Source of the DNA: Halogranum gelatinilyticum
Lineage (GTDB): Archaea; Halobacteriota; Halobacteria; Halobacteriales; Haloferacaceae
Assembly: GCF_900103715.1 (NCBI RefSeq)
Contig: NZ_FNHL01000001.1
Span: 1,035,295-1,099,294 of the forward strand
Length of the DNA: 64,000 bases
Direction of reading: 5' to 3'
Shown here: piece after piece, positions 1 through 64,000 of the stretch
How the letters are laid out: each line of letters opens with the position of its first letter
How positions within the stretch are numbered: position 1 is the first letter of the stretch
The notes under the pieces: model-generated
Seen by the model: the letters and a program-made list of their open reading frames with translations, nothing else
What the model was told of the DNA's origin: nothing
Databases searched by the model: none
Position numbers and translations under genes: made by a program

Positions 1-26
1 CGTAGAGGGCTGCGGCCGCCCCGCTC

Positions 27-356
27 CTACTCGACTTTGAACACGGCTTCCTCGATGCCCTCGTTGCGACACTCCGGGCAGCGCGAGGGGTAGTTCACCG
101 GGTCGTCGAAGGCACTGAACCCGCAGTTGCGACACTCCGGCGGGGCGACGAGGAACTGCTCGTCGGTGCCGTCGAGCGACTTGGCGATGTGTTGGAGGTG
201 ACCGTAGACCGACGACCGCGGGACGCCCACGGTTTCCGAGAGCGTGCTCGCCGTCGCCGGACTGTCGCGGAGTTGGTCGGTGATACGTTGTCGCGTCGTC
301 GTGGCGTCCATCACCGACGAGTAGTCGCCGGGGGCACAAACCGTTTCTCGTTTCAC
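27..356 (-). CDS. Predicted transcriptional regulator, HTH plus zinc ribbon
   Basis: A 109-residue protein with an N-terminal winged-helix region (about residues 20-60, containing SETVGVPRSSVYGHL, a typical recognition-helix pattern) followed by a C-terminal zinc ribbon with two CxxC knuckles (CRNC and CPEC). This order matches the archaeal family of HTH regulators fused to a Zn-ribbon (COG3357 type). It is expected to bind DNA in the cytoplasm; its targets cannot be told from sequence. It is divergent from the nucleotidyltransferase gene at 422, with 65 bases between them, so the two could share a control region. Confidence 0.8.
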   Translation of the reverse strand: MKRETVCAPGDYSSVMDATTTRQRITDQLRDSPATASTLSETVGVPRSSVYGHLQHIAKSLDGTDEQFLVAPPECRNCGFSAFDDPVNYPSRCPECRNEGIEEAVFKVE

Positions 357-421
357 TACTAAAATCCGACACGTCTGACAGAGGGGAAAGAACCATACCC
401 TGAGGGCGAAATCAAGCAGAC

Positions 422-1399
422 ATGAAAGCCGTAGTGCTGGCAGGCGGCTACGCGACCCGACTGTGGCCGATCACGAAGGACCGTCCGAAGATGCTCCTCC
501 CGGTTGGTGAGGACACCGTCATCGATATCATCTTCGAGGACCTCGAGGAGGACGACCGCGTCGACGAAGTGTTCGTGAGTACCAACGAGGCCTTCGCCGG
601 GGAGTTCGAGGAGTATCTCGCGGAGAGCGGCTTCGAGAAGCCGACGCTTTCGGTCGAGGAGACCCGCGCCGAAGACGAGAAGTTCGGCGTCGTCGGGGCC
701 ATCGAAGAGCTCATTGAGCGCGAGGGTGTCGACGACGACCTCGTCGTCGTTGCCGGTGACAACCTCCTGAGCTTCGAGATGTCGGAGTTCATCGACTACT
801 TCAAATCCAAGGGCACGCCCGCTATCGCCGCGTACGACGTCGGCTCCTACGACAAGGCGAAGTCCTACGGGCTGGTCGAACTCGACGGCGAACGCGTCGT
901 CGACTTCCAGGAGAAACCCGAGAACCCGAAGAGCACGCTCGTCTCCATCGCCTGCTACGCCTTCCGCCAGGAAGACCTCCCGAAATTCTCGGAGTATCTC
1001 GAAGACGGCAACAACCCCGACGAGCCGGGCTGGTTCATCCAGTGGCTCCAGGCCAACGAGGACGTCCACGCCTTCACCTTCGACGGCGCGTGGTTCGACA
1101 TCGGGACCCCGGACAGCTATCTCGACGCCATCGCCTGGAAACTCGGCGGGAAGAACTACATCAACGAGTCGGCCACCGTCGAGAACTCCGAACTCGGCGA
1201 GAACGTTCACATCATGGCCGGTGCGACAGTCACGGATTCGACGCTCGACGACACCGTCGTCTTCCCGAACACCACCATCGTCGACTCCGAGATCAAACGC
1301 TCCATCATCGACGAGAGCACCCGCATCGAGGGGCTGGAGTTCTCGGGCGCGCTCATCGGTGCACACACGCGAATCACTGACGACGTCGTCAACGGATAA
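422..1399 (+). CDS. Sugar-phosphate nucleotidyltransferase
   Basis: A 325-residue NDP-sugar pyrophosphorylase. The N-terminus carries the nucleotide-binding signature LAGGYATRLWP followed by the KPMLLPV-type motif (here RPKMLLPV), and a GDN motif (VVAGDNLLS) near residue 120. The C-terminal 80 residues read as left-handed beta-helix hexapeptides (ATVENSELGENVHIMAGATV). Such enzymes make NDP-sugars from sugar 1-phosphate and NTP, for surface glycan or N-glycan synthesis. The exact sugar and base are not determined by these motifs; the family includes haloarchaeal AglF. No glycosylation genes lie next to it here. Confidence 0.85.
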   Translation: MKAVVLAGGYATRLWPITKDRPKMLLPVGEDTVIDIIFEDLEEDDRVDEVFVSTNEAFAGEFEEYLAESGFEKPTLSVEETRAEDEKFGVVGAIEELIEREGVDDDLVVVAGDNLLSFEMSEFIDYFKSKGTPAIAAYDVGSYDKAKSYGLVELDGERVVDFQEKPENPKSTLVSIACYAFRQEDLPKFSEYLEDGNNPDEPGWFIQWLQANEDVHAFTFDGAWFDIGTPDSYLDAIAWKLGGKNYINESATVENSELGENVHIMAGATVTDSTLDDTVVFPNTTIVDSEIKRSIIDESTRIEGLEFSGALIGAHTRITDDVVNG

Positions 1400-1467
1400 C
1401 CACCCCTCGACGCACTCTTTTGCCGAAGCTCACTCCACCAGCCGTGCGTCAGTAATGCCTCGCCCAA

Positions 1468-2178
1468 TTAGGCTAGCCGAGCGTCGGTAATCCGAATCCG
1501 ACCGCGCGTCCCGTCCCACTCGGTGTCGTATTCGAGTTCGATACGGCGTTCCATGTGCGGCCCGTCGACGACGAACGTCTCGAACTCGCCGCCCTCGCCG
1601 AGGATGTGGACGCCGTACTTGTCGTTCAGTTCCTCCAGTTCTTCGAGCGCGTCCTCGTCGAGCGTTCGGCCAAGCCACGACTCGTCCAGTCCGCCAGCGG
1701 CGACCTGGATGATCTTGATCTCGAAGCCGGCGTCGAGCATCGCGTCGGCGAGTTCGCGGGGGTCTTCCTGCCACAGGGGCGCGAAGAGGTCGATGCCGAG
1801 GCGGTCGCACATATCCTGGATTCTGTGGGTCTGGAACTCGCTCTCGACGGCTCCGGCGGTGACGCCGACGAGGTCGAGTTCACCCTGGAGGGCTTCGAGC
1901 GCGGCTTCGAGCGGTTCGAGTTCGGCGTCGCCCTGCGCGCCGGAGTCCTCGGCAGCGTGGGCCTCGAAGTCCTCGGGTTCGACCTCGACGAGTTCGATAC
2001 CGACGCTCTCGGCGACGAGTCTCGCCAGCCGCGTCTCGGGGACGTGGTACATATACGAGTCGCCCTCGGGGTGGACCGTGAGGAGTCGCGAGACGTTCAG
2101 CCCCTCCTCGAGCGCGCGGTAGAGTGCCCACGAGGAGTCCTTGCCGCCGGAGAAGAGACTTACCCAGTCGTCAGTCAT
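1468..2178 (-). CDS. dph6: Diphthine--ammonia ligase (Dph6-type PP-loop ATPase)
   Basis: A 236-residue adenine-nucleotide alpha-hydrolase of the PP-loop class. The P-loop SGGKDSSWAL lies at residues 9-18, and the later GEGGEFETFV block is characteristic of the Dph6/MJ0570 family. The family carries out the last step of diphthamide synthesis on elongation factor 2 (ATP-dependent amidation of diphthine). Length fits the single-domain archaeal form. It stands alone, with its own gap on each side, and faces the sugar nucleotidyltransferase gene tail to tail. Confidence 0.85.
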   Translation of the reverse strand: MTDDWVSLFSGGKDSSWALYRALEEGLNVSRLLTVHPEGDSYMYHVPETRLARLVAESVGIELVEVEPEDFEAHAAEDSGAQGDAELEPLEAALEALQGELDLVGVTAGAVESEFQTHRIQDMCDRLGIDLFAPLWQEDPRELADAMLDAGFEIKIIQVAAGGLDESWLGRTLDEDALEELEELNDKYGVHILGEGGEFETFVVDGPHMERRIELEYDTEWDGTRGRIRITDARLA

Positions 2179-2303
2179 TGGCTCCGAGTAGGCGGCGACC
2201 CGGTTAAACAGTCTACGGTTGTCGCTGGCGGCTCAAACACTTGCAAACCGGTGTGTGGGGTGTGGCTGTCCGTTGCGGTGCGGTCTGTCGCCAGTGTGTC
2301 GTA

Positions 2304-2455
2304 CCGCGCCGAGCGGAGCGAGGCGCGGAGCGGGTTTTTTGACCCAGAGGGAGACGCTTCGCGTCTCCCAAGCCTTCGCGGTGGAACCGCGAAGAGAGCT
2401 TTTTTCGCCGGGTTGAGCGCGCCGCAGGCGCGCGATGCCCGGCACTGAAAAAAGG
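2304..2455. repeat. Array of four short hairpins with T-runs
   Basis: Four inverted repeats sit in a 282-base gap. Stem 1 is CCGCGCC/GGCGCGG (2304-2310, 2322-2328), followed by T6 at 2335-2340. Stem 2 is a perfect 9-bp stem with a TTC loop (2349-2369). Stem 3 is a perfect 9-bp stem with a GGA loop (2374-2394), followed by T6 at 2400-2405. Stem 4 is two-tier: GCCGGG/CCCGGC outside and GCGCGCC/GGCGCGC inside with a GCA loop (2407-2443). An A-run at 2448-2454 is a T-run on the minus strand, just past the stop of the gene at 2461. A terminator cluster or an intergenic repeat element are both possible. Confidence 0.6.
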
Positions 2456-2460
2456 TCGAG

Positions 2461-3411
2461 TTACATATAGCCGAGGTCGCGCAGCTGCGACATCAGGTTC
2501 TCCTTGTCCTGTGCGCGGCCCTCGCGTTCGGTCGTGTTGTCGAGGTCCTGCAGCCACGCCGGGCGGTCGTCGCTCTTGCCCGACCCCGATTCGGTTCCGA
2601 GCGAGCGGAAGCCCTCGAAATACTTCGGCGAGACCGGGAGGTCTTGCGCGGTGACGCCCTCAGGAAGGTCGTCAGCACTCTCGGGGACGTGGCCGACCGG
2701 GTAGTCCTCGACGGTGTCGGGGACGATGAACTGCCAGAAGGTGTCCCAGATGTCGCCCTCGTCGAACTGGAGGATGGAGTGGACGCGGTCGTGCGGGGGA
2801 TACTTCTCCGAGTCGTGCCGCGGGCTGAAGAACGTCTCCGTCGCACGCGACTCCTGTTCATCCCAGCGCACGCCCGAGAAGATGCCGTCGAAGCCGTGGT
2901 CGTCGATGACCTGGTTCAGTACGACGGTCTTCAGCAGGTGGTTGCCTTCGAAGGAGTCGGCGTCGAGGACGAACTCGTCGCCCTCGTAGCCGAGGCGGGC
3001 CAGCTCCCGGCGGTTCGTCTCGTTCAGGTCCGCGACGGCGACCGAGTCACCGGGAGCGATGTCCAGGTCCTCGAAGTCCTGGTTTTTCGCCCAGATCAGG
3101 TCGAGATCCCACTCGTCGGTCCAGTGGTGGACGAACGCCTCGACTTCGTCGAAGTGCTCGAAGTGGTCGAGGAAGACGACTGGGGGGACGTCGAAGCCGT
3201 GTTCGCGGGCGACCTCGCGGACGACGTAGAGGACGACCGTCGAGTCCTTGCCGCCGGTCCACATGACTGCCGGCTTGCGGTACTGCTGGAGGGCGGTGAG
3301 TGTGACCTCGGCGGCCTTCTCGACTTTGTCGGCGAGTGAGGGGTAGTCGGCGGCGGTCTGGCTCTGGCCGTCGGTGTAGTCGAGGTCGAGGTAGTCGGGG
3401 AAGGATGTCAT
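2461..3411 (-). CDS. PAPS reductase-like PP-loop protein (copy 1)
   Basis: A 316-residue member of the phosphoadenosine phosphosulfate reductase / ATP sulfurylase small subunit fold. The PP-loop is WTGGKDST at residues 51-58. Other conserved blocks are FLDHFEHFDE, GVRWDEQ and FFSPRHD. These proteins activate or reduce sulfate adducts, or act in sulfur transfer; the exact reaction cannot be decided here. The next gene (3525-4496) is a close paralog with the same N- and C-terminal signatures (FPDYL and RAQDKE), so the pair is a tandem duplication. A 113-base gap separates them. Confidence 0.75.
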   Translation of the reverse strand: MTSFPDYLDLDYTDGQSQTAADYPSLADKVEKAAEVTLTALQQYRKPAVMWTGGKDSTVVLYVVREVAREHGFDVPPVVFLDHFEHFDEVEAFVHHWTDEWDLDLIWAKNQDFEDLDIAPGDSVAVADLNETNRRELARLGYEGDEFVLDADSFEGNHLLKTVVLNQVIDDHGFDGIFSGVRWDEQESRATETFFSPRHDSEKYPPHDRVHSILQFDEGDIWDTFWQFIVPDTVEDYPVGHVPESADDLPEGVTAQDLPVSPKYFEGFRSLGTESGSGKSDDRPAWLQDLDNTTEREGRAQDKENLMSQLRDLGYM

Positions 3412-3524
3412 ATCCCCTACAACGTCGGCAGAGACTATCTGTGTATCTGTGACGACTGCGAGCGAGTGCCACGGCTGGCGGTGGTGAAAACAAAGACGCG
3501 AGAAGTGGTGTTACGCGGCCGACT

Positions 3525-4496
3525 TCACATGTAACCGAGGTCGCGCAGCCGCTCCATCAGGTCCTCTTTGTCCTGGGCGCGGCCGGCGCGTTCGGTCGTG
3601 TTGTCGAGGTCCTGGAGCCACGCGGGCTTGGACTCGGCTTTGTCGGTCGAGATCTCGCTACCCAGCGAGCGGAAGCCCTCGAAGTACTTCGGGCTGACCG
3701 GGATGTCCTCGTGGGTGAGACCGTTCGGCAGGTCGTCGTAGTCCTGCGGGACGTAGCCCTCGTCGGGGTACTCCTCGACGGTCTCGGGGACCACGAAGTG
3801 CCAGAAGGCTTCCCAGACGTCGGCCTCCTTGAACTGCAGGATTGGCTGAATGCGGTCGTGCGGGGGGTAGATGTCGGGGTCGTGGCGCGGGCTGAAGAAC
3901 GTCTCGTCGGCGCGAGCCTCCTGCTCGTCCCAGCGGATGCCGGAGATGATGCCGTCGATGTCGTGGTTCTCCAGCGTGTCGTTGAGTGCGACCGTCTTCA
4001 GCAGGTGGTTGCCGACGTAGGTGTCCAGCAGGAACGGGAAGGAGTCCTCCTCGTACTCGAGGATGTTGCGGACGTGGTGCTGGTTGTGCTCCGAGAGGTC
4101 CTCGATCGGGATGTCGTCGCCGGGTTCGAGGCCGTTCTCGTCGACGTAGTCACCGACGTCGGTGTTGCGGGCCCAGACGACTTCCAGGTCCCACTCGTCG
4201 GCCCAGTGGCGGACGAAGTCCATCAGCTCGTCGAAGTGCTGGAAGTGGTCGATGAAGACCGTCGGCGGCAGTTCGAGGTCGTAGCGCTCGGCGACCTCCT
4301 TCACGAAGTAGAGCGTGAGCGTGGAGTCCTTGCCACCGGTCCACATCACGGCAGGGTTCTCGTACTCTTCGAGGCCCTGCTTCGTCACTTCGATGGCCTT
4401 CTCGAGTTTGTGGTTGATGCTCGGATAGTCTTCGGGCGTCTCGCCCTCGCCGTCGGTGTAGTCGACGTTGAGGTAGTCTGGGAAGTTCTCGGGCAT
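3525..4496 (-). CDS. PAPS reductase-like PP-loop protein (copy 2)
   Basis: A 323-residue paralog of the gene at 2461. The PP-loop is WTGGKDST at residues 52-59, with FIDHFQHFDE, GIRWDEQEARA and FFSPRHDPD downstream. It differs from copy 1 by small insertions, such as an extra segment after ARNTD near residue 110, and by a more acidic linker. Both copies keep the nucleotide-binding residues, so both are probably active. AT-rich promoter-like sequence (GATATAATTAGC) lies 9-20 bases upstream of the start. Sulfate or sulfonate activation is the likely area of function, by family only. Confidence 0.75.
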   Translation of the reverse strand: MPENFPDYLNVDYTDGEGETPEDYPSINHKLEKAIEVTKQGLEEYENPAVMWTGGKDSTLTLYFVKEVAERYDLELPPTVFIDHFQHFDELMDFVRHWADEWDLEVVWARNTDVGDYVDENGLEPGDDIPIEDLSEHNQHHVRNILEYEEDSFPFLLDTYVGNHLLKTVALNDTLENHDIDGIISGIRWDEQEARADETFFSPRHDPDIYPPHDRIQPILQFKEADVWEAFWHFVVPETVEEYPDEGYVPQDYDDLPNGLTHEDIPVSPKYFEGFRSLGSEISTDKAESKPAWLQDLDNTTERAGRAQDKEDLMERLRDLGYM

Positions 4497-4659
4497 CGTG
4501 TAATGAGATATAATTAGCAGTGTAAAGTGCTTTTTGCCCGAGGAGCCGAGTGGTGAACGTTACCACGGAGAGATAGTGGCAAATCCCCGCGTTCAGGTCG
4601 TCGTCCCGGCGAGACGCGCCGTGACGCTCAGAAACCGATCCCTGTCGGTCGCTGCTGGG

Positions 4660-5226
4660 TCAGTCGCTGATGAACTTGTTGTCGCGCCAGTTGACGCCGT
4701 TGCCGTCCTTCGAGCTCTTCGAGGGCGTCTCGACGACCTCGATGCTCGCGGGTCGGTCGTCGCCCTCGACGATGCGGGTCGCTTCGAGGTCGCCGTCGGT
4801 CTCGGTGATGGCGGTCAGCGTGCCCTTCTCGGCCTTGCGAGCGATGTCGCGCAGGACGAGGAACATCGGATACTGGAGCGCGGTGTTCTGGAGTACGGTC
4901 TCGCGGTCGCCCTTGAAGCAGGCGAACTCGACCAGTTCCGAGGGGATCTCCTCTTCTTCTTCTCCCCACTGCGGGCCGCCCGGCCGCGGCGGCTCCTCCT
5001 CGTAGACGCGTGTCTCCGTGACACTCGCTTTGAGCTGTGCCGTAGGGGTGTACTTGCTGAGGCTCTCGTCGGCCGCTACCGCTTTGATGATGAGTGTATT
5101 GTTCCTCCTCGTGATGTCGATGTCCGCAATCTCCGCTGGGAGCGCGGGGTCGTTCTCGAAGTAATCCTCTACGTCTTCGAGTGGCAGTTCGAGTGTCGAA
5201 TGGAGTCGGTATACGCGGCCTGACAT
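4660..5226 (-). CDS. Conserved haloarchaeal protein of unknown function
   Basis: A 188-residue soluble, acidic protein. The N-terminus (GRVYRLHSTLELPLEDVEDYF) looks like the start of a small alpha-beta domain. The middle has a Pro/Glu-rich linker (residues 77-95), and then a helical segment contains FACFKGDRETVLQNTALQYPMFLVLRDIA. I see no transmembrane segment, signal peptide or known catalytic motif. From memory it resembles a haloarchaeal DUF family (possibly DUF7110), which I could not verify. It is monocistronic by spacing: about 160 bases from the gene downstream. Confidence 0.65.
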   Translation of the reverse strand: MSGRVYRLHSTLELPLEDVEDYFENDPALPAEIADIDITRRNNTLIIKAVAADESLSKYTPTAQLKASVTETRVYEEEPPRPGGPQWGEEEEEIPSELVEFACFKGDRETVLQNTALQYPMFLVLRDIARKAEKGTLTAITETDGDLEATRIVEGDDRPASIEVVETPSKSSKDGNGVNWRDNKFISD

Positions 5227-5350
5227 GGGTTACTGTAAGTGGATTGATTGCATCGCCCGCAACGCTAATCCAACTGCACCTACCGACTCGTAAGCACCGT
5301 AGACATATAGGACCTACTCTTTCATTCGCCGCAAACCGAAAAAACGAGAA

Positions 5351-5695
5351 TCAGTTACCGGCAAGCGTCTCCGACAGTTCGCCCCGCTCGTCGAGTTCTT
5401 CGAGGATGTCGCTGCCGCCGACGAACTCGCCCTCGACGTAGGTCTGCGGGATGGTCTCCCAGCCGCTGTGGCCCTCCAGTGCCGAGCGGTAGCTGTCGAG
5501 TGCCGGGAGGACGTCGACCGTCTCGAACTCCTCTTCGTACTGGCTGATGAGTTCGACTGCCTTCATCGAGTAGCCACACTGCGGCATCAGGCGGTTGCCC
5601 TTCATGAACAGCACGACGCGGTTGTTCTCGATGGTCTCGTCGACGCGCTCTTGGACTTCTTCGGGACTGAGTTCGCTTCCGGGTTGGAAGGTCAT
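5351..5695 (-). CDS. Monothiol glutaredoxin family protein
   Basis: A 114-residue glutaredoxin starting at MTFQPG; the longer open frame upstream is not needed because the family begins here. The active site is CGYS (in MPQCGYSMKA), the single-cysteine type of Grx4/GrxD proteins. The cis-proline and thiol-binding segments (TIPQTYVEGEFVGGSDIL) are conserved. In other organisms this class binds and transfers Fe-S clusters using glutathione. Haloarchaea generally use gamma-glutamylcysteine instead, so the cofactor here is uncertain. A 22-base tandem repeat lies just upstream (5730-5773). Confidence 0.85.
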   Translation of the reverse strand: MTFQPGSELSPEEVQERVDETIENNRVVLFMKGNRLMPQCGYSMKAVELISQYEEEFETVDVLPALDSYRSALEGHSGWETIPQTYVEGEFVGGSDILEELDERGELSETLAGN

Positions 5696-5729
5696 GGACG
5701 GTTGTAGGTGACCCGCATGGAAAGGAGTT

Positions 5730-5773
5730 GCGTCACTTGACGGTCGGTGTCGCGTCACTTGACGGTCGATATC
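5730..5773. repeat. Two-copy 22-base tandem direct repeat
   Basis: Two adjacent 22-base units (5730-5751 and 5752-5773) share the core GCGTCACTTGACGGTCG and differ at only two positions near the end. They lie 35-78 bases upstream of the glutaredoxin start on the minus strand, in a position where an upstream activating sequence or operator could sit. No coding function is evident. Confidence 0.6.
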
Positions 5774-5851
5774 GCGCCCCGTCCCACGGGCAACGGGCGA
5801 CGTCGGAGGGTCGCACGCGGCGACGTCAACGTCGAGGAGAGAGCCGCTCGG

Positions 5852-6499
5852 TTACTCCTCGGAGCCGACGCGGACGACGTTGATGAGCGAGTAGACCGGG
5901 ACGCCGTCGACCTGGTCGACACCCTGTTTGTCGACGAGGACGGCGCAGGCGACGGGGTTGCCGCCCTCTTCGCGGACCGCCTCGATGGTCTCTCTCATCG
6001 TCGTCCCGCTCGTGATGGTGTCGTCGACGATGTAGCAGTCGCGGTTGCGGATCTGCGCGAAGTTCCGCGAGAAGCTGCCGCCGAGTTTCTCGATGTCGCC
6101 CTCGTCCCACTGGTGCTTGCGGGGCGCGTACGCGCCGAGGTCGGTGTCGAGTTCGCGCGACACGACCGTCGCCAGCGGGACGCCCGCCTTCTCGATGCCG
6201 ACGGTGAGGTCGACCTCGTCGCCCTCCTTCGAGAGCAGATCGGCCATCGCCTGCCCGGCGTAGGTCAGCCGCACGCTGTCGCGGCCGAGCGCGCTCCAGT
6301 CGACGTGGATGTCGTGGGGACCGCCCGTGGGTTTCGCCGATTCGGGCGTCGTCGCCGGTTCGCTCGCTGCACCGCTGCGCTCGACAAGCCAACTGGCCGT
6401 CTCACGGGAGACGTTCAGTTCGTCCGCAATCTCACCCTTCGAGAGGCCACGCTCGGCCAACTCGGCCGCGCTGGCGATGAGGTCGTCAACGTTCTTCAT
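5852..6499 (-). CDS. gfcR: Transcriptional regulator GfcR (HTH plus PRTase-like domain)
   Basis: A 215-residue protein with an N-terminal helix-turn-helix (residues 1-45, SKGEIADELNVSRETASWLV) and an orotate-phosphoribosyltransferase-like domain. The PRPP-binding loop is DDTITSGTT. This fusion is the haloarchaeal GfcR (formerly PyrE2-like), shown in Haloferax to control glucose and fructose breakdown. The gene overlaps the 3' end of the glucose dehydrogenase gene by 14 bases, so the two are co-transcribed. That fits a regulator placed with a target gene of the semiphosphorylative Entner-Doudoroff pathway. The retained PRPP loop suggests a phosphate-sugar ligand. Confidence 0.9.
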   Translation of the reverse strand: MKNVDDLIASAAELAERGLSKGEIADELNVSRETASWLVERSGAASEPATTPESAKPTGGPHDIHVDWSALGRDSVRLTYAGQAMADLLSKEGDEVDLTVGIEKAGVPLATVVSRELDTDLGAYAPRKHQWDEGDIEKLGGSFSRNFAQIRNRDCYIVDDTITSGTTMRETIEAVREEGGNPVACAVLVDKQGVDQVDGVPVYSLINVVRVGSEE

Positions 6500-7562
6500 A
6501 TTCGCTGAATTGGACGGCGGTTTTTATAATGGTGTCCCCATCCTCGAACGCCCGTTCGAACTCGTCGAGACCGTAGACGCCGGTGACGAGATCGTCGAGG
6601 AACCACTCGGGCAGTGTCGTCAGCGTGCGCGAGGCGGCCTCGAAGTGCCGGACGTTGGAGTTGACGCTGCCGACCATCGCCTTGTTGTGCAGCACCATCT
6701 CCTCGTGGAAGCTGCCGCCGTCGACCTCGAACTCCCACGAACTCGGGACGCCGAGCAGCGCGGCGACGCCGTTGGGTGCGAGCGCGTGGACCGACTGGAA
6801 GACGTGCTTCGGGAAGCCCGTCGCCTCGTAGATGAAGTCTATCGCTTCGTGCACGTCCGGCACCTCGTCGACCGGCGTCTTTCGGGAGTCGACGTACGTC
6901 GCACCCAGCTCCTCGATGATGTCGACCGTCGGGTCCGGTCGGTCGCGGCGACCGAGACAGTAGAGCCGCTCGTAGTCCTCGTCCTCGTCGAGCATGGCCA
7001 GCGTCAGGAGCCCCAGGCTGCCGTTGCCGAGGACCATCGCCGACTCGGGGTCCCAGGTGAACGTCGACCGGGAGGCCTCCGCGAGTTCGATGGCCTTCTC
7101 CGTGATGGAGACGGGTTCGACGAGGAAGCCGATCTCGGCCTGCGACGGCGGGATACGGACGAGGTCCTCCGCGGGGCTGGTGAAATACTCGGCCATGAAG
7201 CCGTGGGCACCGACGATGCCGCGCTCGTGGTACTCGCCCGCGGGGGCCATGTCGGCCTCGCCGCGTTCGAAGTAGTCGTTGGTGCCGTTCGGCGGCCGCC
7301 GGACGGTCGGGACGACGACCTCGCCCTCGCGGAGGTCGGTGCCGTTCGGGTCCTCGACGACGCCGACGGCCTCGTGGCCCAGCACGAGATGGTCTTCACC
7401 CTCGGGGAAGCCGCCGTGGCCGCCACTCATGACCTCGTGGTCGGTGCCGTCGACGCCGACGCGGAGCGTCCGGACGAGTGCCTCGCCCGCCTGTGGCTCC
7501 GGAATCGGTTTGTCGACGACCACCGGTGTGGTCTCTCCGTCACGAACTGCGATCGCTTTCAT
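6486..7562 (-). CDS. gdh: Glucose 1-dehydrogenase, zinc-dependent MDR family
   Basis: A 358-residue medium-chain dehydrogenase, starting at MKAIAV; the nine extra codons of the longer frame lie outside the family. Zinc-site residues known from the Haloferax mediterranei enzyme are at the expected positions: Asp38, His63 and Glu64, the last two in LGHEAVG. The NAD(P)-binding glycine motif is GNGSLGLL. It oxidises glucose to gluconolactone as the first step of haloarchaeal glucose breakdown. It is first in an operon with gfcR. AT-rich promoter-like sequence lies at about 7588-7610. Confidence 0.9.
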   Translation of the reverse strand: MKAIAVRDGETTPVVVDKPIPEPQAGEALVRTLRVGVDGTDHEVMSGGHGGFPEGEDHLVLGHEAVGVVEDPNGTDLREGEVVVPTVRRPPNGTNDYFERGEADMAPAGEYHERGIVGAHGFMAEYFTSPAEDLVRIPPSQAEIGFLVEPVSITEKAIELAEASRSTFTWDPESAMVLGNGSLGLLTLAMLDEDEDYERLYCLGRRDRPDPTVDIIEELGATYVDSRKTPVDEVPDVHEAIDFIYEATGFPKHVFQSVHALAPNGVAALLGVPSSWEFEVDGGSFHEEMVLHNKAMVGSVNSNVRHFEAASRTLTTLPEWFLDDLVTGVYGLDEFERAFEDGDTIIKTAVQFSEYEER

Positions 7563-7808
7563 AGACGACCGTTCGAGACTCACCACCAAAACATTTATTC
7601 TATCTTGAGTAAAGTCTCTACCTGTCGGTGAGCACCTCGACGCGCATCCACCAGCCCAGGCGTGTCGGAATTCAGGTCATCTGCCAGCCAGCCCCTGTGT
7701 GCTCACCACACAGCCTCTCTACTTCCCCCGTGAGCGGTGTCGACGAGCTGTCCCACCGAACTACCGCGAACCGTAACCCCCAAGCCGCGTAGCGTGCACC
7801 CTCCGGAC
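7563..7808. other. Divergent intergenic region between gdh and rnp3
   Basis: 246 bases without a credible gene. On the gdh side there is an AT-rich stretch (around AAACATTTATTCTATC, 7588-7606) that could be the gdh promoter. On the other side I see no strong TATA element near the rnp3 start. The rest looks unstructured. Confidence 0.5.
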
Positions 7809-8501
7809 ATGTACGAAGCGGCCCACGTCTACCCCGACGGTGAGAGCACGGCCTCGCGGGTCGCCCACACCGCCGCCCGCCACGGCTACGAGGGTGTCGT
7901 GGTCCGCGCACGCGACGCGACCCCCGACTACGACGCGCTCTCCTCTGTCGACTGCGACGTCGTCGACGGCATCGAGGTCGTCGCCGACGACCCCGACCGC
8001 GCCAGCGGCGGCATCGGCAACTACCGCCCCAAGACGACACTGCTGCTCGTCCGCGGCGGGACGGACGCGCTCAACCGCTTTGCGGTCGAACAGGCGCGCG
8101 TCGACGTGCTCACGCGGCCGATGTCGAACGACGGGGACTTCAACCACGTCCTCGCCAAGGCGGCCAAGAAGAACGCCGTCCGCGTCGAGTTCGACTTCGG
8201 CCCGGTGCTCCGCCTCGACGGCGGCCACCGGGTCCAGGCCATCCGCAGACTGCGCAAACTCCGCGAACTCGTCGACTACTACGACGCGCCCTATGTCGTC
8301 AGCGCGACGCCCGGCTCGCATCTCCAACTGCGCGCGCCCCGCGAACTCGTCGCGGTCGGCGAGACCATCGGTTTCTCGGCCGAGCAGGTTCGGGAGGGCT
8401 TGGCCGAGTGGGGTCGCCTCGCCGAGCGCAACCGACGCCGGACGTCCGAGTCGTTCATCTCCCCGGGGGTCGAACGAGGCAGATATGAAGAAGACGATTG
8501 A
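7809..8501 (+). CDS. rnp3: RNase P protein component 3 (Rpp30/Rnp3)
   Basis: A 230-residue archaeal Rpp30 homologue with a TIM-barrel-like fold. The start is MYEAAHVYPDG; upstream in-frame codons are poorly conserved in type. Family blocks visible are GYEGVVVRA, GNYRPKTTLLLVRGG, VDVLTRPM, FNHVLAKAAKKNAVRVEFDF and SATPGSHLQLRAPREL. It is a protein subunit of the tRNA 5'-processing ribonucleoprotein. It heads an operon with a methyltransferase, rnp2 and psmA; the next gene starts 17 bases before its stop. Confidence 0.92.
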   Translation: MYEAAHVYPDGESTASRVAHTAARHGYEGVVVRARDATPDYDALSSVDCDVVDGIEVVADDPDRASGGIGNYRPKTTLLLVRGGTDALNRFAVEQARVDVLTRPMSNDGDFNHVLAKAAKKNAVRVEFDFGPVLRLDGGHRVQAIRRLRKLRELVDYYDAPYVVSATPGSHLQLRAPRELVAVGETIGFSAEQVREGLAEWGRLAERNRRRTSESFISPGVERGRYEEDD

Positions 8502-9120
8502 CGAACACGCCGCCCGCTTCTCCGACATCGCCGCCGACTACGACGAGACCCAGTCGAGCGACGAGTACAAGGCCTGCGTCTCGCTCGTCGTCGAGCACGC
8601 CGACCCCGACCCCGACGACGTCGTGCTGGACCTCGGGACGGGCACGGGTGCGATCGCCCTGGCGCTCGCGGCCAAGGCCAAGCGCGTCGTCGGCCGCGAT
8701 ATCAGCGACGGCATGATGGAACAGGCCCGAAAGAAGGCGGCCGAGCGCGGCCTCACGAACGTCGAGTTCGGCGAAGGACGCTTCCGCGAGCCGAACTACG
8801 ACGGCGAGGTCGACATCGTCGTCTCGAACTTCGCGATGCACCATCTCTCCGACGCGGAGAAGCGCGAGGCCATCCAGGTCATCGCCGATTTGGGGCCACG
8901 GAGATTCGTCCTCGGCGACGTGATGTTCTTCGGCGAGCCGAACCCCGAGGACCCCTTCTACAGCCCCGAGGTCGACGACCCGGCCACGGTGGGAACGCTC
9001 GCCGACGCCTTCACCGACGCCGGCTTCGCGCTGACGGCCGTCGAACGCGTCCACGACCAGGTCGGCGTCCTCGTCGGCGAGCGCGCCGGTGAGGGCGACG
9101 AGGTTCCGGGTGCGGAATGA
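8485..9120 (+). CDS. Class I SAM-dependent methyltransferase
   Basis: A 211-residue Rossmann methyltransferase starting at MKKTIDEHAARF. SAM motif I is LDLGTGTGAIAL (near residue 50), followed by VVGRDISDGMMEQA and FAMHHLSD. It overlaps the end of rnp3 and its stop overlaps the rnp2 start (ATGA). Its fixed place between two RNase P subunit genes in this operon suggests a role in RNA or translation biology, but the substrate cannot be read from the sequence. Confidence 0.85.
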   Translation: MKKTIDEHAARFSDIAADYDETQSSDEYKACVSLVVEHADPDPDDVVLDLGTGTGAIALALAAKAKRVVGRDISDGMMEQARKKAAERGLTNVEFGEGRFREPNYDGEVDIVVSNFAMHHLSDAEKREAIQVIADLGPRRFVLGDVMFFGEPNPEDPFYSPEVDDPATVGTLADAFTDAGFALTAVERVHDQVGVLVGERAGEGDEVPGAE

Positions 9121-9596
9121 AACATCTCCCGAAACATATGCGGCCGCGGTGGCGGTATCTCGCCGTCGGCCTGGAGACGTGGCCCGACGCCGACTTCTCG
9201 CGCGGCGAATTCCAGCGTGAGTTGTGGTTCGCCGCCCAGAACCTCGTCGGCGACGCCGGCAGTGCCGACGCCGACCTCACGGTTTTGGATTTCCAGTTCG
9301 CGAACGGCCGCGGCGAGACCATCGTCAGAGTCCGTCGCGGACACGTCCGCGAGGCCCGCGCGGCGGTGGCCTGTATCGACGAGATTTCGGGCGACCCCGT
9401 CGGCCTCAGAGTCCGGGGCGTTTCGGGGACGGTACGTGCCTGTGAAGAAAGGTATTTAGGACGCCGGGCCGGAGCTTTCGAGGAGAGAAACGTCGTGTTC
9501 GGGGACGCCGACCGCACGGCCCTCACGCGGGGCCGAGTCTTCGACGTGCGCCTTCCGTCGGGGTTCCTGGGCGCGACGCAACTCGATTTCGAGTGA
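9117..9596 (+). CDS. rnp2: RNase P protein component 2 (Pop5/Rnp2)
   Basis: A 159-residue Pop5 homologue. The N-terminus (MKHLPKHMRPRWRYLAVGLE) is the family hallmark, followed by the ferredoxin-like fold region ending in TVRACEERYL. It forms the catalytic-core-binding heterodimer of RNase P together with Rnp3, encoded just upstream. Its start overlaps the methyltransferase stop, and psmA begins 4 bases after its stop, so translation is probably coupled. Confidence 0.92.
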   Translation: MKHLPKHMRPRWRYLAVGLETWPDADFSRGEFQRELWFAAQNLVGDAGSADADLTVLDFQFANGRGETIVRVRRGHVREARAAVACIDEISGDPVGLRVRGVSGTVRACEERYLGRRAGAFEERNVVFGDADRTALTRGRVFDVRLPSGFLGATQLDFE

Positions 9597-9600
9597 TACT

Positions 9601-10356
9601 ATGCAGGGACAAGCGCAACAGCAAGCGTACGACCGCGGCATCACCATCTTCTCGCCGGACGGACGCCTCTACCAGGTCGAGTACGCACGTGAGGCGGTCA
9701 AGCGAGGGACAGCGAGCATCGGGATTCGGACGGCAGAGGGGGTCGTCCTCGCCGCCGACAAGCGCAGCCACTCGCCGCTCATGGAGCCGTCGAGCGTCGA
9801 GAAGATTCACAAGGCCGACGACCACGTCGGCATCGCCAGTGCCGGCCACGTCGCCGACGCTCGCCAGCTCATCGACTTCGCCCGCCGCCAGGCGCAGGTC
9901 AACCATCTCCGCTACGGCGAGGCAATCGGCATCGAGACGCTGACGAAGGAGATCACCGACCACATCCAGCAGTACACGCAGGTCGGCGGCGCGCGCCCGT
10001 TCGGTGTGGCCCTCCTCATCGGCGGCATCGAGAACGGCGAACCCCGCCTGTTCGAGACGGACCCCTCCGGGACCCCCTACGAGTGGAAGGCCGTCTCCAT
10101 CGGTGCCGAGCGCGGCGACATCCGCGACTACCTCGAAGAGCAGTACCACGAGGACATGGACCTCGACGCCGGGGTCGGGCTCGCGCTCGAAGCCCTCGCG
10201 AAGGTCAACGAGGACAGTCTCTCGCCCGACGGTGTCGGTGTCGCCACCGTCGACGTCGAGACCGAGCAGTTCTCCTCACCCTCGGAAGACGAACTCGAAG
10301 CGATCCTCGCCGAGCACGACGTCCTCGCCTCCGAGGACGGCGACGCAGACGAGTAA
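9601..10356 (+). CDS. psmA: Proteasome alpha subunit
   Basis: A 251-residue alpha-type 20S proteasome subunit. The alpha signature (YDRGITIFSPDGRLYQVEYA) is at residues 10-29, and there is no N-terminal catalytic threonine, as expected for alpha subunits. The acidic C-terminal tail (EDGDADE) is usual for haloarchaea. It forms the outer rings of the core particle that gate entry and dock ATPase partners. It is the last gene of the rnp3-rnp2 operon, a linkage common in archaea. A short T-rich stretch after the stop may end transcription. Confidence 0.95.
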   Translation: MQGQAQQQAYDRGITIFSPDGRLYQVEYAREAVKRGTASIGIRTAEGVVLAADKRSHSPLMEPSSVEKIHKADDHVGIASAGHVADARQLIDFARRQAQVNHLRYGEAIGIETLTKEITDHIQQYTQVGGARPFGVALLIGGIENGEPRLFETDPSGTPYEWKAVSIGAERGDIRDYLEEQYHEDMDLDAGVGLALEALAKVNEDSLSPDGVGVATVDVETEQFSSPSEDELEAILAEHDVLASEDGDADE

Positions 10357-10490
10357 GTCCCGCACGCTGCGACCGCTTTTCGACTTCTCCCAACCGCTGA
10401 GCGACAGTGTCGTCGCTACCTGTCTGTGAGTGCTCTCGCAGAAAAACGGAAATCACGCGTCGGCCACGGTCGGCCGCAGCCGTCCGCAGG

Positions 10491-10853
10491 TCAGTAGTCG
10501 TCGTACGCGAGGTTCATCAGCCACTGCGAGAAGGCGTCGCTGTTGGCGTTGACCTCTTCCTCGCCGATGAACGGCGAGAGCATATCACCGGCCATCAGCA
10601 GCGCGAAGTCGAGGTCCTTCGCCGCGGGCTGGAGATAGTAGGTGTTGTGGCCGTTGTAGACGGTCTCTTCGCGCTCGATGAGACCTGAGTTCGCCAGCGA
10701 CTCGGCGATGCGGCTCCCCTTCCGCGAGGAGACGTCGAGTTCCTTCCAGAAGTCGCTCTGGTGGATGCCGCCCGACTGCCGGATGAGTTCCAGTCCGGCG
10801 AGTTCGTCCTCCGAGAGGTCGGCTTCGGACTCGGAGACGCTCACGCGGACCAC
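10491..10853 (-). CDS. Winged-helix transcriptional regulator (MarR/TrmB-like fold)
   Basis: A 120-residue protein beginning at a GTG codon. Residues 15-75 form a winged helix (DELAGLELIRQSGGIHQSDFWKELDV, then GSRIAESLANSGLIEREE with a wing that includes NTYYL). The C-terminal part is helical and might dimerise. No ligand-binding domain is seen. It is convergent with psmA. Its targets are unknown. Confidence 0.75.
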   Translation of the reverse strand: MVRVSVSESEADLSEDELAGLELIRQSGGIHQSDFWKELDVSSRKGSRIAESLANSGLIEREETVYNGHNTYYLQPAAKDLDFALLMAGDMLSPFIGEEEVNANSDAFSQWLMNLAYDDY

Positions 10854-10902
10854 CCCGGAATCGTGTGCTCGCTCATGTAGCTATCAACGATACCCGTCCT
10901 CC

Positions 10903-11655
10903 TTATACTTGGCTTTCCACGGGCAGATACTCCGTCTCGCAGGGCGGTCCCGGCGCGAACCGGTAGCGCGCGTCGAGTCCCCCGTCGGCGTCGCGACCCA
11001 GCCGAATCAACGACGACGAGCGCGTCCCGAAGCCGTCACCGTGGATACAGACGCCGTACTCGTGGTCGCCGAGGACGTCGCCCGCTCGAGCGAGCCAGCC
11101 GTCTGCCGTCTCGCCCTCGGCAGGCCGGAGCGCGTCGCGGACCCCACGGGCGTTGTCGGCCTGCTGTCGGCCGATTTCGGGGCGGTGCTCCGGCACGAAG
11201 AAGGAGTCGTCCGTGCCGACGTTGACGACGACGTGGACGCCGGGGTCGTACTCCCGAACGTGGAGATGGCCGTCCCATTCGAGGAGATAGGCCGCGTCGG
11301 CGTCGGCGACGACGAGGTTGAAGCCGTCGTACTCGTGGGCCGCGACCGCGCTCTCGACGTGTTCGAGCGCGGCCTCGGCACTCTCTTGGCGAAGGGCGTC
11401 GCGGACGAGCAGGCCACGCGAGCGTTCGCTCTCCAGTCCCGTCACCCAGCGGTTGGTGACGCCGGCGAAGAGTCCGAACTCGTTGTAGCCGACCCACGTC
11501 CCCCCGGCTTCGACGTCGCGCGGGGCGACGACGGCGGGGTTCTCCTCGATGCGGGCGGGTCCCTCCGACGGGCGGCCGAGTGCTTCGTCACGGTTGGCGG
11601 CGACGACGACGGGTGCGTCCTCGAAGACCTGCCACGCGATGGTGAGTGTACACAC
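10903..11655 (-). CDS. NRDE family protein (TANGO2-like)
   Basis: A 250-residue protein of the NRDE family. It starts with MCTLTIAW, whose Cys2 could act as an N-terminal nucleophile, and carries the defining NRDEALGRPSEGP block at residues 21-33. WVGYNEFGLFAGVTNR and EYDGFNLVVAD are further family blocks. Eukaryotic TANGO2 has been linked to haem and lipid handling; prokaryotic members are not characterised. The gene is probably monocistronic: 50 bases from the regulator downstream. Confidence 0.85.
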   Translation of the reverse strand: MCTLTIAWQVFEDAPVVVAANRDEALGRPSEGPARIEENPAVVAPRDVEAGGTWVGYNEFGLFAGVTNRWVTGLESERSRGLLVRDALRQESAEAALEHVESAVAAHEYDGFNLVVADADAAYLLEWDGHLHVREYDPGVHVVVNVGTDDSFFVPEHRPEIGRQQADNARGVRDALRPAEGETADGWLARAGDVLGDHEYGVCIHGDGFGTRSSSLIRLGRDADGGLDARYRFAPGPPCETEYLPVESQV

Positions 11656-11728
11656 GAGCGAGCGTAGGAATGGCAGACAGATAACGAGTCGGTCGCCGAC
11701 AGCGAGGATGGTCGATCACCCGGACGGT

Positions 11729-11947
11729 TCACGCCGTTCCGGGCGTCTTGGGGACGAGCTGGCGGAACAGGCGGACGAACGGGACGGCGAGGACGACGCC
11801 GATGCCGACGAAACACGCCATGAACCACTGGTTCGGGAGTCCGAGTTCGACCAACGCGACGGTGAGGCCGAACGAGGCGAGAGCGTAGCCGACGAACGCG
11901 AGCGTGACGGCAGCGAACCCCCGCGGGGCCGCTTCGAACACGGGCAT
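11729..11947 (-). CDS. Small two-helix membrane protein
   Basis: A 72-residue hydrophobic protein with two predicted membrane helices (about residues 10-34 and 41-60), a positively charged loop and a basic C-terminus (RLFRQLVPKTPG). No known motif is visible. Coding status is supported by the membrane pattern and by an adequate gap on each side, not by a recognised family. Confidence 0.55.
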   Translation of the reverse strand: MPVFEAAPRGFAAVTLAFVGYALASFGLTVALVELGLPNQWFMACFVGIGVVLAVPFVRLFRQLVPKTPGTA

Positions 11948-12004
11948 ACACGTTCACCCGGCCGGCGCGGGAATAGGGGTTGTGGCCGTCACGGTCCCGT
12001 CGGC

Positions 12005-12982
12005 TCAGCCGACGGTCGGGAACAGCTCGGCGACGTCCACGTCCGGCTCGACCAGTTCGTACTCGTGGCCGTCGCGTTCGACGACGCCGCGGTCCGCGAG
12101 ATGGTCGAGATGGGCGTAGGCCTCGCCGGGGCCGTGGAGGATGTGAATCTTCTCCAACTCCCCGAAGAGATGCGCGCTGACGGTCCAGGTGTCGCAGGGA
12201 CCGTGTTCGGCCAGCACGCCGACGACGTTCTCGGTGCGCTCGCGGTGGTGCTCCAGGATGGTGAGCGCGCGTTCGGTGGGTTGTTCGATGACGTCGCGGT
12301 GGCCGGGCCACGCGCGGGCGAGATCCAAGTCAACGAGCCGGAGCAGGCTGTCGACGTACCGCTGGAGCGGCGCGTCGACGCGGAGGTCCGCGCCGCCGAC
12401 GTTCGGGGTGTATTTCGGCAGAATCGCGTCGCCGACGAAGGCTTCTCTTCCTTCGTCACCGTCGAAGGCGAACGCCGAGAGTCCGGCGGCGTGGCCCGGC
12501 AGATGGACGGCTTCGAGCGTCCGGCCGTTCACGTCGAACGTGTCGCCGTCGGCGAAGGGCGTCACGTCGACGTCCGCGCCCGCGAGCTCGTCGTGGAACA
12601 CGAAGAAATCGAGCAGTTCGTCGCGCGTGTCGGCGGGCAGATTCCAGTCGTCGAGCGCGTCGCGGAGGAGGTCGTTGTTGGCCTCGACGGCCGACTCCTC
12701 ACGGGCGACGAGGGGAGCGTCGGCCTCGTGGACGCGGACGGTCGCGCCGCTCTCGGCCTGGAGTTCGCCAGCGAGCCCCGCGTGGTCGTGGTGCCAGTGC
12801 GTGAGGAGGATCTCGTCGATGTCGGCGACGGCCAGCCCGAAGTCGGCCAGCCCGTCGCGAAGCTGTTCGCGCACGTCCGGGAGGGCGACGCCGGCGTCGA
12901 CGAGGACGGTCCGGTCGCCGTCGAGGAGGTAGACGTCGTTCTTCCCCTCGAAGACGGTGTTACCCAGCTGTATCCGGTCCAT
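12005..12982 (-). CDS. Metallo-beta-lactamase-fold hydrolase with C-terminal HTH
   Basis: A 325-residue protein starting at MDRIQLGNTVFEG; the 152 codons upstream in the open frame are low-confidence extension. The metal motif HWHHDH spans residues 62-67, and further ligands occur in HLPGHAAG, VGDAILP and WPGHRDV. The C-terminal 75 residues look like a winged helix (CDTWTVSAHLFGELEKIHIL, HLDHLADRGVVERDG), a layout seen in LACTB2-like archaeal proteins. Substrate may be a thioester, lactone or nucleic acid; this cannot be decided here. Confidence 0.8.
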   Translation of the reverse strand: MDRIQLGNTVFEGKNDVYLLDGDRTVLVDAGVALPDVREQLRDGLADFGLAVADIDEILLTHWHHDHAGLAGELQAESGATVRVHEADAPLVAREESAVEANNDLLRDALDDWNLPADTRDELLDFFVFHDELAGADVDVTPFADGDTFDVNGRTLEAVHLPGHAAGLSAFAFDGDEGREAFVGDAILPKYTPNVGGADLRVDAPLQRYVDSLLRLVDLDLARAWPGHRDVIEQPTERALTILEHHRERTENVVGVLAEHGPCDTWTVSAHLFGELEKIHILHGPGEAYAHLDHLADRGVVERDGHEYELVEPDVDVAELFPTVG

Positions 12983-13111
12983 GTCTCGCGGTTGCGGTGC
13001 GGAACCATGAGGGTTCGGACTTCGGCCGGACGGATGGGGCACTGTGACACACTCTGCGGTCAACCCTGCCGGGAGCGACGGCCGTAGAAGACGCTGTCTC
13101 CAACCTCTCGT

Positions 13112-13501
13112 ATGACAGAGTACCAGCCCGGTGTCTGTAACATCGGCCGCTCGGAGCAGCGTCGCCGCTCCGCGCTCGGCGCGCTCGGGTTGCTCGCGAC
13201 GCTCGCCGTCGTCCTCTGGGTGTTCGCGACCGACACCTCCCGGCTGTATCTCCTCGTGACCGCCGCGCCCTTCTTCCTCGTCGCGGAGGGCTTCCTCCAG
13301 GCCCGCTCGGGCTTCTGTCCCGGCTTCGCGACCGCCGGAATCTACGACGTGAGCGACGACGGCGGCGAACGACAGCAGGTCGCGGACGCCGAGGCCCGCG
13401 CGGCCGACCGCCGTCGCGCCCGACGGCTCCATCTCCACGCGGCGGGACTGGCCGCCCTCGCGACCGGCGTCGTCTTCTTCGTCGGGACGCTGGTTCCCTG
13501 A
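13112..13501 (+). CDS. Conserved membrane protein of unknown function
   Basis: A 129-residue protein with a short cytosolic N-terminus containing one cysteine (GVCNIGRSEQRRR), two helices at about residues 20-60, a charged loop rich in Arg and Asp, and a last helix at the C-terminus (residues 106-127). The loop CPGFATAGIYDVSDDGG between helices is distinctive, but I do not recognise the family. It stands alone, divergent from the hydrolase gene at 12982. Confidence 0.65.
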   Translation: MTEYQPGVCNIGRSEQRRRSALGALGLLATLAVVLWVFATDTSRLYLLVTAAPFFLVAEGFLQARSGFCPGFATAGIYDVSDDGGERQQVADAEARAADRRRARRLHLHAAGLAALATGVVFFVGTLVP

Positions 13502-13581
13502 CGAACTCCGTTCGGCGCGGAGAGTCGGATTCCTCGGTACATTGAAAGTCGGGCCTGCCGTAGCCGTGGCTGTCAGCCCGT

Positions 13582-14742
13582 ATGCCAGAAAACTTCTACG
13601 ACCTCCTCGGCGTCGACGAGGACGCGACGCAAGCGGACCTCAAGCAGGCCTACCGCCAGCGCGCCCGCGAGTTCCACCCCGACGTCAACGCCGACGACCG
13701 CGCAGGCGCGCAGTTCAAGACGATCCGCCGCGCCTACGACGTCCTCCGCGACGAGACCGAGCGGTCCGCCTACGACCGCCTCGGCCACACCTCCTACGTG
13801 CGAAAGCGCATGAAGGGAGGACTCCCCGACGACTCCCCGGCCAACCCCTCGTCGTCGTCATCACCTTCGTCCTCGTCGTCCACGTCGTCGTCTTCGTCCT
13901 CGTCGAAGCGGTCGTCCACCTCCTCGTCACGCTCCTCCAACCGGTCGTCTTCGTCGGCTTCCTCGACCGCTTCGACGTCCTCGACCTCCACGTCCTCGTC
14001 CACGTCGACCTCGTCCACGTCGACCTCGTCGAAGCGGTCGTCCTCGACGACTTCGAACGCCTCGCGCTCCCGCGAGTCACGGTCGACGGCGTCCTCCTCG
14101 ACAGGGACCCGAAGCGGTTCGACGGAGGGGCGGCGGAACGCGTCGACCGATAGCGGTCGTCACGAGCAGTCGAACGGCCACACCGGCGCGCAGTCCCGAC
14201 GGACCACGGCCGGCACGACGGCGGCCCCGAACCGCCGGTACAGCCCGAGCAGCGGCGACAGCTCCGGCAGTCGCGAACGACTCCGGAACCGCTGGGTCGC
14301 CGTCGCCGCCGCCTTCGCGCTCTATCTCGGGGGACTGGGCTGGTACGGTCTCGCCATCCGGCCGACGCTTCTCGACCTCGTGGCCGCGCTCTCGACGGCT
14401 CCCGTGGCCGCGCTCACCACGACGGGCGGCTTCGGCGCGCCCGCAACGTTCGCCCGGACGGCGGTGACGACGGCGACGACCGCGCCGTCGCCAGCACTGC
14501 TCGTACCGCTCGGGACGCTCGTGCTCCCGCTCGTCCTCGCGTGGACCGTCTCCAGCTTCGGCCGCGGGTCGGCGTGGCTGTACGTCCTCGCGGCACTCGG
14601 CCCGCTCGCCGGTCTCGGTCTCGGTCTCGCCGTCCCGACGGTTCCGACCGCGGCCTATCTCGTGACGTTCGTCGTCCTCCCGGTCGGTGCCGTGCTCGTC
14701 TTCCTCGGCGACGTCGGCCGGTACCTCTTCGCGACACGCTAA
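13582..14742 (+). CDS. Membrane-anchored J-domain (DnaJ-like) protein
   Basis: A 386-residue protein. Residues 4-67 are a J domain with the HPD motif at residues 32-34 (FHPDVNADD), which would stimulate an Hsp70 ATPase. Residues 89-200 are a low-complexity Ser/Thr linker encoded by runs of TCG/TCC-type codons. The C-terminal 150 residues hold about five hydrophobic helices. The frame is open throughout, and the hydrophobic end is in the same frame as the J domain, so there is no frameshift. It may recruit DnaK to the membrane. No zinc-finger or client-binding domain is present. Confidence 0.85.
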   Translation: MPENFYDLLGVDEDATQADLKQAYRQRAREFHPDVNADDRAGAQFKTIRRAYDVLRDETERSAYDRLGHTSYVRKRMKGGLPDDSPANPSSSSSPSSSSSTSSSSSSSKRSSTSSSRSSNRSSSSASSTASTSSTSTSSSTSTSSTSTSSKRSSSTTSNASRSRESRSTASSSTGTRSGSTEGRRNASTDSGRHEQSNGHTGAQSRRTTAGTTAAPNRRYSPSSGDSSGSRERLRNRWVAVAAAFALYLGGLGWYGLAIRPTLLDLVAALSTAPVAALTTTGGFGAPATFARTAVTTATTAPSPALLVPLGTLVLPLVLAWTVSSFGRGSAWLYVLAALGPLAGLGLGLAVPTVPTAAYLVTFVVLPVGAVLVFLGDVGRYLFATR

Positions 14743-14775
14743 GCTCTTTTCTCTCCGGCCCGACAGTTCGAACAC

Positions 14776-15447
14776 ATGGGACTTCCGCCGAACCACGTCT
14801 GGCGTCTGCGGCTCCGCGGCGTCAACGCGTATCTCGTCGCCGACGACGGGCTGACGCTCGTCGACGCTGGCACGCCGTGGGACGCAGACAAGATCCGAAC
14901 GCGCGTCCACGAGGCCGGATACGAGATCGACGACATCGACCGCGTTCTCCTCACGCACTACGACCTCGACCACGTCGGCACGCTGTCGAAACTGGGGCTT
15001 TCGCCCGACGTGGACTGTTATCTCGCCTCCCCCGACGCGGAGTATCTCCGCCGTACCCGTTCGCCCCCGCTAGCCAACCACAAGGGGCTGTTCCAGCGCG
15101 CGACGGAGTTCCTCCTGACACCGCCCGACTTCGAGATTCTCCCCGTCGAAGACGGCCAGGAGATCGGCCCGTTCGTCGCCCACCGGACGCCCGGCCACAC
15201 CCCCGGCCACACCGCGTTCGTCCACGAGGAGTACGAGGCCGCGTTCGTCGGCGACCTCGTCCGCACTATCGACGGCGAACTCCACCCCTCCCCGTGGCTC
15301 CTCTCGTACAGCCTCGGCGAGGTCAAAGCGAGCGTCCGAACCCTCGCGAACCGAATCCCCGAGACCGAAGTGCTCGCCGTCGGCCACGGCCACCCCGTCC
15401 GGACGAAGGGCGGCATGGCGCTGCGCCAGCTGGCCGACCGGCTCTGA
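14776..15447 (+). CDS. Metallo-beta-lactamase-fold hydrolase
   Basis: A 223-residue single-domain protein of the glyoxalase-II-like group. The metal motif is THYDLDH (residues 60-66). Compared with the usual HxHxDH, the second histidine is replaced by aspartate (Asp63). Other ligands appear conserved: TPGHTPGHT, VGDLVRT and VGHGHPV. The change could alter the metal used. It lies 33 bases after the J-domain gene on the same strand. Substrate unknown. Confidence 0.8.
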   Translation: MGLPPNHVWRLRLRGVNAYLVADDGLTLVDAGTPWDADKIRTRVHEAGYEIDDIDRVLLTHYDLDHVGTLSKLGLSPDVDCYLASPDAEYLRRTRSPPLANHKGLFQRATEFLLTPPDFEILPVEDGQEIGPFVAHRTPGHTPGHTAFVHEEYEAAFVGDLVRTIDGELHPSPWLLSYSLGEVKASVRTLANRIPETEVLAVGHGHPVRTKGGMALRQLADRL

Positions 15448-15504
15448 CGCACGGACCTGTCACTCGAACAACTTTTTTGCCCGCTCGTGACCTCTCTCTG
15501 TGTG

Positions 15505-16323
15505 ATGTCTCGTTCACGACGTTCCCTCCTCACGACCGGTGTCGGACTCGCCTCGGTCGCACTCGCTGGCTGTCTCGCCCCGTCGACAGAGACGCGCGAC
15601 CGGGCGGTCAGAACGCTCGACGCCGCCGACACCGACGACCTCACGGTCGCGAACCAGAACGGGTCGGTCCGCGTCTCGACGTGGGGCGAGCCGACGGTCG
15701 AACTCACCGTAATCAAGCGGACGCGCGCCGACCGCAGCGTCTTCGACGACGTATCGGTCAGGACGCCGCTCGACGGTGGAACACGGACCGTCGCCGTCGA
15801 CTACGCGACCGACCGCGCGCGTCGACGGGTCGCCGTCGACCTCGTCCTCCGGGTGCCGACGTCGCTCCGGGTCGCCCGCGTCGAGACGGTCAACGGCGAC
15901 GTCGCGGTGACGGGGACGGTCGGCGACGGGTCGTTCGTGACCCAGAACGGCCGCGTCACCGCCACCGACATCGACGGCTTCCTGACGCTGACGACGAGCA
16001 ACGGGACCGTCGAGTCGACGGGCTGTACCGGCATCGACGGTGCGCGGACGGTGAACGGGACGGTCGACGTCGAGATACTGAGCCTCCGGCGCGACGTCGA
16101 ACTCGCCGCGGTCAACGGCTCGGTCGAGGCGGCGGTGTCCCCGTCGCTCGACGCGGACGTGACCGTCTCGGTGTCCAACGGCACCATCACGGTCGAAGGG
16201 GTCGACCTCGCTGACGTCGACCGGAGCGGCACGCGGCTCACGGGTACCCTCGGCGAGGGCGGTACCGCGCTCGAGCTGCGGACGACGAACGGCACCGCGA
16301 CGCTGCGGGCGCTCGACGAGTGA
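15505..16323 (+). CDS. Tat-exported lipoprotein with DUF4097-like beta repeats
   Basis: A 272-residue secreted protein. The N-terminus is a Tat signal (SRRSLLTTG) followed by a lipobox LAGC, with the lipidated Cys at residue 23. The rest is built of short beta-strand repeats with the recurring pattern NGxVxV (NQNGSVRVS, VNGDVAVTG, QNGRVTATD, SNGTVEST), typical of DUF4097 adhesin-like domains. It is probably displayed on the outer face of the membrane. Start chosen at the MSRSRR methionine because it gives the correct signal. A T-run just before it (15471-15478) may end the previous transcript. Confidence 0.8.
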   Translation: MSRSRRSLLTTGVGLASVALAGCLAPSTETRDRAVRTLDAADTDDLTVANQNGSVRVSTWGEPTVELTVIKRTRADRSVFDDVSVRTPLDGGTRTVAVDYATDRARRRVAVDLVLRVPTSLRVARVETVNGDVAVTGTVGDGSFVTQNGRVTATDIDGFLTLTTSNGTVESTGCTGIDGARTVNGTVDVEILSLRRDVELAAVNGSVEAAVSPSLDADVTVSVSNGTITVEGVDLADVDRSGTRLTGTLGEGGTALELRTTNGTATLRALDE

Positions 16324-16687
16324 GTCTCGGATTCATCGCGGGCGCAGTCGCTCACAGGAAGTAGAGTGACATCGGGCCTGCGTAGAACGCAAGCCCGTTG
16401 ACTGACCAAGCCACTGCGGAGAGCACCAGTCTTCGCAGTTACCCGGCGCGCATCGGCGGTCTGTCTCACACCACGCGCGCCATCCCCACCTTTGACGTAT
16501 GCAGTAAAAAGTGCTACGTTCCTACCAATACCAGCCAGCCGGTGCAATATTTTCACGCATATCCACATCAGACTGTGGTGATTCCCGGAAGAAACCCGAC
16601 TGTCTGTAATCTTTCACGGTTCTCACTGGACGGTTGCCCAGTCGAACGGGCGACGAGTCCCGAAACTACATAATTCTTCACGCCGCG
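16324..16687. other. 364-base intergenic region
   Basis: No convincing gene. The middle (about 16490-16610) is less G+C-rich than the flanks. A 91-codon open frame on the plus strand (16398-16673) lacks acidic haloarchaeal composition and any motif. Convergent gene ends flank the region, so read-through or terminator function is possible, but I see no strong hairpin. Confidence 0.5.
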
Positions 16688-17317
16688 TCAGCGGACGAAG
16701 TAGGGTTCGTCGCCAGCGAGGAAGCGGCCGAGGTCGGCCTCGCGGCGGAAGTCGGTCGAACGCAGTGTGTGAAGCCCGTCGACGAGTTCGTCGTGGTCGC
16801 CGTCGTCCCACTCGCTCGGCTCGCGGATGGGGACGACGAGGAAGCCACTGCCACGGATCTCCTTCGCGTGGAGCTGCTCCATGTCGACGACGGTCTTGTG
16901 CGCCTGTGCGGTGTAGTTCTCGAGGACGTAGCGCGTCGCCCGCGCACCCACCGGCAGCAGGACGTGGGCGGCGATGGCGTGGAGTTCCGCGTCGAAAAAG
17001 CGTTCCATATCGCCGTAGTCGTCCTCGGTCGGCTCGTCGCCCTCGGGGACGCACATGTGGAGATACGAGAAGAAGGTCCGTCGCATTCCCGGTTCGTCGC
17101 CGACGCTCCGGAGCAGATCGGCCTCGGCCAACGCGCGCTGGAGACGGAGACCACCCTCGTCGGTGAAGGGAACGCCAGTGTCGACACCGCCGTGGCGACC
17201 GGGATGGTCGCCGACGACGTGGAACTCGGCGTTGGCGTCGCCGTAGCCCGGAACGAACTGCGCACACGACGGGCGCATCCCGAACGGGTTGCTCGTGCGG
17301 TCTGTGACGTTTCTCAC
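16688..17317 (-). CDS. Uracil-DNA glycosylase superfamily protein
   Basis: A 209-residue protein starting at a GTG codon (MRNVTDRTSNPFGM); the 31 codons before it in the open frame fall in the promoter gap. The segment FHVVGDHPGRHGGVDTGVPF resembles the catalytic loop of the UDG fold (VVGExPG), and LLPVGARATRYVL matches the strand after it. Two cysteines near the N-terminus and CVPEG could hold an Fe-S cluster as in family-4 enzymes, but the spacing is not clear. DNA repair of uracil is the likely role. Confidence 0.65.
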   Translation of the reverse strand: MRNVTDRTSNPFGMRPSCAQFVPGYGDANAEFHVVGDHPGRHGGVDTGVPFTDEGGLRLQRALAEADLLRSVGDEPGMRRTFFSYLHMCVPEGDEPTEDDYGDMERFFDAELHAIAAHVLLPVGARATRYVLENYTAQAHKTVVDMEQLHAKEIRGSGFLVVPIREPSEWDDGDHDELVDGLHTLRSTDFRREADLGRFLAGDEPYFVR

Positions 17318-17372
17318 GGCGATTGGTACGGGAGTTGCTGTTTTATGTGACGCGGTTCGAGCCAATACTCCT

Positions 17373-17846
17373 CTAGAGTTCGACGCCGGAGGGGATGAGA
17401 CTCTCCTCACGGAGCAGGCTGCCGTCGGCGTCGTAGACGAGGAAGGTCTGCTTCTCGTAGGTGACGAGCGGCTCGCCTTCGAGCGTGAGCTCGACGCGGT
17501 AGCGACCGTCGTCGGCGTCCGCGACCCGTCCGTACTCGCGCGCGGCGCGGATGAACCGCAGCACGTCCGCGGCGTCCTCGTTCAGTTCGAGGACGAAATC
17601 ACCGGTAAAGCGGTTGGTGACGCCGACGACGCCCGTCGCGGTGGGGTCGTCGACCGACCCCTGCAAGCGGAACGCCACGTCGGTCTCGCCCGCCGAGAGC
17701 AGTTCGTCGTCTGTTCCTGTGAGGCGCTCGCGAAGCAGCTCTGCTGGCCCGCGGAAGTCGATACGGACCAACGGCTTCTCCGGGTCACCCCCGGCATCGA
17801 CCCAGTCGATGTTCCGCACGTCCAACTCGAAGTAATCACGCCTCAT
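17373..17846 (-). CDS. Conserved haloarchaeal protein of unknown function
   Basis: A 157-residue soluble protein starting at MRRDYFELDV, which gives the compact domain; the upstream 61 codons are Arg-rich and unlike haloarchaeal protein. It has several beta strands and an acidic surface, with no signal peptide or membrane helix. From memory it may belong to DUF5793, not verified. It is 55 bases upstream of the UDG-like gene on the same strand, so the two may be co-transcribed. Confidence 0.65.
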   Translation of the reverse strand: MRRDYFELDVRNIDWVDAGGDPEKPLVRIDFRGPAELLRERLTGTDDELLSAGETDVAFRLQGSVDDPTATGVVGVTNRFTGDFVLELNEDAADVLRFIRAAREYGRVADADDGRYRVELTLEGEPLVTYEKQTFLVYDADGSLLREESLIPSGVEL

Positions 17847-18032
17847 TCCGTGGGCTCTGCTTAGGTGTGCCCGCGTATGAACGTAACGCCCGCGACATGG
17901 TGGGCGCGAAGCGACCGGACGCCGCTCATGCGGCCGACAGCGACGGTTTCCCGGCGACCGACGGAGCCGGCGAGCCCCTCGGCGACGGTCTCGAACGTGT
18001 CGGAAGAACGGACAGTCTGGCACTGACACCGG

Positions 18033-18078
18033 TTTTTAAGTACAATCACCCGGTAGAAGCGTGCAGTTACCAGGGGGA
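18033..18078 (+). promoter_or_regulatory. Promoter and ribosome-binding region of pilB
   Basis: A TATA-like element TTTTTAAG lies at 18033-18040. Initiation about 26 bases downstream would leave a leader of roughly 20 bases. The run AGGGGG before the ATG at 18082 could be a Shine-Dalgarno sequence. This supports the ATG at 18082 rather than the GTG at 18061. Confidence 0.5.
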
Positions 18079-18081
18079 TCT

Positions 18082-19713
18082 ATGTCACAAGACAATCGTG
18101 AGCCGTCCGAGGAGGACTTCTTCGCCGGGCTTCGGGAACGGCTCACCCACACAGTGCAGGTGCTTCGAGGCTCGAACCTCGACGTCCGTCCGTTCCGGCC
18201 CGGCGAGGACGGTCCGCTGTCCGACTTCAGCCTCCCGGCTGGGCACGAGGAGATCGACCGCTACTGGGTCAACGCCCCGTACGCCTACGTCGTCGTCACC
18301 CACGACTCCGAGGCGAGCGAACACTACTACCACGTCGTCGAACCCGACGTCACCGACTTCGAGGCCGACCTCTTCGAACGGGTCCTCGTCGACATCCGCG
18401 ACCCGCTGCTCTACCGGTCGGCCGACGGCGACGCCGACGAGGAGACCGTCCTCCGCGAGGAACTCACGGAACTCCTCCAGCAGTACGGCGTCGACATCGG
18501 GATGGCGACCTTCCATACGCTGTTCTACTATCTCTACCGGGACTTCATCGGCTACGGCAAGGCCGACGCGCTGCTCCACGACGACCACATCGAGGACATC
18601 TCCTGTGACGGCTACGACCTGCCAATCTTCATCTACCACGACGACTACAGCGACATCGAGACCAACGTCTCCTTCTCGGAGGGCGAACTCGACGACTACG
18701 TCATCCGACTCGCCCAGCGGTCGGGCCGCCACATCAGCGTCGGCGACCCCGTCGTCAGCACGACGCTCCCCGACGGCTCGCGTGCGGAGCTCTCGCTCGG
18801 CAAGGAGATCACTCCGCGCGGGTCGGCGTTCACCATCCGACAGTACGCCGATGAGCCCTTCACCCCCATCGACCTCATCGACTACGGCACCTTCTCCGTC
18901 GAGATGATGGCCTATCTCTGGCTCTGTATCGAACACAACAAGTCGCTCATCTTCGCCGGCGGGACGGCCTCAGGGAAGACCACCGCGATGAACGCGGTGT
19001 CGATGTTCATCCCCCCGCGCGCGAAGGTGCTCACCATCGAGGACACCCGCGAACTCGCGCTCTACCACGACAACTGGCTCTCCAGCGTCACCCGCGAGCG
19101 GCTCCACGAGGGCACGGACATCGACATGTACGACCTGCTGCGGTCGGCACTCCGCCACCGTCCGGAGTACATCATCGTCGGCGAGGTGCGCGGTGACGAG
19201 GCCGTCACCCTCTTCCAGGCGATGAACACGGGCCACACGACCTTCTCGACGATGCACGCCGACAGCATCGAGACGGTCATCAACCGCCTGGAGAACGACC
19301 CCATCAACGTGCCGCGGGCGATGGTGCAGTCGCTCGATATGCTCTCGATCCAGACGCTCACCCGCTTCGAGGGCGAGCGTGTCCGCCGGTCGAAGGTGCT
19401 CGGCGAGATCGGCGGCATCGACCAGCGGACGGGCGAACTCGACTACTCCTCGGCCTTCCAGTGGGACGCCAACAGCGACAGCTTCCGCCGCAACGACAGC
19501 GACCTGCTCTCGGAGATCCAGTCCGAACGTGGCTGGTCGCGGTCGGAGCTTCTGAAGGAGGTCCGCCGTCGCGAACAGTTCCTCGAATATCTCCAACAGT
19601 ACGGCGTCAACGACTACCGCCGCTTCACCGCCCTCGTCAACGAATACTACGCCACCCCCGAGCGCGTGATGGACCGACTCGCCTCCGGCGCGCCCGAGGC
19701 GAGGGCCGCCTGA
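18082..19713 (+). CDS. pilB: Type II/IV secretion ATPase (PilB/TadA family)
   Basis: A 543-residue secretion-superfamily ATPase. Walker A is GGTASGKT at residues 293-300; the Asp box (IEDTREL) and Walker B/His-box region (IIVGEVRGDEAVTLFQAMNTGHTTFSTMHAD) follow. The N-terminal domain has the YWVNAPYAYVVV block shared with the larger PilB3-type protein at 55584. It powers assembly of type IV pilus-like fibres in the cytoplasm, with the membrane platform encoded next (TGATG overlap). No pilin gene is next to it, so subunits must come from elsewhere. Confidence 0.9.
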   Translation: MSQDNREPSEEDFFAGLRERLTHTVQVLRGSNLDVRPFRPGEDGPLSDFSLPAGHEEIDRYWVNAPYAYVVVTHDSEASEHYYHVVEPDVTDFEADLFERVLVDIRDPLLYRSADGDADEETVLREELTELLQQYGVDIGMATFHTLFYYLYRDFIGYGKADALLHDDHIEDISCDGYDLPIFIYHDDYSDIETNVSFSEGELDDYVIRLAQRSGRHISVGDPVVSTTLPDGSRAELSLGKEITPRGSAFTIRQYADEPFTPIDLIDYGTFSVEMMAYLWLCIEHNKSLIFAGGTASGKTTAMNAVSMFIPPRAKVLTIEDTRELALYHDNWLSSVTRERLHEGTDIDMYDLLRSALRHRPEYIIVGEVRGDEAVTLFQAMNTGHTTFSTMHADSIETVINRLENDPINVPRAMVQSLDMLSIQTLTRFEGERVRRSKVLGEIGGIDQRTGELDYSSAFQWDANSDSFRRNDSDLLSEIQSERGWSRSELLKEVRRREQFLEYLQQYGVNDYRRFTALVNEYYATPERVMDRLASGAPEARAA

Positions 19714-21803
19714 TGCTCTGGGTGGTCCCGCTCGCCGTCGCCGCCGTGCTCTGTCTGGTCGTCGTGCTCGACACCGTCGACAAGCGCATCCGGCTCGCGG
19801 TCACACGGGTCGCACTGGCGCTCTTCGGCGACTACGTCGTCACCGCGGACGACGCCGACCGCCGTCAACAGCAGATGCGCGCGGCCCACATCGGCGTGAC
19901 CCACCGCGTCTACGCCGCCCGGACACTCCTCTACAGCGGGATCTTCGGCGTCGTCGGCAGCCTCCTCGGCATCTATCTCGCGGCGGGGCTCGTCTCGGCA
20001 CTCTCGCTCACGTCCGAGGGTATCCGCGCCTCGCTGCCGTCGACGCTGGGCTTTCTCGGCAACCTCGCAGCCGTCCCGTCGCTCGACATCGGCGAGCTGT
20101 TCGTCCTCCTGCTCTTTGCGAGCGCGACCGTCGGGACGCTGCTGGCCGCCGGTTCGTACTACGCGCGCTGGTTCTATCTCGACCAGCTCGCGGTCGCCCG
20201 CGCGAGTGCCATCGAAGCGACGCTCCCCCGGACCGTCGCGTTCGTCTACGCGCTCTCACGCAGCGGGATGTCGTTTCCGCAGATCCTCCAGACGCTCGTC
20301 GACAACCGGCAGGTCTACGGAGCCTCAGCTACCGAAATCGGCGTCGCCGTCCGCGACATGGACACCTTCGGAACCGACGTCATCACCGCCCTCCAGCGGC
20401 TCGGACGGCGGACGCCCAGCGACGGTCTGGAGGAGTTCTCCGAGAACCTCGCGAGCGTCCTCTCCAGCGGCCGGAGTCTCTCGGACTTCCTCCACGCCCA
20501 GTACGAACGGTACCAAGAGGAGGCGCAGGCCCAACAGGAGCAGTATCTCGAACTGCTCGCGACGTTCGCCGAGGTCTACGTCACGGTGCTCGTCGCCGGA
20601 CCGCTGTTCTTCATCACCATCCTCATCGTCATCGGCCTGGTGTTGCAGGACACGCTGACGTTCATCCGGTTCATCTCGTATCTCGGCATCCCACTGGCGA
20701 GCGCGGCGTTCATCGTCTACATCGACAGCATGGCGAACGCGACGCGGTTACACGGCGACAGCCGGCTGTCGCCCCGTCAGTCGTTCACCCGCTCGTCGTT
20801 CGCGGCCGACGGCGGCGTCCGCTCGGCGACGGCGTCCGAGCGGCTCAACCGGCGAGTGCTCGCGACCTACGACCGGCTCCGTCCGGTCAAGCGGTGGCTC
20901 GACGACCCCATGGAGATGGTCCTTCGCCATCCTCTCTGGTCGCTCACCGTCACCGCGCCGGTCGGTCTCGCCTACGTCGCTCTGCAGGCGGACCTGCCGG
21001 GTCGGACGCTCCCACCGCTGGAGCGGTTCGACCTCTACAAGGCGTTGGACCTCATCGACGACCCGCTCGTCCACGCGACGATTCTCGTGCTCATCGTCTT
21101 CTCTCTGGCCTACGAGGCGCGGAAACGCCGCCTGCGTGCGATGGAGATGGCGATTCCGGACTTCCTCGACCGGCTCGCGAGCGTCAACGAGGCCGGACTC
21201 ACCGTCGTCCAGAGCGTCAAGCGCGTCTCGGAGAGCGACCTCGGCGCGCTCACGCCCGAGGTCAGGCGCGCGTGGCGCGACATCCAGTGGGGTGCCGACG
21301 CAGAGCGCGCCCTCCTGCGGATGGCTCACCGGACGTCGTCGCCGACGGTCATCCGTGCGGCGACGCTCATCACCAACGCGATGCGCGCGACCGACGACAT
21401 CGCACCCGTCCTCCGCATCGCCGCCGACGAGGCACAGTCCAGCCGTCGCCTCCGCCGCGAGCGTCGCAACGAGATGGTCACCTACCTGCTCGTCATCTAC
21501 ATCTCGTTTTTCGTCTTCATCGGCATCATCGCCGCACTGACGGTGTCGTTCCTCCCGGCCATCGAGGCGACCCAGAGCGTCAGTACGGGTGCCCCCTCGG
21601 GAATCGTCTCCGGCGGCGTCTTCAGCGGCATCGGCGACGTCGACACCGACGCCTACCGGCTCTTGCTCTACCACACCGCGGTCATCCAGGCGGTCTGTTC
21701 GGGTCTCATCGCTGGACAGCTCGGTGAGGGGACCGTCTCCGACGGCGCGAAACACGCCGCGATCCTCCTGACCATCGCTCACGTCTCGTTCCTCCTGATG
21801 TGA
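19713..21803 (+). CDS. pilC: Type II secretion F / TadC-like pilus platform protein (PilC)
   Basis: A 696-residue multi-pass membrane protein with two T2SF domains. Each has a cytosolic helical part (for example ATLPRTVAFVYALSRSGMSFPQIL and AIPDFLDRLASVNEAGLTVVQSVK) followed by membrane helices. The start at MLWVVPLAV begins a hydrophobic segment and overlaps the pilB stop. The longer frame upstream is Arg-rich shadow. It is the inner-membrane platform for the PilB ATPase. The gene ends 47 bases before a methyltransferase gene. Confidence 0.9.
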   Translation: MLWVVPLAVAAVLCLVVVLDTVDKRIRLAVTRVALALFGDYVVTADDADRRQQQMRAAHIGVTHRVYAARTLLYSGIFGVVGSLLGIYLAAGLVSALSLTSEGIRASLPSTLGFLGNLAAVPSLDIGELFVLLLFASATVGTLLAAGSYYARWFYLDQLAVARASAIEATLPRTVAFVYALSRSGMSFPQILQTLVDNRQVYGASATEIGVAVRDMDTFGTDVITALQRLGRRTPSDGLEEFSENLASVLSSGRSLSDFLHAQYERYQEEAQAQQEQYLELLATFAEVYVTVLVAGPLFFITILIVIGLVLQDTLTFIRFISYLGIPLASAAFIVYIDSMANATRLHGDSRLSPRQSFTRSSFAADGGVRSATASERLNRRVLATYDRLRPVKRWLDDPMEMVLRHPLWSLTVTAPVGLAYVALQADLPGRTLPPLERFDLYKALDLIDDPLVHATILVLIVFSLAYEARKRRLRAMEMAIPDFLDRLASVNEAGLTVVQSVKRVSESDLGALTPEVRRAWRDIQWGADAERALLRMAHRTSSPTVIRAATLITNAMRATDDIAPVLRIAADEAQSSRRLRRERRNEMVTYLLVIYISFFVFIGIIAALTVSFLPAIEATQSVSTGAPSGIVSGGVFSGIGDVDTDAYRLLLYHTAVIQAVCSGLIAGQLGEGTVSDGAKHAAILLTIAHVSFLLM

Positions 21804-21850
21804 GTCGCTGAAGTCGTCGGGACTTTATCCGACCCATCGAATCCCCCGCT

Positions 21851-22483
21851 ATGGACGCGGACCCACAGGCGACCTACGACCGCATCGCGACACACTTCGC
21901 GTCGACTCGCGAGTACGCCTGGCCCGAGGTCGAGCAGTTCGTCGACGAGCGGAGCGCGCCGGACCAGCGCGCGCTCGACCTCGGCTGCGGCAACGGCCGC
22001 CACGCGGAACTGCTCGCCGGCCACGTCGACCGCGTCGTCGGCCTCGACGTGAGCCGCGGCCTGCTCGACGAGGCGGCCGCCCGCGCCGCCGACCGGGAGT
22101 TCGCGGTCGACCTCGTTCACGGCGACGCTGCCCGGATTCCCTTCCGCGACGACGTGTTCGACCTCGCGGTCTACGTCGCCACCCTCCACCACCTGCCGGA
22201 CCGCGAGACCCGCGTCGCCAGCCTCTCGGAACTCGCACGCGTGCTGACGCCGGAGGGCCACGCCGTCGTCAGCGTCTGGAGCACCGAACACGACACCTTC
22301 GACGAGACCGAAGGCTTCGATACGACCGTCGACTGGACGCTCCCCGGCGGCGAGACGGTCGGTCGCTTCTACCACATCTACGACCCCGAGGAGTTCCGCG
22401 CGGACCTCGCTGCCAGCGACCTCCGCGTCGTCGAGCAGTTCGTCTCCAGCGGCAACTGCTACGCTGTCGTTGGCGGTCGCTGA
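21851..22483 (+). CDS. Trm9-like SAM-dependent methyltransferase
   Basis: A 210-residue methyltransferase. SAM motif I is LDLGCGNGRHAELL (DLGCGNGR at residues 43-50). The N-terminal block YDRIATHFASTREYAWPEV closely follows the pattern of eukaryotic Trm9/ALKBH8 enzymes, which methylate the carboxymethyl group of wobble uridine in tRNA. The end VEQFVSSGNCYAVV also fits. A role in U34 modification is therefore a reasonable inference, not proven. It is the only gene on this strand between pilC and the KaiC-like operon. Confidence 0.75.
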   Translation: MDADPQATYDRIATHFASTREYAWPEVEQFVDERSAPDQRALDLGCGNGRHAELLAGHVDRVVGLDVSRGLLDEAAARAADREFAVDLVHGDAARIPFRDDVFDLAVYVATLHHLPDRETRVASLSELARVLTPEGHAVVSVWSTEHDTFDETEGFDTTVDWTLPGGETVGRFYHIYDPEEFRADLAASDLRVVEQFVSSGNCYAVVGGR

Positions 22484-22573
22484 GACAGGCCTCGGCGGAG
22501 GACCGTTCGTCCAGCGGACGGCAGTCGAGGTCGTCTCGGGAACGAAGTGAGTTCGGAGGAAGTTAGAAGTGAG

Positions 22574-23197
22574 TTAGAACGCTTCCCAGTCAGTCGGTGC
22601 GTCCAGCCGTCCGCGACGGCGGAGTTCGCGGCCGTCGTCGGTCTCGCGTGTCTCGATAATCGCGTCGAAGGGGTCGTAGAGCGTGTGGAGGGTCTGTTCG
22701 TCGTGCATCGTCGAGCCGACGACGGAGACACAGGACCACGAGAGGTCCTCGACGCGGTCGAGGAAGACCCGGAGGAACTGATAGACGCGTTGGGCGTCCC
22801 AGTACATCAGGAGCGTCGACAGCGAGGAGAGACCGACGGCGACGTGCTCGCGGTCCTCGAACTGCTCGGTGAGCGTGGTAAACTGGATGCCGAGCTGGGT
22901 GAGGTTCTCCGGCGACCCCACGTGGCGGACGAGATCGTCGCCGTCGGCGTCGGCGTCGCCGGCGGAACCCGCGCAGTCGACGACGCCGACCGACTCGGAT
23001 GGGAACCCGGCGAGTTCGTGGACGTCCCGGCGTATCGTCGCCGCCTGCGTGTCCGTGGAGACGACAATGAGATCGTCGGCAGTCGCCGCGAGGAGTCGGA
23101 GCATGACGGTGTACTTCCCCGTCATGGGCGGCCCGGAGACGAGTAGCGACTCGCCGGGGGAGAGTGGCTCGGAGAGAAGAGCGGGGAGACCGGACAT
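22574..23197 (-). CDS. KaiC/RecA-like ATPase, divergent
   Basis: A 207-residue protein starting at MSGLPALLSE. It has a P-loop GPPMTGKYT at residues 22-30, then a RecA-like core (LIVVSTDTQAATIRRDV, VAVGLSSLSTLLMYWD as a possible Walker B strand). It is shorter and more divergent than the KaiC-like protein two genes upstream. It is third in an operon whose promoter carries two copies of the motility-island palindrome, so a role in taxis signalling or archaellum control is inferred from context only. Confidence 0.65.
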   Translation of the reverse strand: MSGLPALLSEPLSPGESLLVSGPPMTGKYTVMLRLLAATADDLIVVSTDTQAATIRRDVHELAGFPSESVGVVDCAGSAGDADADGDDLVRHVGSPENLTQLGIQFTTLTEQFEDREHVAVGLSSLSTLLMYWDAQRVYQFLRVFLDRVEDLSWSCVSVVGSTMHDEQTLHTLYDPFDAIIETRETDDGRELRRRGRLDAPTDWEAF

Positions 23198-23245
23198 ACG
23201 ATACCTGCGCGACGGAGACACAAAACGTTTGACTGTCGTGTTCCG

Positions 23246-23662
23246 TCAGTCGCGCCGCAGGAAGTCGGGAAGATTCAGTCGGTCGCGGCCGTCGGCACGG
23301 GGCCGGTCGAGCAGCGTCGTCCGCGCGAGCGACGGCGGGAGGTCGAAGCGACTCGGCGGCCGATGGCGGTCGACGACGGTCTCCAGCGACGTCGACTCGC
23401 CGTCGACGAGCGTTCGCCACATCGTCCTTGCGTCCGCGTCGCTCGCCGTCTGTCGGAACTCGTTGGCTTCCTGTCGGCCTTCGCGGTAGGCGAGTTCGAC
23501 CATACTGCGCTCGTAGCTGGTGTCGACCGTCGCCCGGAGGCGGTCGTACTCGTCGGGGTGACGCTCGCCCATGGCCGCAGCGACGCCGAGGGCGTAGGCC
23601 CGGTGGAGCACCTCGTCACGCGAGAGGTCCGTCCAGTCGGTCCCGAGTTCGGCGGCGTACAC
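23246..23662 (-). CDS. Conserved haloarchaeal protein, KaiC-like operon
   Basis: A 138-residue soluble protein. The first 75 residues are helical (DEVLHRAYALGVAAAMGERHPDEYDRL, then SYERSMVELAYREGRQEA), and the tail is basic and Pro-rich (RHRPPSRFDLPP). No known domain is recognised. It starts 2 bases after the stop of the KaiC-like gene and ends 48 bases before the next ATPase, so it is the middle gene of the operon. It could be a partner of the two ATPases. Confidence 0.6.
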   Translation of the reverse strand: MYAAELGTDWTDLSRDEVLHRAYALGVAAAMGERHPDEYDRLRATVDTSYERSMVELAYREGRQEANEFRQTASDADARTMWRTLVDGESTSLETVVDRHRPPSRFDLPPSLARTTLLDRPRADGRDRLNLPDFLRRD

Positions 23663-23664
23663 GG

Positions 23665-24360
23665 CTACTCACCCGGGGCTTCGCCGGGATGGACGACCAG
23701 TCCCTGGTCGGTGAACTCGACGCGGTTGATGTCCGTGTCGACGTCGGTCCCGCGCATCTTGACCACCTGCACGCCCCGGTTCATCCCGCCCTCGTCGAGG
23801 TAGTTGTGGAAGAAGATGACCCCGTGGGCCAGATAATGTTCGTCCGTGTACGCCGAGGGGTCGGTCATCTCCGAGATGAGGATCGTCGTCGCGTTCGTCC
23901 GCTTCAGCGACGAGAGGAACTGGATGACGGTGTCCTCGTCGTCCGAGAGGAAATACCGCAGCAGCATCGTCGAGTCGATGATGAGCCGGTCGATGTCCCG
24001 CGACTGGACGAACGAGACGATGCGGTTGCTGAGACTGGAGCGGTCGCGACGCTCGCCGGGCAGCCCGAAGAACCGCTTGCCGTCCGAGGAGAATGCGTCG
24101 AGGTAGGTGACGCCCTCCGTCGAGAGTGCCCGCTTGAAGCCGAAGTCGAAACTGTCCATGTCGGAGACGATGTCCGCCTTCGTCTCGTGCATACTGATGT
24201 AGAGACATTTGTCGCCCTGCATGGCGCCGCGGGTGAGAAACTGCGAGGAGAACGTGGTCTTTCCGCTGCCCGGCGGCCCGCTCAAGAGATACAGCCGCCC
24301 TGCGGGCATCCCACCACCGACGAGTTCGTCGAAGCCATCGACGCCGCTTGCGATTCGCAT
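23665..24360 (-). CDS. KaiC-like RecA-superfamily ATPase
   Basis: A 231-residue single KaiC domain. It begins RIASGVDGFDELVGGGMPAGRL, then Walker A GPPGSGKT at residues 28-35. Walker B is likely DRLIIDST. The C-terminal blocks (MRGTDVDTDINRVEFTDQGLVV) fit the COG0467 family. These proteins act in signalling and control; ArlH of the archaellum is a relative. The gene leads a three-gene operon. Its promoter region has a TATA-like element 24383-24390 and two palindromes of the motility-island type (24405-24418, 24437-24450). Confidence 0.8.
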   Translation of the reverse strand: MRIASGVDGFDELVGGGMPAGRLYLLSGPPGSGKTTFSSQFLTRGAMQGDKCLYISMHETKADIVSDMDSFDFGFKRALSTEGVTYLDAFSSDGKRFFGLPGERRDRSSLSNRIVSFVQSRDIDRLIIDSTMLLRYFLSDDEDTVIQFLSSLKRTNATTILISEMTDPSAYTDEHYLAHGVIFFHNYLDEGGMNRGVQVVKMRGTDVDTDINRVEFTDQGLVVHPGEAPGE

Positions 24361-24382
24361 AGGACAACGCTCTGAGTGGCCG

Positions 24383-24418
24383 TAGATAAGTGTTCGTCCC
24401 CGGTTTTCAGGGCTGATA
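24383..24418 (-). promoter_or_regulatory. Motility-type operator and TATA element before the KaiC-like operon
   Basis: The palindrome TTTCA-GGGC-TGATA (24405-24418; four of five bases of the first half-site fit) is centred 25 bases upstream of a TATA-like CTTATCTA on the minus strand (24383-24390). That element lies about 27 bases from the ATG, so the transcript would be nearly leaderless. Confidence 0.7.
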
Positions 24419-24436
24419 ACGACAAGAGACCGGGGT

Positions 24437-24450
24437 TCTCAACCCTGATA
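24437..24450 (-). promoter_or_regulatory. Second motility-type operator before the KaiC-like operon
   Basis: TCTCA-ACCC-TGATA, one mismatch from the consensus. Its centre is 32 bases, about three helical turns, upstream of the first copy. It has no separate TATA element, so it probably acts together with the proximal site. Confidence 0.5.
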
Positions 24451-24467
24451 CTGGCAGGGGACGGTTC

Positions 24468-24908
24468 CTACGCGGCGGCTTCCGGCTCGGCGCGCTCGCG
24501 GTCGATCTCCGGTTCGACCCAGACGACGAAGCCGTCGTCGCGCTTGACGATGCCGCGGATGGACTCCTCGTCGGCGAGGGTGGTCTCGTCGACGTCCTCC
24601 TCGGTCACGGTCACGACCTGGTAGACCTCGTCGACGACCCAGCCGATGGCACCCTGGTCGCCGGTCGTCTCGGGGTCGAAGACGACGATGCGGTTCCGCG
24701 CGCCGTCGCCCTCGATGCCGAAGACGGTCTTGGGGTCGATGATCGAAGTCGTCCGGCCGCGCAGGTCCATGACGCCCTCGACGTGCGGTGGCGAGTTCGG
24801 AATCATCGTCAGCTCACCGGCGTCGACGATCTCGTCGATGTAGGCGATGTCGAGGCAGTACGACTCGCCGCCGAGACCGAATTCGAGTACTTGTGTTGGT
24901 TGTGACAT
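24468..24908 (-). CDS. cheW: Chemotaxis adaptor CheW
   Basis: A 146-residue CheW: double beta-barrel SH3-like domain with the blocks FGLGGESYCLDIAYIDEIV, VEGVMDLRGRTTSIID and the end WVVDEVYQVVTVTEEDV. It links transducers to the CheA kinase at the inner face of the membrane or in soluble arrays. The C-terminal tail is acidic. It is divergent from cheB across a 190-base gap that holds a palindrome suited to drive both directions. Confidence 0.92.
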   Translation of the reverse strand: MSQPTQVLEFGLGGESYCLDIAYIDEIVDAGELTMIPNSPPHVEGVMDLRGRTTSIIDPKTVFGIEGDGARNRIVVFDPETTGDQGAIGWVVDEVYQVVTVTEEDVDETTLADEESIRGIVKRDDGFVVWVEPEIDRERAEPEAAA

Positions 24909-24935
24909 CGGTTGACAGTTCGTGAGTCCAGCGGC

Positions 24936-24992
24936 CTCAAAAGGGTATCCCCCGGATTATCAGCACTGATTATTTGGACGGAGCGTTTATCC
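24936..24992. promoter_or_regulatory. Bidirectional motility-type operator between cheW and cheB
   Basis: The palindrome TATCA-GCAC-TGATT (24958-24971) is flanked at nearly equal distance by two TATA-like elements: CTTTTGAG on the minus strand (24936-24943, 25 bases from the centre) for cheW, and GTTTATCC on the plus strand (24985-24992, 24 bases from the centre) for cheB-cheA. The plus transcript would have a leader of about 85 bases. Confidence 0.65.
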
Positions 24993-25098
24993 GACCGGTA
25001 TCTGAAGGAGTGTCAAGGTTGAGCCAGGATGCCGCAGCGAGGATATACCACAGGACGGACGGGGGCGACGACGCCCGCGTCCACGCGAGGAGAATCGG

Positions 25099-26178
25099 GT
25101 GCCGACGCGTAGTCCCCGTGCAGTCGTCGTCGACGACTCCCGGTTCATGCGGGAACTCATCTCCGACGTCCTCCGCGACGGCGGCGTTACCGTCGTCGCC
25201 GAGGCCTCTGACGGCCACGAGGCGGTCGCAGCCGTCACCCGTCACCGCCCGGACGTGGTGACGATGGACGTCGAGATGCCCCGGATGAACGGTATCGACG
25301 CGGTCGAACGGATCATGGACGAACAGCCGACGCCCGTGTTGATGCTCTCGGCGTACACCGAGGACGGCGCGGACGTCACTTTCGAGGCACTCGACAAGGG
25401 TGCCGTCGACTTTTTCGCGAAGCCCGGCGGCGAGGTGTCGATGGGCGTCACCCGCCAGAAGGCACAGCTCGTCGAGAAGGTCAAATCCGTCGCGACGGCG
25501 GACCTCTCGCGACGGACGCGGTCGCGCTCGCGCACCGCACAGACGGCCACCCCCTCGGGGACGGCCGCACGGACCACCGAGACGGCCTCGTACGTCGACA
25601 ACCCGACGCTCGTCATCGGCTCGTCGACCGGCGGGCCGGGGGCGGTCGAGACCGTCCTCTCGGAGCTGCCGTTGGCGGCGGACTTCCGCGTGCTCGTCGT
25701 CCAGCATATGCCGGACGCGTTCACGGGTCGGTTCGCCGACCGCCTCGACGCCCGCTCGGAGTACGACGTGCGCGAGGCGACCGACGGCGCGCGCATCGGC
25801 GGCGGGGAGGTCCTCGTCGCCAACGGCGGGACGAACACGCTCGTCTCGCACTACAACCGCGGTCGGATGCGCGTCAAACTGACCGAGGACGACTTCGACA
25901 AGGGCGTCCAGCCCTCCGTCGACGTGACGATGGAATCCGTCGCGAGGAAAGTCGACGACCCCGTCGTCGGCGTCATCCTGACCGGGATGGGCGGCGACGG
26001 CGCGGACGGAATCGAAGCACTCTCGCGGGCCGGTGCGTACACCGTCGCCGAGAGCGAGGAGTCCGCCGTCATCTACGGGATGCCGAAGCGGGCCGTCGAG
26101 ACGGGCTGTATCGACTCCGTCGAACATCTCGACGACGTCGCAGCGGACGTGCTCGAACACGTCCGGGAGGGTAACTGA
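25099..26178 (+). CDS. cheB: Chemotaxis methylesterase CheB
   Basis: A 359-residue two-domain protein starting at GTG. Residues 7-125 are a receiver domain with phospho-acceptor Asp57 (VTMDVEMPRMNG). The C-terminal esterase domain has the catalytic serine in GSSTGGPGAVE, the histidine in VQHMPDAFTGRFADRLD and the aspartate in GMGGDGADG. It removes methyl groups from transducers (and can deamidate). cheA follows with 1 base between stop and start, giving a cheB-cheA-cheR order. Confidence 0.95.
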   Translation: MPTRSPRAVVVDDSRFMRELISDVLRDGGVTVVAEASDGHEAVAAVTRHRPDVVTMDVEMPRMNGIDAVERIMDEQPTPVLMLSAYTEDGADVTFEALDKGAVDFFAKPGGEVSMGVTRQKAQLVEKVKSVATADLSRRTRSRSRTAQTATPSGTAARTTETASYVDNPTLVIGSSTGGPGAVETVLSELPLAADFRVLVVQHMPDAFTGRFADRLDARSEYDVREATDGARIGGGEVLVANGGTNTLVSHYNRGRMRVKLTEDDFDKGVQPSVDVTMESVARKVDDPVVGVILTGMGGDGADGIEALSRAGAYTVAESEESAVIYGMPKRAVETGCIDSVEHLDDVAADVLEHVREGN

Positions 26179-26179
26179 G

Positions 26180-28267
26180 ATGGACGAACACAGACAGATC
26201 TTCATCCACGAGAGTCACGAACAGATTACGGAACTGAACAACTCGCTTCTCGCCCTCGAGTCGAACCCCGAGGACGCCGAGGCGATGGACGCCATCTTCC
26301 GGACGGCGCACACGCTCAAGGGCAACGCGGCGGCGATGGGCTACGAGAACGCCAGTACCCTCGCGCACGCGCTCGAAGACCTCCTCGACGAGGTCCGACA
26401 GGGCCGCATCGAGGTCTCGCCGGAGCTGATGGACCTGCTCTTCGACGGTATCGACGAGCTGGAAGCCATGCTCGCCGAGATTTCGGAGACCGGCGAGACG
26501 ACCATCGACCCCGAGGAGACCGGCGGCGAAATCCGCGCGCTCATCGAGGCCGAACTCGCGGCCGACGCCGCAGCCGACGAGCCAGTCGAAGCGGACGCCG
26601 AGACGGTCGGCGAGACAGACGAGGCACGCGAGACGCCCGACCGCGTCGACGGTCTCGTCTCCGGCGACCTCGCCGACGCGCTGACGACGCTCGCCGCCGG
26701 CGCGGACGACCCGCTCGTCCACGCCCGCGTCGACGTCGGCGACAGCGATATGAAGGGCGTCGACGGGCTGTTCGTCCTCCAAGCGGTGGAGGGAGCCTTC
26801 GGCGACTACGAGAGCGCGCCGCCCGCCGACGACATCGAGGACGGCGACTACGACGAGGGCTTCGACGTCTTCGTCGTCGCCGACTCGCCCGCCGTCGTCG
26901 AGGCGGGTCTCGACGCGGTGAGTCAGGTCGAATCCGTCGACGTGACGGACGTCTCGGCGGCCGTGGGCCACGAGCCGGTCGTCGCCGAGTCGGAGGTCGA
27001 GGGCGACACGGGCAAGGCAGACGACAGAACGGAGGCAGGGGCCGACGCCGACACGACGACGCCGGCCACCGACGACCTCGACGTCGAGGCAGTCGACGAG
27101 GTGACGGAGAAGCCGGACCGCGCGGGGATGGACGACAGCATCTCGTCGGTCCGCGTCGACGTCGACCAGCTGGACACGCTCTACGGGCTGGTCGAACAGC
27201 TCGTGACGAGCCGCATCAAGCTCCGCCGCGAGATGGACGACCTCGACATCAAGAAGTCCGAGAACCTCGACGAACTGGACAAGATCTCGTCGAACCTCCA
27301 GAACACGGTGATGGATATGCGGCTCATCCCGTTGAAGAAGGTCGTCAACAAGTTCCCGCGGCTCGTCCGCGACATCGCCCGCGACCAGGAGAAGCAGGTC
27401 GACTTCACCATCGAGGGCGAGGATATCGAACTCGATAGAACGATTCTGACGGAGATCCGCGACCCGCTGATGCACATCCTGCGGAACGCGGTCGACCACG
27501 GGATCGAGTCGCCCGAGGAGCGCGAGGCCGTCGACAAGCCTCCGGAGGGGCGCGTGAAGCTCACGGCGACCCGCGAGCGCGACCACGTGACCATCGAGGT
27601 CTCGGACGACGGCGGCGGTCTCGACGTGGACTCCATCCGCACGAAGGCCGTCGAGAAGGGCGTCAAGACGCAGGGCGAACTCGACGCGATGACCGACTCG
27701 GAGGTCTACGACCTCGTCTTCCACCCCGGCTTCTCGACCAACGAGGAGATCACGGACATCAGCGGCCGCGGGGTCGGGATGGACGTGGTCCACTCGACGG
27801 TCACACAGCTCGACGGAACCGTCTCCGTCGACAGCGAACCCGGTGAGGGGACGACCGTCTCGCTGCGGCTGCCCGTGACGGTCGCCATCGTGAAGATGAT
27901 GTTCGTCCGCGTGGGCGACACGGAGTACGGCATCCCCGTCAAGAACATCGACGAGGTTGCCCGGCTGAAGGACGTCCACACCGTCAAGGGCGACGAAGTC
28001 ATCGAACACGACGACGACATCTACCCCGTCGTCCGCCTCGGCGAGGTGCTGGACGAACCGGCCGCCTCGCGCAACGGCGACGGAATGCTCCTGCGGATTC
28101 GCCCCGAGAAACGGCAGGTCGCGCTCCACTGCGACGCCGTCCTCGACCAGGAGGAGGTCGTGGTCAAACCCCTGGAGGGCGTCCTCAGCGGGATTCCCGG
28201 TCTCTCGGGGACGGCCGTCCTCGGCGACGGCGACATCGTGACCATCCTCGACGTGGTGACGCTATGA
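26180..28267 (+). CDS. cheA: Chemotaxis histidine kinase CheA
   Basis: A 695-residue kinase starting at MDEHRQIFIHES. The P1 domain has the phosphorylated His44 (TAHTLKGNAAAMG). A long acidic linker with a P2-like region follows. The dimerisation and kinase domains (N box ILRNAVDHGIE, G1 SDDGGGLD, G2 GRGVGMDVV) come next, and a CheW-like domain ends the protein. It phosphorylates CheY and CheB. The 49 upstream codons of the longer frame overlap cheB and are not part of it. The stop overlaps the cheR start (ATGA). Confidence 0.95.
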   Translation: MDEHRQIFIHESHEQITELNNSLLALESNPEDAEAMDAIFRTAHTLKGNAAAMGYENASTLAHALEDLLDEVRQGRIEVSPELMDLLFDGIDELEAMLAEISETGETTIDPEETGGEIRALIEAELAADAAADEPVEADAETVGETDEARETPDRVDGLVSGDLADALTTLAAGADDPLVHARVDVGDSDMKGVDGLFVLQAVEGAFGDYESAPPADDIEDGDYDEGFDVFVVADSPAVVEAGLDAVSQVESVDVTDVSAAVGHEPVVAESEVEGDTGKADDRTEAGADADTTTPATDDLDVEAVDEVTEKPDRAGMDDSISSVRVDVDQLDTLYGLVEQLVTSRIKLRREMDDLDIKKSENLDELDKISSNLQNTVMDMRLIPLKKVVNKFPRLVRDIARDQEKQVDFTIEGEDIELDRTILTEIRDPLMHILRNAVDHGIESPEEREAVDKPPEGRVKLTATRERDHVTIEVSDDGGGLDVDSIRTKAVEKGVKTQGELDAMTDSEVYDLVFHPGFSTNEEITDISGRGVGMDVVHSTVTQLDGTVSVDSEPGEGTTVSLRLPVTVAIVKMMFVRVGDTEYGIPVKNIDEVARLKDVHTVKGDEVIEHDDDIYPVVRLGEVLDEPAASRNGDGMLLRIRPEKRQVALHCDAVLDQEEVVVKPLEGVLSGIPGLSGTAVLGDGDIVTILDVVTL

Positions 28268-29079
28268 GCCGCAGCGAGACCGACGACCGGGGCTTCCAGC
28301 GCGTCATCAAGCATATCGCCGACGAGGTGGACTTCGAACCCGGCTACTACAACGACGCCTACCTCGGGCGGCGCATCACCGCCCGGATGCGGCGGTGCAA
28401 GGCCGAGGACTACGACAGCTATCTGACCGTCCTCCGTCGCGACGACGAGGAGCGTGACCTCCTCTTGGACTCGCTGACGGTCAACGTGACCAACTTCTTC
28501 CGCAACCCCGAGATGTGGGAGGCACTCCGGCCGGTCCTCCGCGACCTCACTGCCGACCGTCGGCGCGTCACCGCGTGGAGCGCGCCCTGCGCCGACGGCC
28601 GCGAACCTTACTCGATGGCGATGCTGGCGAAAGACGACCCCGAAATCGTCGCCCGCAAGCTGTCGATTCTCGGGACCGACATCGACCGCGAAGCACTCGC
28701 GGCCGCTCGCCGCGGCGAGTACGAGACGACGCGGACGACCGACATCGGCGGCGAACTCGACCCCCTGACCGATGCGGCGGCCTACGTCCGCCAGGAGGGC
28801 GACCACTTCCGCGTCCGCGACGCGGTCAAACGGATGGTCGAGTTCGAGCGTCACGACCTCATCCGCGACGGGTCGAAGTCCGGCTTCGGGCTCGTGATGT
28901 GTCGGAACCTGCTCATCTACATCGACACGGAGTACAAGCAGGCCATCTTCGACACCATCACCGACTCCATCCGGCCGGGCGGCTATCTCGTCATCGGGAT
29001 GACCGAGTCGCTGCCGCCCGCCTCCCGCGAGGTGTTCACGCCCGTCGACAAACGGCGGCGAATCTACTGCAAGGAGTAA
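28264..29079 (+). CDS. cheR: Chemotaxis methyltransferase CheR
   Basis: A 271-residue CheR. The N-terminal helical domain (YLGRRITARMRRCKAEDYDSYL) and the methyltransferase core (TVNVTNFFRNPEMWEAL, WSAPCADGREPYSMAML as the SAM site, LGTDIDREALAAARRGEY, VMCRNLLIYID) are all present. It methylates glutamates of transducers from SAM, opposing CheB. It is translationally coupled to cheA and is followed after 8 bases by a HEAT-repeat gene. Confidence 0.95.
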   Translation: MSRSETDDRGFQRVIKHIADEVDFEPGYYNDAYLGRRITARMRRCKAEDYDSYLTVLRRDDEERDLLLDSLTVNVTNFFRNPEMWEALRPVLRDLTADRRRVTAWSAPCADGREPYSMAMLAKDDPEIVARKLSILGTDIDREALAAARRGEYETTRTTDIGGELDPLTDAAAYVRQEGDHFRVRDAVKRMVEFERHDLIRDGSKSGFGLVMCRNLLIYIDTEYKQAIFDTITDSIRPGGYLVIGMTESLPPASREVFTPVDKRRRIYCKE

Positions 29080-29087
29080 CCCAACCC

Positions 29088-30311
29088 ATGTCCCTGTACC
29101 AACTCGCACGCGACGGCGACGCCGACGAACTGCTCTCTCGACTCTGGGAGAGCGACAGCGTGGCCGTCCGAACACGCGCGGCGGAACTGCTCGGCGAACT
29201 CGCAGACGAGAGCGACCACGAGATCGTCCGCGGCGTCGTCGAGGCCGCAACCGGCGACGACGACGAGGCGGTCCGCGCGGCCGCCATCGACGCGCTCGAC
29301 GAGATGGGACAGGCAGCCGTCGAACGGCTGCTCGCGGAGCTGACCGGCGTCGACGCCGACGGCGGTGCAGAGTGGGTGACGGCAAAGCGGTTCGCGCAGG
29401 CACTCTCGGCCGACCAACCGGAGCTCCGGATGGCCGCGGCCAACGCGCTCGGCCGTCTCGGCGACACGGCCGTCGTCCCTGCACTCGTCGACCGACTGGA
29501 CGACCCCGAGCCGCGGGTGCGGGCCCGCGTCGCCGCTGCCTGTGGCAGTCTCGGCGATCCGCGAGCGGTCGACCCGCTCGTCACGTTGCTCTCGGACAAC
29601 CGCCGCGACGTCAAACGGGCGGCCGCCGACGCGCTCGCGAACATCGGGACCGGTCCCGCACTGAGCGCGCTGCGGGACCTGCTCGACGACGACAGCGAGA
29701 CCATCCGCTGGGTCGTCGTCAGCGCGCTGGGAGAGGCCGGGTCGGTCGCGCCCGTCCGCGACCTCGCGGGCGCGCTCGGCGACGAGAGTTCCCTCGTCCG
29801 GCGGGCTGCCGTGTTCTCCATCATCGGGCTGCTGTCGAACGCGCCGCAGAACCGGAGCCACCAGGTCCGGGAGGCCGTCGTCTCGGAGCTCTCGGCAGTC
29901 GACGACGACGTCGTCGTCGGCCCGCTCGTCGAGATTCTCGAAGACAGCGTCCAGCGGCCCCAGCGGCGCAACGCGGCGTGGCTGCTCGGCCGCGTCACGC
30001 CCGAGGGACAGGCCGAACCCGTCACCGACGCGCTCGTCGACCTGCTGTCGGACGACGACGCGATGACCGCGCAGTTCGCGGCGACGAGCCTCACGGACGT
30101 CGGCGGCGAGTACGCCGAACGCCGCCTGCTCGACCTCGTCACCGACGACGACGCCGACGCGGCCGCACAGGCGAAGGCCGTGTTCGTCCTCGGCCAGATC
30201 GGCACGGACCGCTCGCGCGCCAAACTGGAGAAGCTGACCAACGAGTCCGACGACCAGGAGGTCAGACGCCGCGCGTTCGCGGCCCTCTCGAAACTCGGGG
30301 GGCACGCGTGA
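29088..30311 (+). CDS. HEAT-repeat protein of the chemotaxis operon
   Basis: A 407-residue all-helical protein made of about 10-12 HEAT-like repeats (recurring pattern xDPxxxVRxxAAxALGxLGD). The start at MSLYQLARDGDADELL follows cheR by 8 bases. It matches the position and type of the HEAT-repeat protein that, with CheF, was found to link Che proteins and the archaellum in Halobacterium (the OE2401F type). It probably serves as a scaffold. Its stop overlaps a possible 22-codon micro-ORF leading to cheF. Confidence 0.85.
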   Translation: MSLYQLARDGDADELLSRLWESDSVAVRTRAAELLGELADESDHEIVRGVVEAATGDDDEAVRAAAIDALDEMGQAAVERLLAELTGVDADGGAEWVTAKRFAQALSADQPELRMAAANALGRLGDTAVVPALVDRLDDPEPRVRARVAAACGSLGDPRAVDPLVTLLSDNRRDVKRAAADALANIGTGPALSALRDLLDDDSETIRWVVVSALGEAGSVAPVRDLAGALGDESSLVRRAAVFSIIGLLSNAPQNRSHQVREAVVSELSAVDDDVVVGPLVEILEDSVQRPQRRNAAWLLGRVTPEGQAEPVTDALVDLLSDDDAMTAQFAATSLTDVGGEYAERRLLDLVTDDDADAAAQAKAVFVLGQIGTDRSRAKLEKLTNESDDQEVRRRAFAALSKLGGHA

Positions 30312-30376
30312 ACGTCGCGTGGTCGCTCCTCGCCGACGAGGCCGAGGCGGCGGCCGGCGGAGGTGATCGCCCGTGA
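30308..30376 (+). CDS. Possible 22-residue micro-ORF between HEAT gene and cheF
   Basis: A GTG codon overlapping the HEAT-gene stop (GTGA) opens a 22-codon frame that ends in TGA overlapping the cheF GTG start (GTGA). The frame exactly fills the gap. It begins VNVAWSLL and then is Ala/Glu/Gly-rich. It may be translated for coupling, or be a chance open frame in G+C-rich DNA. A strong ribosome-binding site for cheF lies inside it. Confidence 0.35.
   Translation: MNVAWSLLADEAEAAAGGGDRP
30359..30367 (+). promoter_or_regulatory. Strong ribosome-binding site of cheF
   Basis: GGAGGTGAT, a full match to the 3' end of archaeal 16S rRNA, ends 5 bases before the GTG at 30373. It fixes that GTG as the start of the CheF-like gene. 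Confidence 0.75.
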
Positions 30377-31236
30377 GCGACAGCGAGTACAAGATCACCG
30401 ACACGCAGGGGAAGTTCATGCAGGTCGTCCGCGACGGCCGGAAGCTGAACGACGCCGACTGGACGCCCGGCCGGCTCATCCTCTCGAACCGACGGCTCGT
30501 GCTCGTCGGCAACGGCGGCAAGCGGACCATCCCGCTCTCGAAGGTCGGCAAGCTCGGGGGGCGACACGACGCCAACCAGACCGTCGCGCGCGTCTCGGGC
30601 TACGTCAGCCTGCGGTTCGGGAAGGACGTCATCCTCGTCGCCGCCGCCGACCACGACGAGTTCGAACTCGACCTCTACCGGGCACTGCTCGACCAGCGGG
30701 TCGTCCTCGCGCGTCATCCGGCCGTCGCTGGCGGCGTCGTGCAGGACACCGAGTGGGAGAAGGGGCGGCTGAAGGTCGACGACGACGCGCTCAACCTCGC
30801 GCTCCAGAGCGGGACGTTCGTCGAACTCGACCTCGACGACATCGGCACCGTCACCTCGACGGAGCGAACCGTCTTCGACGAGAAACGGCTCGTGCTCGAA
30901 GCCGAGCACACCGAGGGATCGACGAGCGTCCAGACGCATCTCTCCGGCTCCGAACAGCAGTGTCTCGTCATGGAGTCGTTCCTGAAGAAAGGCGAGGAGC
31001 GCAGCAAGGCGGACATCGACCTCAGCGAACGCGAGAACGAGGTGTTGATGGCACTCTACTCCGGCGTCTCGCCGTTCGAGATTCCCACCTTCCTCGGGAT
31101 GGACGTCGACGACGTTGAGGACATCTTCGAGCGACTGGTCGACCTCGAAGTCGTCGAAGAAGTCCGCATCCGTCGTGAGGTCGCGCTCAAACCCCGTGGC
31201 CGCAACATCGCCAGCGAGGCGATGAATCAGCAGTAA
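30373..31236 (+). CDS. cheF: Chemotaxis adaptor CheF (copy in che operon)
   Basis: A 287-residue CheF/DUF439 protein: two PH-like beta-rich segments (GRLILSNRRLVLVGNGGKRTIPLSKV; KGRLKVDDDALNLAL) and a C-terminal helix-turn-helix region (RENEVLMALYSGVSPFEIPTFLGM, then RREVALKPRGR). CheF proteins join CheY, CheC/CheD and the archaellum motor in haloarchaea. A second copy lies convergent at 31253, with 16 bases between the stops. Confidence 0.9.
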   Translation: MSDSEYKITDTQGKFMQVVRDGRKLNDADWTPGRLILSNRRLVLVGNGGKRTIPLSKVGKLGGRHDANQTVARVSGYVSLRFGKDVILVAAADHDEFELDLYRALLDQRVVLARHPAVAGGVVQDTEWEKGRLKVDDDALNLALQSGTFVELDLDDIGTVTSTERTVFDEKRLVLEAEHTEGSTSVQTHLSGSEQQCLVMESFLKKGEERSKADIDLSERENEVLMALYSGVSPFEIPTFLGMDVDDVEDIFERLVDLEVVEEVRIRREVALKPRGRNIASEAMNQQ

Positions 31237-31252
31237 TCTTCTACAGCTCTAC

Positions 31253-32122
31253 TCAGGCGTTGACCCGTTCGAGATGCGTCGTCACCGCGACCCGTCCCTT
31301 CGGCGTCAGCTTCGTCGCCCCGTCGCCGTCGACGACCAGCCCGTCGTCGTGCAGCGAGTTGAGCACCATCGTAATCTGGGCCGGTTCGGCGTTGAGCAGC
31401 GTCCCGAGGTTCGCGCTGCCGCCGGTGGAGTAGAGCGCGACGAGTGCCTCCAGCTCCTCCTCGGAGTGGTCGAGTTCGCCGACCTCCTCTTGGATACTGC
31501 CGTACTCCAGACGGACGTACCGGCCGAAGATGTTGGTCTTGCGACCCGAGGGGACGGCGACCACCGAGACGAGTGCCTGCCCGCCATCGAGATGTGAGAT
31601 TTCGAGGACCGGCTGAGTCTTCCCGCCGAGTTGGCGGGTCGTCCGTTCGATGTTGCTCACCGCGGCGAGGTCGATGGTGAACGAGTCGCGTTCGCCGACG
31701 AACTTGACCGACTGCGGCTTCAACGAGAGCTTCGCCTTCGTCGTCGACGCGTCGGTCACGCGGCCGCCGACGCGGTCGGGATGTTTGACACGTACCGTCG
31801 TCCCGTTCAGGAGGACCTTGAACAGGACCGTGGTGAAGCGGTCGACGTTGCCGTTGCGTCCCTCGACGACGGCGGTGTGTTTCTGCCCCCGCGTTTCGTA
31901 CGCGAGGGTGACCGTGTCGTCGAAGAACTCCGCCAGCTCTCCGGGGACGAAGCCGACGCTCACGTCGAAGATACCTGAAAGCGGGATCGTCGTCTTGCCA
32001 CCCTCGCGCGCGAGCACCAGTCGCTTCTTGCTGAGGAGGACGCGACCCTTGACCGGCTCACCTCCCTGTACGTCTTCGGTGTAGAACCGCCCGACGAAAT
32101 CCGCAACCACTGATTCGCTCAT
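31253..32122 (-). CDS. cheF: Chemotaxis adaptor CheF (second copy)
   Basis: A 289-residue CheF paralog with the same layout: RVLLSKKRLVLAREGGKTTIPL, KAKLSLKPQSVKFV, and a C-terminal HTH-like region (SEEELEALVALYSTGGSANLGTLL, VVDGDGATKLTPKGR). It is better placed to be the arl-locus CheF because it follows the arlJ gene on the same strand. It has its own promoter with the motility-type palindrome (32180-32193). Two CheF-type proteins side by side also occur in Halobacterium. Confidence 0.9.
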   Translation of the reverse strand: MSESVVADFVGRFYTEDVQGGEPVKGRVLLSKKRLVLAREGGKTTIPLSGIFDVSVGFVPGELAEFFDDTVTLAYETRGQKHTAVVEGRNGNVDRFTTVLFKVLLNGTTVRVKHPDRVGGRVTDASTTKAKLSLKPQSVKFVGERDSFTIDLAAVSNIERTTRQLGGKTQPVLEISHLDGGQALVSVVAVPSGRKTNIFGRYVRLEYGSIQEEVGELDHSEEELEALVALYSTGGSANLGTLLNAEPAQITMVLNSLHDDGLVVDGDGATKLTPKGRVAVTTHLERVNA

Positions 32123-32158
32123 GGAAAGTCGTCTCGAATAAGGTGGCTCGCCCGGCCC

Positions 32159-32193
32159 TATTGATGTTTTCGTACAGGTTATCAGGCGGGATA
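32159..32193 (-). promoter_or_regulatory. Motility-type operator and TATA element before cheF
   Basis: TATCA-GGCG-GGATA (32180-32193; one mismatch in the second half) is centred 24 bases upstream of TATTGATG read on the plus strand (32159-32166), TATA-like on the minus strand. The leader would be about 14 bases. Confidence 0.6.
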
Positions 32194-32200
32194 ATCGGGT

Positions 32201-33949
32201 CTAGACCGCGAGGATGGTGCTGACGAGCATCCGCGTCCCGACCGCGGTCAGACAGCCAAGCCAGACGAGCATCACGAAGTGGATGTAGGCGTTCATCTTG
32301 TTGCCGCCGTCGATGGTCCGGATCATCAGCGAGGAGAGCACACCGTTGAACAGGATGATGGTCAAGAGCAGGAACTCGATGAGCGGGATGTCGTAGACGC
32401 CCGCGTAGATGAGCTGGCCGAAGTCGAACCGTCCGGAGCCGCTGACGGAGAACTCCTCGGTGAGGTCCGCGAGCACGTTGACGACCTCCAGGCCGATGAA
32501 GAAGGCGAACGCCGACGACGTGGTGATACCGTAGAGCAGCCCGATGAGCGTCACGGCCGCCTGCTGACGCTGCTGGCGCAGTTGGTTGACCGTACTCATG
32601 TTGCGGCTGATGAGTTCACCCAGTTGCTTGGGGTCGCCACCCATCTGTCGGCCGATGACGTACATCTCGCTGAACTTCTGGATGAGATACGACCGGGTGT
32701 CGACGCTGAACAGCCGCCACGACTCGACGGGGCCGATACGCATATTGAGCCGCCGGTAGAGCCGGTCGACGTCCGGCGACAGCGGGCCGAAGTCCTTCTC
32801 GCGGAGCGTCTCCAGGACAGCTGAGGTCGTGCTCTGTTTCGCGCTCTCGGTCGCCCCGAGCGCGCGGATGAAGTTAGGGAACTCGCCGTCGCGGGCGGTG
32901 ATCATCTGCTCTTCGATGCGGTAGACGACGCCGGGAATCACGAGCGGCGTCACGGGCACCGCGAGATACAGCGGCAGGGGCACCTCGTCGAGGAAGAACA
33001 GCAGATCACCGAGTCCGACGGGAGTGAAGTTGAACAGCCCACCGGCGGTGATGACGACGAGCGCGACGGTGAGCGTGGCCCCGAGGACGAACGAGGCGAG
33101 GAGCCGGAGGTCCGTCGGGGCGTCTTCCTCCTCGGGATGGTACCAGACCGGGTCGTACGGCGCGATGGCCCGGATGGCGAGGAAGAAGCCCACCTGGACG
33201 AACATGAAGAGGACGATGACAGCCGAGACGGTCGCCGTCGGGTCGTTCCCCGTCAGGATGGGCAGGACCGTCGCGAACACGAGCGCGAAGGTCATCGAGA
33301 GGATCATCGACATGTAGAGGTCCTTCATGACCTCGAGGTTGCCCAGCGCGCCCTCGTAGACTGTGCTGTAGTTCTGAATCATCGCGCTCTGTTCGGAGAG
33401 GAGGAAATCAGAGAGTTCCTGACCCGCTCCGAGCGTGTAGCCGAGGCGGTCGAAGAAGTCAGAGAGCGCGGGGCTTGCGACCTCCTTGGCCCGGCGACGG
33501 CAGGCGTCGTCGAGACTCTGGTTCCAGGTGTCGACGAGGTGGACGACGTGGGCGATCTCGTCGGCGAGGATGCCGTACTCCTCCTCGGCGGCGAGCGTCC
33601 GGAAGACCTCCATCCGGTCGATGTTCGTCGTCGACAACACCGTCATGTGGGTCATCACTAGATGGAGCTGTTTCTCGATGGCGACCTTGCGCTGGCTGAG
33701 ATACACCTTCGGGTAGAGCGCGGCGGCGACGAAGACGAGCGCGCCGAGTCCTGGGATAGGGAGCCGGACGAACAGCGGGAGTTCCAACAGCACCGCAGTC
33801 AGGATGGTGAGCGTGAAGAAGCCGAGCGAGGGGACGAGCACCCCGAGGACGTAGGTCCGTTTCGAGATGTCGAGTTTACCGTACGACTCCAGCAGGTCGG
33901 AGGTGAACGCGAGTGAGTCGCCGAGGAAGTCGGATTCGCTCGTGGCCAT
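32201..33949 (-). CDS. arlJ: Archaellum membrane platform protein ArlJ (FlaJ)
   Basis: A 582-residue multi-pass protein of the T2SF/TadC type. Cytosolic segments (FRTLAAEEEYGILADEIAHVVHL; EFPNFIRALGATESAKQST) alternate with about nine membrane helices. It is the platform on which ArlI acts. It is the last gene of the arlCE-F-G-H-I-J operon and starts 1 base after the arlI stop. Confidence 0.93.
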   Translation of the reverse strand: MATSESDFLGDSLAFTSDLLESYGKLDISKRTYVLGVLVPSLGFFTLTILTAVLLELPLFVRLPIPGLGALVFVAAALYPKVYLSQRKVAIEKQLHLVMTHMTVLSTTNIDRMEVFRTLAAEEEYGILADEIAHVVHLVDTWNQSLDDACRRRAKEVASPALSDFFDRLGYTLGAGQELSDFLLSEQSAMIQNYSTVYEGALGNLEVMKDLYMSMILSMTFALVFATVLPILTGNDPTATVSAVIVLFMFVQVGFFLAIRAIAPYDPVWYHPEEEDAPTDLRLLASFVLGATLTVALVVITAGGLFNFTPVGLGDLLFFLDEVPLPLYLAVPVTPLVIPGVVYRIEEQMITARDGEFPNFIRALGATESAKQSTTSAVLETLREKDFGPLSPDVDRLYRRLNMRIGPVESWRLFSVDTRSYLIQKFSEMYVIGRQMGGDPKQLGELISRNMSTVNQLRQQRQQAAVTLIGLLYGITTSSAFAFFIGLEVVNVLADLTEEFSVSGSGRFDFGQLIYAGVYDIPLIEFLLLTIILFNGVLSSLMIRTIDGGNKMNAYIHFVMLVWLGCLTAVGTRMLVSTILAV

Positions 33950-33950
33950 C

Positions 33951-35615
33951 TTAGCGGTGCATATCGAACGGGAGTCCTTCGATGCCGTCGCGCTGGAAGT
34001 CGTTGATGGCGTCGTTGACCTCGTGGTAGCCGAGCAGTCCCTCCTGAATCATCCGGCGGATGAGGTCCGCTCGGAAGTCGAGGTCGTCGTAGATGTCGCG
34101 AGTGTCCTCGTAGCCCAGCAGGGTGGCGATCTGCTCTTCGAGGACGTAGGAGTTGTTCATGCCCTGGAAGACGATGTCGTCCTCGACGGGGTCCCACGAG
34201 AACACCTCGCGGGTGACGACCCCGTCCATCTCCTTCGAGTAGCCCTCGATCTCCTGGACGCTCGTCACCCGACGCAGGACGTCGTTGCCCTGCTTGACGC
34301 GGTTCTGGAACAGCGCGACGTCGGCGTTGTCCATGAACGTCTCGGGGACGTTGATGGGATCTGAAGTAAACCGCTGAATCATCGAGACGATGTCGGAGGC
34401 GTGGAACGTCAGCATGACCGGGTGGCCCGTCTGGGCCGCCTGGAAGGCCATCCGACCCTCGGCCCCACGCACCTCACCCACGATGATGTAGTCGGGACGC
34501 GACCGCAGTGCGGCGGCGACGAGGTCGAACATGTCGACGTCAGTCGAGTTCTCGCCGCGGCCCTCGCGGGTCAGGAGCTGCTGCCACGTGTTGTGCGGCG
34601 GCAGCACCTCGGCGGTGTCCTCTGCGGTGTAGATCTTCGCGTCGTCGGGGATGTACGAGAGAATCGCGTTCAGCGTCGTCGTCTTCCCGGACGCCGTCTC
34701 CCCGACGACGAACACCGTCTGTTCGTTCTCCAGACAGAGCCAGAGGTAGGCGGCGAGTTCGGGCGAGAGCGTGCCCCACTTCGTAATCTGGTTGATGGAG
34801 AGCGGCGTCTCCGAGCCCTGGCGGATGGTCAGCGAGGAGCCTTTGATACTCACGTCGTCGGAGTAGATGATGTTGATACGCGAGCCGTCGGGGAGCGTCG
34901 AGTCGACGATGGGGTCCGAGTCGGAGACGGGGTCGCCGATGCGCTCGCCCATGTTGCGCAGCCAGTTGTCGAACTCCTTCGGCGTCCCGAAGTCGACGGT
35001 GGTCTCCAACATCCCGTAGACGCTGTGGTCGACGTGGCACTCGTGGGGACCGATGACGTGAATGTCCTCGTTGGCCGGGTCGCGCATGACCGGCTCCAGC
35101 GGGCCGAAGCCGATGATGTCGCGGTTGAGCCGGTACCGGATGTTCTCGTAGGTCTCCTTCGTGACCTCGACGCGGCCGAAGTTCCAGAGCTTCGACAGCG
35201 AGTCGAAGGTGCTCTTCACGCCGCTCGTGATGCGCGTGCTCTCCTCCATCAGCTCCTCGATGAGGTCGTCGTACTCGGCTTCCTTCTCGGGGGCTTCGCG
35301 GTGGCCGCTCTTCGAGAGCAGTTTGCCCTTGAGCCGCTGGAGGACGGCCGACTCCGGTCCCGAGAGCGTCGGCTCGATGGCGTAATACTTCGTCGTCTGG
35401 CCGAGGTCACCGTAGATGTGACAGTAGATGGGGCCGCCGACGGGGTAGAGCACGTTCGGCCGGTTGGACTCGAACTCGCCGTCGGCCTCCTCGATGACCG
35501 TGGGGAACTCGCCGGTAATCTGCTTGAACTTCTTGAGATGGTCGAGCAGATGGGGTCGCTGGGAGGCGAGTCGCTTGAGTTCGGCTGACGGTTTGGCGGT
35601 TCCGTGGTCGGTCAT
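33951..35615 (-). CDS. arlI: Archaellum motor ATPase ArlI (FlaI)
   Basis: A 554-residue secretion-superfamily ATPase. Walker A is GETASGKT at residues 305-312, with YTAEDTAEV (Asp box) and IIVGEVRGAEGRMAFQAAQTGHPVMLTFHASD (Walker B and His box) following. It drives both assembly and rotation of the archaellum in the cytoplasm beneath ArlJ. The N-terminal 100 residues include the FDSLSKLWNFGRVEVTKETYENIRYR region after a helical part. It starts 1 base after the arlH stop. Confidence 0.95.
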   Translation of the reverse strand: MTDHGTAKPSAELKRLASQRPHLLDHLKKFKQITGEFPTVIEEADGEFESNRPNVLYPVGGPIYCHIYGDLGQTTKYYAIEPTLSGPESAVLQRLKGKLLSKSGHREAPEKEAEYDDLIEELMEESTRITSGVKSTFDSLSKLWNFGRVEVTKETYENIRYRLNRDIIGFGPLEPVMRDPANEDIHVIGPHECHVDHSVYGMLETTVDFGTPKEFDNWLRNMGERIGDPVSDSDPIVDSTLPDGSRINIIYSDDVSIKGSSLTIRQGSETPLSINQITKWGTLSPELAAYLWLCLENEQTVFVVGETASGKTTTLNAILSYIPDDAKIYTAEDTAEVLPPHNTWQQLLTREGRGENSTDVDMFDLVAAALRSRPDYIIVGEVRGAEGRMAFQAAQTGHPVMLTFHASDIVSMIQRFTSDPINVPETFMDNADVALFQNRVKQGNDVLRRVTSVQEIEGYSKEMDGVVTREVFSWDPVEDDIVFQGMNNSYVLEEQIATLLGYEDTRDIYDDLDFRADLIRRMIQEGLLGYHEVNDAINDFQRDGIEGLPFDMHR

Positions 35616-35616
35616 C

Positions 35617-36369
35617 TCAGGCCACGCTCCTCGACTCGATGACGATGCCCGTCCCCGAGCGGACGGAGAAGCCGATGATGTCGCCGACCTGCTCGCCCAT
35701 GCCCGCGAAGCGTTTGACCGAGATCTGTCGGCGGACGTCGCTGCCGACCTCGATCATATCGAGGGTCATGAACACGTCCGCGATGGCGCGGAACGGGCCG
35801 ATGGCCTCGTCGTCGACGGCCGAGGGGTCGACCGTGAGCACGATGATCTTCCCCCGGGAGATGACGTCCCGGAAGAACGAGATGATCTCGAGGGCGGCCT
35901 GCCGCTCCTCGTTGTTGCGGACGAGTGCCTCGAACGTCGGGTCGTTGCGGAGGATGGCGTCGAAGGTGTCGATGACGATGACGTCCGTCTGCCACATCAC
36001 CTGCGCCTCCATCAGCCGCTTCAGCAGTTCCTTGCGCTCGGTGTCGCCGCCGCCTGCGATGGTGCCGCCGGTGTCGAGGTCGGCGTGGAGGAAGAGCAGC
36101 TCCTCGTTCAGGAGCGGCTCGACCACGTCGTAGTCCAGCGAATACATCTGGTCGATGAACCCCCGGACCGTCAGCTCCGTCGAGAGGTAGGTGACGGCCG
36201 CGCCCTCCTGACACAGCCCGTAGGTCATCCGCTGGGAGATGGCACTCTTGCCCGCACCGTAGTCGCCCTCCATGAGGACGATGCTGCCGCGCGGGATGCC
36301 ACCGCCCAGTTCTTTGTTCAGCCGGTCGTGGTCGTCGAGGCCGAGTGAGAGGAGGTTTCGGTGGCTCAT
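35617..36369 (-). CDS. arlH: Archaellum regulatory ATPase-like ArlH (FlaH)
   Basis: A 250-residue KaiC-like protein. Walker A is GDYGAGKS at residues 35-42, and Walker B is in VIVIDTFDA. ArlH binds ATP and the ArlI ring and is thought to control its switch between assembly and rotation. It overlaps the arlG end by 4 bases. It differs from the two other KaiC-like proteins in the window by the acidic GDYG loop. Confidence 0.93.
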   Translation of the reverse strand: MSHRNLLSLGLDDHDRLNKELGGGIPRGSIVLMEGDYGAGKSAISQRMTYGLCQEGAAVTYLSTELTVRGFIDQMYSLDYDVVEPLLNEELLFLHADLDTGGTIAGGGDTERKELLKRLMEAQVMWQTDVIVIDTFDAILRNDPTFEALVRNNEERQAALEIISFFRDVISRGKIIVLTVDPSAVDDEAIGPFRAIADVFMTLDMIEVGSDVRRQISVKRFAGMGEQVGDIIGFSVRSGTGIVIESRSVA

Positions 36370-36818
36370 GTGTTGAAGACGAACACCTCCTCGTCACCGC
36401 CCATCACGAGTTTCACGCGGTGGTCACCCGCGCCGAGCGTCCCGGCGTCGATGTGGACGCGGACGACGTCGTTCGTCTGCCACTGGGCGTTGCTCTCGAT
36501 GGGTTCGACCCAGACGCTCGTCTGGTACATCCCGTCGACGAGCACGTCCAACCCGGTCCCGTCGGGCGGGAGGTTCCGCGTGCCGGTGTTCTTGACCAGC
36601 AGCGTGATGTTGCCGTTGCCCGAGCGGTCGTAGACCGGGCTTCCGGCGTCGCTGATGATCTCGAGGTCCGTGCGGACCTCGTTGCTCACGTCGAGACTCG
36701 CATCGCTGAGTGCCCCGTCGAGCCGTTCGACCCCCGCGGTGAACGTCCCGGCGACGCTCGCGGCGACGATGAGACTCGCGATGAAGAGGATCATGTGCGA
36801 CACGGAGACGCTGGCCAT
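36366..36818 (-). CDS. arlG: Archaellum stator protein ArlG (FlaG)
   Basis: A 150-residue protein with one N-terminal membrane helix (residues 7-28, HMILFIASLIVAASVAGTF) and an outer beta-sandwich (NGNITLLVKNTGTRNLPPDG). ArlG and ArlF form the stator complex in contact with the S-layer and the periplasm-like space. It starts 1 base after the stop of arlF. Confidence 0.92.
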   Translation of the reverse strand: MASVSVSHMILFIASLIVAASVAGTFTAGVERLDGALSDASLDVSNEVRTDLEIISDAGSPVYDRSGNGNITLLVKNTGTRNLPPDGTGLDVLVDGMYQTSVWVEPIESNAQWQTNDVVRVHIDAGTLGAGDHRVKLVMGGDEEVFVFNT

Positions 36819-36819
36819 C

Positions 36820-37257
36820 TCAGAGCACCTCCGCCTGCGAGATGCCGTGGTTCGTCACGACGACGACCCGGTTCGAGCCGTCTGCCGTCAGCGACACGTC
36901 GACCGTGACGGTCAGCCGCTCGCCGGGCAGCCAGAGATCGGTGTCCGTGTCCCCCGCCACCGCCGTCGCCGACGGCGTGGCGTAGCTGTTGTTTACGAGG
37001 ACGTCCGTCGCGTCGACCGAGAGGTCGGTCGTCCCGGTGTTGTCGACGTCGACGGTCAGCGTCGTCGACGGCGCGTCGTAGGAGACGTTGGCGACGCTGA
37101 TGGCCGTGTTCTGCTGGTCGAGGAGGACGTCGGCACTGTCTGCACGGGCGTCCGAGACGTCCTCGACGCCGTTCGAGACGGCCGGATAGAGGATTCCCAT
37201 CGAGATGAACATCGCCGCGAAGATGATGGCAGCCGACGCACTCACGCTAAATCCCAT
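36820..37257 (-). CDS. arlF: Archaellum stator protein ArlF (FlaF)
   Basis: A 145-residue protein starting at MGFSVSASAAIIF; 16 upstream codons of the open frame are excluded because the membrane helix begins here. One helix (residues 5-24) is followed by an outer beta-sandwich (STTLTVDVDNTGTTDLSVD). It binds the S-layer and anchors the motor with ArlG. The start lies 11 bases inside the end of arlCE. Confidence 0.92.
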   Translation of the reverse strand: MGFSVSASAAIIFAAMFISMGILYPAVSNGVEDVSDARADSADVLLDQQNTAISVANVSYDAPSTTLTVDVDNTGTTDLSVDATDVLVNNSYATPSATAVAGDTDTDLWLPGERLTVTVDVSLTADGSNRVVVVTNHGISQAEVL

Positions 37258-38830
37258 CGTCACCCCCGCGCGAGCGGCGGAGACCGCGGGACAGCTGCGC
37301 CCCACCGGGCATCGGCCCGGCGAGTGCCTGCACGTATTCGAGGCTGCGGACGTGGTGCGACAGCGAGAGGTCGCTCGTCCCCGGCCGTTCGGTCTCCGCG
37401 ACGTTGACGTCGCCGAAGCCGACGAGGAACTCCTCTAAGGTCCGGGCGACGTCGCCGCCGACCCAGTCGATGCGCTCGTAGTAGCGGATCGCCCGCGCCG
37501 CGTCGGCGACGTCGGACTGCTCGACGAGATACTCCAGCCACTCGATGACGAGCAGGTCGCCGATGTAGGCGTCGGGCAGCGTCGTGAGATACGGTTTCGG
37601 ACGCTCGTCGTCCTCGGTCGCCTCCTCACCAGCCGCGGCGGCCGTGGTTCCGAACTCGAAGCCGACATCCTCCGCGTCCTCCGAGTCGTCGTCCGACTCC
37701 GGGGCGTCCGCGTCGAGGGATTCTGACTCTTCGTCGTCGGCCGCGACGGCCGCTCCGTCGGCCGCGAGAACCGCGTCCTCCTCGTCGGACTCGAACAGCA
37801 TCTCGTCGGTCTCGACGGGGACCGCGTCGTCCTCCTCACCGAGGAGGTCGTCGCCGAAGTCGTCCTCGAAGTCATCCTCGAACTCCCCGTCGGCTTCGTC
37901 CTCTCCGAAGTCGAAGTCGCCTTCCTCCTCCAAATCGTCGCCATCCTCCTCGTCAGCCACCTCGAAGTCCTCCTCGGCCCACTCGGCGTCGCCGGACTCG
38001 TACTCCTCTTTCAGCTCGCTGAAACTCTTTCCGCCGCTGTCGCTCACTTCTGTCTCCATCTCTTCTGTCACGTCTCCGTCGTCGAAGCCGTCCATCCCGT
38101 CGTCCTCGAACTCGTCGTCCTCGAACTCGTCGTCGAGGTCGTCGAACTCGTCGTCCTCGTCGTCCAGCAGTTCGTCGTCGAAGAAGCCCTCGGCGTCCGC
38201 GCTGGCGATGGAGTCGTCCAGTTCCTCGTCGTCCTCGTCGTCGTCGGCGTTGTCGAACAGGCCGAGCGAGCCGTTCTCGAAGCCGCCCGCGCCGCCGCCG
38301 GGCTGGACGTCGTCGACGAAGGGGTTGATGCCGCGGGTGACCATCTCGTAGATGTCGAGCAGCTTGCGGACGTTCTCGCCGATGTCGTCGACCGTGTTCG
38401 AGATCTCCGTGTTCTCGCTACGGACGGTGTTGACCGTCGAGGAGAGCCGGGCGACCTCGCTCTCCAGTTCCGACAGGCGGTGGTCGAGTTCGTCGGTGTC
38501 GCTCCCGCCGTCGTCGCCGTCGCCGAAGGGGTCGTCACCGAAGGGGTCGTCCATCCCGCCCATGTCGTCGTCGTCGCCGAAGGGGTCGTCCATCCCGCCG
38601 TCGAGTCCCCCGCCGTTCATCAGCGGGTCGTCGTCGTCGCCGTCGCCGCCCTCGTCGCCGCCGAAGAAGCGGTCGAGGATGGCACTCCCGACGAGACCGA
38701 CGGAGAGAAGCAGTGCCGACAGACCACCGGTCCCGAACGGCACGACCTCCAGCAACCACCAGCCGAGGACCGGGGTCGTCCCGTCCCCGAACGCTAGGAG
38801 GAGCGTCTGGTGTGATGCCAGAATATGCAT
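37247..38830 (-). CDS. arlCE: Archaellum motor accessory protein ArlCE fusion
   Basis: A 527-residue fused ArlC-ArlE protein, as in other haloarchaea. The N-terminus has a hydrophobic segment (residues 10-53), then a coiled coil (about residues 110-165, ELDHRLSELESEVARLSSTVNTVRSE split here as a heptad region), a long Asp/Glu-rich disordered linker (about 190-400) and a folded C-terminal domain (KPYLTTLPDAYIGDLLVIEWLE). It connects Che proteins to the ArlI-ArlH motor. It is the first gene of the arl operon and carries the motility-type promoter. Confidence 0.9.
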   Translation of the reverse strand: MHILASHQTLLLAFGDGTTPVLGWWLLEVVPFGTGGLSALLLSVGLVGSAILDRFFGGDEGGDGDDDDPLMNGGGLDGGMDDPFGDDDDMGGMDDPFGDDPFGDGDDGGSDTDELDHRLSELESEVARLSSTVNTVRSENTEISNTVDDIGENVRKLLDIYEMVTRGINPFVDDVQPGGGAGGFENGSLGLFDNADDDEDDEELDDSIASADAEGFFDDELLDDEDDEFDDLDDEFEDDEFEDDGMDGFDDGDVTEEMETEVSDSGGKSFSELKEEYESGDAEWAEEDFEVADEEDGDDLEEEGDFDFGEDEADGEFEDDFEDDFGDDLLGEEDDAVPVETDEMLFESDEEDAVLAADGAAVAADDEESESLDADAPESDDDSEDAEDVGFEFGTTAAAAGEEATEDDERPKPYLTTLPDAYIGDLLVIEWLEYLVEQSDVADAARAIRYYERIDWVGGDVARTLEEFLVGFGDVNVAETERPGTSDLSLSHHVRSLEYVQALAGPMPGGAQLSRGLRRSRGGDDGI

Positions 38831-38855
38831 TGTTCGCGTTAACTGTTGACGATAC

Positions 38856-38889
38856 CTTGAAACCTCCCCTCCGAATATCAGCGTTGATA
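38856..38889 (-). promoter_or_regulatory. Motility-type operator and TATA element before arlCE
   Basis: A perfect palindrome TATCA-GCGT-TGATA (38876-38889) centred 23 bases upstream of the TATA-like CTTGAAAC (plus-strand reading, 38856-38863). That element lies about 30 bases from the ATG, implying a leaderless or near-leaderless arl mRNA. Confidence 0.75.
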
Positions 38890-38946
38890 CTCCGCGTCAG
38901 ACGATAGCGGAAAATGTTGACGACAACCCTCCCGACACGCCCTGCC

Positions 38947-39489
38947 TCAGATGACGGTGTCGCCCTTGTAGGCCGTCTTGACCGACAGCTCGTAGCTTCC
39001 CGTGTCGAACAGCAGTGACCGGCCGTACTCGCCGCCGACGTCCTCGGCGACCACGGAAATCCCGCGCTCCTCGAATGCGGCACGGGCGGCGGCGACGTTA
39101 CGGTCGCCGATGCTGCCCTCCTCGGTCGGCGTCAGATCCAACATCGTGCTCCCGCCGACCATCTTCGCCGTGATGTTTCGGGGGGAGGCACCCGCGTCGG
39201 TCATCGCGTCGACGAGACTGTCCAGCCCCGTGTCGACGAACTTCGCGGCCGACGCCGCCGGCGCGCTGTCCTCGGCTCCCGGCAACATGGCGTGTAACAG
39301 TCCTGCGACGCCGTTTCGTTCGTCGAAGAGCACGATGCCGAGACACGAGCCGAGACCGCTCGTCGCCAACACGGCCGCTTCGTCGACGACGGCGTAGTCC
39401 GCGATGCCGACTTTGACACGTCGTGGCGTTTCGTCTCTCACTGGGGGGTCTCCTGTTGCTGTCGACCGCTCAGAAGTATTGGTCTGCAT
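38947..39489 (-). CDS. cheD: Chemoreceptor deamidase CheD
   Basis: A 180-residue CheD. The catalytic cysteine lies in GLGSCLGIVLFD, the histidine in GLLHAMLPG and the threonine in VGGSTML, the known C-H-T triad. It deamidates transducer glutamines and in archaea works with CheC and CheF. Its start overlaps the end of cheC by 20 bases, and it is the last gene of a cheY-cheC-cheD operon. Confidence 0.93.
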   Translation of the reverse strand: MQTNTSERSTATGDPPVRDETPRRVKVGIADYAVVDEAAVLATSGLGSCLGIVLFDERNGVAGLLHAMLPGAEDSAPAASAAKFVDTGLDSLVDAMTDAGASPRNITAKMVGGSTMLDLTPTEEGSIGDRNVAAARAAFEERGISVVAEDVGGEYGRSLLFDTGSYELSVKTAYKGDTVI

Positions 39490-40690
39490 CGACCTTCGTC
39501 TCGCCGGCGCGGTCGACGTCGAGCGTTTCCAGTGCCCGTTTCAGTTCGGCCTCGTCCGGCAGCGCGTAGAGTTCACACCGGAACTGCTCGCGCTCGGTGC
39601 GAACGGTCGAGTCGATCATGAACGCGAAGTCCTGTGACTGACCGAGCCGGCCGACGACGGGGCTGACGATGGCCGAGCCCATGTCGTGGACGAACTGCGG
39701 CGGCGTGTGGTCGATGCTGGTCTGGAGCACGTTCGCCCAGCCGTCGATGAAGCCGCTCGTCATGACGTTGCCCAACTCTTTGATGGCGCCGCGCTCCATG
39801 TCGCCCAGCCCGTCGCCCTCCGTCTCCATGGGGAGCATCGTCTCGGCGACCGTCCGTGCGGACGCCTCGTCGAAGAGGATGAGCAGATAGCCGCTCGGCA
39901 TCCCCTGGAAGCCGATGACGACACCGGCGAAGCGGTCGTCGCCGACGTGGTTCGGGGCGTCCTCGATGGGGACGAAGCTCAGCCGACTCACGTCGACCTC
40001 CGTGTCGACGCCGGTCATCATCGAGATGTTCTCGGCGGCACCCTTCGCGCCCTGCTTCGTCATCTGGTTGAAGACGCTCAGCTTGTCGACCGGGATGGCC
40101 TCGTCGTCGTCCTCGCGCTGCAGCGACATCAGCTCCGTCATCGCCCCGTACTCGGGGAACATGTAGATGAAGAAGTTGACGTCGCGGTCGAGCGTCTCCA
40201 GGCGGCTCTCGAAGAGGAAGACCTCCTCGCCCGACTCGAGTGCTCGCTGGGGCAACACGTCCGTCCCCTCGCGCTCGACGTACGTCGGCGGCGTCATGTC
40301 GATGGCGGTCCCGAGATGGTCGGCCCAGCCGTCGATGAAGCCGCTCATCATGATGTTGCCGACCTCTTTGACGCCGCTCTTCGCGAACTCGTCGATGCCG
40401 TCACCGGTGTACGACCCCGGCAGGAGATACTCCAGGAGCGCGCCGATGTTCTCGCGCTTGAACACGAGGACCGTCTCGCCCTCGAACTGTCCGTCGAAGC
40501 CGATCTGGACGCCGACGAACTGCTCGTCGTCGAACGACTCTCGGAGGTCGTCGGGCGACAGCAGCGTGATGTTCGTCACGTCGACGAAGACGTCGATACC
40601 CGTCAGCTGTGAGAGCGAGTCGGCGGCGTGGTGACTCCCTTCACGTGCGAGCTGACTGAAGACACCGAGCGAGTGGATGTCGACTTTCAT
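39470..40690 (-). CDS. cheC: CheY-P phosphatase CheC, two-domain form
   Basis: A 406-residue protein starting at MKVDIHSLGVFSQL. It has two CheC domains in tandem. Each carries a phosphatase helix with the E-x2-N signature (VKEVGNIMMSGFIDGWAD in the first; IKELGNVMTSGFIDGWAN in the second). Both repeats keep the active residues, so four helices could act on CheY-P. The longer frame upstream is shadow over cheY. It begins 1 base after the cheY stop. Confidence 0.92.
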   Translation of the reverse strand: MKVDIHSLGVFSQLAREGSHHAADSLSQLTGIDVFVDVTNITLLSPDDLRESFDDEQFVGVQIGFDGQFEGETVLVFKRENIGALLEYLLPGSYTGDGIDEFAKSGVKEVGNIMMSGFIDGWADHLGTAIDMTPPTYVEREGTDVLPQRALESGEEVFLFESRLETLDRDVNFFIYMFPEYGAMTELMSLQREDDDEAIPVDKLSVFNQMTKQGAKGAAENISMMTGVDTEVDVSRLSFVPIEDAPNHVGDDRFAGVVIGFQGMPSGYLLILFDEASARTVAETMLPMETEGDGLGDMERGAIKELGNVMTSGFIDGWANVLQTSIDHTPPQFVHDMGSAIVSPVVGRLGQSQDFAFMIDSTVRTEREQFRCELYALPDEAELKRALETLDVDRAGETKVDADQYF

Positions 40691-40691
40691 C

Positions 40692-41057
40692 TCAAGCCGC
40701 CGGGACGACGTCGTTGATCGCTTCGAGGACGTTCGGCTTCTGGAACGGCTTCGTGATGTACCCCTGTGCACCCGCCTTGATGGCGGCCTTCATCTTCTCC
40801 TCCTGGCCGACACTGGTACACATGATGACCCGCGCGTTCGGGTCGGTGTCCGTGATCTCGTTCGTCGCCTCGATACCACTCCGAATCGGCATCACGATGT
40901 CCATCATGACGAGGTCGGGGTCGGTCTCTTCGTAAAGCTCGACGGCCTCGACGCCGTTCTCGGCCTCGCCCACGATGTCGTAATCCGCGTCCAGAATCTC
41001 CCGCAGGAGGTTCCGCATGAACTCTGAGTCGTCCGCGATGAGTACTCGAATCGCCAT
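40692..41057 (-). CDS. cheY: Chemotaxis response regulator CheY
   Basis: A 121-residue single receiver domain. Conserved residues are the acidic pair at 9-10, the phospho-acceptor Asp53 (MMDIVMP), Thr81 (MCTSVG) and Lys103 (TKPF). It carries the signal from CheA to the archaellum through CheF. It is the first gene of cheY-cheC-cheD, with its own promoter and motility-type palindrome. Confidence 0.95.
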   Translation of the reverse strand: MAIRVLIADDSEFMRNLLREILDADYDIVGEAENGVEAVELYEETDPDLVMMDIVMPIRSGIEATNEITDTDPNARVIMCTSVGQEEKMKAAIKAGAQGYITKPFQKPNVLEAINDVVPAA

Positions 41058-41089
41058 AAGCTGGTCTACCGATGCTTCAAAAAGCGTTC

Positions 41090-41124
41090 ATATAAACTCT
41101 CGCGCGAAATTATCAACTCTGATT
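41090..41124 (-). promoter_or_regulatory. Motility-type operator and TATA element before cheY
   Basis: TATCA-ACTC-TGATT (41111-41124; one mismatch) is centred 24 bases upstream of a clear TATA element (ATATAAAC plus-strand reading, 41090-41097). The element is about 36 bases from the ATG, so the leader is about 10 bases. Confidence 0.7.
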
Positions 41125-41153
41125 TCCCCCCGCCGTCCGCCGGCTGTCCGGCA

Positions 41154-41738
41154 CTACTCTCCGGAGAAGGTGACGCCGTCGGCGTCGTCGATGGCGGCGA
41201 CCAGGTCGGCGATGGAGTCGTCGCCCGAGAGACCGTGGCGTCTGAGCAGGCCGACGAGACTCCGCTTCGGGAAGGTGATCGGCATATCCGACTCCGCGAG
41301 GAGGATACCGAGCGTCTCCTCGACGGGCGTGTCGCCGCCGATCTGCCGGGCGTACCAGAGCATCAGCGTCTCGAAGGTCGTCACGACGTCGTTCGAGACC
41401 ATCCGGTGGCGGACGACCGAGCCGTCGAACTTCAGCGTCGCGTCGAAGCCGTAGTCGAAGCCGTTGTCGGTCATCGACTCGGCGAGCCACTCGCTCACGG
41501 CTTGGGCATCGACGGCGGGCTCGGGCTGGTTCTGTTCAGGCATCGGTTCGGGCGTCGGCTCGGGTTCCGGCTCCGGCGGCTCCGGGTTCGATGGGACCTC
41601 GTCTGCGATGCCACCGGGTGAGATGAGAAACCGGTCGTCGCCCAGTTCTGCGACCTCGTCGCGGTCGCTGAGATCGAGTTCCTCGGGGTCGAGGACCGGC
41701 CCGTCTTTCGCGTCGTCGTTCGGTTCGTCTGGAGGCAT
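41154..41738 (-). CDS. Conserved haloarchaeal protein in the motility island
   Basis: A 194-residue soluble protein. Residues 1-45 are acidic, 46-75 are a Pro/Glu linker (PEPPEPEPEPTPEP), and the C-terminal 120 residues look folded and helical (AQAVSEWLAESMTDNGFDYG, LKFDGSVVRHRM, KRSLVGLLRRHGLSGDDSI). No domain is recognised. It lies between archaellin and cheY and is probably connected with motility by place only. No copy of the palindrome is seen before it. Confidence 0.6.
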   Translation of the reverse strand: MPPDEPNDDAKDGPVLDPEELDLSDRDEVAELGDDRFLISPGGIADEVPSNPEPPEPEPEPTPEPMPEQNQPEPAVDAQAVSEWLAESMTDNGFDYGFDATLKFDGSVVRHRMVSNDVVTTFETLMLWYARQIGGDTPVEETLGILLAESDMPITFPKRSLVGLLRRHGLSGDDSIADLVAAIDDADGVTFSGE

Positions 41739-41826
41739 CTGTCGCTCTTGGTGCGAAAAGCAAGTGAGAGGATAAGAAAGTTGAGGTGGCCGCGCGGTGC
41801 GACAGAGAGAGAAGTGAGAGAGGCGT

Positions 41827-42432
41827 TTACAGCTCGACCGCGTTCTCGCCAGCGAGCGACTCGGGGACCTTCACGCGGATGATGGTCGTCGAACCACTCT
41901 CGGTGTTGATGCGGATGGTCGCCTCTTCACCGGGTGCGAGGTCGGCGTTCTGGTTCGTGAACGCGTCCATGTCGAGCGAGAGCGTCAGGCGGTCACTGCG
42001 GTCGTTCAGGACGTACGAGCCCGTCGTACTGCCGTCGAGCGAGCCGTCTGCGTCCTTTAGGACGGAGTAGCTGTCAGGGGTCGTGCCACTCGCGTCGAGT
42101 GCGATGCGGTCGACACCCTTCGGCCCGATGAACTCGAGCGTCGCATTACTGATGTCGATGTCGCTCGCCCCCGGCGACTTCTGGAGGACGAGTTCGACGC
42201 TGCTGACCTTCTCGTCCGTCACGATACCCGTCTTCGCGACCGGCTCGAGGCGGTCCGTCACTTGTGCACTGCTCTGTTGACCCGTCTGCTCGGACTTCGT
42301 CTGCAGGAAGCCCGCCGTGTTGATCAGGACGCCTGCCGCGATCGCAGCGACAAGGACCATCGCGATGAACACGATCAGCGTACCGATACCGACCTGACCG
42401 CGTTCTTCGTCGTCGTGGATGAATTCGAACAT
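41827..42432 (-). CDS. arlA: Archaellin (archaellum filament subunit)
   Basis: A 201-residue major filament protein. The class III signal peptide is cut before a long hydrophobic helix (ERGQ then [21 protein letters not shown]), the site of PibD. The outer domain is beta-rich and acidic, with one N-glycosylation sequon (NAT in DISNATLEF). Only one archaellin gene is present in the window. Its mRNA seems to have a leader of about 60 bases, judged from the TATA-like element at 42516-42523. Confidence 0.93.
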
Positions 42433-42515
42433 TGTTTTTGGTTTTCCTTCGCCGCCTGCGACTCGGTTCGCACGTCATCGCCGTCAGACTCTATCTACGC
42501 AGACCGGCAAACGGG

Positions 42516-42550
42516 TATTAAAACTACGTTCCAAAATATCACGTCTAATA
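42516..42550 (-). promoter_or_regulatory. Archaellin promoter with degenerate motility-type operator
   Basis: TATCA-CGTC-TAATA (42537-42550; one mismatch) is centred 24 bases upstream of a strong TATA element (TATTAAAA in plus-strand reading, 42516-42523). The archaellin ATG is about 84 bases further, so a leader of about 60 bases is expected. Confidence 0.65.
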
Positions 42551-42618
42551 ACGGCCGAATTCGGGTGTTTCGGGCCCTCTACAAGCTATTTGGCTACTCC
42601 CACTGAGCACCTCCCGGC

Positions 42619-42652
42619 AAATTTCACCCGTCTGAACATATCACTGCTGATA
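42619..42652 (-). promoter_or_regulatory. Orphan motility-type operator with TATA-like element
   Basis: A perfect TATCA-CTGC-TGATA (42639-42652) with AAATTT at 42619-42624 centred 24 bases away, as at the other sites, facing the archaellin gene. No open frame follows before the archaellin promoter. It could be a second archaellin promoter or start a small RNA. Confidence 0.5.
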
Positions 42653-42680
42653 ATCGGAACGGGGCAACGCGACCCGGCTT

Positions 42681-42811
42681 CGGACGCTCGCGCTCAGCGT
42701 CCGGTGCCGTCTCGAAACTGCCCGATTTCGCTGTCACTCGCGTGCGCGCGAAAGCGACACTGGTACGAGATGGTACAAGTCGTACCCCTCCCGAGACCGG
42801 TGGCTCTCGGG
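42681..42811. repeat. Hairpin-rich non-coding stretch
   Basis: Four successive inverted repeats: a perfect 8-bp stem CGGACGCT/AGCGTCCG (42681-42688, 42696-42703), TTTCGC/GCGAAA (42726-42731, 42748-42753), GGTACGA/TCGTACC (42762-42768, 42780-42786) and CCCGAGA/TCTCGGG (42790-42796, 42805-42811). Could be terminators of the upstream gene or a structured RNA. Confidence 0.5.
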
Positions 42812-42851
42812 TCGGAAGACATGGAGGGAGCGGAGAGAGTGCCGGTTCGAC

Positions 42852-43133
42852 TTACTCGTACGCGACGAGGCTGTAGACGACGAAGACGTATCCGAACGTG
42901 GTGAAGCCGCTGTTGACCAAGAGTAACGAGCGGGTACTACCGAAGTCGTTGACGAAGGCGCTGATCATCGTCGCTGCCGCCGCCGCGACGACCAAGACGA
43001 AGCCGAGCGACAGATGGACCATCGCCCGGCGACGCGTCTGCACGTATGCCCGCACTGCCAGTCCGACCATCGTCAGCCCGGCTATGATGAGCGCGGCACT
43101 GGAGACCAAGTAGAGGCTTTCTATCAGTTGCAT
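42852..43133 (-). CDS. Small three-helix membrane protein in the motility island
   Basis: A 93-residue protein starting at MQLIESLYLVSSA; the 16 upstream codons of the open frame are basic and would spoil the first membrane helix. Three membrane helices are predicted (about residues 6-26, 37-57, 67-90) with a basic loop (QTRRRAMV). No family is recognised. The promoter has a motility-type palindrome (43184-43197), so it is probably expressed with the archaellum. Confidence 0.65.
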   Translation of the reverse strand: MQLIESLYLVSSAALIIAGLTMVGLAVRAYVQTRRRAMVHLSLGFVLVVAAAAATMISAFVNDFGSTRSLLLVNSGFTTFGYVFVVYSLVAYE

Positions 43134-43162
43134 CTCTCTTTCGTGCAATCCCCACCGACTTC

Positions 43163-43197
43163 GCTTAACTGTAGCCCTCAAAATATTGAATCTGATA
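43163..43197 (-). promoter_or_regulatory. Motility-type operator and TATA element before the small membrane gene
   Basis: TATTG-AATC-TGATA (43184-43197; two mismatches in the first half-site) is centred 24 bases upstream of a TATA-like GCTTAACT (plus-strand reading, 43163-43170). The element is about 34 bases from the ATG at 43133. Confidence 0.55.
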
Positions 43198-43306
43198 ATC
43201 TCCCGGCCGAACCACCGCTACGGATGCCGTCAGCCGCACTGTCAGTCCGTCCGAACAGTCCAGTAGTCGGTAAAGTTATTAGATGATAAAGTAAGTCGTG
43301 GAACGA

Positions 43307-43642
43307 ATGGGTTCGGACGAGATCATCGAGGTCCTCGGGAACAAATACAACGCCGAGATTCTCAGCGCCGCATCTGAACCGAAGTCGGCACAGGAACTCA
43401 GCGACGAACTCAACGTCCCTATCGCGACCTGCTACCGCCGCATCAACGAGCTTACCGACGCGGATCTGTTGGAGCTACACGACCGACCTCTCTCGGACGA
43501 ACACCGGCGTATCAAAGTCTACCGTCGGAAGGTCGAAGCCGTCAACCTCACCTTCGAAGACGGTCTCTCCGTCGAACTGGAGGAACGCTCTGCGGTCAAG
43601 AACAAACTCGACGAGGTCTGGCGGACGATCTCGGACAGCTAG
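43307..43642 (+). CDS. Winged-helix transcriptional regulator in the motility island
   Basis: A 111-residue ArsR/TrmB-like regulator: IIEVLGNKYNAEILSAASEPKSAQELSDELNVPIATCYRRINEL forms the winged helix, with the recognition helix VPIATCYRRINEL, and the C-terminal part has a beta-rich segment and a helix (RSAVKNKLDEVW). The ATG at 43307 is preferred over GTG 43298 because an AT-rich element (AGTTATTAG) lies about 30 bases upstream, as for a leaderless gene. It is convergent with, and overlaps by 4 bases, the KaiC-like gene. It is a candidate for the motility regulator, by location only. Confidence 0.75.
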   Translation: MGSDEIIEVLGNKYNAEILSAASEPKSAQELSDELNVPIATCYRRINELTDADLLELHDRPLSDEHRRIKVYRRKVEAVNLTFEDGLSVELEERSAVKNKLDEVWRTISDS

Positions 43643-44364
43643 AAGACCGAATCCTCGCGACCCATCATCGAGAAGCCACCCGCACGCTCGTGGACGGTGA
43701 TTCCCCCCTCGCCGATCTCCATGGGGAAGATGTCCGTGTTGATGTTCTTCTTGCGCATCTTCGCCACCCAGACATAGCGGTTGACGCCCGAATCCGTCGG
43801 CGTCTGGATGAAGTAGATGTTCCCGTCCGTGAGGAAGTTCTCCAGGCCGATCTCGGTCTCCGGGAAGACCGCCCCCTGCTCGTTGATGAGCAGCGATGTG
43901 AGTCCGTTCTGCTTCAGGATGTCGGTGAATTTCAGGAGATACGTCCGGTTCTCGCGCTCGTCGTCGAAGAACAGCTGGAACATCGTCAGCGAGTCGAGGA
44001 CGAGCCGGTCGTACTTCGACTCCGTGAAGTCGTCGAGCAGCTTGTCGATGGCCGAGGTGAAATCACCCTCGCGGAGCATCACCTGCTTGTCGTACACCTT
44101 GATGTCGTCGTCCTCGACCAGTTCGCCCCACTTGTCGAAGCCGACGGACTCCGCGGCCTGCCGGATGTCCTCTGCGTTCTCTTCGAACGAGATGTAGATG
44201 CCGCGCTCGTCGAACTCCGTGACCCCTTTGTAGAGATACTGGATTCCGAAGATACTCTTTCCCGTTCCGGGGTTGCCGCTGACGAGTACCGCCGCGTTCT
44301 TTACGATACCGCCGTTGAGGACCGAGTCGAGTCCTTCGATTCCTGTTTTGAGTACTTCTGGCAT
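43639..44364 (-). CDS. KaiC-like RecA-superfamily ATPase
   Basis: A 241-residue single KaiC domain. It begins LKTGIEGLDSVLNGGIVKNAAVLVSG, with Walker A GNPGTGKS at residues 30-37, then YISFEENAEDIRQAAESVGFD (KaiC block) and Walker B near YDRLVLDSLTMFQ. It is the COG0467 type. It is distinct from ArlH and from the protein at 23665. Its 3' end overlaps that of the regulator gene. Its promoter has an inverted repeat about the TATA element. Confidence 0.8.
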   Translation of the reverse strand: MPEVLKTGIEGLDSVLNGGIVKNAAVLVSGNPGTGKSIFGIQYLYKGVTEFDERGIYISFEENAEDIRQAAESVGFDKWGELVEDDDIKVYDKQVMLREGDFTSAIDKLLDDFTESKYDRLVLDSLTMFQLFFDDERENRTYLLKFTDILKQNGLTSLLINEQGAVFPETEIGLENFLTDGNIYFIQTPTDSGVNRYVWVAKMRKKNINTDIFPMEIGEGGITVHERAGGFSMMGREDSVF

Positions 44365-44391
44365 CGGACTGAATGTCTCTCGGCTGACCCA

Positions 44392-44427
44392 CTCACTACA
44401 GGGGTAAAAACCTCTCTGCTTAGTGAG
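44392..44427 (-). promoter_or_regulatory. Inverted repeat around the TATA element of the KaiC-like gene
   Basis: CTCACTA (44392-44398) and TAGTGAG (44421-44427) flank the AT-rich element GTAAAAAC (44404-44411), which is TATA-like on the minus strand about 43 bases from the ATG. The half-sites are 29 bases apart centre to centre. This could be an operator unlike the TATCA-type sites. Confidence 0.4.
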
Positions 44428-44513
44428 CAGTCGAGCGGTGACGTCCGCGTGGTCTCACGCCCGCAGTCTCACGTCGACATCGGCTGCGGGTGCCGAGAGA
44501 CGGCCGTCGTCGG

Positions 44514-46094
44514 CTACGACCGGGTCAGGTCTTCGACCTGCGTCGCCAGTTCGGTGACCGTCCGCTCCTGTCGCTGCGTGCTCTCGGTCACGTCGTCGAC
44601 CCGCGTCTGTACGTCGGCCGCGCTGGTCTCGACGGATTCGACGAGCGAGGTGACCTCTTCGACCGACGCCGCCTGCTCGTCGTTCGCGCGCGCGACCTCC
44701 TCGACGCCGTGGGCCGCCTCGTCGACGGCACCGGCGATCTCTTCGAGCGCGTCGAGTGCATCCGAGATCTGCGTGCTCGCCTCGTGAATCTGGTCGTTGG
44801 AGGTCTCGACGGCGTCGACGGTCGTCTCGGTCTGCGACTGTATCTCCGTCACCTGTGCTTCGATCTCTCCGGTGTGCGCGCGGGTCTCCTCGGCGAGCGT
44901 CTTCACCTCGTCGGCGACGACCTCGAAGCCCGCACCCGACTCGCCGACGCGAGCGGCTTCGATGTTGGCGTTGAGCGCGAGGAGGTTCGTCTGGTCGGCC
45001 ACGTCCGCGATGACGTCGACGACGTCGACGATCTCGTCGACGTGCGATTCGAGTGTTCCGATACGGTCGACCAGCCGTTCGCCCGTCTCGATCATCGTCG
45101 TCGTCGCCTCCTCGGCCCGTTTGCCCGAGTCCTGCCCGTCCTCGGCCGCCTGGAGAGCCTGGTTCGCGGCCGACGAGACCTGTTGGGCACTGGCGGCGAC
45201 CTCCTCCATGTTGGCACTGAGCGTCCCCATCTCGTCGACGACGCGGCCCAGGTCGCTGTGTTGGTCGACGGCGGTCGACTTGATCTCGGTCGCGGTCGTG
45301 GCCGTCTCCTCGATCTCCGAGACGAGCTGTCGGGTCTGCTGGCGGACCTGCGTGACCACTGTCTGGAGGCTCTCGGCCATCTCGTTCGTCTGGTCGACGA
45401 CCGCGAGCAGCTCCGGCTCCAAGACGTCCTCGCCATCGTAGGACGCACGCGCGTCGAGGTCGCCGTCACCGATGGCTGCCAACGTCGCGTTCACCTCGCT
45501 GACGAGCGACTCGACCGCCCGCTGTTTTCTGACCACGTCGCTCCGGTCTTGGACCATCTCGACCACGCCGACGAACTCGTCGTCGCGGTAGACCGGCGTC
45601 GCCGTGAACCAGATCTCGATTTCCTCGCCTTTGGCGTCGAGCATCGTGCTCGTGTCCTCGTATCGGGTGTAGCCGACGTCGGTCGAGCGGTTGACGCCGA
45701 AGGCGGTGTCCGCGGTCTCGGGTGCTTCGACGACCTTGTCTGCGAGCGTCTTTGCCCGTCGCCCGTCCTGATAGAAGGCGACGCTCACTTCGCGGGTCCC
45801 CACCACCTCCTCCCGTGGCGTCCCCGTGAGTTCCTCGGCGGCACGGTTCCAACACTGGACCTCGCGTTCGGTGTCCAGGACGAAGACGGCGAGCGGAACC
45901 GCGTCGGCGAGGAGTTCGTCGCCGAGGAACTCCGAGGGTCCGGCCCCGCCTCCTGCTGCAGTTGGACCATCTGTGGTCGGCGAGTCGGTGGTGTCACTCG
46001 GCGGCGCGGTCTGATGGCTACTCGGTCTCGACGCGTCGTCGTCCGCCGCTGGCGTTGCAGCGAGCAACTGTCCAACACTATCAAATAGTGACAT
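44514..46094 (-). CDS. Soluble PAS-containing chemotaxis transducer (Htr)
   Basis: A 526-residue methyl-accepting protein starting at MSLFDSVGQLL. No membrane helix is visible. Residues 1-55 are a disordered, Thr/Ser-rich lead; a PAS domain follows (about 57-175, AVFVLDTEREVQCWNRAAEELTG); then a HAMP-like segment and the long coiled-coil signalling domain. The hairpin tip DQTNLLALNANIEAARVGE is complete. It probably senses a cytoplasmic or diffusible signal. The 19 upstream codons in the open frame are excluded. The promoter has a motility-type palindrome. Confidence 0.92.
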   Translation of the reverse strand: MSLFDSVGQLLAATPAADDDASRPSSHQTAPPSDTTDSPTTDGPTAAGGGAGPSEFLGDELLADAVPLAVFVLDTEREVQCWNRAAEELTGTPREEVVGTREVSVAFYQDGRRAKTLADKVVEAPETADTAFGVNRSTDVGYTRYEDTSTMLDAKGEEIEIWFTATPVYRDDEFVGVVEMVQDRSDVVRKQRAVESLVSEVNATLAAIGDGDLDARASYDGEDVLEPELLAVVDQTNEMAESLQTVVTQVRQQTRQLVSEIEETATTATEIKSTAVDQHSDLGRVVDEMGTLSANMEEVAASAQQVSSAANQALQAAEDGQDSGKRAEEATTTMIETGERLVDRIGTLESHVDEIVDVVDVIADVADQTNLLALNANIEAARVGESGAGFEVVADEVKTLAEETRAHTGEIEAQVTEIQSQTETTVDAVETSNDQIHEASTQISDALDALEEIAGAVDEAAHGVEEVARANDEQAASVEEVTSLVESVETSAADVQTRVDDVTESTQRQERTVTELATQVEDLTRS

Positions 46095-46123
46095 GAGTTC
46101 TGGCGCGAGGTTTGGAGTTACCG

Positions 46124-46159
46124 GTAAAAAAGGTGGCTTCCCGATTATCACTCCTGATT
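46124..46159 (-). promoter_or_regulatory. Motility-type operator and TATA element before the transducer gene
   Basis: TATCA-CTCC-TGATT (46146-46159; one mismatch) is centred 25 bases upstream of GTAAAAAA (plus-strand reading, 46124-46131), a TATA-like element about 34 bases from the ATG at 46094. Confidence 0.65.
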
Positions 46160-46233
46160 CTCGTTGGCTCGCCCATCGGTTCTCCCGAGCAGTTGACGGG
46201 ACGGTCGAAATGACACAAGTAAAGACAGTATGG

Positions 46234-46246
46234 AAATATTTAATAC
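46234..46246 (+). promoter_or_regulatory. Promoter of the HalX response regulator
   Basis: The AT-rich AAATATTTAATA is a strong TATA element. With the start at 46361 the leader would be about 95 bases. No palindrome of the TATCA type is found on this side. Confidence 0.5.
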
Positions 46247-46360
46247 GGTGGTCGACAGGTGTCCGGGACGAACGAGAGAGGTGCGTCAGCCGTCAAGACG
46301 CCGGTCTTCGGCAGCGGCAGTACGGCGAGGTGTGTGCCTCTTCGACATTCGGAGCGACAC

Positions 46361-46930
46361 ATGACAGAAGACACCACCGTCTTAATCGTCGAAGACCAGC
46401 CTGATGTCCTGGCTCTCTACGAGCAGTTCGTCGGCGAGCAGTACACTGTGCGAACGGCGACGACCGTCGAAGCGGCGGTCGACATCGTCGACGAGTCGAC
46501 TGACGTCGTCCTCCTCGACCGGCGGCTTCCCGACGGCGACGGCCAGCGCGTCCTCGAACGGATTCGCGAGCAGGGCTACGGCTGCCGGGTCGCCATGGTG
46601 ACCGGCGTCGTTCCCGACTTCGACATCGTCGGGATGGGGTTCGACCACTACGTGGTCAAGCCCATCTCGCGTGACGGCCTGCTCGACGCCGTGGAACTGC
46701 TCCTCGGCCGGACCGAGTACGGCACCAAGCTCCGCGAGACGGCGTCACTGGTCTCGAAACGCGCGTTGCTCGAAGCCGAGAAGTCAGCGGACGAACTCGC
46801 CGCGAGCACCGAATACCGGCGGTTGGTCGACCAGGTCGACACGTTACAGCGCGACATCGACGCCATCTCCGCGGACTTCACGCCCGCAGACTTCCGGGCC
46901 ATGTTCCGCGACATCGAGAGCGCGCCCTGA
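46361..46930 (+). CDS. Response regulator with HalX domain
   Basis: A 189-residue protein starting at MTEDTTVLIVEDQPD. Residues 5-118 are a receiver domain with phospho-acceptor Asp53 (VLLDRRLPDGD) and Lys in VVKPI. The C-terminal 70 residues form a HalX domain (SKRALLEAEKSADELAASTEYRRLVDQVDTL), a helical haloarchaeal module without a known DNA-binding fold. A 34-codon extension upstream lacks good composition. It may be part of a two-component branch linked to taxis, but no kinase is next to it. Confidence 0.88.
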   Translation: MTEDTTVLIVEDQPDVLALYEQFVGEQYTVRTATTVEAAVDIVDESTDVVLLDRRLPDGDGQRVLERIREQGYGCRVAMVTGVVPDFDIVGMGFDHYVVKPISRDGLLDAVELLLGRTEYGTKLRETASLVSKRALLEAEKSADELAASTEYRRLVDQVDTLQRDIDAISADFTPADFRAMFRDIESAP

Positions 46931-47056
46931 GTGAGCGGGCTCGTTTCCTTCACTGTTCTGTTCACTGCTCTGTGTGGGACGCGGTAACGGGGTGATTCGC
47001 GCCGCGCACAGGTGCTATGCGCTTAAACCGGGGGAGCCGTAATGGTGGAATAGACA

Positions 47057-48085
47057 ATGTCCGAGACGGAATCCGTTGACACTCCCGAGTACGAGGTCGT
47101 CGTCGTCGGCGGCGGCCCTGCAGGGCTGACGACCGCGCTGTACACGACACGGCTGGGACACGACACGGCCGTCGTCGACCGTGGTGGCGGCCGCGCGGCG
47201 ATGATGCTCGACACACACAACGTCATCGGCGTCACCGAAGACGTCTCGGGCAACGAGTTCCTCCAGACCGCCCGCGAGCAGGTCGCCGACTACGGCGCGG
47301 AGTTCCACCGAGACCTCATCACCGCGGTCGAACGCCGCGACGACGGCCGCTTCCAGCTCACGGGCAACGAGGGCGAGTTCGTCGCCGAGCAATTGGTCCT
47401 CGCCACCGGCTTCTCGGACGAACGCCCCGACCCGCCGCTGCCCCGCACGGGACGGGGACTCCACTACTGTCTTCACTGCGACGCCTACATGTTCGTCGAC
47501 GAGTCGGTCTACGTGATGGGCCACGGCGAGAGTGCCGCCCACGTCGCGATGATCATGCTCAACTTCACCGACGAGGTTGACCTCCTGCTCCGCGGCAAGG
47601 AACCCGAGTGGAGCGACGAGACCGACGAACAGCTCCGCGCACATCCCGTCGACATCGTCGAGGAAGAGATTTCGGGGATGACGAAGGGCGACGACGGCTG
47701 GCTGGAGAGCTTCGAGTTCGAGGACGGCACGGTGCGAGAGTACCGCGGCGGCTTCCCGATGTACGGCTCGGACTACAACAACGACCTCGCGGACCAGCTC
47801 GGCTGTGACATCAACGACGACGGAACCGTCGAAGTCGACGACCACGGGCGCACCAGCGTCGACGGCGTCGTCGCCGTCGGCGACCTCGTCCCCGGCCACA
47901 ACCAGATTCCGGTCGCGATGGGCCAGGGTGCGAAGGCCGGAATCGGCATCCACTACGACCTCCGTGAGTTCCCGAAGAGCCTCGACGACATCCGCGAGTC
48001 GGGACCGGTCGGCCAGGAAGACATCCCGGCCATCTCGCCGTCGCTCCGTGAGGCGGCCAAGGCGTTCAGCCTCGGCGACGACTGA
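47057..48085 (+). CDS. Thioredoxin reductase-like FAD/NAD(P) oxidoreductase
   Basis: A 342-residue flavoprotein. The FAD motif VVGGGPAGL is at residues 16-24, the NAD(P) motif GHGESAA is in the middle, and the redox pair is CLHC (Cys138, Cys141). The FAD end motif is VAVGDLVPGHNQIPVAMGQG. CxxC in this place supports a TrxB-type enzyme rather than a ferredoxin reductase. It acts in the cytoplasm on a thioredoxin-like partner. It is monocistronic, 43 bases before the tRNA-Gly gene. Confidence 0.85.
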   Translation: MSETESVDTPEYEVVVVGGGPAGLTTALYTTRLGHDTAVVDRGGGRAAMMLDTHNVIGVTEDVSGNEFLQTAREQVADYGAEFHRDLITAVERRDDGRFQLTGNEGEFVAEQLVLATGFSDERPDPPLPRTGRGLHYCLHCDAYMFVDESVYVMGHGESAAHVAMIMLNFTDEVDLLLRGKEPEWSDETDEQLRAHPVDIVEEEISGMTKGDDGWLESFEFEDGTVREYRGGFPMYGSDYNNDLADQLGCDINDDGTVEVDDHGRTSVDGVVAVGDLVPGHNQIPVAMGQGAKAGIGIHYDLREFPKSLDDIRESGPVGQEDIPAISPSLREAAKAFSLGDD

Positions 48086-48128
48086 AAAGGGAAATACCCT
48101 TATTGGGTCGGCTGAAACGTCCCCATGC

Positions 48129-48199
48129 GCACCGGTGGTCTAATGGCATGACTTTGGCCTTCCAAGCCAACGATCCGGGTTCAATTCCCGGCCGGTGCA
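48129..48199 (+). tRNA. tRNA-Gly (anticodon TCC)
   Basis: A full cloverleaf: acceptor stem GCACCGG/CCGGTGC, D-arm GGTCTAATGGCATGACT region, anticodon stem TTGGC/GCCAA with loop CTTCCAA (anticodon TCC, 48161-48163), T-arm with GGTTCAATTCC, and discriminator A. CCA is not encoded. A 32-base copy of its 3' end lies 122 bases further (48321-48352). Confidence 0.95.
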
Positions 48200-48352
48200 T
48201 CTTCTAAGCCGAACTATGTGAGAAGCCGAGAGGCTCCGAGTCACGGCGTGCGAGGAGAGCTCTCTCGAAGGGAATTGAACCACGGTCGCTCCCGTTCGCT
48301 TCGCTCACCTCCCGCTCTCTGGTTCAATTCCCGGCCGGTGCATCTTCTAAGC
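48178..48352. repeat. Duplicated tRNA-Gly 3' end with inverted copy between
   Basis: A 32-base direct repeat (48178-48209 and 48321-48352) begins GGTTCAATTCCC and covers the T-arm, acceptor and 10 bases past the tRNA. Between them, GGGAATTGAACC (48270-48281) is an exact inverted copy of the first 12 bases, able to pair with the second copy around a 39-base loop. The layout matches that after tRNA-Arg. Confidence 0.75.
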
Positions 48353-48474
48353 GAACTCGAACGACGAGCCCCGCGGTTCGGCGAATCACGGTTTTTCAGC
48401 TCCGCGACTCGCCAGAATCACGGCCGATAATTGCCACCGAACGTATAAGTGGCCGCTGTCGAGAGTCCACGGCA
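48200..48474. other. 275-base region between tRNA-Gly and the next gene
   Basis: It contains the tRNA-derived repeat and, near the end, an AT-rich element at about 48441-48448 (ACGTATAAG) as a possible promoter of the gene at 48475. No open frame of note. Confidence 0.6.
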
Positions 48475-48954
48475 ATGAATCGGAGCGACCGGGTTCTCCT
48501 CGCGGTGGCGTGTCTCGTCTGCGTCGGCGTCGCCGTCTCCGGCGTCGTCGACTTCGGGAGCGCGTCCACCACCCCAGTACCCGGCTCCGGCAGTGCCGAC
48601 GTCACCGTCGACGCCGCCCCTGACGACATCCAGTTCGTCGAGGGGCGGTTCGACTCGGGAACCTACCATCTCGAATCGTCGCCGGGAGCCGTGACCGCCG
48701 AGCGTGTCACGGGTAACCCAGTCGTGCGGCTCACGCTCGACATCCCCGCGTTGAGCCACACCGACACGACGTTCTACGAGCTACACGGTCGGGAGGATGA
48801 GACCCTCGAACTGACGTTCACGAACGCCGAGTTCAGCCCCGACCGCGTGACCCAAGCGGATTACAACGCAACGCTGGGCATCTGGCTCCAGGAGTCCGGC
48901 GGGGAGTTCACCGCGTTGTATCAAGAGCGTGTCACCGTCGAGGTGCAGCGGTGA
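48475..48954 (+). CDS. Secreted or membrane-anchored protein of unknown function
   Basis: A 159-residue protein with one N-terminal hydrophobic helix (residues 7-27, VLLAVACLVCVGVAVSGVV) and an acidic, beta-rich outer domain (TYHLESSPGAVTAERV, VVRLTLDIPAL, ETLELTFTNAEF). One cysteine lies in the helix. No family is recognised. It is co-transcribed with the large membrane protein gene: stop and start overlap by 4 bases. Confidence 0.65.
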   Translation: MNRSDRVLLAVACLVCVGVAVSGVVDFGSASTTPVPGSGSADVTVDAAPDDIQFVEGRFDSGTYHLESSPGAVTAERVTGNPVVRLTLDIPALSHTDTTFYELHGREDETLELTFTNAEFSPDRVTQADYNATLGIWLQESGGEFTALYQERVTVEVQR

Positions 48955-51056
48955 GCACCGCCGACCGCGTCGAGCGACTCGAGGAACTGGACGCCGAACT
49001 CGATGCGTTCGCCCGACGGCTCTTCTATGCCGTCTTCGGCGACCGAATCGGTGCCGCCGTCTTCCTCGGCGCGCTGTTGTTCTTCGCGCTCTACTGGCGC
49101 GTCGAGTTCCTCTCGACGGACAACTATATGCACGTCAACACGCTGCTGTCGGTTTCCGACGGCGGCCTCGCAATCGACCGGTTCGTCTACGGGCCGCCGT
49201 CGGGCGAGACACCCGCCATCCACTACTTCCGGGGACAGGTCTACGGCGACAACTACGGACTCATCCTGTCGTCGTTGCCCGCGTTGTACGTGTTCCGCGC
49301 GGTCTCGTTCGCCGTCGACCTCCGGGTCGCGCTCGCCGGGCTCTGGTCGCTCGGCCTGCTCGGCGTCGTGGTCCTCGTCCGGTCGCGGACGAACCGTCCC
49401 GAAGCCGTCACCGTCGTCGGAAGCGCGCTCGCGCTCCTCGTCTTCCTCGGCAACGTCGCCGTCTCTGCCGGCCCAATCGACCCCTACTGGCACCCCCTGT
49501 TGGCACTCCAGACGACGTCGATGGCCTTCGCGGCACTCATCGCCGTCCTACTCTACCGGCTCGCGAGCGACCTGTACGGCCGTCGCGTCGGCACCGCCGC
49601 GGGTCTCGCGAGCGCGCTCGCGACGCCGGTCGCCTTCTGGGCAGTCGTCCCGAAGCGACACAGCGCGACAGCGTTTTTCGCCGTCCTCGCACTCTACGCG
49701 TTCTACCGGAGCCGTGCCGGGACGACCGTCCGCGAGGAGACGACTTTCCGCGCGGTCACCTACGCGTCGGTCGGTCTCTGTACGTGGTTCCACTCGGCGG
49801 AGGCGCTGATCCTCCTCGTCGCACTCGCTCCCGTCGACCTGCTGACGGCCCGGCACAACCGTCCGAAGCAACTCGTTGTCGTCGGCGTCGCGTTCGCCGT
49901 CTCGATGCTGCCGTTTCTCGTGACGAACTACGCGATCACCGGCAATCCCGCACAGCCGCTCCGGCTGCTTCCGAGTTACACCGGCCAGCCGCTCGCGGCC
50001 GACCCGGGGGCGTCGTCGACGGCATCCGGGAGTGGCGGGGCTGCCACCTCGGGCGGTGGGACCGCCGCCCCCTCCACTGCCGGTGACGGAGCCACGGGCG
50101 GTGCCACGACGGGAGACGCCACTCCGTCCGGTGGCTCTTCCGCGGGCCAGGGAGAGTCTCCGGTCTCGGGGCGGGGAGTCGTCGGTTCCTTCGTCGCTCG
50201 CGTCGTCGCACTCCTCACCGCCGTCGTCGGCGTCTCCACGGAGAGTTTCGCGACAGTCGTCGACGGCGTGGACTACTTCCAGTCGCGGCTGGTGAGTTCG
50301 ATGCGCGTCGTGACTGACACCGACCGGCTGACCGAGGTCTTCCTCCGGAGCGGCTACCGGCCGAGCCTCCGACCGCGACAGGACCGTGCGGTCAACCTCT
50401 CCGTCCTGGAGTCGATGCCGCTGCTCGGCGCGCTCGTCGCCGTTCCGGTGCTCGCCGCCCGCCGGACCTCGCGCGCCCGGCTCCGGCGACTCGCCCGCAC
50501 GCGCCGGACGCTCTCGCCGGTGGCCGCGACTGATCTCCTCGCGCTGGTCTACGTCGCGGTTCTCGTCGTCTTCTATCTCCGGTCGCTTCCGTTACACCAC
50601 ATGCTCACGGTTCGGTATCTCCACCCGCTGTACCCGTTCGGGATGTACGCCCTGGTCCGGCTCCCGGCCGTCCGCCACGTCGTCGAGGGCCACGGGGCAC
50701 TCCTCTGGCGGTCGTATCTCGGGAGCGTCGTGGCCGGGACGGCCGCGTATCTCGGCGCGTTGGCCGTCTTCGACACGGTGCAGGGTGAGGCGGTGCAGCT
50801 GTACGCCGTCTGTGCGTTCGCCGTCGGCGTGGCTGTCGGCGTCTGGGCACTCGTGTCGTCGCTACGCGGCCCGTCCGGTCGGGAAGAGACGCGACTCCAG
50901 CGGGTCGGTACCGTCGTCCTCGGCGTCGCGGCCGCGGCGATGACGGTCTATCTCCTCGTCGCTGGCGTCGTCCTCTTCTCCGTTGCGGGCGACTTCGTCC
51001 TCCCGGTCTCGCGCGCCGTCAGCGACGCGCTCGTCGGCGTCAACCCGTTCCGGTGA
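48951..51056 (+). CDS. Polytopic membrane protein, GT-C-like
   Basis: A 701-residue protein starting at GTG. About 12 membrane helices are predicted. Early loops hold acidic residues after the first helix (FLSTDNYMHVNTLL) as in GT-C type glycosyltransferases. A Gly/Ser/Thr-rich disordered loop splits it at residues 344-404. Charge is otherwise low. A glycosyltransferase using a lipid-linked sugar is possible but not proven. It follows a small membrane-anchored gene with a GTGA overlap. Confidence 0.65.
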   Translation: MSTADRVERLEELDAELDAFARRLFYAVFGDRIGAAVFLGALLFFALYWRVEFLSTDNYMHVNTLLSVSDGGLAIDRFVYGPPSGETPAIHYFRGQVYGDNYGLILSSLPALYVFRAVSFAVDLRVALAGLWSLGLLGVVVLVRSRTNRPEAVTVVGSALALLVFLGNVAVSAGPIDPYWHPLLALQTTSMAFAALIAVLLYRLASDLYGRRVGTAAGLASALATPVAFWAVVPKRHSATAFFAVLALYAFYRSRAGTTVREETTFRAVTYASVGLCTWFHSAEALILLVALAPVDLLTARHNRPKQLVVVGVAFAVSMLPFLVTNYAITGNPAQPLRLLPSYTGQPLAADPGASSTASGSGGAATSGGGTAAPSTAGDGATGGATTGDATPSGGSSAGQGESPVSGRGVVGSFVARVVALLTAVVGVSTESFATVVDGVDYFQSRLVSSMRVVTDTDRLTEVFLRSGYRPSLRPRQDRAVNLSVLESMPLLGALVAVPVLAARRTSRARLRRLARTRRTLSPVAATDLLALVYVAVLVVFYLRSLPLHHMLTVRYLHPLYPFGMYALVRLPAVRHVVEGHGALLWRSYLGSVVAGTAAYLGALAVFDTVQGEAVQLYAVCAFAVGVAVGVWALVSSLRGPSGREETRLQRVGTVVLGVAAAAMTVYLLVAGVVLFSVAGDFVLPVSRAVSDALVGVNPFR

Positions 51057-51131
51057 GTTTCGACACTCCCGAGAGACGGACTCTCCGGCCGACGCTAGAT
51101 TCATGCTCTCTGACGGCGTACTACTGTCGTC

Positions 51132-51404
51132 ATGTTGACCCTCATACCACTGTTCGGTCCCATTCCGGGCGGTCCCGAACTCATCATCATCCTCGCAGTC
51201 ATCGTCCTGCTGTTCGGCGCGAACAAGATTCCGAAGCTGGCGCGCGCCAGCGGGCAGGCGATGGGCGAGTTCCGCCGCGGCCGCGAAGAGATCGAACAGG
51301 AGATCAAATCGGCCGCGACGTCCGTGGAGACTGACGCCGCCGACGAGCAGACGGCCGTCGTCGACGACCTGTCCACGGACCGAAGTACCGAACGCGCCGC
51401 GTAA
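51132..51404 (+). CDS. tatA: Twin-arginine translocase subunit TatA (copy 1)
   Basis: A 90-residue TatA/E-type protein: a membrane helix (GPELIIILAVIVLLFGANKIP) after the FGPIPGGPE block, then an amphipathic helix (PKLARASGQAMGEFRRGREEI) and an acidic tail. It forms the pore-like part of the Tat pathway, the main export route in haloarchaea. A second copy lies at 52965. It is convergent with the HD hydrolase gene (18 bases apart). Confidence 0.92.
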   Translation: MLTLIPLFGPIPGGPELIIILAVIVLLFGANKIPKLARASGQAMGEFRRGREEIEQEIKSAATSVETDAADEQTAVVDDLSTDRSTERAA

Positions 51405-51422
51405 GCGTCGGAGACCGTTTTT

Positions 51423-52247
51423 CTACAGTTCGATGCGCTCGACGAGCTGGTCGTCACCTTTCGTGTTGATGGCGACGATGCGGATCTCGTCTTCCAGCCG
51501 CGAGTTCCGGAGCTTCGCCTTCAGGAGGTTGTCGACCTGGTAGACCCCGGCGGCGTTGACCATCTCGATCTCGACGAGCACCGGGACGCCCTCGCCGGGC
51601 TTGAGCGAGACGCTGTTGATGGCTTGACTGGAGAGCGTGTTGATGCCGCGGCCACCCTTCTCGTAGGGGATGCGCGAGCGGCCGCGCTCCATGTCGAGAG
51701 CGTCGGCGACGCGGATGACGCCCGCCTCGGTCGTCAGGGGGTCCTCCTCGGTGTGGTGACAGAGGATGGCGTGGAGGACTTCGGCCTTCATGTGGACGAC
51801 CTCGGCCGTATCGTAGAACTGCGGAAGGAAGCGGTCGAGCAGGTCGGCCGCGAGCGGGATGGAGTAGTAGGCGTGGCTGTCGCGGTGGACGACGTGGCCG
51901 ATGTCGTGGATGGTCGCAGCGAGCGCGATGATCACTGCCTCGTCTTCCTCGGGGAGCCCCTGCTGCTCGGCACCGTTGAACTCGACGCCACCCGCCTTGA
52001 GCAGGTCGTAGAGCCGCAGTGCCCGGTTACGGACGATCTCGATGTGCTTCGGGCCGTGGTCGTTGTATCCCTTGCGGGTGACGGCGTTGACGTTCTGGGC
52101 TTCGAGATAGGTGGTGATCTCGACGTCGTTTTCGATGGCGTGAAGGACTTCGTTCAGCTTCTCGTCGGGGAAGGCGTGTTCGGCGTCGGGGTCGTAGCTT
52201 CGCGCGCCGTTGACGTCGCTGTCGTCTTCGATATCGCTACTCATCAC
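51423..52247 (-). CDS. HD-domain metal-dependent phosphohydrolase
   Basis: A 274-residue protein. The metal-binding HD pair is at residues 114-115 (ATIHDIGHVVH), with a further His in DHGPKHIEIVRNR and AILCHHTEEDP. The C-terminal region is beta-rich (KPGEGVPVLVEIEMVNAAG). It is the type that hydrolyses nucleotides or cyclic dinucleotides, or acts as a dNTPase-like enzyme; the substrate is unknown. Two Met codons in a row leave the start uncertain by one residue. Confidence 0.8.
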   Translation of the reverse strand: MMSSDIEDDSDVNGARSYDPDAEHAFPDEKLNEVLHAIENDVEITTYLEAQNVNAVTRKGYNDHGPKHIEIVRNRALRLYDLLKAGGVEFNGAEQQGLPEEDEAVIIALAATIHDIGHVVHRDSHAYYSIPLAADLLDRFLPQFYDTAEVVHMKAEVLHAILCHHTEEDPLTTEAGVIRVADALDMERGRSRIPYEKGGRGINTLSSQAINSVSLKPGEGVPVLVEIEMVNAAGVYQVDNLLKAKLRNSRLEDEIRIVAINTKGDDQLVERIEL

Positions 52248-52289
52248 TTAGACTTCTCGGGGCTGTGAGAAAAAGTCCGCGGACACCGA

Positions 52290-52790
52290 TCAGTCTGCTG
52301 ACTGGCGGGGGGACGCGGCGGCGACGGCGGCCTGCTCGACTTCCTCGTAGTCGGGTTCGACGCCGGGGTCGTCGCTGACCCACGAGTACGTGATCTCGCC
52401 GTCGGCGTCGACGACGAAGACCGAGCGTTTGGCGACGCCGTAGTAGCCGAAGTCGGCGAAGTCCATCTCGATGTCGTAGGCATCGATCAGCTCCTTGTTG
52501 GTGTCGCTGACGAGTCCGAACGTGAGGTCGTTCTGCTGCTTGAACTCCTGTAGGGCGAAGGGGGTGTCGACGCTGACGCCGTAGACCGTCGCGCCCACGT
52601 CCTCGAAGGCGGTGAGTTCGTCCTGGAAGGTACACATCTCGTCGGTGCAGACCGAGGTGAACGCGCCGGGGAAGAAGGCGAGCACGACCGGTGCCTCGTC
52701 GTCAAGCAGTTCAGAGAGCGTCTTCGGGCCGATCTCGTCGGTTACAAACGGTGCGGTAAAGTCGGGTGCGTCGTCGCCTACGTCAACCAT
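52290..52790 (-). CDS. Peroxiredoxin (AhpC/TSA, BCP-like)
   Basis: A 166-residue peroxiredoxin starting at MVDVGDDAPDF. The peroxidatic cysteine is Cys48 (PGAFTSVCTDEMC), and Cys53 five residues later could resolve it, as in PrxQ/BCP proteins. The start is set by the family; the longer upstream frame is not needed. It reduces peroxides using thioredoxin, whose reductase may be the TrxB-like protein at 47057. It lies 42 bases from the HD gene on the same strand. Confidence 0.88.
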   Translation of the reverse strand: MVDVGDDAPDFTAPFVTDEIGPKTLSELLDDEAPVVLAFFPGAFTSVCTDEMCTFQDELTAFEDVGATVYGVSVDTPFALQEFKQQNDLTFGLVSDTNKELIDAYDIEMDFADFGYYGVAKRSVFVVDADGEITYSWVSDDPGVEPDYEEVEQAAVAAASPRQSAD

Positions 52791-52930
52791 GGCGCAGGCT
52801 ACAGGTTCCCGAAGGATTACCTTTCTGTTTCCGACAGTCTGTGTGACACGGACTGATGCGCTCTCGGTCTCCGGACCAGCCGGTTCCACCGCTCGGAGTC
52901 GAGAGAGAATCGGCCTCTGCGAGCAAAAAG

Positions 52931-52939
52931 CCTATAATT
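52931..52939 (+). promoter_or_regulatory. Promoter of tatA copy 2
   Basis: CTATAATTG is a TATA-like element about 30 bases before the ATG at 52965, supporting that start and a nearly leaderless transcript. Confidence 0.5.
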
Positions 52940-52964
52940 GAGACATGGTTACGCTGGGGTAGAG

Positions 52965-53258
52965 ATGATTGACACCGTGATTCCGCTGTTCGGACCGATC
53001 CCTGGCGGCCCGGAGCTCCTCATTATCCTCCTGGTGCTCGTCCTACTGTTCGGCGCAAACAAGATTCCGAAGCTCGCCCGGTCGACGGGGCAGGCGATGG
53101 GCGAGTTCAAGAAGGGCCGCGAAGAGGTCGAGGACGAACTCAAGGAGATGCAGGAGAAGGGCAAGGATTCCGTCACCCCGGACACCGACGACGACGACGA
53201 GACCGAGGTCGCGGCCGACACCGAGGCCGACACCGAGACCGAGAAGACGAACAACTGA
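52965..53258 (+). CDS. tatA: Twin-arginine translocase subunit TatA (copy 2)
   Basis: A 97-residue paralog of the TatA at 51132. It shares the FGPIPGGPEL start and LLFGANKIPKLARSTGQAMGEFKKGREEV block and has a longer acidic tail (TDDDDETEVAADTEADTETE). Start at ATG 52965 follows a TATA-like element. The two copies flank the HD hydrolase and peroxiredoxin genes. Having two TatA proteins may let different Tat complexes form. Confidence 0.92.
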   Translation: MIDTVIPLFGPIPGGPELLIILLVLVLLFGANKIPKLARSTGQAMGEFKKGREEVEDELKEMQEKGKDSVTPDTDDDDETEVAADTEADTETEKTNN

Positions 53259-53334
53259 TTCTGCCCGCCGGATTCGGGCCGAACTCCCTCTCCTGAAGCG
53301 CACGCTTTTCAGCCACGGTTTCGTACGGCCGATG

Positions 53335-53407
53335 GGGCGCGTGGCCTAGTGGATAGGGCGAGAGGTTCCTAACCTCTCGATCGCGGGTTCGAATCCCGTC
53401 GCGCCCG
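53335..53407 (+). tRNA. tRNA-Arg (anticodon CCT)
   Basis: A full cloverleaf: acceptor stem GGGCGCG/CGCGCCC, anticodon stem CGAGAGG/CCTCTCG with loop TTCCTAA (anticodon CCT, 53368-53370), T-arm GGTTCGAATCC, discriminator G. CCA is not encoded. A 22-base copy of its 3' end is found 88 bases further. Confidence 0.95.
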
Positions 53408-53517
53408 TAGACTGTGTCGCGAGCGTAGCGAGCGACCAGTCGAGTACCTCGCGGGATTCGCAACCCTACGAGACGAGTGAAGCGAGTCTCGTTCCGGTTC
53501 GAATCCCGTCGCGCCCG
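53386..53517. repeat. Duplicated tRNA-Arg 3' end with inverted copy between
   Basis: A 22-base direct repeat (53386-53407 and 53496-53517) covers the T-arm and acceptor end. GGGATTCG-C-AACC (53453-53465) is an inverted copy of the T-arm with one extra base, able to pair with the second copy. The 30-base loop itself has ACGAGAC/GTCTCGT (53468-53474, 53486-53492). The same plan as after tRNA-Gly. Confidence 0.75.
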
Positions 53518-53563
53518 CTTCAGTCATCAAGAATTTTGCCAGTCTGACACGAACACAGTGTCG

Positions 53564-54292
53564 ATGGGTGACGGATATCCGTCGGATTGGGACCGCAGGC
53601 GGAAGGCAGTCTACCGGAAGGACGACTATATGTGTCAACACTGTGGTCGGAAAGGTGGCCCAAGAGGGAACGCCGAGTTACATGCGCACCATATCGTTCC
53701 CAAAAGCAGAGGGGGGAGTCACGAACTGGACAACTTGACCACACTCTGTCAATCTTGTCACAGTGACGTCCACGGCCACCCTGTCGGTGGGAACACGGCC
53801 ACGGCAGGCAACGAGAACGACTGGTCTTCACTTGCAGTTCTGATCGCAATACTAGGCGCGTTGGCGTTGTTCGCAGCTGTTCTCGAATTCCCTCTCATTT
53901 TGTTGTCCGTCGGTGGAGAGACAGCGATTATCTTTTTTCTCGTCGGGTTCAGTGTTGTCGTGTTATACTCGTTGTATTCCGGTGATCTCTCGAGACGAAA
54001 GACGAAGCTTCTCTTCGTCTCCGGTGCCCTTCTCCTGTTGGTGTCATTGGGACTGTACGTGAGTCTCTGGAACAAGGCAGTGTACGAACAGATGTACCTG
54101 GTACAGCACTACCCGCAGATGAGTTCTAAATGTCACACGCACGTTAGGGCGTGTATCGGTGACACCATCGACACTCCATTTGACCAAGAGAACACGTCTG
54201 TCGCAACGGTGATATGGCTCGCGGGAGTGATCCTGTTTCCGCTCGGAGTACGCTCTGCATTCAACCGACAAGGAGACGAGTCAACGAACTGA
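53564..54292 (+). CDS. HNH endonuclease-domain membrane protein
   Basis: A 242-residue protein starting at MGDGYPSDWDRR. Residues 10-75 are an HNH nuclease domain with CQHC (24-27), HAHHIVP (His42, His43), DNL with Asn57, CQSCH (62-66) and His70. The rest has four membrane helices (about 87-115, 120-140, 148-170, 210-232), an unusual fusion. Codon use and lower G+C than neighbours, and its place right after the tRNA-Arg scar, suggest acquisition. It could cut foreign DNA at the membrane, by inference only. Confidence 0.75.
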   Translation: MGDGYPSDWDRRRKAVYRKDDYMCQHCGRKGGPRGNAELHAHHIVPKSRGGSHELDNLTTLCQSCHSDVHGHPVGGNTATAGNENDWSSLAVLIAILGALALFAAVLEFPLILLSVGGETAIIFFLVGFSVVVLYSLYSGDLSRRKTKLLFVSGALLLLVSLGLYVSLWNKAVYEQMYLVQHYPQMSSKCHTHVRACIGDTIDTPFDQENTSVATVIWLAGVILFPLGVRSAFNRQGDESTN

Positions 54293-54487
54293 TTATGTCA
54301 CTCCGACGACCTCAGATCGAATCGTCTTACTGGAAAGTCGGGTTCTGAATCCTTCGCTGTCCACTCGTTTCGCGGTGTCGCCTCCGTTTGAAAAGCGACA
54401 TGGTATTTCTGGAAAACACGAAATTCTGTTGTTACAGAGCTTCTGAAGTCGACATTACTTTACGTGAGACTGTCCGGACACGACGTA
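54293..54487. other. Lower-G+C gap with promoter of the CAP lipoprotein gene
   Basis: 195 bases of reduced G+C following the HNH gene. An AT-rich element at about 54453-54462 (ATTACTTTAC) lies around 30 bases before the ATG at 54488. Nothing else is recognised. Confidence 0.5.
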
Positions 54488-55489
54488 ATGACGTCGCGAC
54501 ACGTGGTAACGCTCTGTCTCGTCGTGCTCGTCGCCTTCGCTGGCTGTGCGGGCACGGTCGGCACCGGCGACACCACGTCGAGCGAGACCGACACGGGAAC
54601 CCCGGTCGCGACTGCATCCGACACACCGACCGACCCCGAGCCAACACCAACGTCGTCACCGACCCCGGAGCCAACGGCGACAGCGACCGCAACGCCCACA
54701 CCCGAGCAAACGACGACGGCTACAGCAACACCCGAACCAACGACGCCGACACCCACAGCCACTCCAACACCGACAGCCACCCCAACACCGACGCCGACAA
54801 CCACTCCGACGCCGACAGCCACTCCAACACCCACAGCCACTCCAACACCCACAGCCACTCCGACGCCGACAGCCACTCCAACACCCACAGCCACTCCAAC
54901 ACCCACAGCCACCCCAACACTGACGCCGACAGCCACTCCAACGCCGACGCCGACAGCCACTCCAACACTCACCCCGGACCCCTCGGGTTCGACCGACCCG
55001 GACGACCCCGGCACGACGACGTACACCACGAGTAGCGAGACGATTCGCTCGGACGAGGTCGAGGCACACATCCACGCCGAGGTCAACGAGGTCCGCGCGG
55101 CGAACGGCTTGTCGGAACTCGGTTACGACGACACGGTCGCGTCGGTGTCGCGTGCGCACAGCGAGGACATGGACGCCCGCGAGTACTTCTCGCACACCAA
55201 CCCCGACGGCGAGCGGCCCTGGGACCGCTACGCGGACGTAGCCGACTCGACCTGTTCGGCTTACGGGGAGAACATCGCGCAGAACTGGGTCGGCGTGACC
55301 GTCCGCACCGACGACGGGAGCGAGCGGTACGAGACGAGCGAGGAGATCGCGGCGGCCATCGTCGAACAGTGGATGAACTCCGACGGCCACCGTGCGAACA
55401 TCCTCTCGACGAGCTACGAGACCGAGGGTCTCGGCGTCTACATCACGGCCGAGGGGAAGGTTTACGTGACGCAGAACTTCTGCGGCTGA
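54488..55489 (+). CDS. CAP/SCP-domain lipoprotein with Pro-Thr linker
   Basis: A 333-residue secreted protein starting at ATG 54488. The signal ends in a lipobox FAGC ([12 protein letters not shown]). Residues 30-170 are a Thr/Pro linker of short repeats (TPTPTAT), probably O-glycosylated. The C-terminal CAP domain has [41 protein letters not shown] and [12 protein letters not shown], with the His and Glu of the CAP cavity. It is exposed on the cell surface. The linker is encoded by tandem DNA repeats. Confidence 0.85.
54750..54970 (+). repeat. Tandem short repeats encoding the Pro-Thr linker
   Basis: Repeats of about 6-18 bases built from CCAACACCCACAGCCACT-like units encode TPTPTAT. Copy number is prone to slip by recombination, so length may vary among strains. 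All units keep the frame. Confidence 0.7.
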
Positions 55490-55552
55490 CCCCGATTTTC
55501 CTGTTCTCGCCCGTCCGACAGGACTGATTTTCCGACTCTCTGCGGGAGAAGA

Positions 55553-55560
55553 CTTTTTTA
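55553..55560 (+). promoter_or_regulatory. Promoter of the pilB3-pilC3 type operon
   Basis: CTTTTTTA is a TATA-like element about 27 bases before the ATG at 55584, giving a leaderless operon mRNA. Confidence 0.5.
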
Positions 55561-55583
55561 CTGATGCGGGCCAGTGGTTCCCA

Positions 55584-58500
55584 ATGGCTACTGACGACGC
55601 CGGTGGTCCCGACACCGGGCACGACGAGGGGACCGCCGACACAGGGCAGTCGTCGGGGACGACCGGAGCGCCGGAAGCGACGGCCACGGCCGCCGCAGTC
55701 GGCGAATATACGTGGCGCGACTATCTGGAGGAGTACGGTCCCGAGGGTGCCGCAGAGACACTCTACGCTGATCTCGGTCCCGTCCCCGGAAGCGACCGCT
55801 GGGACGCCGAAGACGGGCCGCAGACCCCCACCGCCGCGGACTGGGAGCGGACAGCCGTCGACCCCACGGCCCACTTGGGCTTTCATCCCGACGACCTACC
55901 CGTCCGACTCGGACTCGGACAGCGCAACGCACGCACGCTCCACGAGTCCTTCGAGGAGTTCTGCGACCCCGCGACCACGCCCGTCGTCAAGGACGTGTGG
56001 CTGTGGGAGCACTACAAACGCGAATACTACTACGAGGACGACGGCTCGGCACCGACCGACGCCGAAGGAGAGAAGGTCGAGTTCGACGCGGCCGACGCAC
56101 TCGGCTTCGACCCGAGCGTCCTCGACAACGCCCTCGCGCGGGCGAACGACCGCGCCGAGGAGTTGAGCGAGGTCGTCGACGAGCGGACCGTCGACATCCA
56201 AGACGACATCGACGAGGACGCCTTCTTCTCGTCCGGCGACGGCGTGACGACCGTCGCGAACCGCTACGACCTCGAGAAGGCGGTGCCGATGGAGAAGAAG
56301 ACACATTTCCGTGAGATCGAACGGTACTGGGTCAACGAACCCTACGCGTTCGTCGTCGTCTTCCAGTCGACGAAGGAGAACGAGAAGAAGTACTACGTCG
56401 TCGAACCCTACCTCAACAGAATCGAGTCGGACCTCGAGGAGTTCCTGACCGGGAAGCTCAGGACCGCCATCAAGTACGCCGACGAGGACCTGTCCGACGG
56501 TGGCGAGGACTCTCGGCGGACCGTCATCCAACGCGAGACGCACCGCCTGCTCGACCGCTACGACCTCTACACTCGGACGCGCGACAGCGGCTTCGCGAAC
56601 GAGCTCGCCGACCAACTCGACATCGAGGTCGGGACAGACGGCACCGTGAGCAAGTTCTTCCGGATGCTCGGCTACCAGGACCCGGAGGCCGAGGCGGGGA
56701 ACCTCGAGGGCATCTCGGTCCGGCCCGAACCCGTCTTGCTCGAGGAGAACGCCGACACGCTCTCGGAGTACCAGGTCGACAAGCTGCTCTACTTCCTGAC
56801 GCGGGACTTCATCGGCTACGAGCGCATCGACGCCATCAAACAGGACATCAACGTGGAGGACATCTCCTGTGACGGCTACAATTCTCCTGTTTTCGTCTAC
56901 CACGGCGAGTACGAACAGATCATCTCGAACGTCTTCCACGGCGAGCAGGAACTCGACGAGTTCGTCGTCAAACTCGCCCAGCGGTCCGGGAAAGGCATCT
57001 CGAAGCGACGGCCCCAGGTCGACGCCACCCTCCCGGACGGCTCCCGTGCCCAGCTCACGCTGGGCCGAGAGGTCTCGGACCACGGGACGAACTACACCAT
57101 CCGGCAGTTCAAGGACGTCCCGTTCACGCCGCTGGACCTCATCAACTGGAAGACCTTCTCGCTCGACGAGATGGCCTTCCTCTGGCTCTGTATCGAGAAC
57201 AACAAGTCGCTCATCTTCGCTGGCGGTACCGCTTCGGGGAAGACGACCTCGCTGAACGCGGTCTCGCTGTTCATCCCTTCGAACACGAAGATCGTCTCCA
57301 TCGAGGACACCCGCGAGGTCGAGCTCCCCCAGCGCAACTGGATCGCCTCTGTCACCCGGCCGTCGTTCTCGGACGACGACAAGGGCGACGTCGACGAGTT
57401 CGACCTGCTGGAGGCCGCGCTCCGCCAGCGGCCCGACTACATCGTCATGGGTGAGATCCGTGGCGAGGAGGGACGGACGCTCTTCCAGGTCATGTCGACG
57501 GGTCACACCACGTACACGACCTTCCACGCCGACTCGGTCGGCGAGGTCCTCAAGCGGTTCACGACCGACCCCATCAACGTCTCGAAGACGATGTTCACCG
57601 CGCTGGACCTCGTCTCCATCCAGACCTCGACGCGGGTGCAGGGTCGGAAGGTCCGCCGGAACAAGTCTCTCACCGAGATCAACCACTACGACGCCGAGAA
57701 CGACGAGATCAACGTCCAGGACGTCTATCAGTGGCAGGCCGAGACCGACGAGTTCCTGAAGATGGGCGAGTCGAACACGCTGGACGAGATCATGTTCGAC
57801 CGCGGCTGGAACCGGGAGACGCTCCAGAGCGAGATCTTCCAGCGGCAGGTCGTCCTCGCCTACCTCATCGTCGAGGGGCTGAACACCTACACGCAGGTCG
57901 CCGCGACCTTCCAGGCGTTCATCAACGACCCCGACACCATCCTCGGGCTGATGGCGACCGACAAGCTCGAACGCAGCCTCGAAGACCTCCGGGAGATGGA
58001 GTCGGTCCTCATCGACATCGACCCCGATAAGGAGGAGATGGTCCCGCGGCCGGACCCCACCGACGAGATCCTCGCGGAAGCGAAGGACCTCCTCGCACGC
58101 GCAGAGGACGAACTGTTCGCCGAGTACCGCGACGCCGACGTCGACGCGACGAACCTGGCCGACGCGCTCGGCGACGTCCAGCCCGCCGCCGACGTCGCCG
58201 CCGAACCCCGCGATTCAACGGACTCCACGGATTCCAGCGAACCCGCCGGACCGGCACTCGGTGCGTCCGACGACACCCCGACGCTCGACGCGGGCGACGA
58301 GACGCCTGCACTGGACGACGCTGACGGCCCACGGGCACTCGATGCGGGCGACGGACCGCCCGGACTGAACGGCGGTGGCGAGCAGTCGGCCGACGACACC
58401 GTCGCCGCCAACGGGTCGGGTGAGCACGCCAGCGCGGACGGAAACGGCACGCCGAGCGAGGACGACGGGTTCGCGGACTTCGACGACGTCGATGCCGACA

Positions 58501-58667
58501 GCGTCGACGACCTCGACGAGACCGAGGACGAAGACCTACTCGACGGTGTCGACGGGTTCGACGTCGATAGCGCAGACGACGACTCGGACGATTCGGACGA
58601 CTCGGACGACGACGAGTCCGTAGACGACGGTTGGACGTTCGGTGTCGACAACGGGGAGGACGGATGA
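55584..58667 (+). CDS. pilB3: Type IV pilus ATPase, PilB3-like
   Basis: A 1027-residue secretion ATPase. It has a disordered acidic start (1-45), an N-terminal domain with YWVNEPYAFVVVFQSTKENE, and a RecA-like motor with Walker A GGTASGKT at residues 547-554, the Asp box SIEDTREVE and the His box MSTGHTTYTTFHAD. After about residue 830 there is a 200-residue Asp-rich disordered tail. Compared with the 543-residue PilB at 18082 it is nearly twice as long. It powers adhesion pilus assembly, as shown for PilB3 in Haloferax. Confidence 0.92.
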   Translation: MATDDAGGPDTGHDEGTADTGQSSGTTGAPEATATAAAVGEYTWRDYLEEYGPEGAAETLYADLGPVPGSDRWDAEDGPQTPTAADWERTAVDPTAHLGFHPDDLPVRLGLGQRNARTLHESFEEFCDPATTPVVKDVWLWEHYKREYYYEDDGSAPTDAEGEKVEFDAADALGFDPSVLDNALARANDRAEELSEVVDERTVDIQDDIDEDAFFSSGDGVTTVANRYDLEKAVPMEKKTHFREIERYWVNEPYAFVVVFQSTKENEKKYYVVEPYLNRIESDLEEFLTGKLRTAIKYADEDLSDGGEDSRRTVIQRETHRLLDRYDLYTRTRDSGFANELADQLDIEVGTDGTVSKFFRMLGYQDPEAEAGNLEGISVRPEPVLLEENADTLSEYQVDKLLYFLTRDFIGYERIDAIKQDINVEDISCDGYNSPVFVYHGEYEQIISNVFHGEQELDEFVVKLAQRSGKGISKRRPQVDATLPDGSRAQLTLGREVSDHGTNYTIRQFKDVPFTPLDLINWKTFSLDEMAFLWLCIENNKSLIFAGGTASGKTTSLNAVSLFIPSNTKIVSIEDTREVELPQRNWIASVTRPSFSDDDKGDVDEFDLLEAALRQRPDYIVMGEIRGEEGRTLFQVMSTGHTTYTTFHADSVGEVLKRFTTDPINVSKTMFTALDLVSIQTSTRVQGRKVRRNKSLTEINHYDAENDEINVQDVYQWQAETDEFLKMGESNTLDEIMFDRGWNRETLQSEIFQRQVVLAYLIVEGLNTYTQVAATFQAFINDPDTILGLMATDKLERSLEDLREMESVLIDIDPDKEEMVPRPDPTDEILAEAKDLLARAEDELFAEYRDADVDATNLADALGDVQPAADVAAEPRDSTDSTDSSEPAGPALGASDDTPTLDAGDETPALDDADGPRALDAGDGPPGLNGGGEQSADDTVAANGSGEHASADGNGTPSEDDGFADFDDVDADSVDDLDETEDEDLLDGVDGFDVDSADDDSDDSDDSDDDESVDDGWTFGVDNGEDG

Positions 58668-60706
58668 GCCTCGACTCCGAGGCGGGCGGACTCGGCCGTG
58701 GCACCGACGCCCTGAGCGACGCCTTCTACCCGCTGTTTCGCCGCCTGTTCGACACGGACGGCGAGTTCGTCGGCGACGTCGAGGAGAAGCTCGCGGAGGC
58801 GCGGATGTCCGATACGGTCGAACTCTATCTCTCGCGAGCACTGGCAGTCGGGACGCTGAGCGGGCTCGCGCTGTGGCTCGTGGGGACGCTTCTGGCCTAC
58901 GTCGTCTTCGCGGTCGGCCTGCTCACCGCCGAGTCGCTGTCGTTGGGTGCGCGCATCCCGAACGAGGCACTCGTCGAGTTTATCATCGCCGTCAAGGTAC
59001 CTGCGACCATCGGCTTGACGGGGCTGTTATTCGGGTCGCTCGGCTTCGCAATCGGCTTCGGGACGCTCGTCACCATCCCCTACTCGCGGGCGTCGGCGCG
59101 GAAACGCGAGATCAATATGCTGCTCTCGGACTCCGTCTCGTTCATGTACGCCCTCTCCGTCGGAGGACTGAACCAACTCGAAGTGTTGGAGGCGATGGCG
59201 AAGGCCGAAGACACCTACGGCGAGGTGGCTCTCGAGTTCCAGAACATCATCAACGAGACGGAGTATTTCGGTACCGACTACCGGACCGCCATCCGGAATC
59301 AGGCGATGGAGACCCCGAGCGACGAGCTGAGTCAGTTCCTCGTCGATATGCTTTCGATCATCAACTCCGGCGGCGATATGCAACGGTTCCTCGACGACAA
59401 GAAGGACAAGTACATGCGGACGGGCAAGCAGCAACAGGAGCTGACCCTGGAGACGCTCGAACTCTTCGGCGAGATGTATATGACGCTCTCGTTGTTCCCC
59501 CTGCTTCTCATCATCATCCTCGTCATCATGAGTATGCTCGGCAACGCCGACGACATCATGCTCTACGGGACGGTCTACGGTCTCATCCCCATCACCGGCG
59601 TCGGCTTTCTCGTCCTCGTCTCGACGGTGAAACAGGACGAGACGGGCGACGGCTATCTCAGCCCCGCCGACTCCAGTGCCCGCCTCGACGACACCCGCAA
59701 GGAGGGACTGATTCACCTCGGCTTCGTCGAGAGCTTCGTCGGCGAGTACCGCGTCTTCGACCGCATCAAGTCCCGCGAAGGGACGTACAAGACGAAAGAG
59801 TTGCTCCGGAAGCCACATCTCTTCTTCCGCGACAACCCAGTGTTCACCCTCGTGTTGACGGTCCCGGCGACAGTGGCCGTCCTCGGTGCCGCCCTCCTCA
59901 CGGGGGCCGCGCCGACGACGTGGGAGGGGATGGTCGGCGCGCCGGTCTGGGGGACCTTCCTCTGGGTCTACGTCCCGGTCTACATCGTCGCCATCCCGCT
60001 CGCGGTCTTCCACACTTGGAACGTCCGCTCGCGGGCCGCCATCATCGGCAAGCTCTCGGACAACCTCCGGAAGCTGGCGAGTGCGAACGACACCGGTCAG
60101 ACGTTGCTTGAATCCATCAAGTCCACCTCGGAGACCTCCTCGGGCAAACTCGCCGACGAGTTCGCCATCATGCACGGGAAAGTGCGGTACGGGATGAGTC
60201 TCAAGGAGGCGCTCGTCGAGTTCAACAACAAGTACCACATCCCGCGACTGGCCCGGACGGTCAAGCTCATCACGAAAGCACAGGAGGCCTCCAGCCAGAT
60301 TACGGAGGTCCTCTCGACCGCAGCGCAGGCCAGTGAGAACCAAGACGACATCGACCGCGAGCGGAAGTCCCGCACGCGGATGCAGGTGGTCATCATCATC
60401 ATGACCTATCTCACGCTCCTGGCCGTCATGGCCATCCTGAAGACGCAGTTCCTCGACGTGATGGCCGGCCTGACCGACCAGGCCGGTAGTGGCGGTGGCG
60501 GCGGTGCAGCCGGCGGCGGCGTCAGCTTCGGTGGCGGCGTCGACCCGAACCTGCTCTCGGTGTTGTTCTTCCACGCCGTCACCCTGCAGGCCATCCTCTC
60601 CGGGTTCATCTCGGGGTATCTCACGGACGCCGACATCGTCTCGGGCGTCAAGTTCGTCGTCGTCCTGCAGACAATCGCGCTGCTCGTCTGGATGGTGGTC
60701 GGATGA
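58664..60706 (+). CDS. pilC3: Type IV pilus platform protein, PilC3-like
   Basis: A 680-residue membrane protein starting at MSLDSEAGGLGRG (ATGA overlap with pilB3). It has two T2SF domains, each with a soluble helical part (EINMLLSDSVSFMYALSVGGLNQLE; IIGKLSDNLRKLASANDTGQTLLE) and membrane helices, and a Gly-rich loop (GGGGGAAGGGVSFGGG) near the end. It works with the ATPase just upstream. A pilin-like gene follows with overlapping stop and start. Confidence 0.92.
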   Translation: MSLDSEAGGLGRGTDALSDAFYPLFRRLFDTDGEFVGDVEEKLAEARMSDTVELYLSRALAVGTLSGLALWLVGTLLAYVVFAVGLLTAESLSLGARIPNEALVEFIIAVKVPATIGLTGLLFGSLGFAIGFGTLVTIPYSRASARKREINMLLSDSVSFMYALSVGGLNQLEVLEAMAKAEDTYGEVALEFQNIINETEYFGTDYRTAIRNQAMETPSDELSQFLVDMLSIINSGGDMQRFLDDKKDKYMRTGKQQQELTLETLELFGEMYMTLSLFPLLLIIILVIMSMLGNADDIMLYGTVYGLIPITGVGFLVLVSTVKQDETGDGYLSPADSSARLDDTRKEGLIHLGFVESFVGEYRVFDRIKSREGTYKTKELLRKPHLFFRDNPVFTLVLTVPATVAVLGAALLTGAAPTTWEGMVGAPVWGTFLWVYVPVYIVAIPLAVFHTWNVRSRAAIIGKLSDNLRKLASANDTGQTLLESIKSTSETSSGKLADEFAIMHGKVRYGMSLKEALVEFNNKYHIPRLARTVKLITKAQEASSQITEVLSTAAQASENQDDIDRERKSRTRMQVVIIIMTYLTLLAVMAILKTQFLDVMAGLTDQAGSGGGGGAAGGGVSFGGGVDPNLLSVLFFHAVTLQAILSGFISGYLTDADIVSGVKFVVVLQTIALLVWMVVG

Positions 60707-61191
60707 ACGACAGAGGCCAGACGACGCTCGACTACGCGATGGGGATGGGAATCTTCCTGGTCGCCATCGTCGGCGTCTTCGCGTTCCTCCCGTCGATATT
60801 TACGCCGCTCTCCGACGGGCCGGGCACGCACGCCATCGTCGCCGACCGCAGTGCCGACCAGTTGAGCGAACGGCTCCTCGTCGAGTCGGTGTCGCGACCG
60901 TCGGTACTCGACGAGCGGTGTACGGCCGCCTTCTTCGACGGCAACACCCCGGCCGCGTGTCGGTTCGACGAAGCGGGTGATAACCTTCGGGACGCATTAG
61001 GGGCTGGACCGTTCACGAACGTCAACGTCACAATCGAGAACCCGAACGGGATCCGAACGCTGTCGAGCGGTGGCACGAACGTCAGACTCGCGGCCGGTCC
61101 ACGCACGCCGACGACGGGGAGTGTCGTCACCTCCCGTCGCTTCGTCTCGCTCGCCGGTGAGAAGAACCAGCTCTACGTCTCGGTATGGTGA
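60703..61191 (+). CDS. Pilin-like protein 1 of the pil operon
   Basis: A 162-residue protein with a class III-type N-terminus (NDRGQTTLDYAMGMGIFLVAIVGVF): a charged start, then a helix, as in type IV pilins. Two cysteines (ERCTAAFF, AACRFDE) may form a disulfide. It overlaps pilC3 by 4 bases. It is probably one of the minor pilins or assembly factors of the system; I would put it near DUF7287 from memory, not verified. Confidence 0.8.
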   Translation: MNDRGQTTLDYAMGMGIFLVAIVGVFAFLPSIFTPLSDGPGTHAIVADRSADQLSERLLVESVSRPSVLDERCTAAFFDGNTPAACRFDEAGDNLRDALGAGPFTNVNVTIENPNGIRTLSSGGTNVRLAAGPRTPTTGSVVTSRRFVSLAGEKNQLYVSVW

Positions 61192-61778
61192 GACAGATGC
61201 GTGCACAAGCCCATACACTCGAAAGTTTCGTCGCTGCACTGCTCGTCGTCAGCGTCGTCCTCTTTGCGGTGCAGTCGACGGCGGTGACGCCGCTCTCCGC
61301 GAGTACCTCGAACCAGCACATCGAGAACCAGCAGGGGACGGTCGCCAACAACCTGCTGACCGTGTCGGCCGCGGACGGCACGCTCCGTCGTGCGGTCACC
61401 TACTACGACGAGAGCCGGTTCGAGGGGGCGACCGACCAGGGGTTCTACGCGAACGGGGGACCGCCGAACGCGTTCGGTCGCGCGCTCAACGAGACGTTCG
61501 GCGATGAGCGCGTCGCGTTCAACGTGGCCGTCCGGTACCATCTCGTCAACACCACCGGCCCGGTCGGCGAGGTCAGGATGGTCTACATGGGGAAACCGAG
61601 TGACAACGCGGCGGGGGCGACGAAGACGATCTCGCTCTACGACGACACGCCGCTGTCGTCTCGCCCGACGACTGTCTCGGAGGCGGCGGACGAGGGGTCG
61701 TTCTACGCCGCCGACGTCTCCCCGGACTCGAAGCTGTTCAACGTCTTGGAGGTGCACATCGTCGTATGGCGGATGTGA
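61185..61778 (+). CDS. Pilin-like protein 2 of the pil operon
   Basis: A 197-residue protein with a hydrophobic N-terminal helix after RAQAHTLESF (FVAALLVVSVVLFAVQS), and a soluble outer part. Translation may start at the first Met or at MRAQAH (61197). It overlaps the gene before by 7 bases and the one after by 13, so expression is tightly coupled. Function unknown, presumed pilus component. Confidence 0.75.
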   Translation: MVRQMRAQAHTLESFVAALLVVSVVLFAVQSTAVTPLSASTSNQHIENQQGTVANNLLTVSAADGTLRRAVTYYDESRFEGATDQGFYANGGPPNAFGRALNETFGDERVAFNVAVRYHLVNTTGPVGEVRMVYMGKPSDNAAGATKTISLYDDTPLSSRPTTVSEAADEGSFYAADVSPDSKLFNVLEVHIVVWRM

Positions 61779-62743
61779 GCATCCCCCGCGACGTGGCCGC
61801 CGCCGACCGCGGGCAGATGATCCTCATCGGCGGACTCACCATCGCCGTCGCGATCGTCGTCCTCGCACTACTGGTGAACTCCGCTATCTACACGCAGAAC
61901 GTCGCAACGCGCGGGACCGACGTCGGTGGCGACGAGGCGATCGAATACCGGAACACCGTCGACTCGGCCGTGACGCACCTCGTCGTCTCGGAGAACAACG
62001 ACCGCGAGCGTCCGTCCGCGACGCCGGTGGACAACATGAGCGTCGCCATGAAGGAATTAGACCGAATGTTCGCCGAGAACTATCTCAGAACCGGTGCCCA
62101 CGTCGACATCGAACGCGACTCTCCCGACTACACGTCGAACGTCTCGGAGGGGCGGTGGATCGTCCACGACAACGACAGCCGGGAATTCACCGGTGCGACC
62201 GGACCCGGTAACTGGACGCCGGTCAGCGGTGCCGAGGGGATTCGGTCCTACCGGATGCAGTTGAACGGTGGCAGTCTCGCGTCGACGACGACTCCCGGAG
62301 CCGACGCGTTCCGCGTCGTCGTCGACGATGGCGGCACCAGCCAGTGGAAGCTCTTCGCCTACCAGGAGGCGGGGACGACGAAGCTGGCCGTCCAGAACGC
62401 CTCCGACCCGTCGCCGACGCTCGACGTCTGTTCGCCGTCGACGGATCCCACTATCGACCTCACCAACGGCACCGTCGACGGGACCAACTGTGCGGCCCTC
62501 GACTTCGCCAACGGCGTCGATCAACCCTACGAACTCCACTACGAGTATCCGGCACGCGCGACCGGAACGTACGAGTTCATCGCCAACACGACGACGACAG
62601 GCGACGTCAACGCGGATGCCGCCAGTGGTTCCCCGTACTCCCTCGAAGGGGTCTACGGCGTGGAGGTCAACATCGTCTACGAGACATCGTCAGTCCGATA
62701 CCACGCGCACGTCAGCGCGGTTCCGGGTGAGAGCGATGCGTAG
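61766..62743 (+). CDS. Pilin-like protein 3 of the pil operon
   Basis: A 325-residue protein with a class III-type signal (ADRGQ before MILIGGLTIAVAIVVLALLV) and a long outer domain with two cysteines (VCSPS, GTNCAALD). It is the largest of the five and could be an adhesin-like or tip component. It may belong to DUF7261 from memory. It overlaps neighbours on both sides (13 and 8 bases). Confidence 0.8.
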   Translation: MADVSIPRDVAAADRGQMILIGGLTIAVAIVVLALLVNSAIYTQNVATRGTDVGGDEAIEYRNTVDSAVTHLVVSENNDRERPSATPVDNMSVAMKELDRMFAENYLRTGAHVDIERDSPDYTSNVSEGRWIVHDNDSREFTGATGPGNWTPVSGAEGIRSYRMQLNGGSLASTTTPGADAFRVVVDDGGTSQWKLFAYQEAGTTKLAVQNASDPSPTLDVCSPSTDPTIDLTNGTVDGTNCAALDFANGVDQPYELHYEYPARATGTYEFIANTTTTGDVNADAASGSPYSLEGVYGVEVNIVYETSSVRYHAHVSAVPGESDA

Positions 62744-63173
62744 CCGAATCCGTGGGAGTTCGACAGCACTCGGCTACGTCATGACGCTCAGCATCACCGC
62801 GGTGCTCATCTCCGGGCTGCTCATCAGCACGGGCGGTGTCGTCGAGGACCAGCGCGACTCGGTCGCACGGGACGAACTCGACGTCGCCGGGCAACGCCTC
62901 GCAGCGACGCTCATGTCCGCCGACCGACTCGCCGCGAGCGGCGGCGAAGACGTCCGCGTTCAGATCCAACTCTTCGACAGCGTCGTCGGCTCGCAGTACT
63001 TCGTCGAGGTGGACAGCTCCGCCTCGGAGCTCGTCCTCAGGTCCGACGCAGGCGTCACAGTCCGGGTCCGGTACGTCACGTCGCTGGACGTCGTTATCGA
63101 CGGTCCCGTCGCCGGAGAGATGGTCGTCGAACTCAGTGACGACGGGAGTACGTTGGAGGTGCGTCCGGCGTGA
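62736..63173 (+). CDS. Pilin-like protein 4 of the pil operon
   Basis: A 145-residue protein starting at MRSRIRGSSTALGYVM. A helix (TLSITAVLISGLLISTGGVV) follows a basic lead and is followed by a coiled-coil-like segment and a beta-rich end. It overlaps the next gene by 4 bases (GTGA). The long frame upstream is shadow of the previous gene. Probably a minor pilin. Confidence 0.78.
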   Translation: MRSRIRGSSTALGYVMTLSITAVLISGLLISTGGVVEDQRDSVARDELDVAGQRLAATLMSADRLAASGGEDVRVQIQLFDSVVGSQYFVEVDSSASELVLRSDAGVTVRVRYVTSLDVVIDGPVAGEMVVELSDDGSTLEVRPA

Positions 63174-63919
63174 TTGACCGTGCCCAGTCCGAGACGCTCG
63201 GCTTCGTCTTCGTCTTCGCGATCATCACGATGTGTATCGGGACCGTCTACGTCGTCGGGATGCCGGGACTGAACGACGCCCAGGACGCGGCCCGCGAAGA
63301 GAACATGGTGCGGGCATTCGACGTGCTCGACAACAACGTCGAGGACCTCCGACAGGAAAACGTCCCCAGTCGGGCGACGGAACTCAAACTCACCGGCGGT
63401 AACCTCGGCGTCGGCCAAGAAGTACGGATAACGGTCAACGTCACCAGCTCCGTGGACCCCAGCCGAACTGACGAGTATGCCATCTCGACACAGCCACTCG
63501 TGTACCGCGAGGGCGATTCGGCGATCGTCTACGAGAGCGGTGCCCTGTTCCGCTCCAACAGGGACGGCGCGTTCATGTACTCCGACCCCGCCTGGCTGGT
63601 CGACGACGACCGGATGGTCGTCCCGTACGTCGTCACCTACGCCGGGAGCGGCCGGTCGGGTCTCGGTGGCTCGTCGACGGTACTCGTGGTCGCCCAGGGC
63701 GGCGAACCGGCGGTTCAGGGCCGGTTCGAGTCGGGAGCGTCCGAGGAACTTGACGTGCGGGTCACCGTCGATTCACCGCGTGCGGGAGCGTGGCAACGGT
63801 ATCTCGAATCGAAGGGGTTCACGGGCTGTACGCCGTCCGCCGGAAGCGTCACCTGTACCCGGACGACGAACGCAGTGTACACCTCGTATCAGACGATCGA
63901 ACTCTCCTTCCAGCAGTAG
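63170..63919 (+). CDS. Pilin-like protein 5 of the pil operon
   Basis: A 249-residue protein starting at GTG. The signal MIDRAQSETLGF before VFVFAIITMCIGTVYVV is pilin-like. The outer domain has two cysteines (FTGCTPSAGSVTCTRT) near the end. DUF7289 family from memory, not verified. It is the last gene of the operon in this window; the next gene is on the other strand. Confidence 0.8.
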   Translation: MIDRAQSETLGFVFVFAIITMCIGTVYVVGMPGLNDAQDAAREENMVRAFDVLDNNVEDLRQENVPSRATELKLTGGNLGVGQEVRITVNVTSSVDPSRTDEYAISTQPLVYREGDSAIVYESGALFRSNRDGAFMYSDPAWLVDDDRMVVPYVVTYAGSGRSGLGGSSTVLVVAQGGEPAVQGRFESGASEELDVRVTVDSPRAGAWQRYLESKGFTGCTPSAGSVTCTRTTNAVYTSYQTIELSFQQ

Positions 63920-63961
63920 ACGGCCGTCGGCTCTCGCCAACGGCCAGGGGCGAGCTCAGGG

Positions 63962-64000
63962 GTCAGGTCGCGGTGACGTTGACTTCCGAGACCGAGACGT
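63962..64000 (-). CDS. Partial gene at window end
   Basis: On the minus strand a frame runs in from the edge and ends at 63962 with TGA, coding the C-terminus VSVSEVNVTAT. It is convergent with the pilin-like gene. Too short to identify; the beta-type end is compatible with a secreted or pilin-like protein. Confidence 0.35.

Follow-up and report, generated by a model that had tools for sequence, protein, structure and literature searches.

Organization of the operon

We have analyzed a window of 64,000 nucleotides of the Halogranum gelatinilyticum genome that spans an archaellum/chemotaxis cluster, and within it an operon of three minus-strand genes beside cheW (Table 1). The first-pass annotation had described this operon, and all three genes are present. 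The first encodes a KaiC-like ATPase, whose start lies 107 bp from cheW; a gap of 2 bp separates it from the second gene, encoding a protein of 138 amino acids that we denote MID. The third encodes a protein with a KaiC-type fold and a DUF7504 domain. Its inner ATG is used in Table 1, and a GTG at 23221 offers an alternative start that would give a longer form (22574-23221).

The window also contains candidate orthologues of two Haloferax volcanii proteins, CirA (HVO_1212) and CsmR (HVO_1209). The candidate csmR adjoins cirA and arlA, as it does at two loci in relatives (L041 and L065), and in the window these csmR and cirA genes are convergent with an overlap of 4 bp. At the same two loci, two genes with no assigned function, encoding DUF7500 (41154-41738, minus strand) and DUF7521 (42852-43181, minus strand), occupy the same position in the arl cluster as in the window. 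Genes for PilB3-like and PilC-like type IV pilus proteins (18061-21803, plus strand) directly flank the operon region, and likewise at L027. In the che operon a gene for a HEAT-repeat protein (29076-30311, plus strand) separates cheR from cheF, a position that is kept in relatives.

Table 1. Coordinates of the operon, its promoter elements and related genes in the window
Feature	Position	Strand	Basis or remark
KaiC-like ATPase, placed in the CirD group	23665..24360	-	PF06745 (KaiC), E 4.8e-43
MID, 138 aa	23246..23662	-	adjoins KaiC-like gene in 136/136 copies
DUF7504 KaiC-fold protein (gene 3)	22574..23197 (inner ATG)	-	PF24336, E 6e-30
cheW, directly upstream of KaiC-like gene	24468..24908	-	PF01584, E 3.5e-25
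BRE/TATA-like element CGAACACTTATC	24385..24396	-	sequence inspection
Proximal CsmR-type operator TTTCAGGGCTGATA	24405..24418	.	1 mismatch to TATCA(N4)TGATA
Distal CsmR-type site TCTCAACCCTGATA	24437..24450	.	1 mismatch to TATCA(N4)TGATA
CsmR-type site, cheW-cheB intergenic region (divergent promoters)	24958..24971	.	
arlH, separate gene	35617..36369		
Candidate CsmR (HVO_1209) orthologue, 114-aa winged-helix protein	43298..43642	+	PF12840, E 6.6e-10
Candidate CirA (HVO_1212) orthologue, separate KaiC-like protein	43639..44364	-	PF06745, E 5.5e-50; clade apart from operon KaiC

The KaiC-like ATPase belongs to the CirD group

The KaiC-like protein has 231 amino acids and a single RecA/KaiC domain of the PF06745 family, with Walker A (GPPGSGKT) and Walker B (RLIIDST) motifs and a catalytic H-E pair. 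The Walker A sequence, the Walker B aspartate and the H-E pair are invariant across 13 aligned sequences. The fold and Walker motifs are those of cyanobacterial KaiC, but the operon protein has one domain rather than the tandem CI-CII arrangement and an H-E in place of an E-E pair, and there is no evidence of a clock.

An affinity with ArlH had been suggested by the first-pass annotation. The two proteins share the KaiC/RecA fold, a single-domain architecture and a role in the archaellum, but the likeness ends at the level of the superfamily. The operon protein scores 56.6 bits against the NCBIfam ArlH equivalog model, compared to a cut-off of 215, and arlH is found elsewhere in the window; we therefore reject an identity with ArlH. 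CirA is likewise KaiC-like, encoded in the arl cluster and a regulator of motility. However, it is the product of a separate gene and lies in a separate clade, and the operon protein is thus not CirA. Deletion of cirA has the opposite effect to that of cirD, giving hypermotile rods. A tree was built from 72 KaiC-like sequences; in it the 42 haloarchaeal copies paired with MID form one clade (support 100/99) that excludes CirA, ArlH and the other KaiC paralogues of the genome. The same tree groups the window's haloarchaeon in one family with Halorubrum.

This MID-paired clade holds the loci that carry the published primer sequences for H. volcanii cirD, and for that reason the operon KaiC is placed in the CirD (HVO_2232) group, on the combined grounds of primers, synteny and clade. 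Matched locus by locus, the primers fit L062 at a spacing of 211 bp, one with 2 mismatches and the other with 1. The H. volcanii cirD gene is flanked by genes for an oxidoreductase and a hypothetical protein (PMC3941300), and the Haloferax-like locus L063 has these flanks, with an aldo/keto reductase upstream and MID downstream. In the window the MID side is kept, and cheW takes the place of the oxidoreductase on the other. The two genes also differ in setting, in that the H. volcanii gene lies outside the arl/che cluster whereas the window copy adjoins cheW and is accompanied by a third gene. Haloferax-like copies and the window copy are parted at the clade's deepest split, which has weak support (80/80), so that an old paralogy or a transfer is possible. 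We refer to the operon protein as CirD in what follows.

A CsmR-type operator at a conserved position

CsmR is a regulator of motility and cell shape in H. volcanii. Its binding motif TATCA(N4)TGATA, derived from ChIP-seq in a 2026 study, lies upstream of the BRE/TATA elements (PMC13286277). Two palindromes upstream of the operon, noted in the first-pass annotation, are real and exactly 32 bp apart, and both are close matches to this motif (Table 1). The center of the proximal site precedes the cirD start codon by about 51 bp, so that the site immediately precedes a BRE/TATA-like element standing some 25-30 bp before the ATG; a leaderless transcript would fit this distance, and BRE/TATA-like elements occur at equal distance in the promoters of relatives.

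Allowing up to one mismatch, the window contains 9 matches to the CsmR motif compared to 0.16 expected, a number that no shuffle reached, and each of them falls in an intergenic region ahead of arl, che or transducer genes. The complete 3.77-Mb genome has only 22 such sites. By contrast, a looser 12-mer palindrome ATCAGNNCTGAT with 2 mismatches was found 16 times against 12.6 expected, i.e., at the level of chance, and hence only the published 14-mer is discriminating. Two CsmR-type sites in the window (42537-42550 and 42639-42652), separated by 102 bp and one of them a perfect match, precede the archaellin gene at 41827-42432. A site with 2 mismatches (48416) precedes the start of a gene for a 159-amino-acid protein (48475-48954, plus strand) by about 52 bp. 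Elsewhere in the genome, outside the window, sites at G000:C1:79994, C1:959910, C1:1243527 and C3:59127 mark candidate further members of the regulon.

We compared 43 loci with the KaiC-like gene, including that of the window. In 24 of them a match with up to 2 mismatches is centered 50-51 bp upstream of the start codon, compared to 0.015 in shuffles; the remaining 19 have no site at this position. Only two matches occur at other offsets, one being the distal site of the window itself. Evidently a single operator at a fixed position has been conserved, and the second is a local addition. The proximal site is present at all ten other loci linked to cheW, whereas the distal palindrome has no counterpart in any relative examined and is specific to H. 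gelatinilyticum. The importance originally attached to there being two operators is therefore not upheld. The motif upstream of BRE/TATA places cirD, by its promoter sequence, inside the putative CsmR regulon; in H. volcanii csmR mutants cirD is deregulated, its expression going up (PMC13286277).

MID is an obligate neighbor of CirD

The part of the operon that had gone unrecognized is its second gene. In a census of 293 genomes of the order, with the KaiC-like gene called at E below 1e-60, MID was found 6-81 bp downstream of that gene in every one of 136 copies, and the two genes occur in an identical set of 133 genomes. Three genomes (G140, G193 and G297) carry two CirD-MID pairs, and in the first two the second MID match is crossed by an in-frame TAG and may represent a copy in decay. 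Distances of CirD and MID are correlated over 13 taxa (r = 0.70), a correlation for which shared phylogeny could account and to which no weight is given here.

Profile searches assigned MID to no Pfam or NCBIfam family and to no DNA-binding family, and found no relative in the PDB by sequence. The AlphaFold model predicts a confident helical domain at residues 1-90, comprising five confident helices, followed by a disordered linker, beyond which the C-terminus carries a conserved motif of the LPxFLRR type. Fold searches with the model returned matches at noise level only (best E of 1.2 in Foldseek; best Z of 4.9 in VIA, helical), which does not make MID a new fold.

The nearest KaiC-like genes found outside the haloarchaea are also followed by an open reading frame, of 135-175 amino acids (two Methanolobus genomes, two other Methanosarcinales and one Thermococci MAG). 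These align with MID by profile, with an hhalign probability of 83 and E = 8.6e-6; the score is 39, whereas among 60 column-shuffled controls the highest was 16.9. In a sampled search at the level of the phylum the haloarchaeal MID profile on its own gave, among the matches listed, only the window's own order, and these reading frames are therefore regarded as distant relatives of MID.

We found no earlier report of an obligate CirD-MID partnership, nor a description of the likely MID counterpart in H. volcanii, in the literature searched, whose scope took in few subscription papers; the partner may already have been noted elsewhere. Archaea have many KaiC-like ATPases, and for only a few of these is a partner known; with MID, CirD gains an obligate one. 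A conserved pair of genes need not by itself make a complex.

The CirD-MID pair follows the motility marker CheF

Using CheF as a marker, which serves as a proxy for motility only, the CirD-MID pair is present in 133 of 165 CheF-positive genomes and in none of the 128 that are CheF negative (Fisher 7e-53, phylogeny not being corrected for). At the level of the genus the corresponding numbers are 38 of 46 and 0 of 41 (p = 4e-17, again with no correction for phylogeny). Two relatives in the window's own genus (G001 and G002) lack both the pair and CheF. The first-pass annotation had proposed a link to motility that would fall if orthologues occurred mainly in non-motile species; by the CheF marker, the distribution does not refute the link. 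One cheW-linked locus (L032:7175-7852 in genome G023) has a KaiC-like gene interrupted by a TGA in frame, either a pseudogene or the product of an assembly error.

The distribution also bears on the suggestion that CirD-MID is a general regulator of growth phase or density that lies near motility genes by chance. CirD abundance does follow a density signal, falling more than 8-fold with that signal or conditioned medium (PMC12240190), and expression of the cir genes was reported to depend on light and dark (PMC3941300). Yet a regulator of so general a kind ought to be retained where motility is absent, and none of the 128 CheF-negative genomes has kept the pair; we regard this explanation as very improbable.

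The pair is absent from 32 CheF-positive genomes, mostly of one family (f17), so it is not a universal requirement for the archaellum. A diverged CirD in these genomes was considered and rejected. Their best matches are at about 1e-35, compared to 1e-99 or better in true members, leaving a clean gap.

Genomic placement of the pair

In one Haloferacaceae lineage CirD-MID adjoins cheW together with the DUF7504 gene, at 11 loci including the window. In other lineages it lies within the arl cluster and is transcribed divergently from cirA (L041 and L065), or adjoins cheW and cheB (L081), arlA (L077) or a set of che genes (L072); at the remaining loci it is found in other surroundings. Its recurrence next to motility genes in several different arrangements favors a functional association. 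Placement beside arl and che genes recurs for CirD and MID; the third gene is confined to the one lineage.

A specific tie to cheW or to taxis, also part of the original proposal, is not supported, since in many genomes the pair lies at a distance from the che genes. A related possibility is that CirD-MID serves the chemosensory side, i.e., CheW arrays and CheF signaling, rather than assembly of the filament. The adjacency to cheW with DUF7504 in the Haloferacaceae lineage and to cheW and cheB at L081 would agree with this, as would the use of CheF itself as the phyletic marker. But chemotaxis mutants would be expected to retain archaella, whereas H. volcanii cells deleted for cirD are bald (PMC13286277), and in most of the lineages examined the pair lies far from che genes. 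On balance a chemosensory role seems improbable. No KaiC-like partner appears in the interaction network of taxis proteins of Halobacterium salinarum (PMC3579733).

A possible role after transcription

A role of CirD in motility has already been published. Deletion of cirD in H. volcanii gave non-motile cells lacking archaella, with minimal effect on the transcripts of CsmR targets (PMC13286277). Together with operator position, phyletic profile and placement beside arl and che genes, this strongly supports the link between the operon and motility that the first-pass annotation had drawn; the proposal that the KaiC-like gene is a new layer of archaellum or taxis control is not supported. Added here are MID as obligate partner, with its strict phyletic link and its age, and the conserved position of the operator.

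CirD is more abundant in motile rods (PMC10869688), and ArlH is an autokinase whose state sets its binding of ArlI (PMC8978795). Taking these observations together with the near-unchanged CsmR targets in the bald cirD deletion and the shifts in CirD abundance, we propose a post-transcriptional role for CirD-MID. The operon probably forms a CirD-MID module that is dedicated to motility, controlled by CsmR in one sense or the other, and active after transcription. Through the CsmR-type operator just upstream of BRE/TATA, the two proteins would be produced along with those of the archaellum and chemotaxis genes, CirD being KaiC-like and binding ATP, and MID being its small, helical and obligate partner. 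By analogy with its relative ArlH, CirD may cycle between nucleotide or phosphorylation states and work through MID as adaptor or effector. In this proposal MID would contact CirD by its helical domain and a target by its conserved C-terminal LPxFLRR peptide, such that the two proteins would license archaellum assembly at a post-transcriptional step. MID is thus a concrete candidate for the missing component behind the unexplained phenotype of the cirD deletion, in which archaella are lost while CsmR-controlled genes are still transcribed. The pair marks an overlooked partner in making or controlling the haloarchaeal swimming filament.

The principal alternative to action after transcription is a switch at the level of transcription, resembling GvpD-GvpE of haloarchaeal gas vesicles, in which the ATPase would bind and inactivate or destabilize a regulator of motility, CsmR or another. 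GvpD is a P-loop protein acting on a small partner; it lowers the level of GvpE in a manner requiring its Walker motif (PMC4390858), and the GvpD P-loop model matches the operon KaiC (E 5.4e-7). The CirA paralogue has a regulon overlapping that of CsmR in H. volcanii (PMC13286277), and cirD is divergent from cirA at two loci. However, the match to GvpD is weak, MID has no DNA-binding family and is unlike the DNA-binding activator GvpE, and CsmR targets are barely affected in the bald cirD deletion (PMC13286277). We consider a switch of this kind unlikely.

The third gene encodes a probable pseudo-ATPase

The product of the third gene matches DUF7504 with 105 bits against a gathering score of 27, and its AlphaFold model (pLDDT 87) gives Foldseek matches to KaiC at E of about 1e-7, consistent with a KaiC-type fold. 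The first-pass annotation had taken it for a divergent P-loop ATPase, but the P-loop is a relic. There is no GxxxxGK[ST] sequence, Walker A having degenerated to GPPMTGKY in which tyrosine replaces serine or threonine, with GPPMxGKY invariant in all eight aligned sequences; the Walker B strand lacks its aspartate in the same alignment. By these motifs the protein is probably a pseudo-ATPase that no longer hydrolyzes ATP.

The third gene was rejected as a core member of the module, since CirD and MID stand alone in most lineages, and it is most likely a subunit added in the one Haloferacaceae lineage. There it could perhaps cap a CirD ring or serve as its regulatory subunit. A bolder and more tentative reading of the whole would make CirD-MID an ancient euryarchaeal KaiC-effector pair, older than the split between haloarchaea and Methanosarcinales, with MID as the missing output arm that licenses archaellum assembly post-transcriptionally and the DUF7504 pseudo-ATPase as a later third subunit. 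The genome has ten matches to DUF7504, and among the others a motif scan finds a canonical P-loop in just one.
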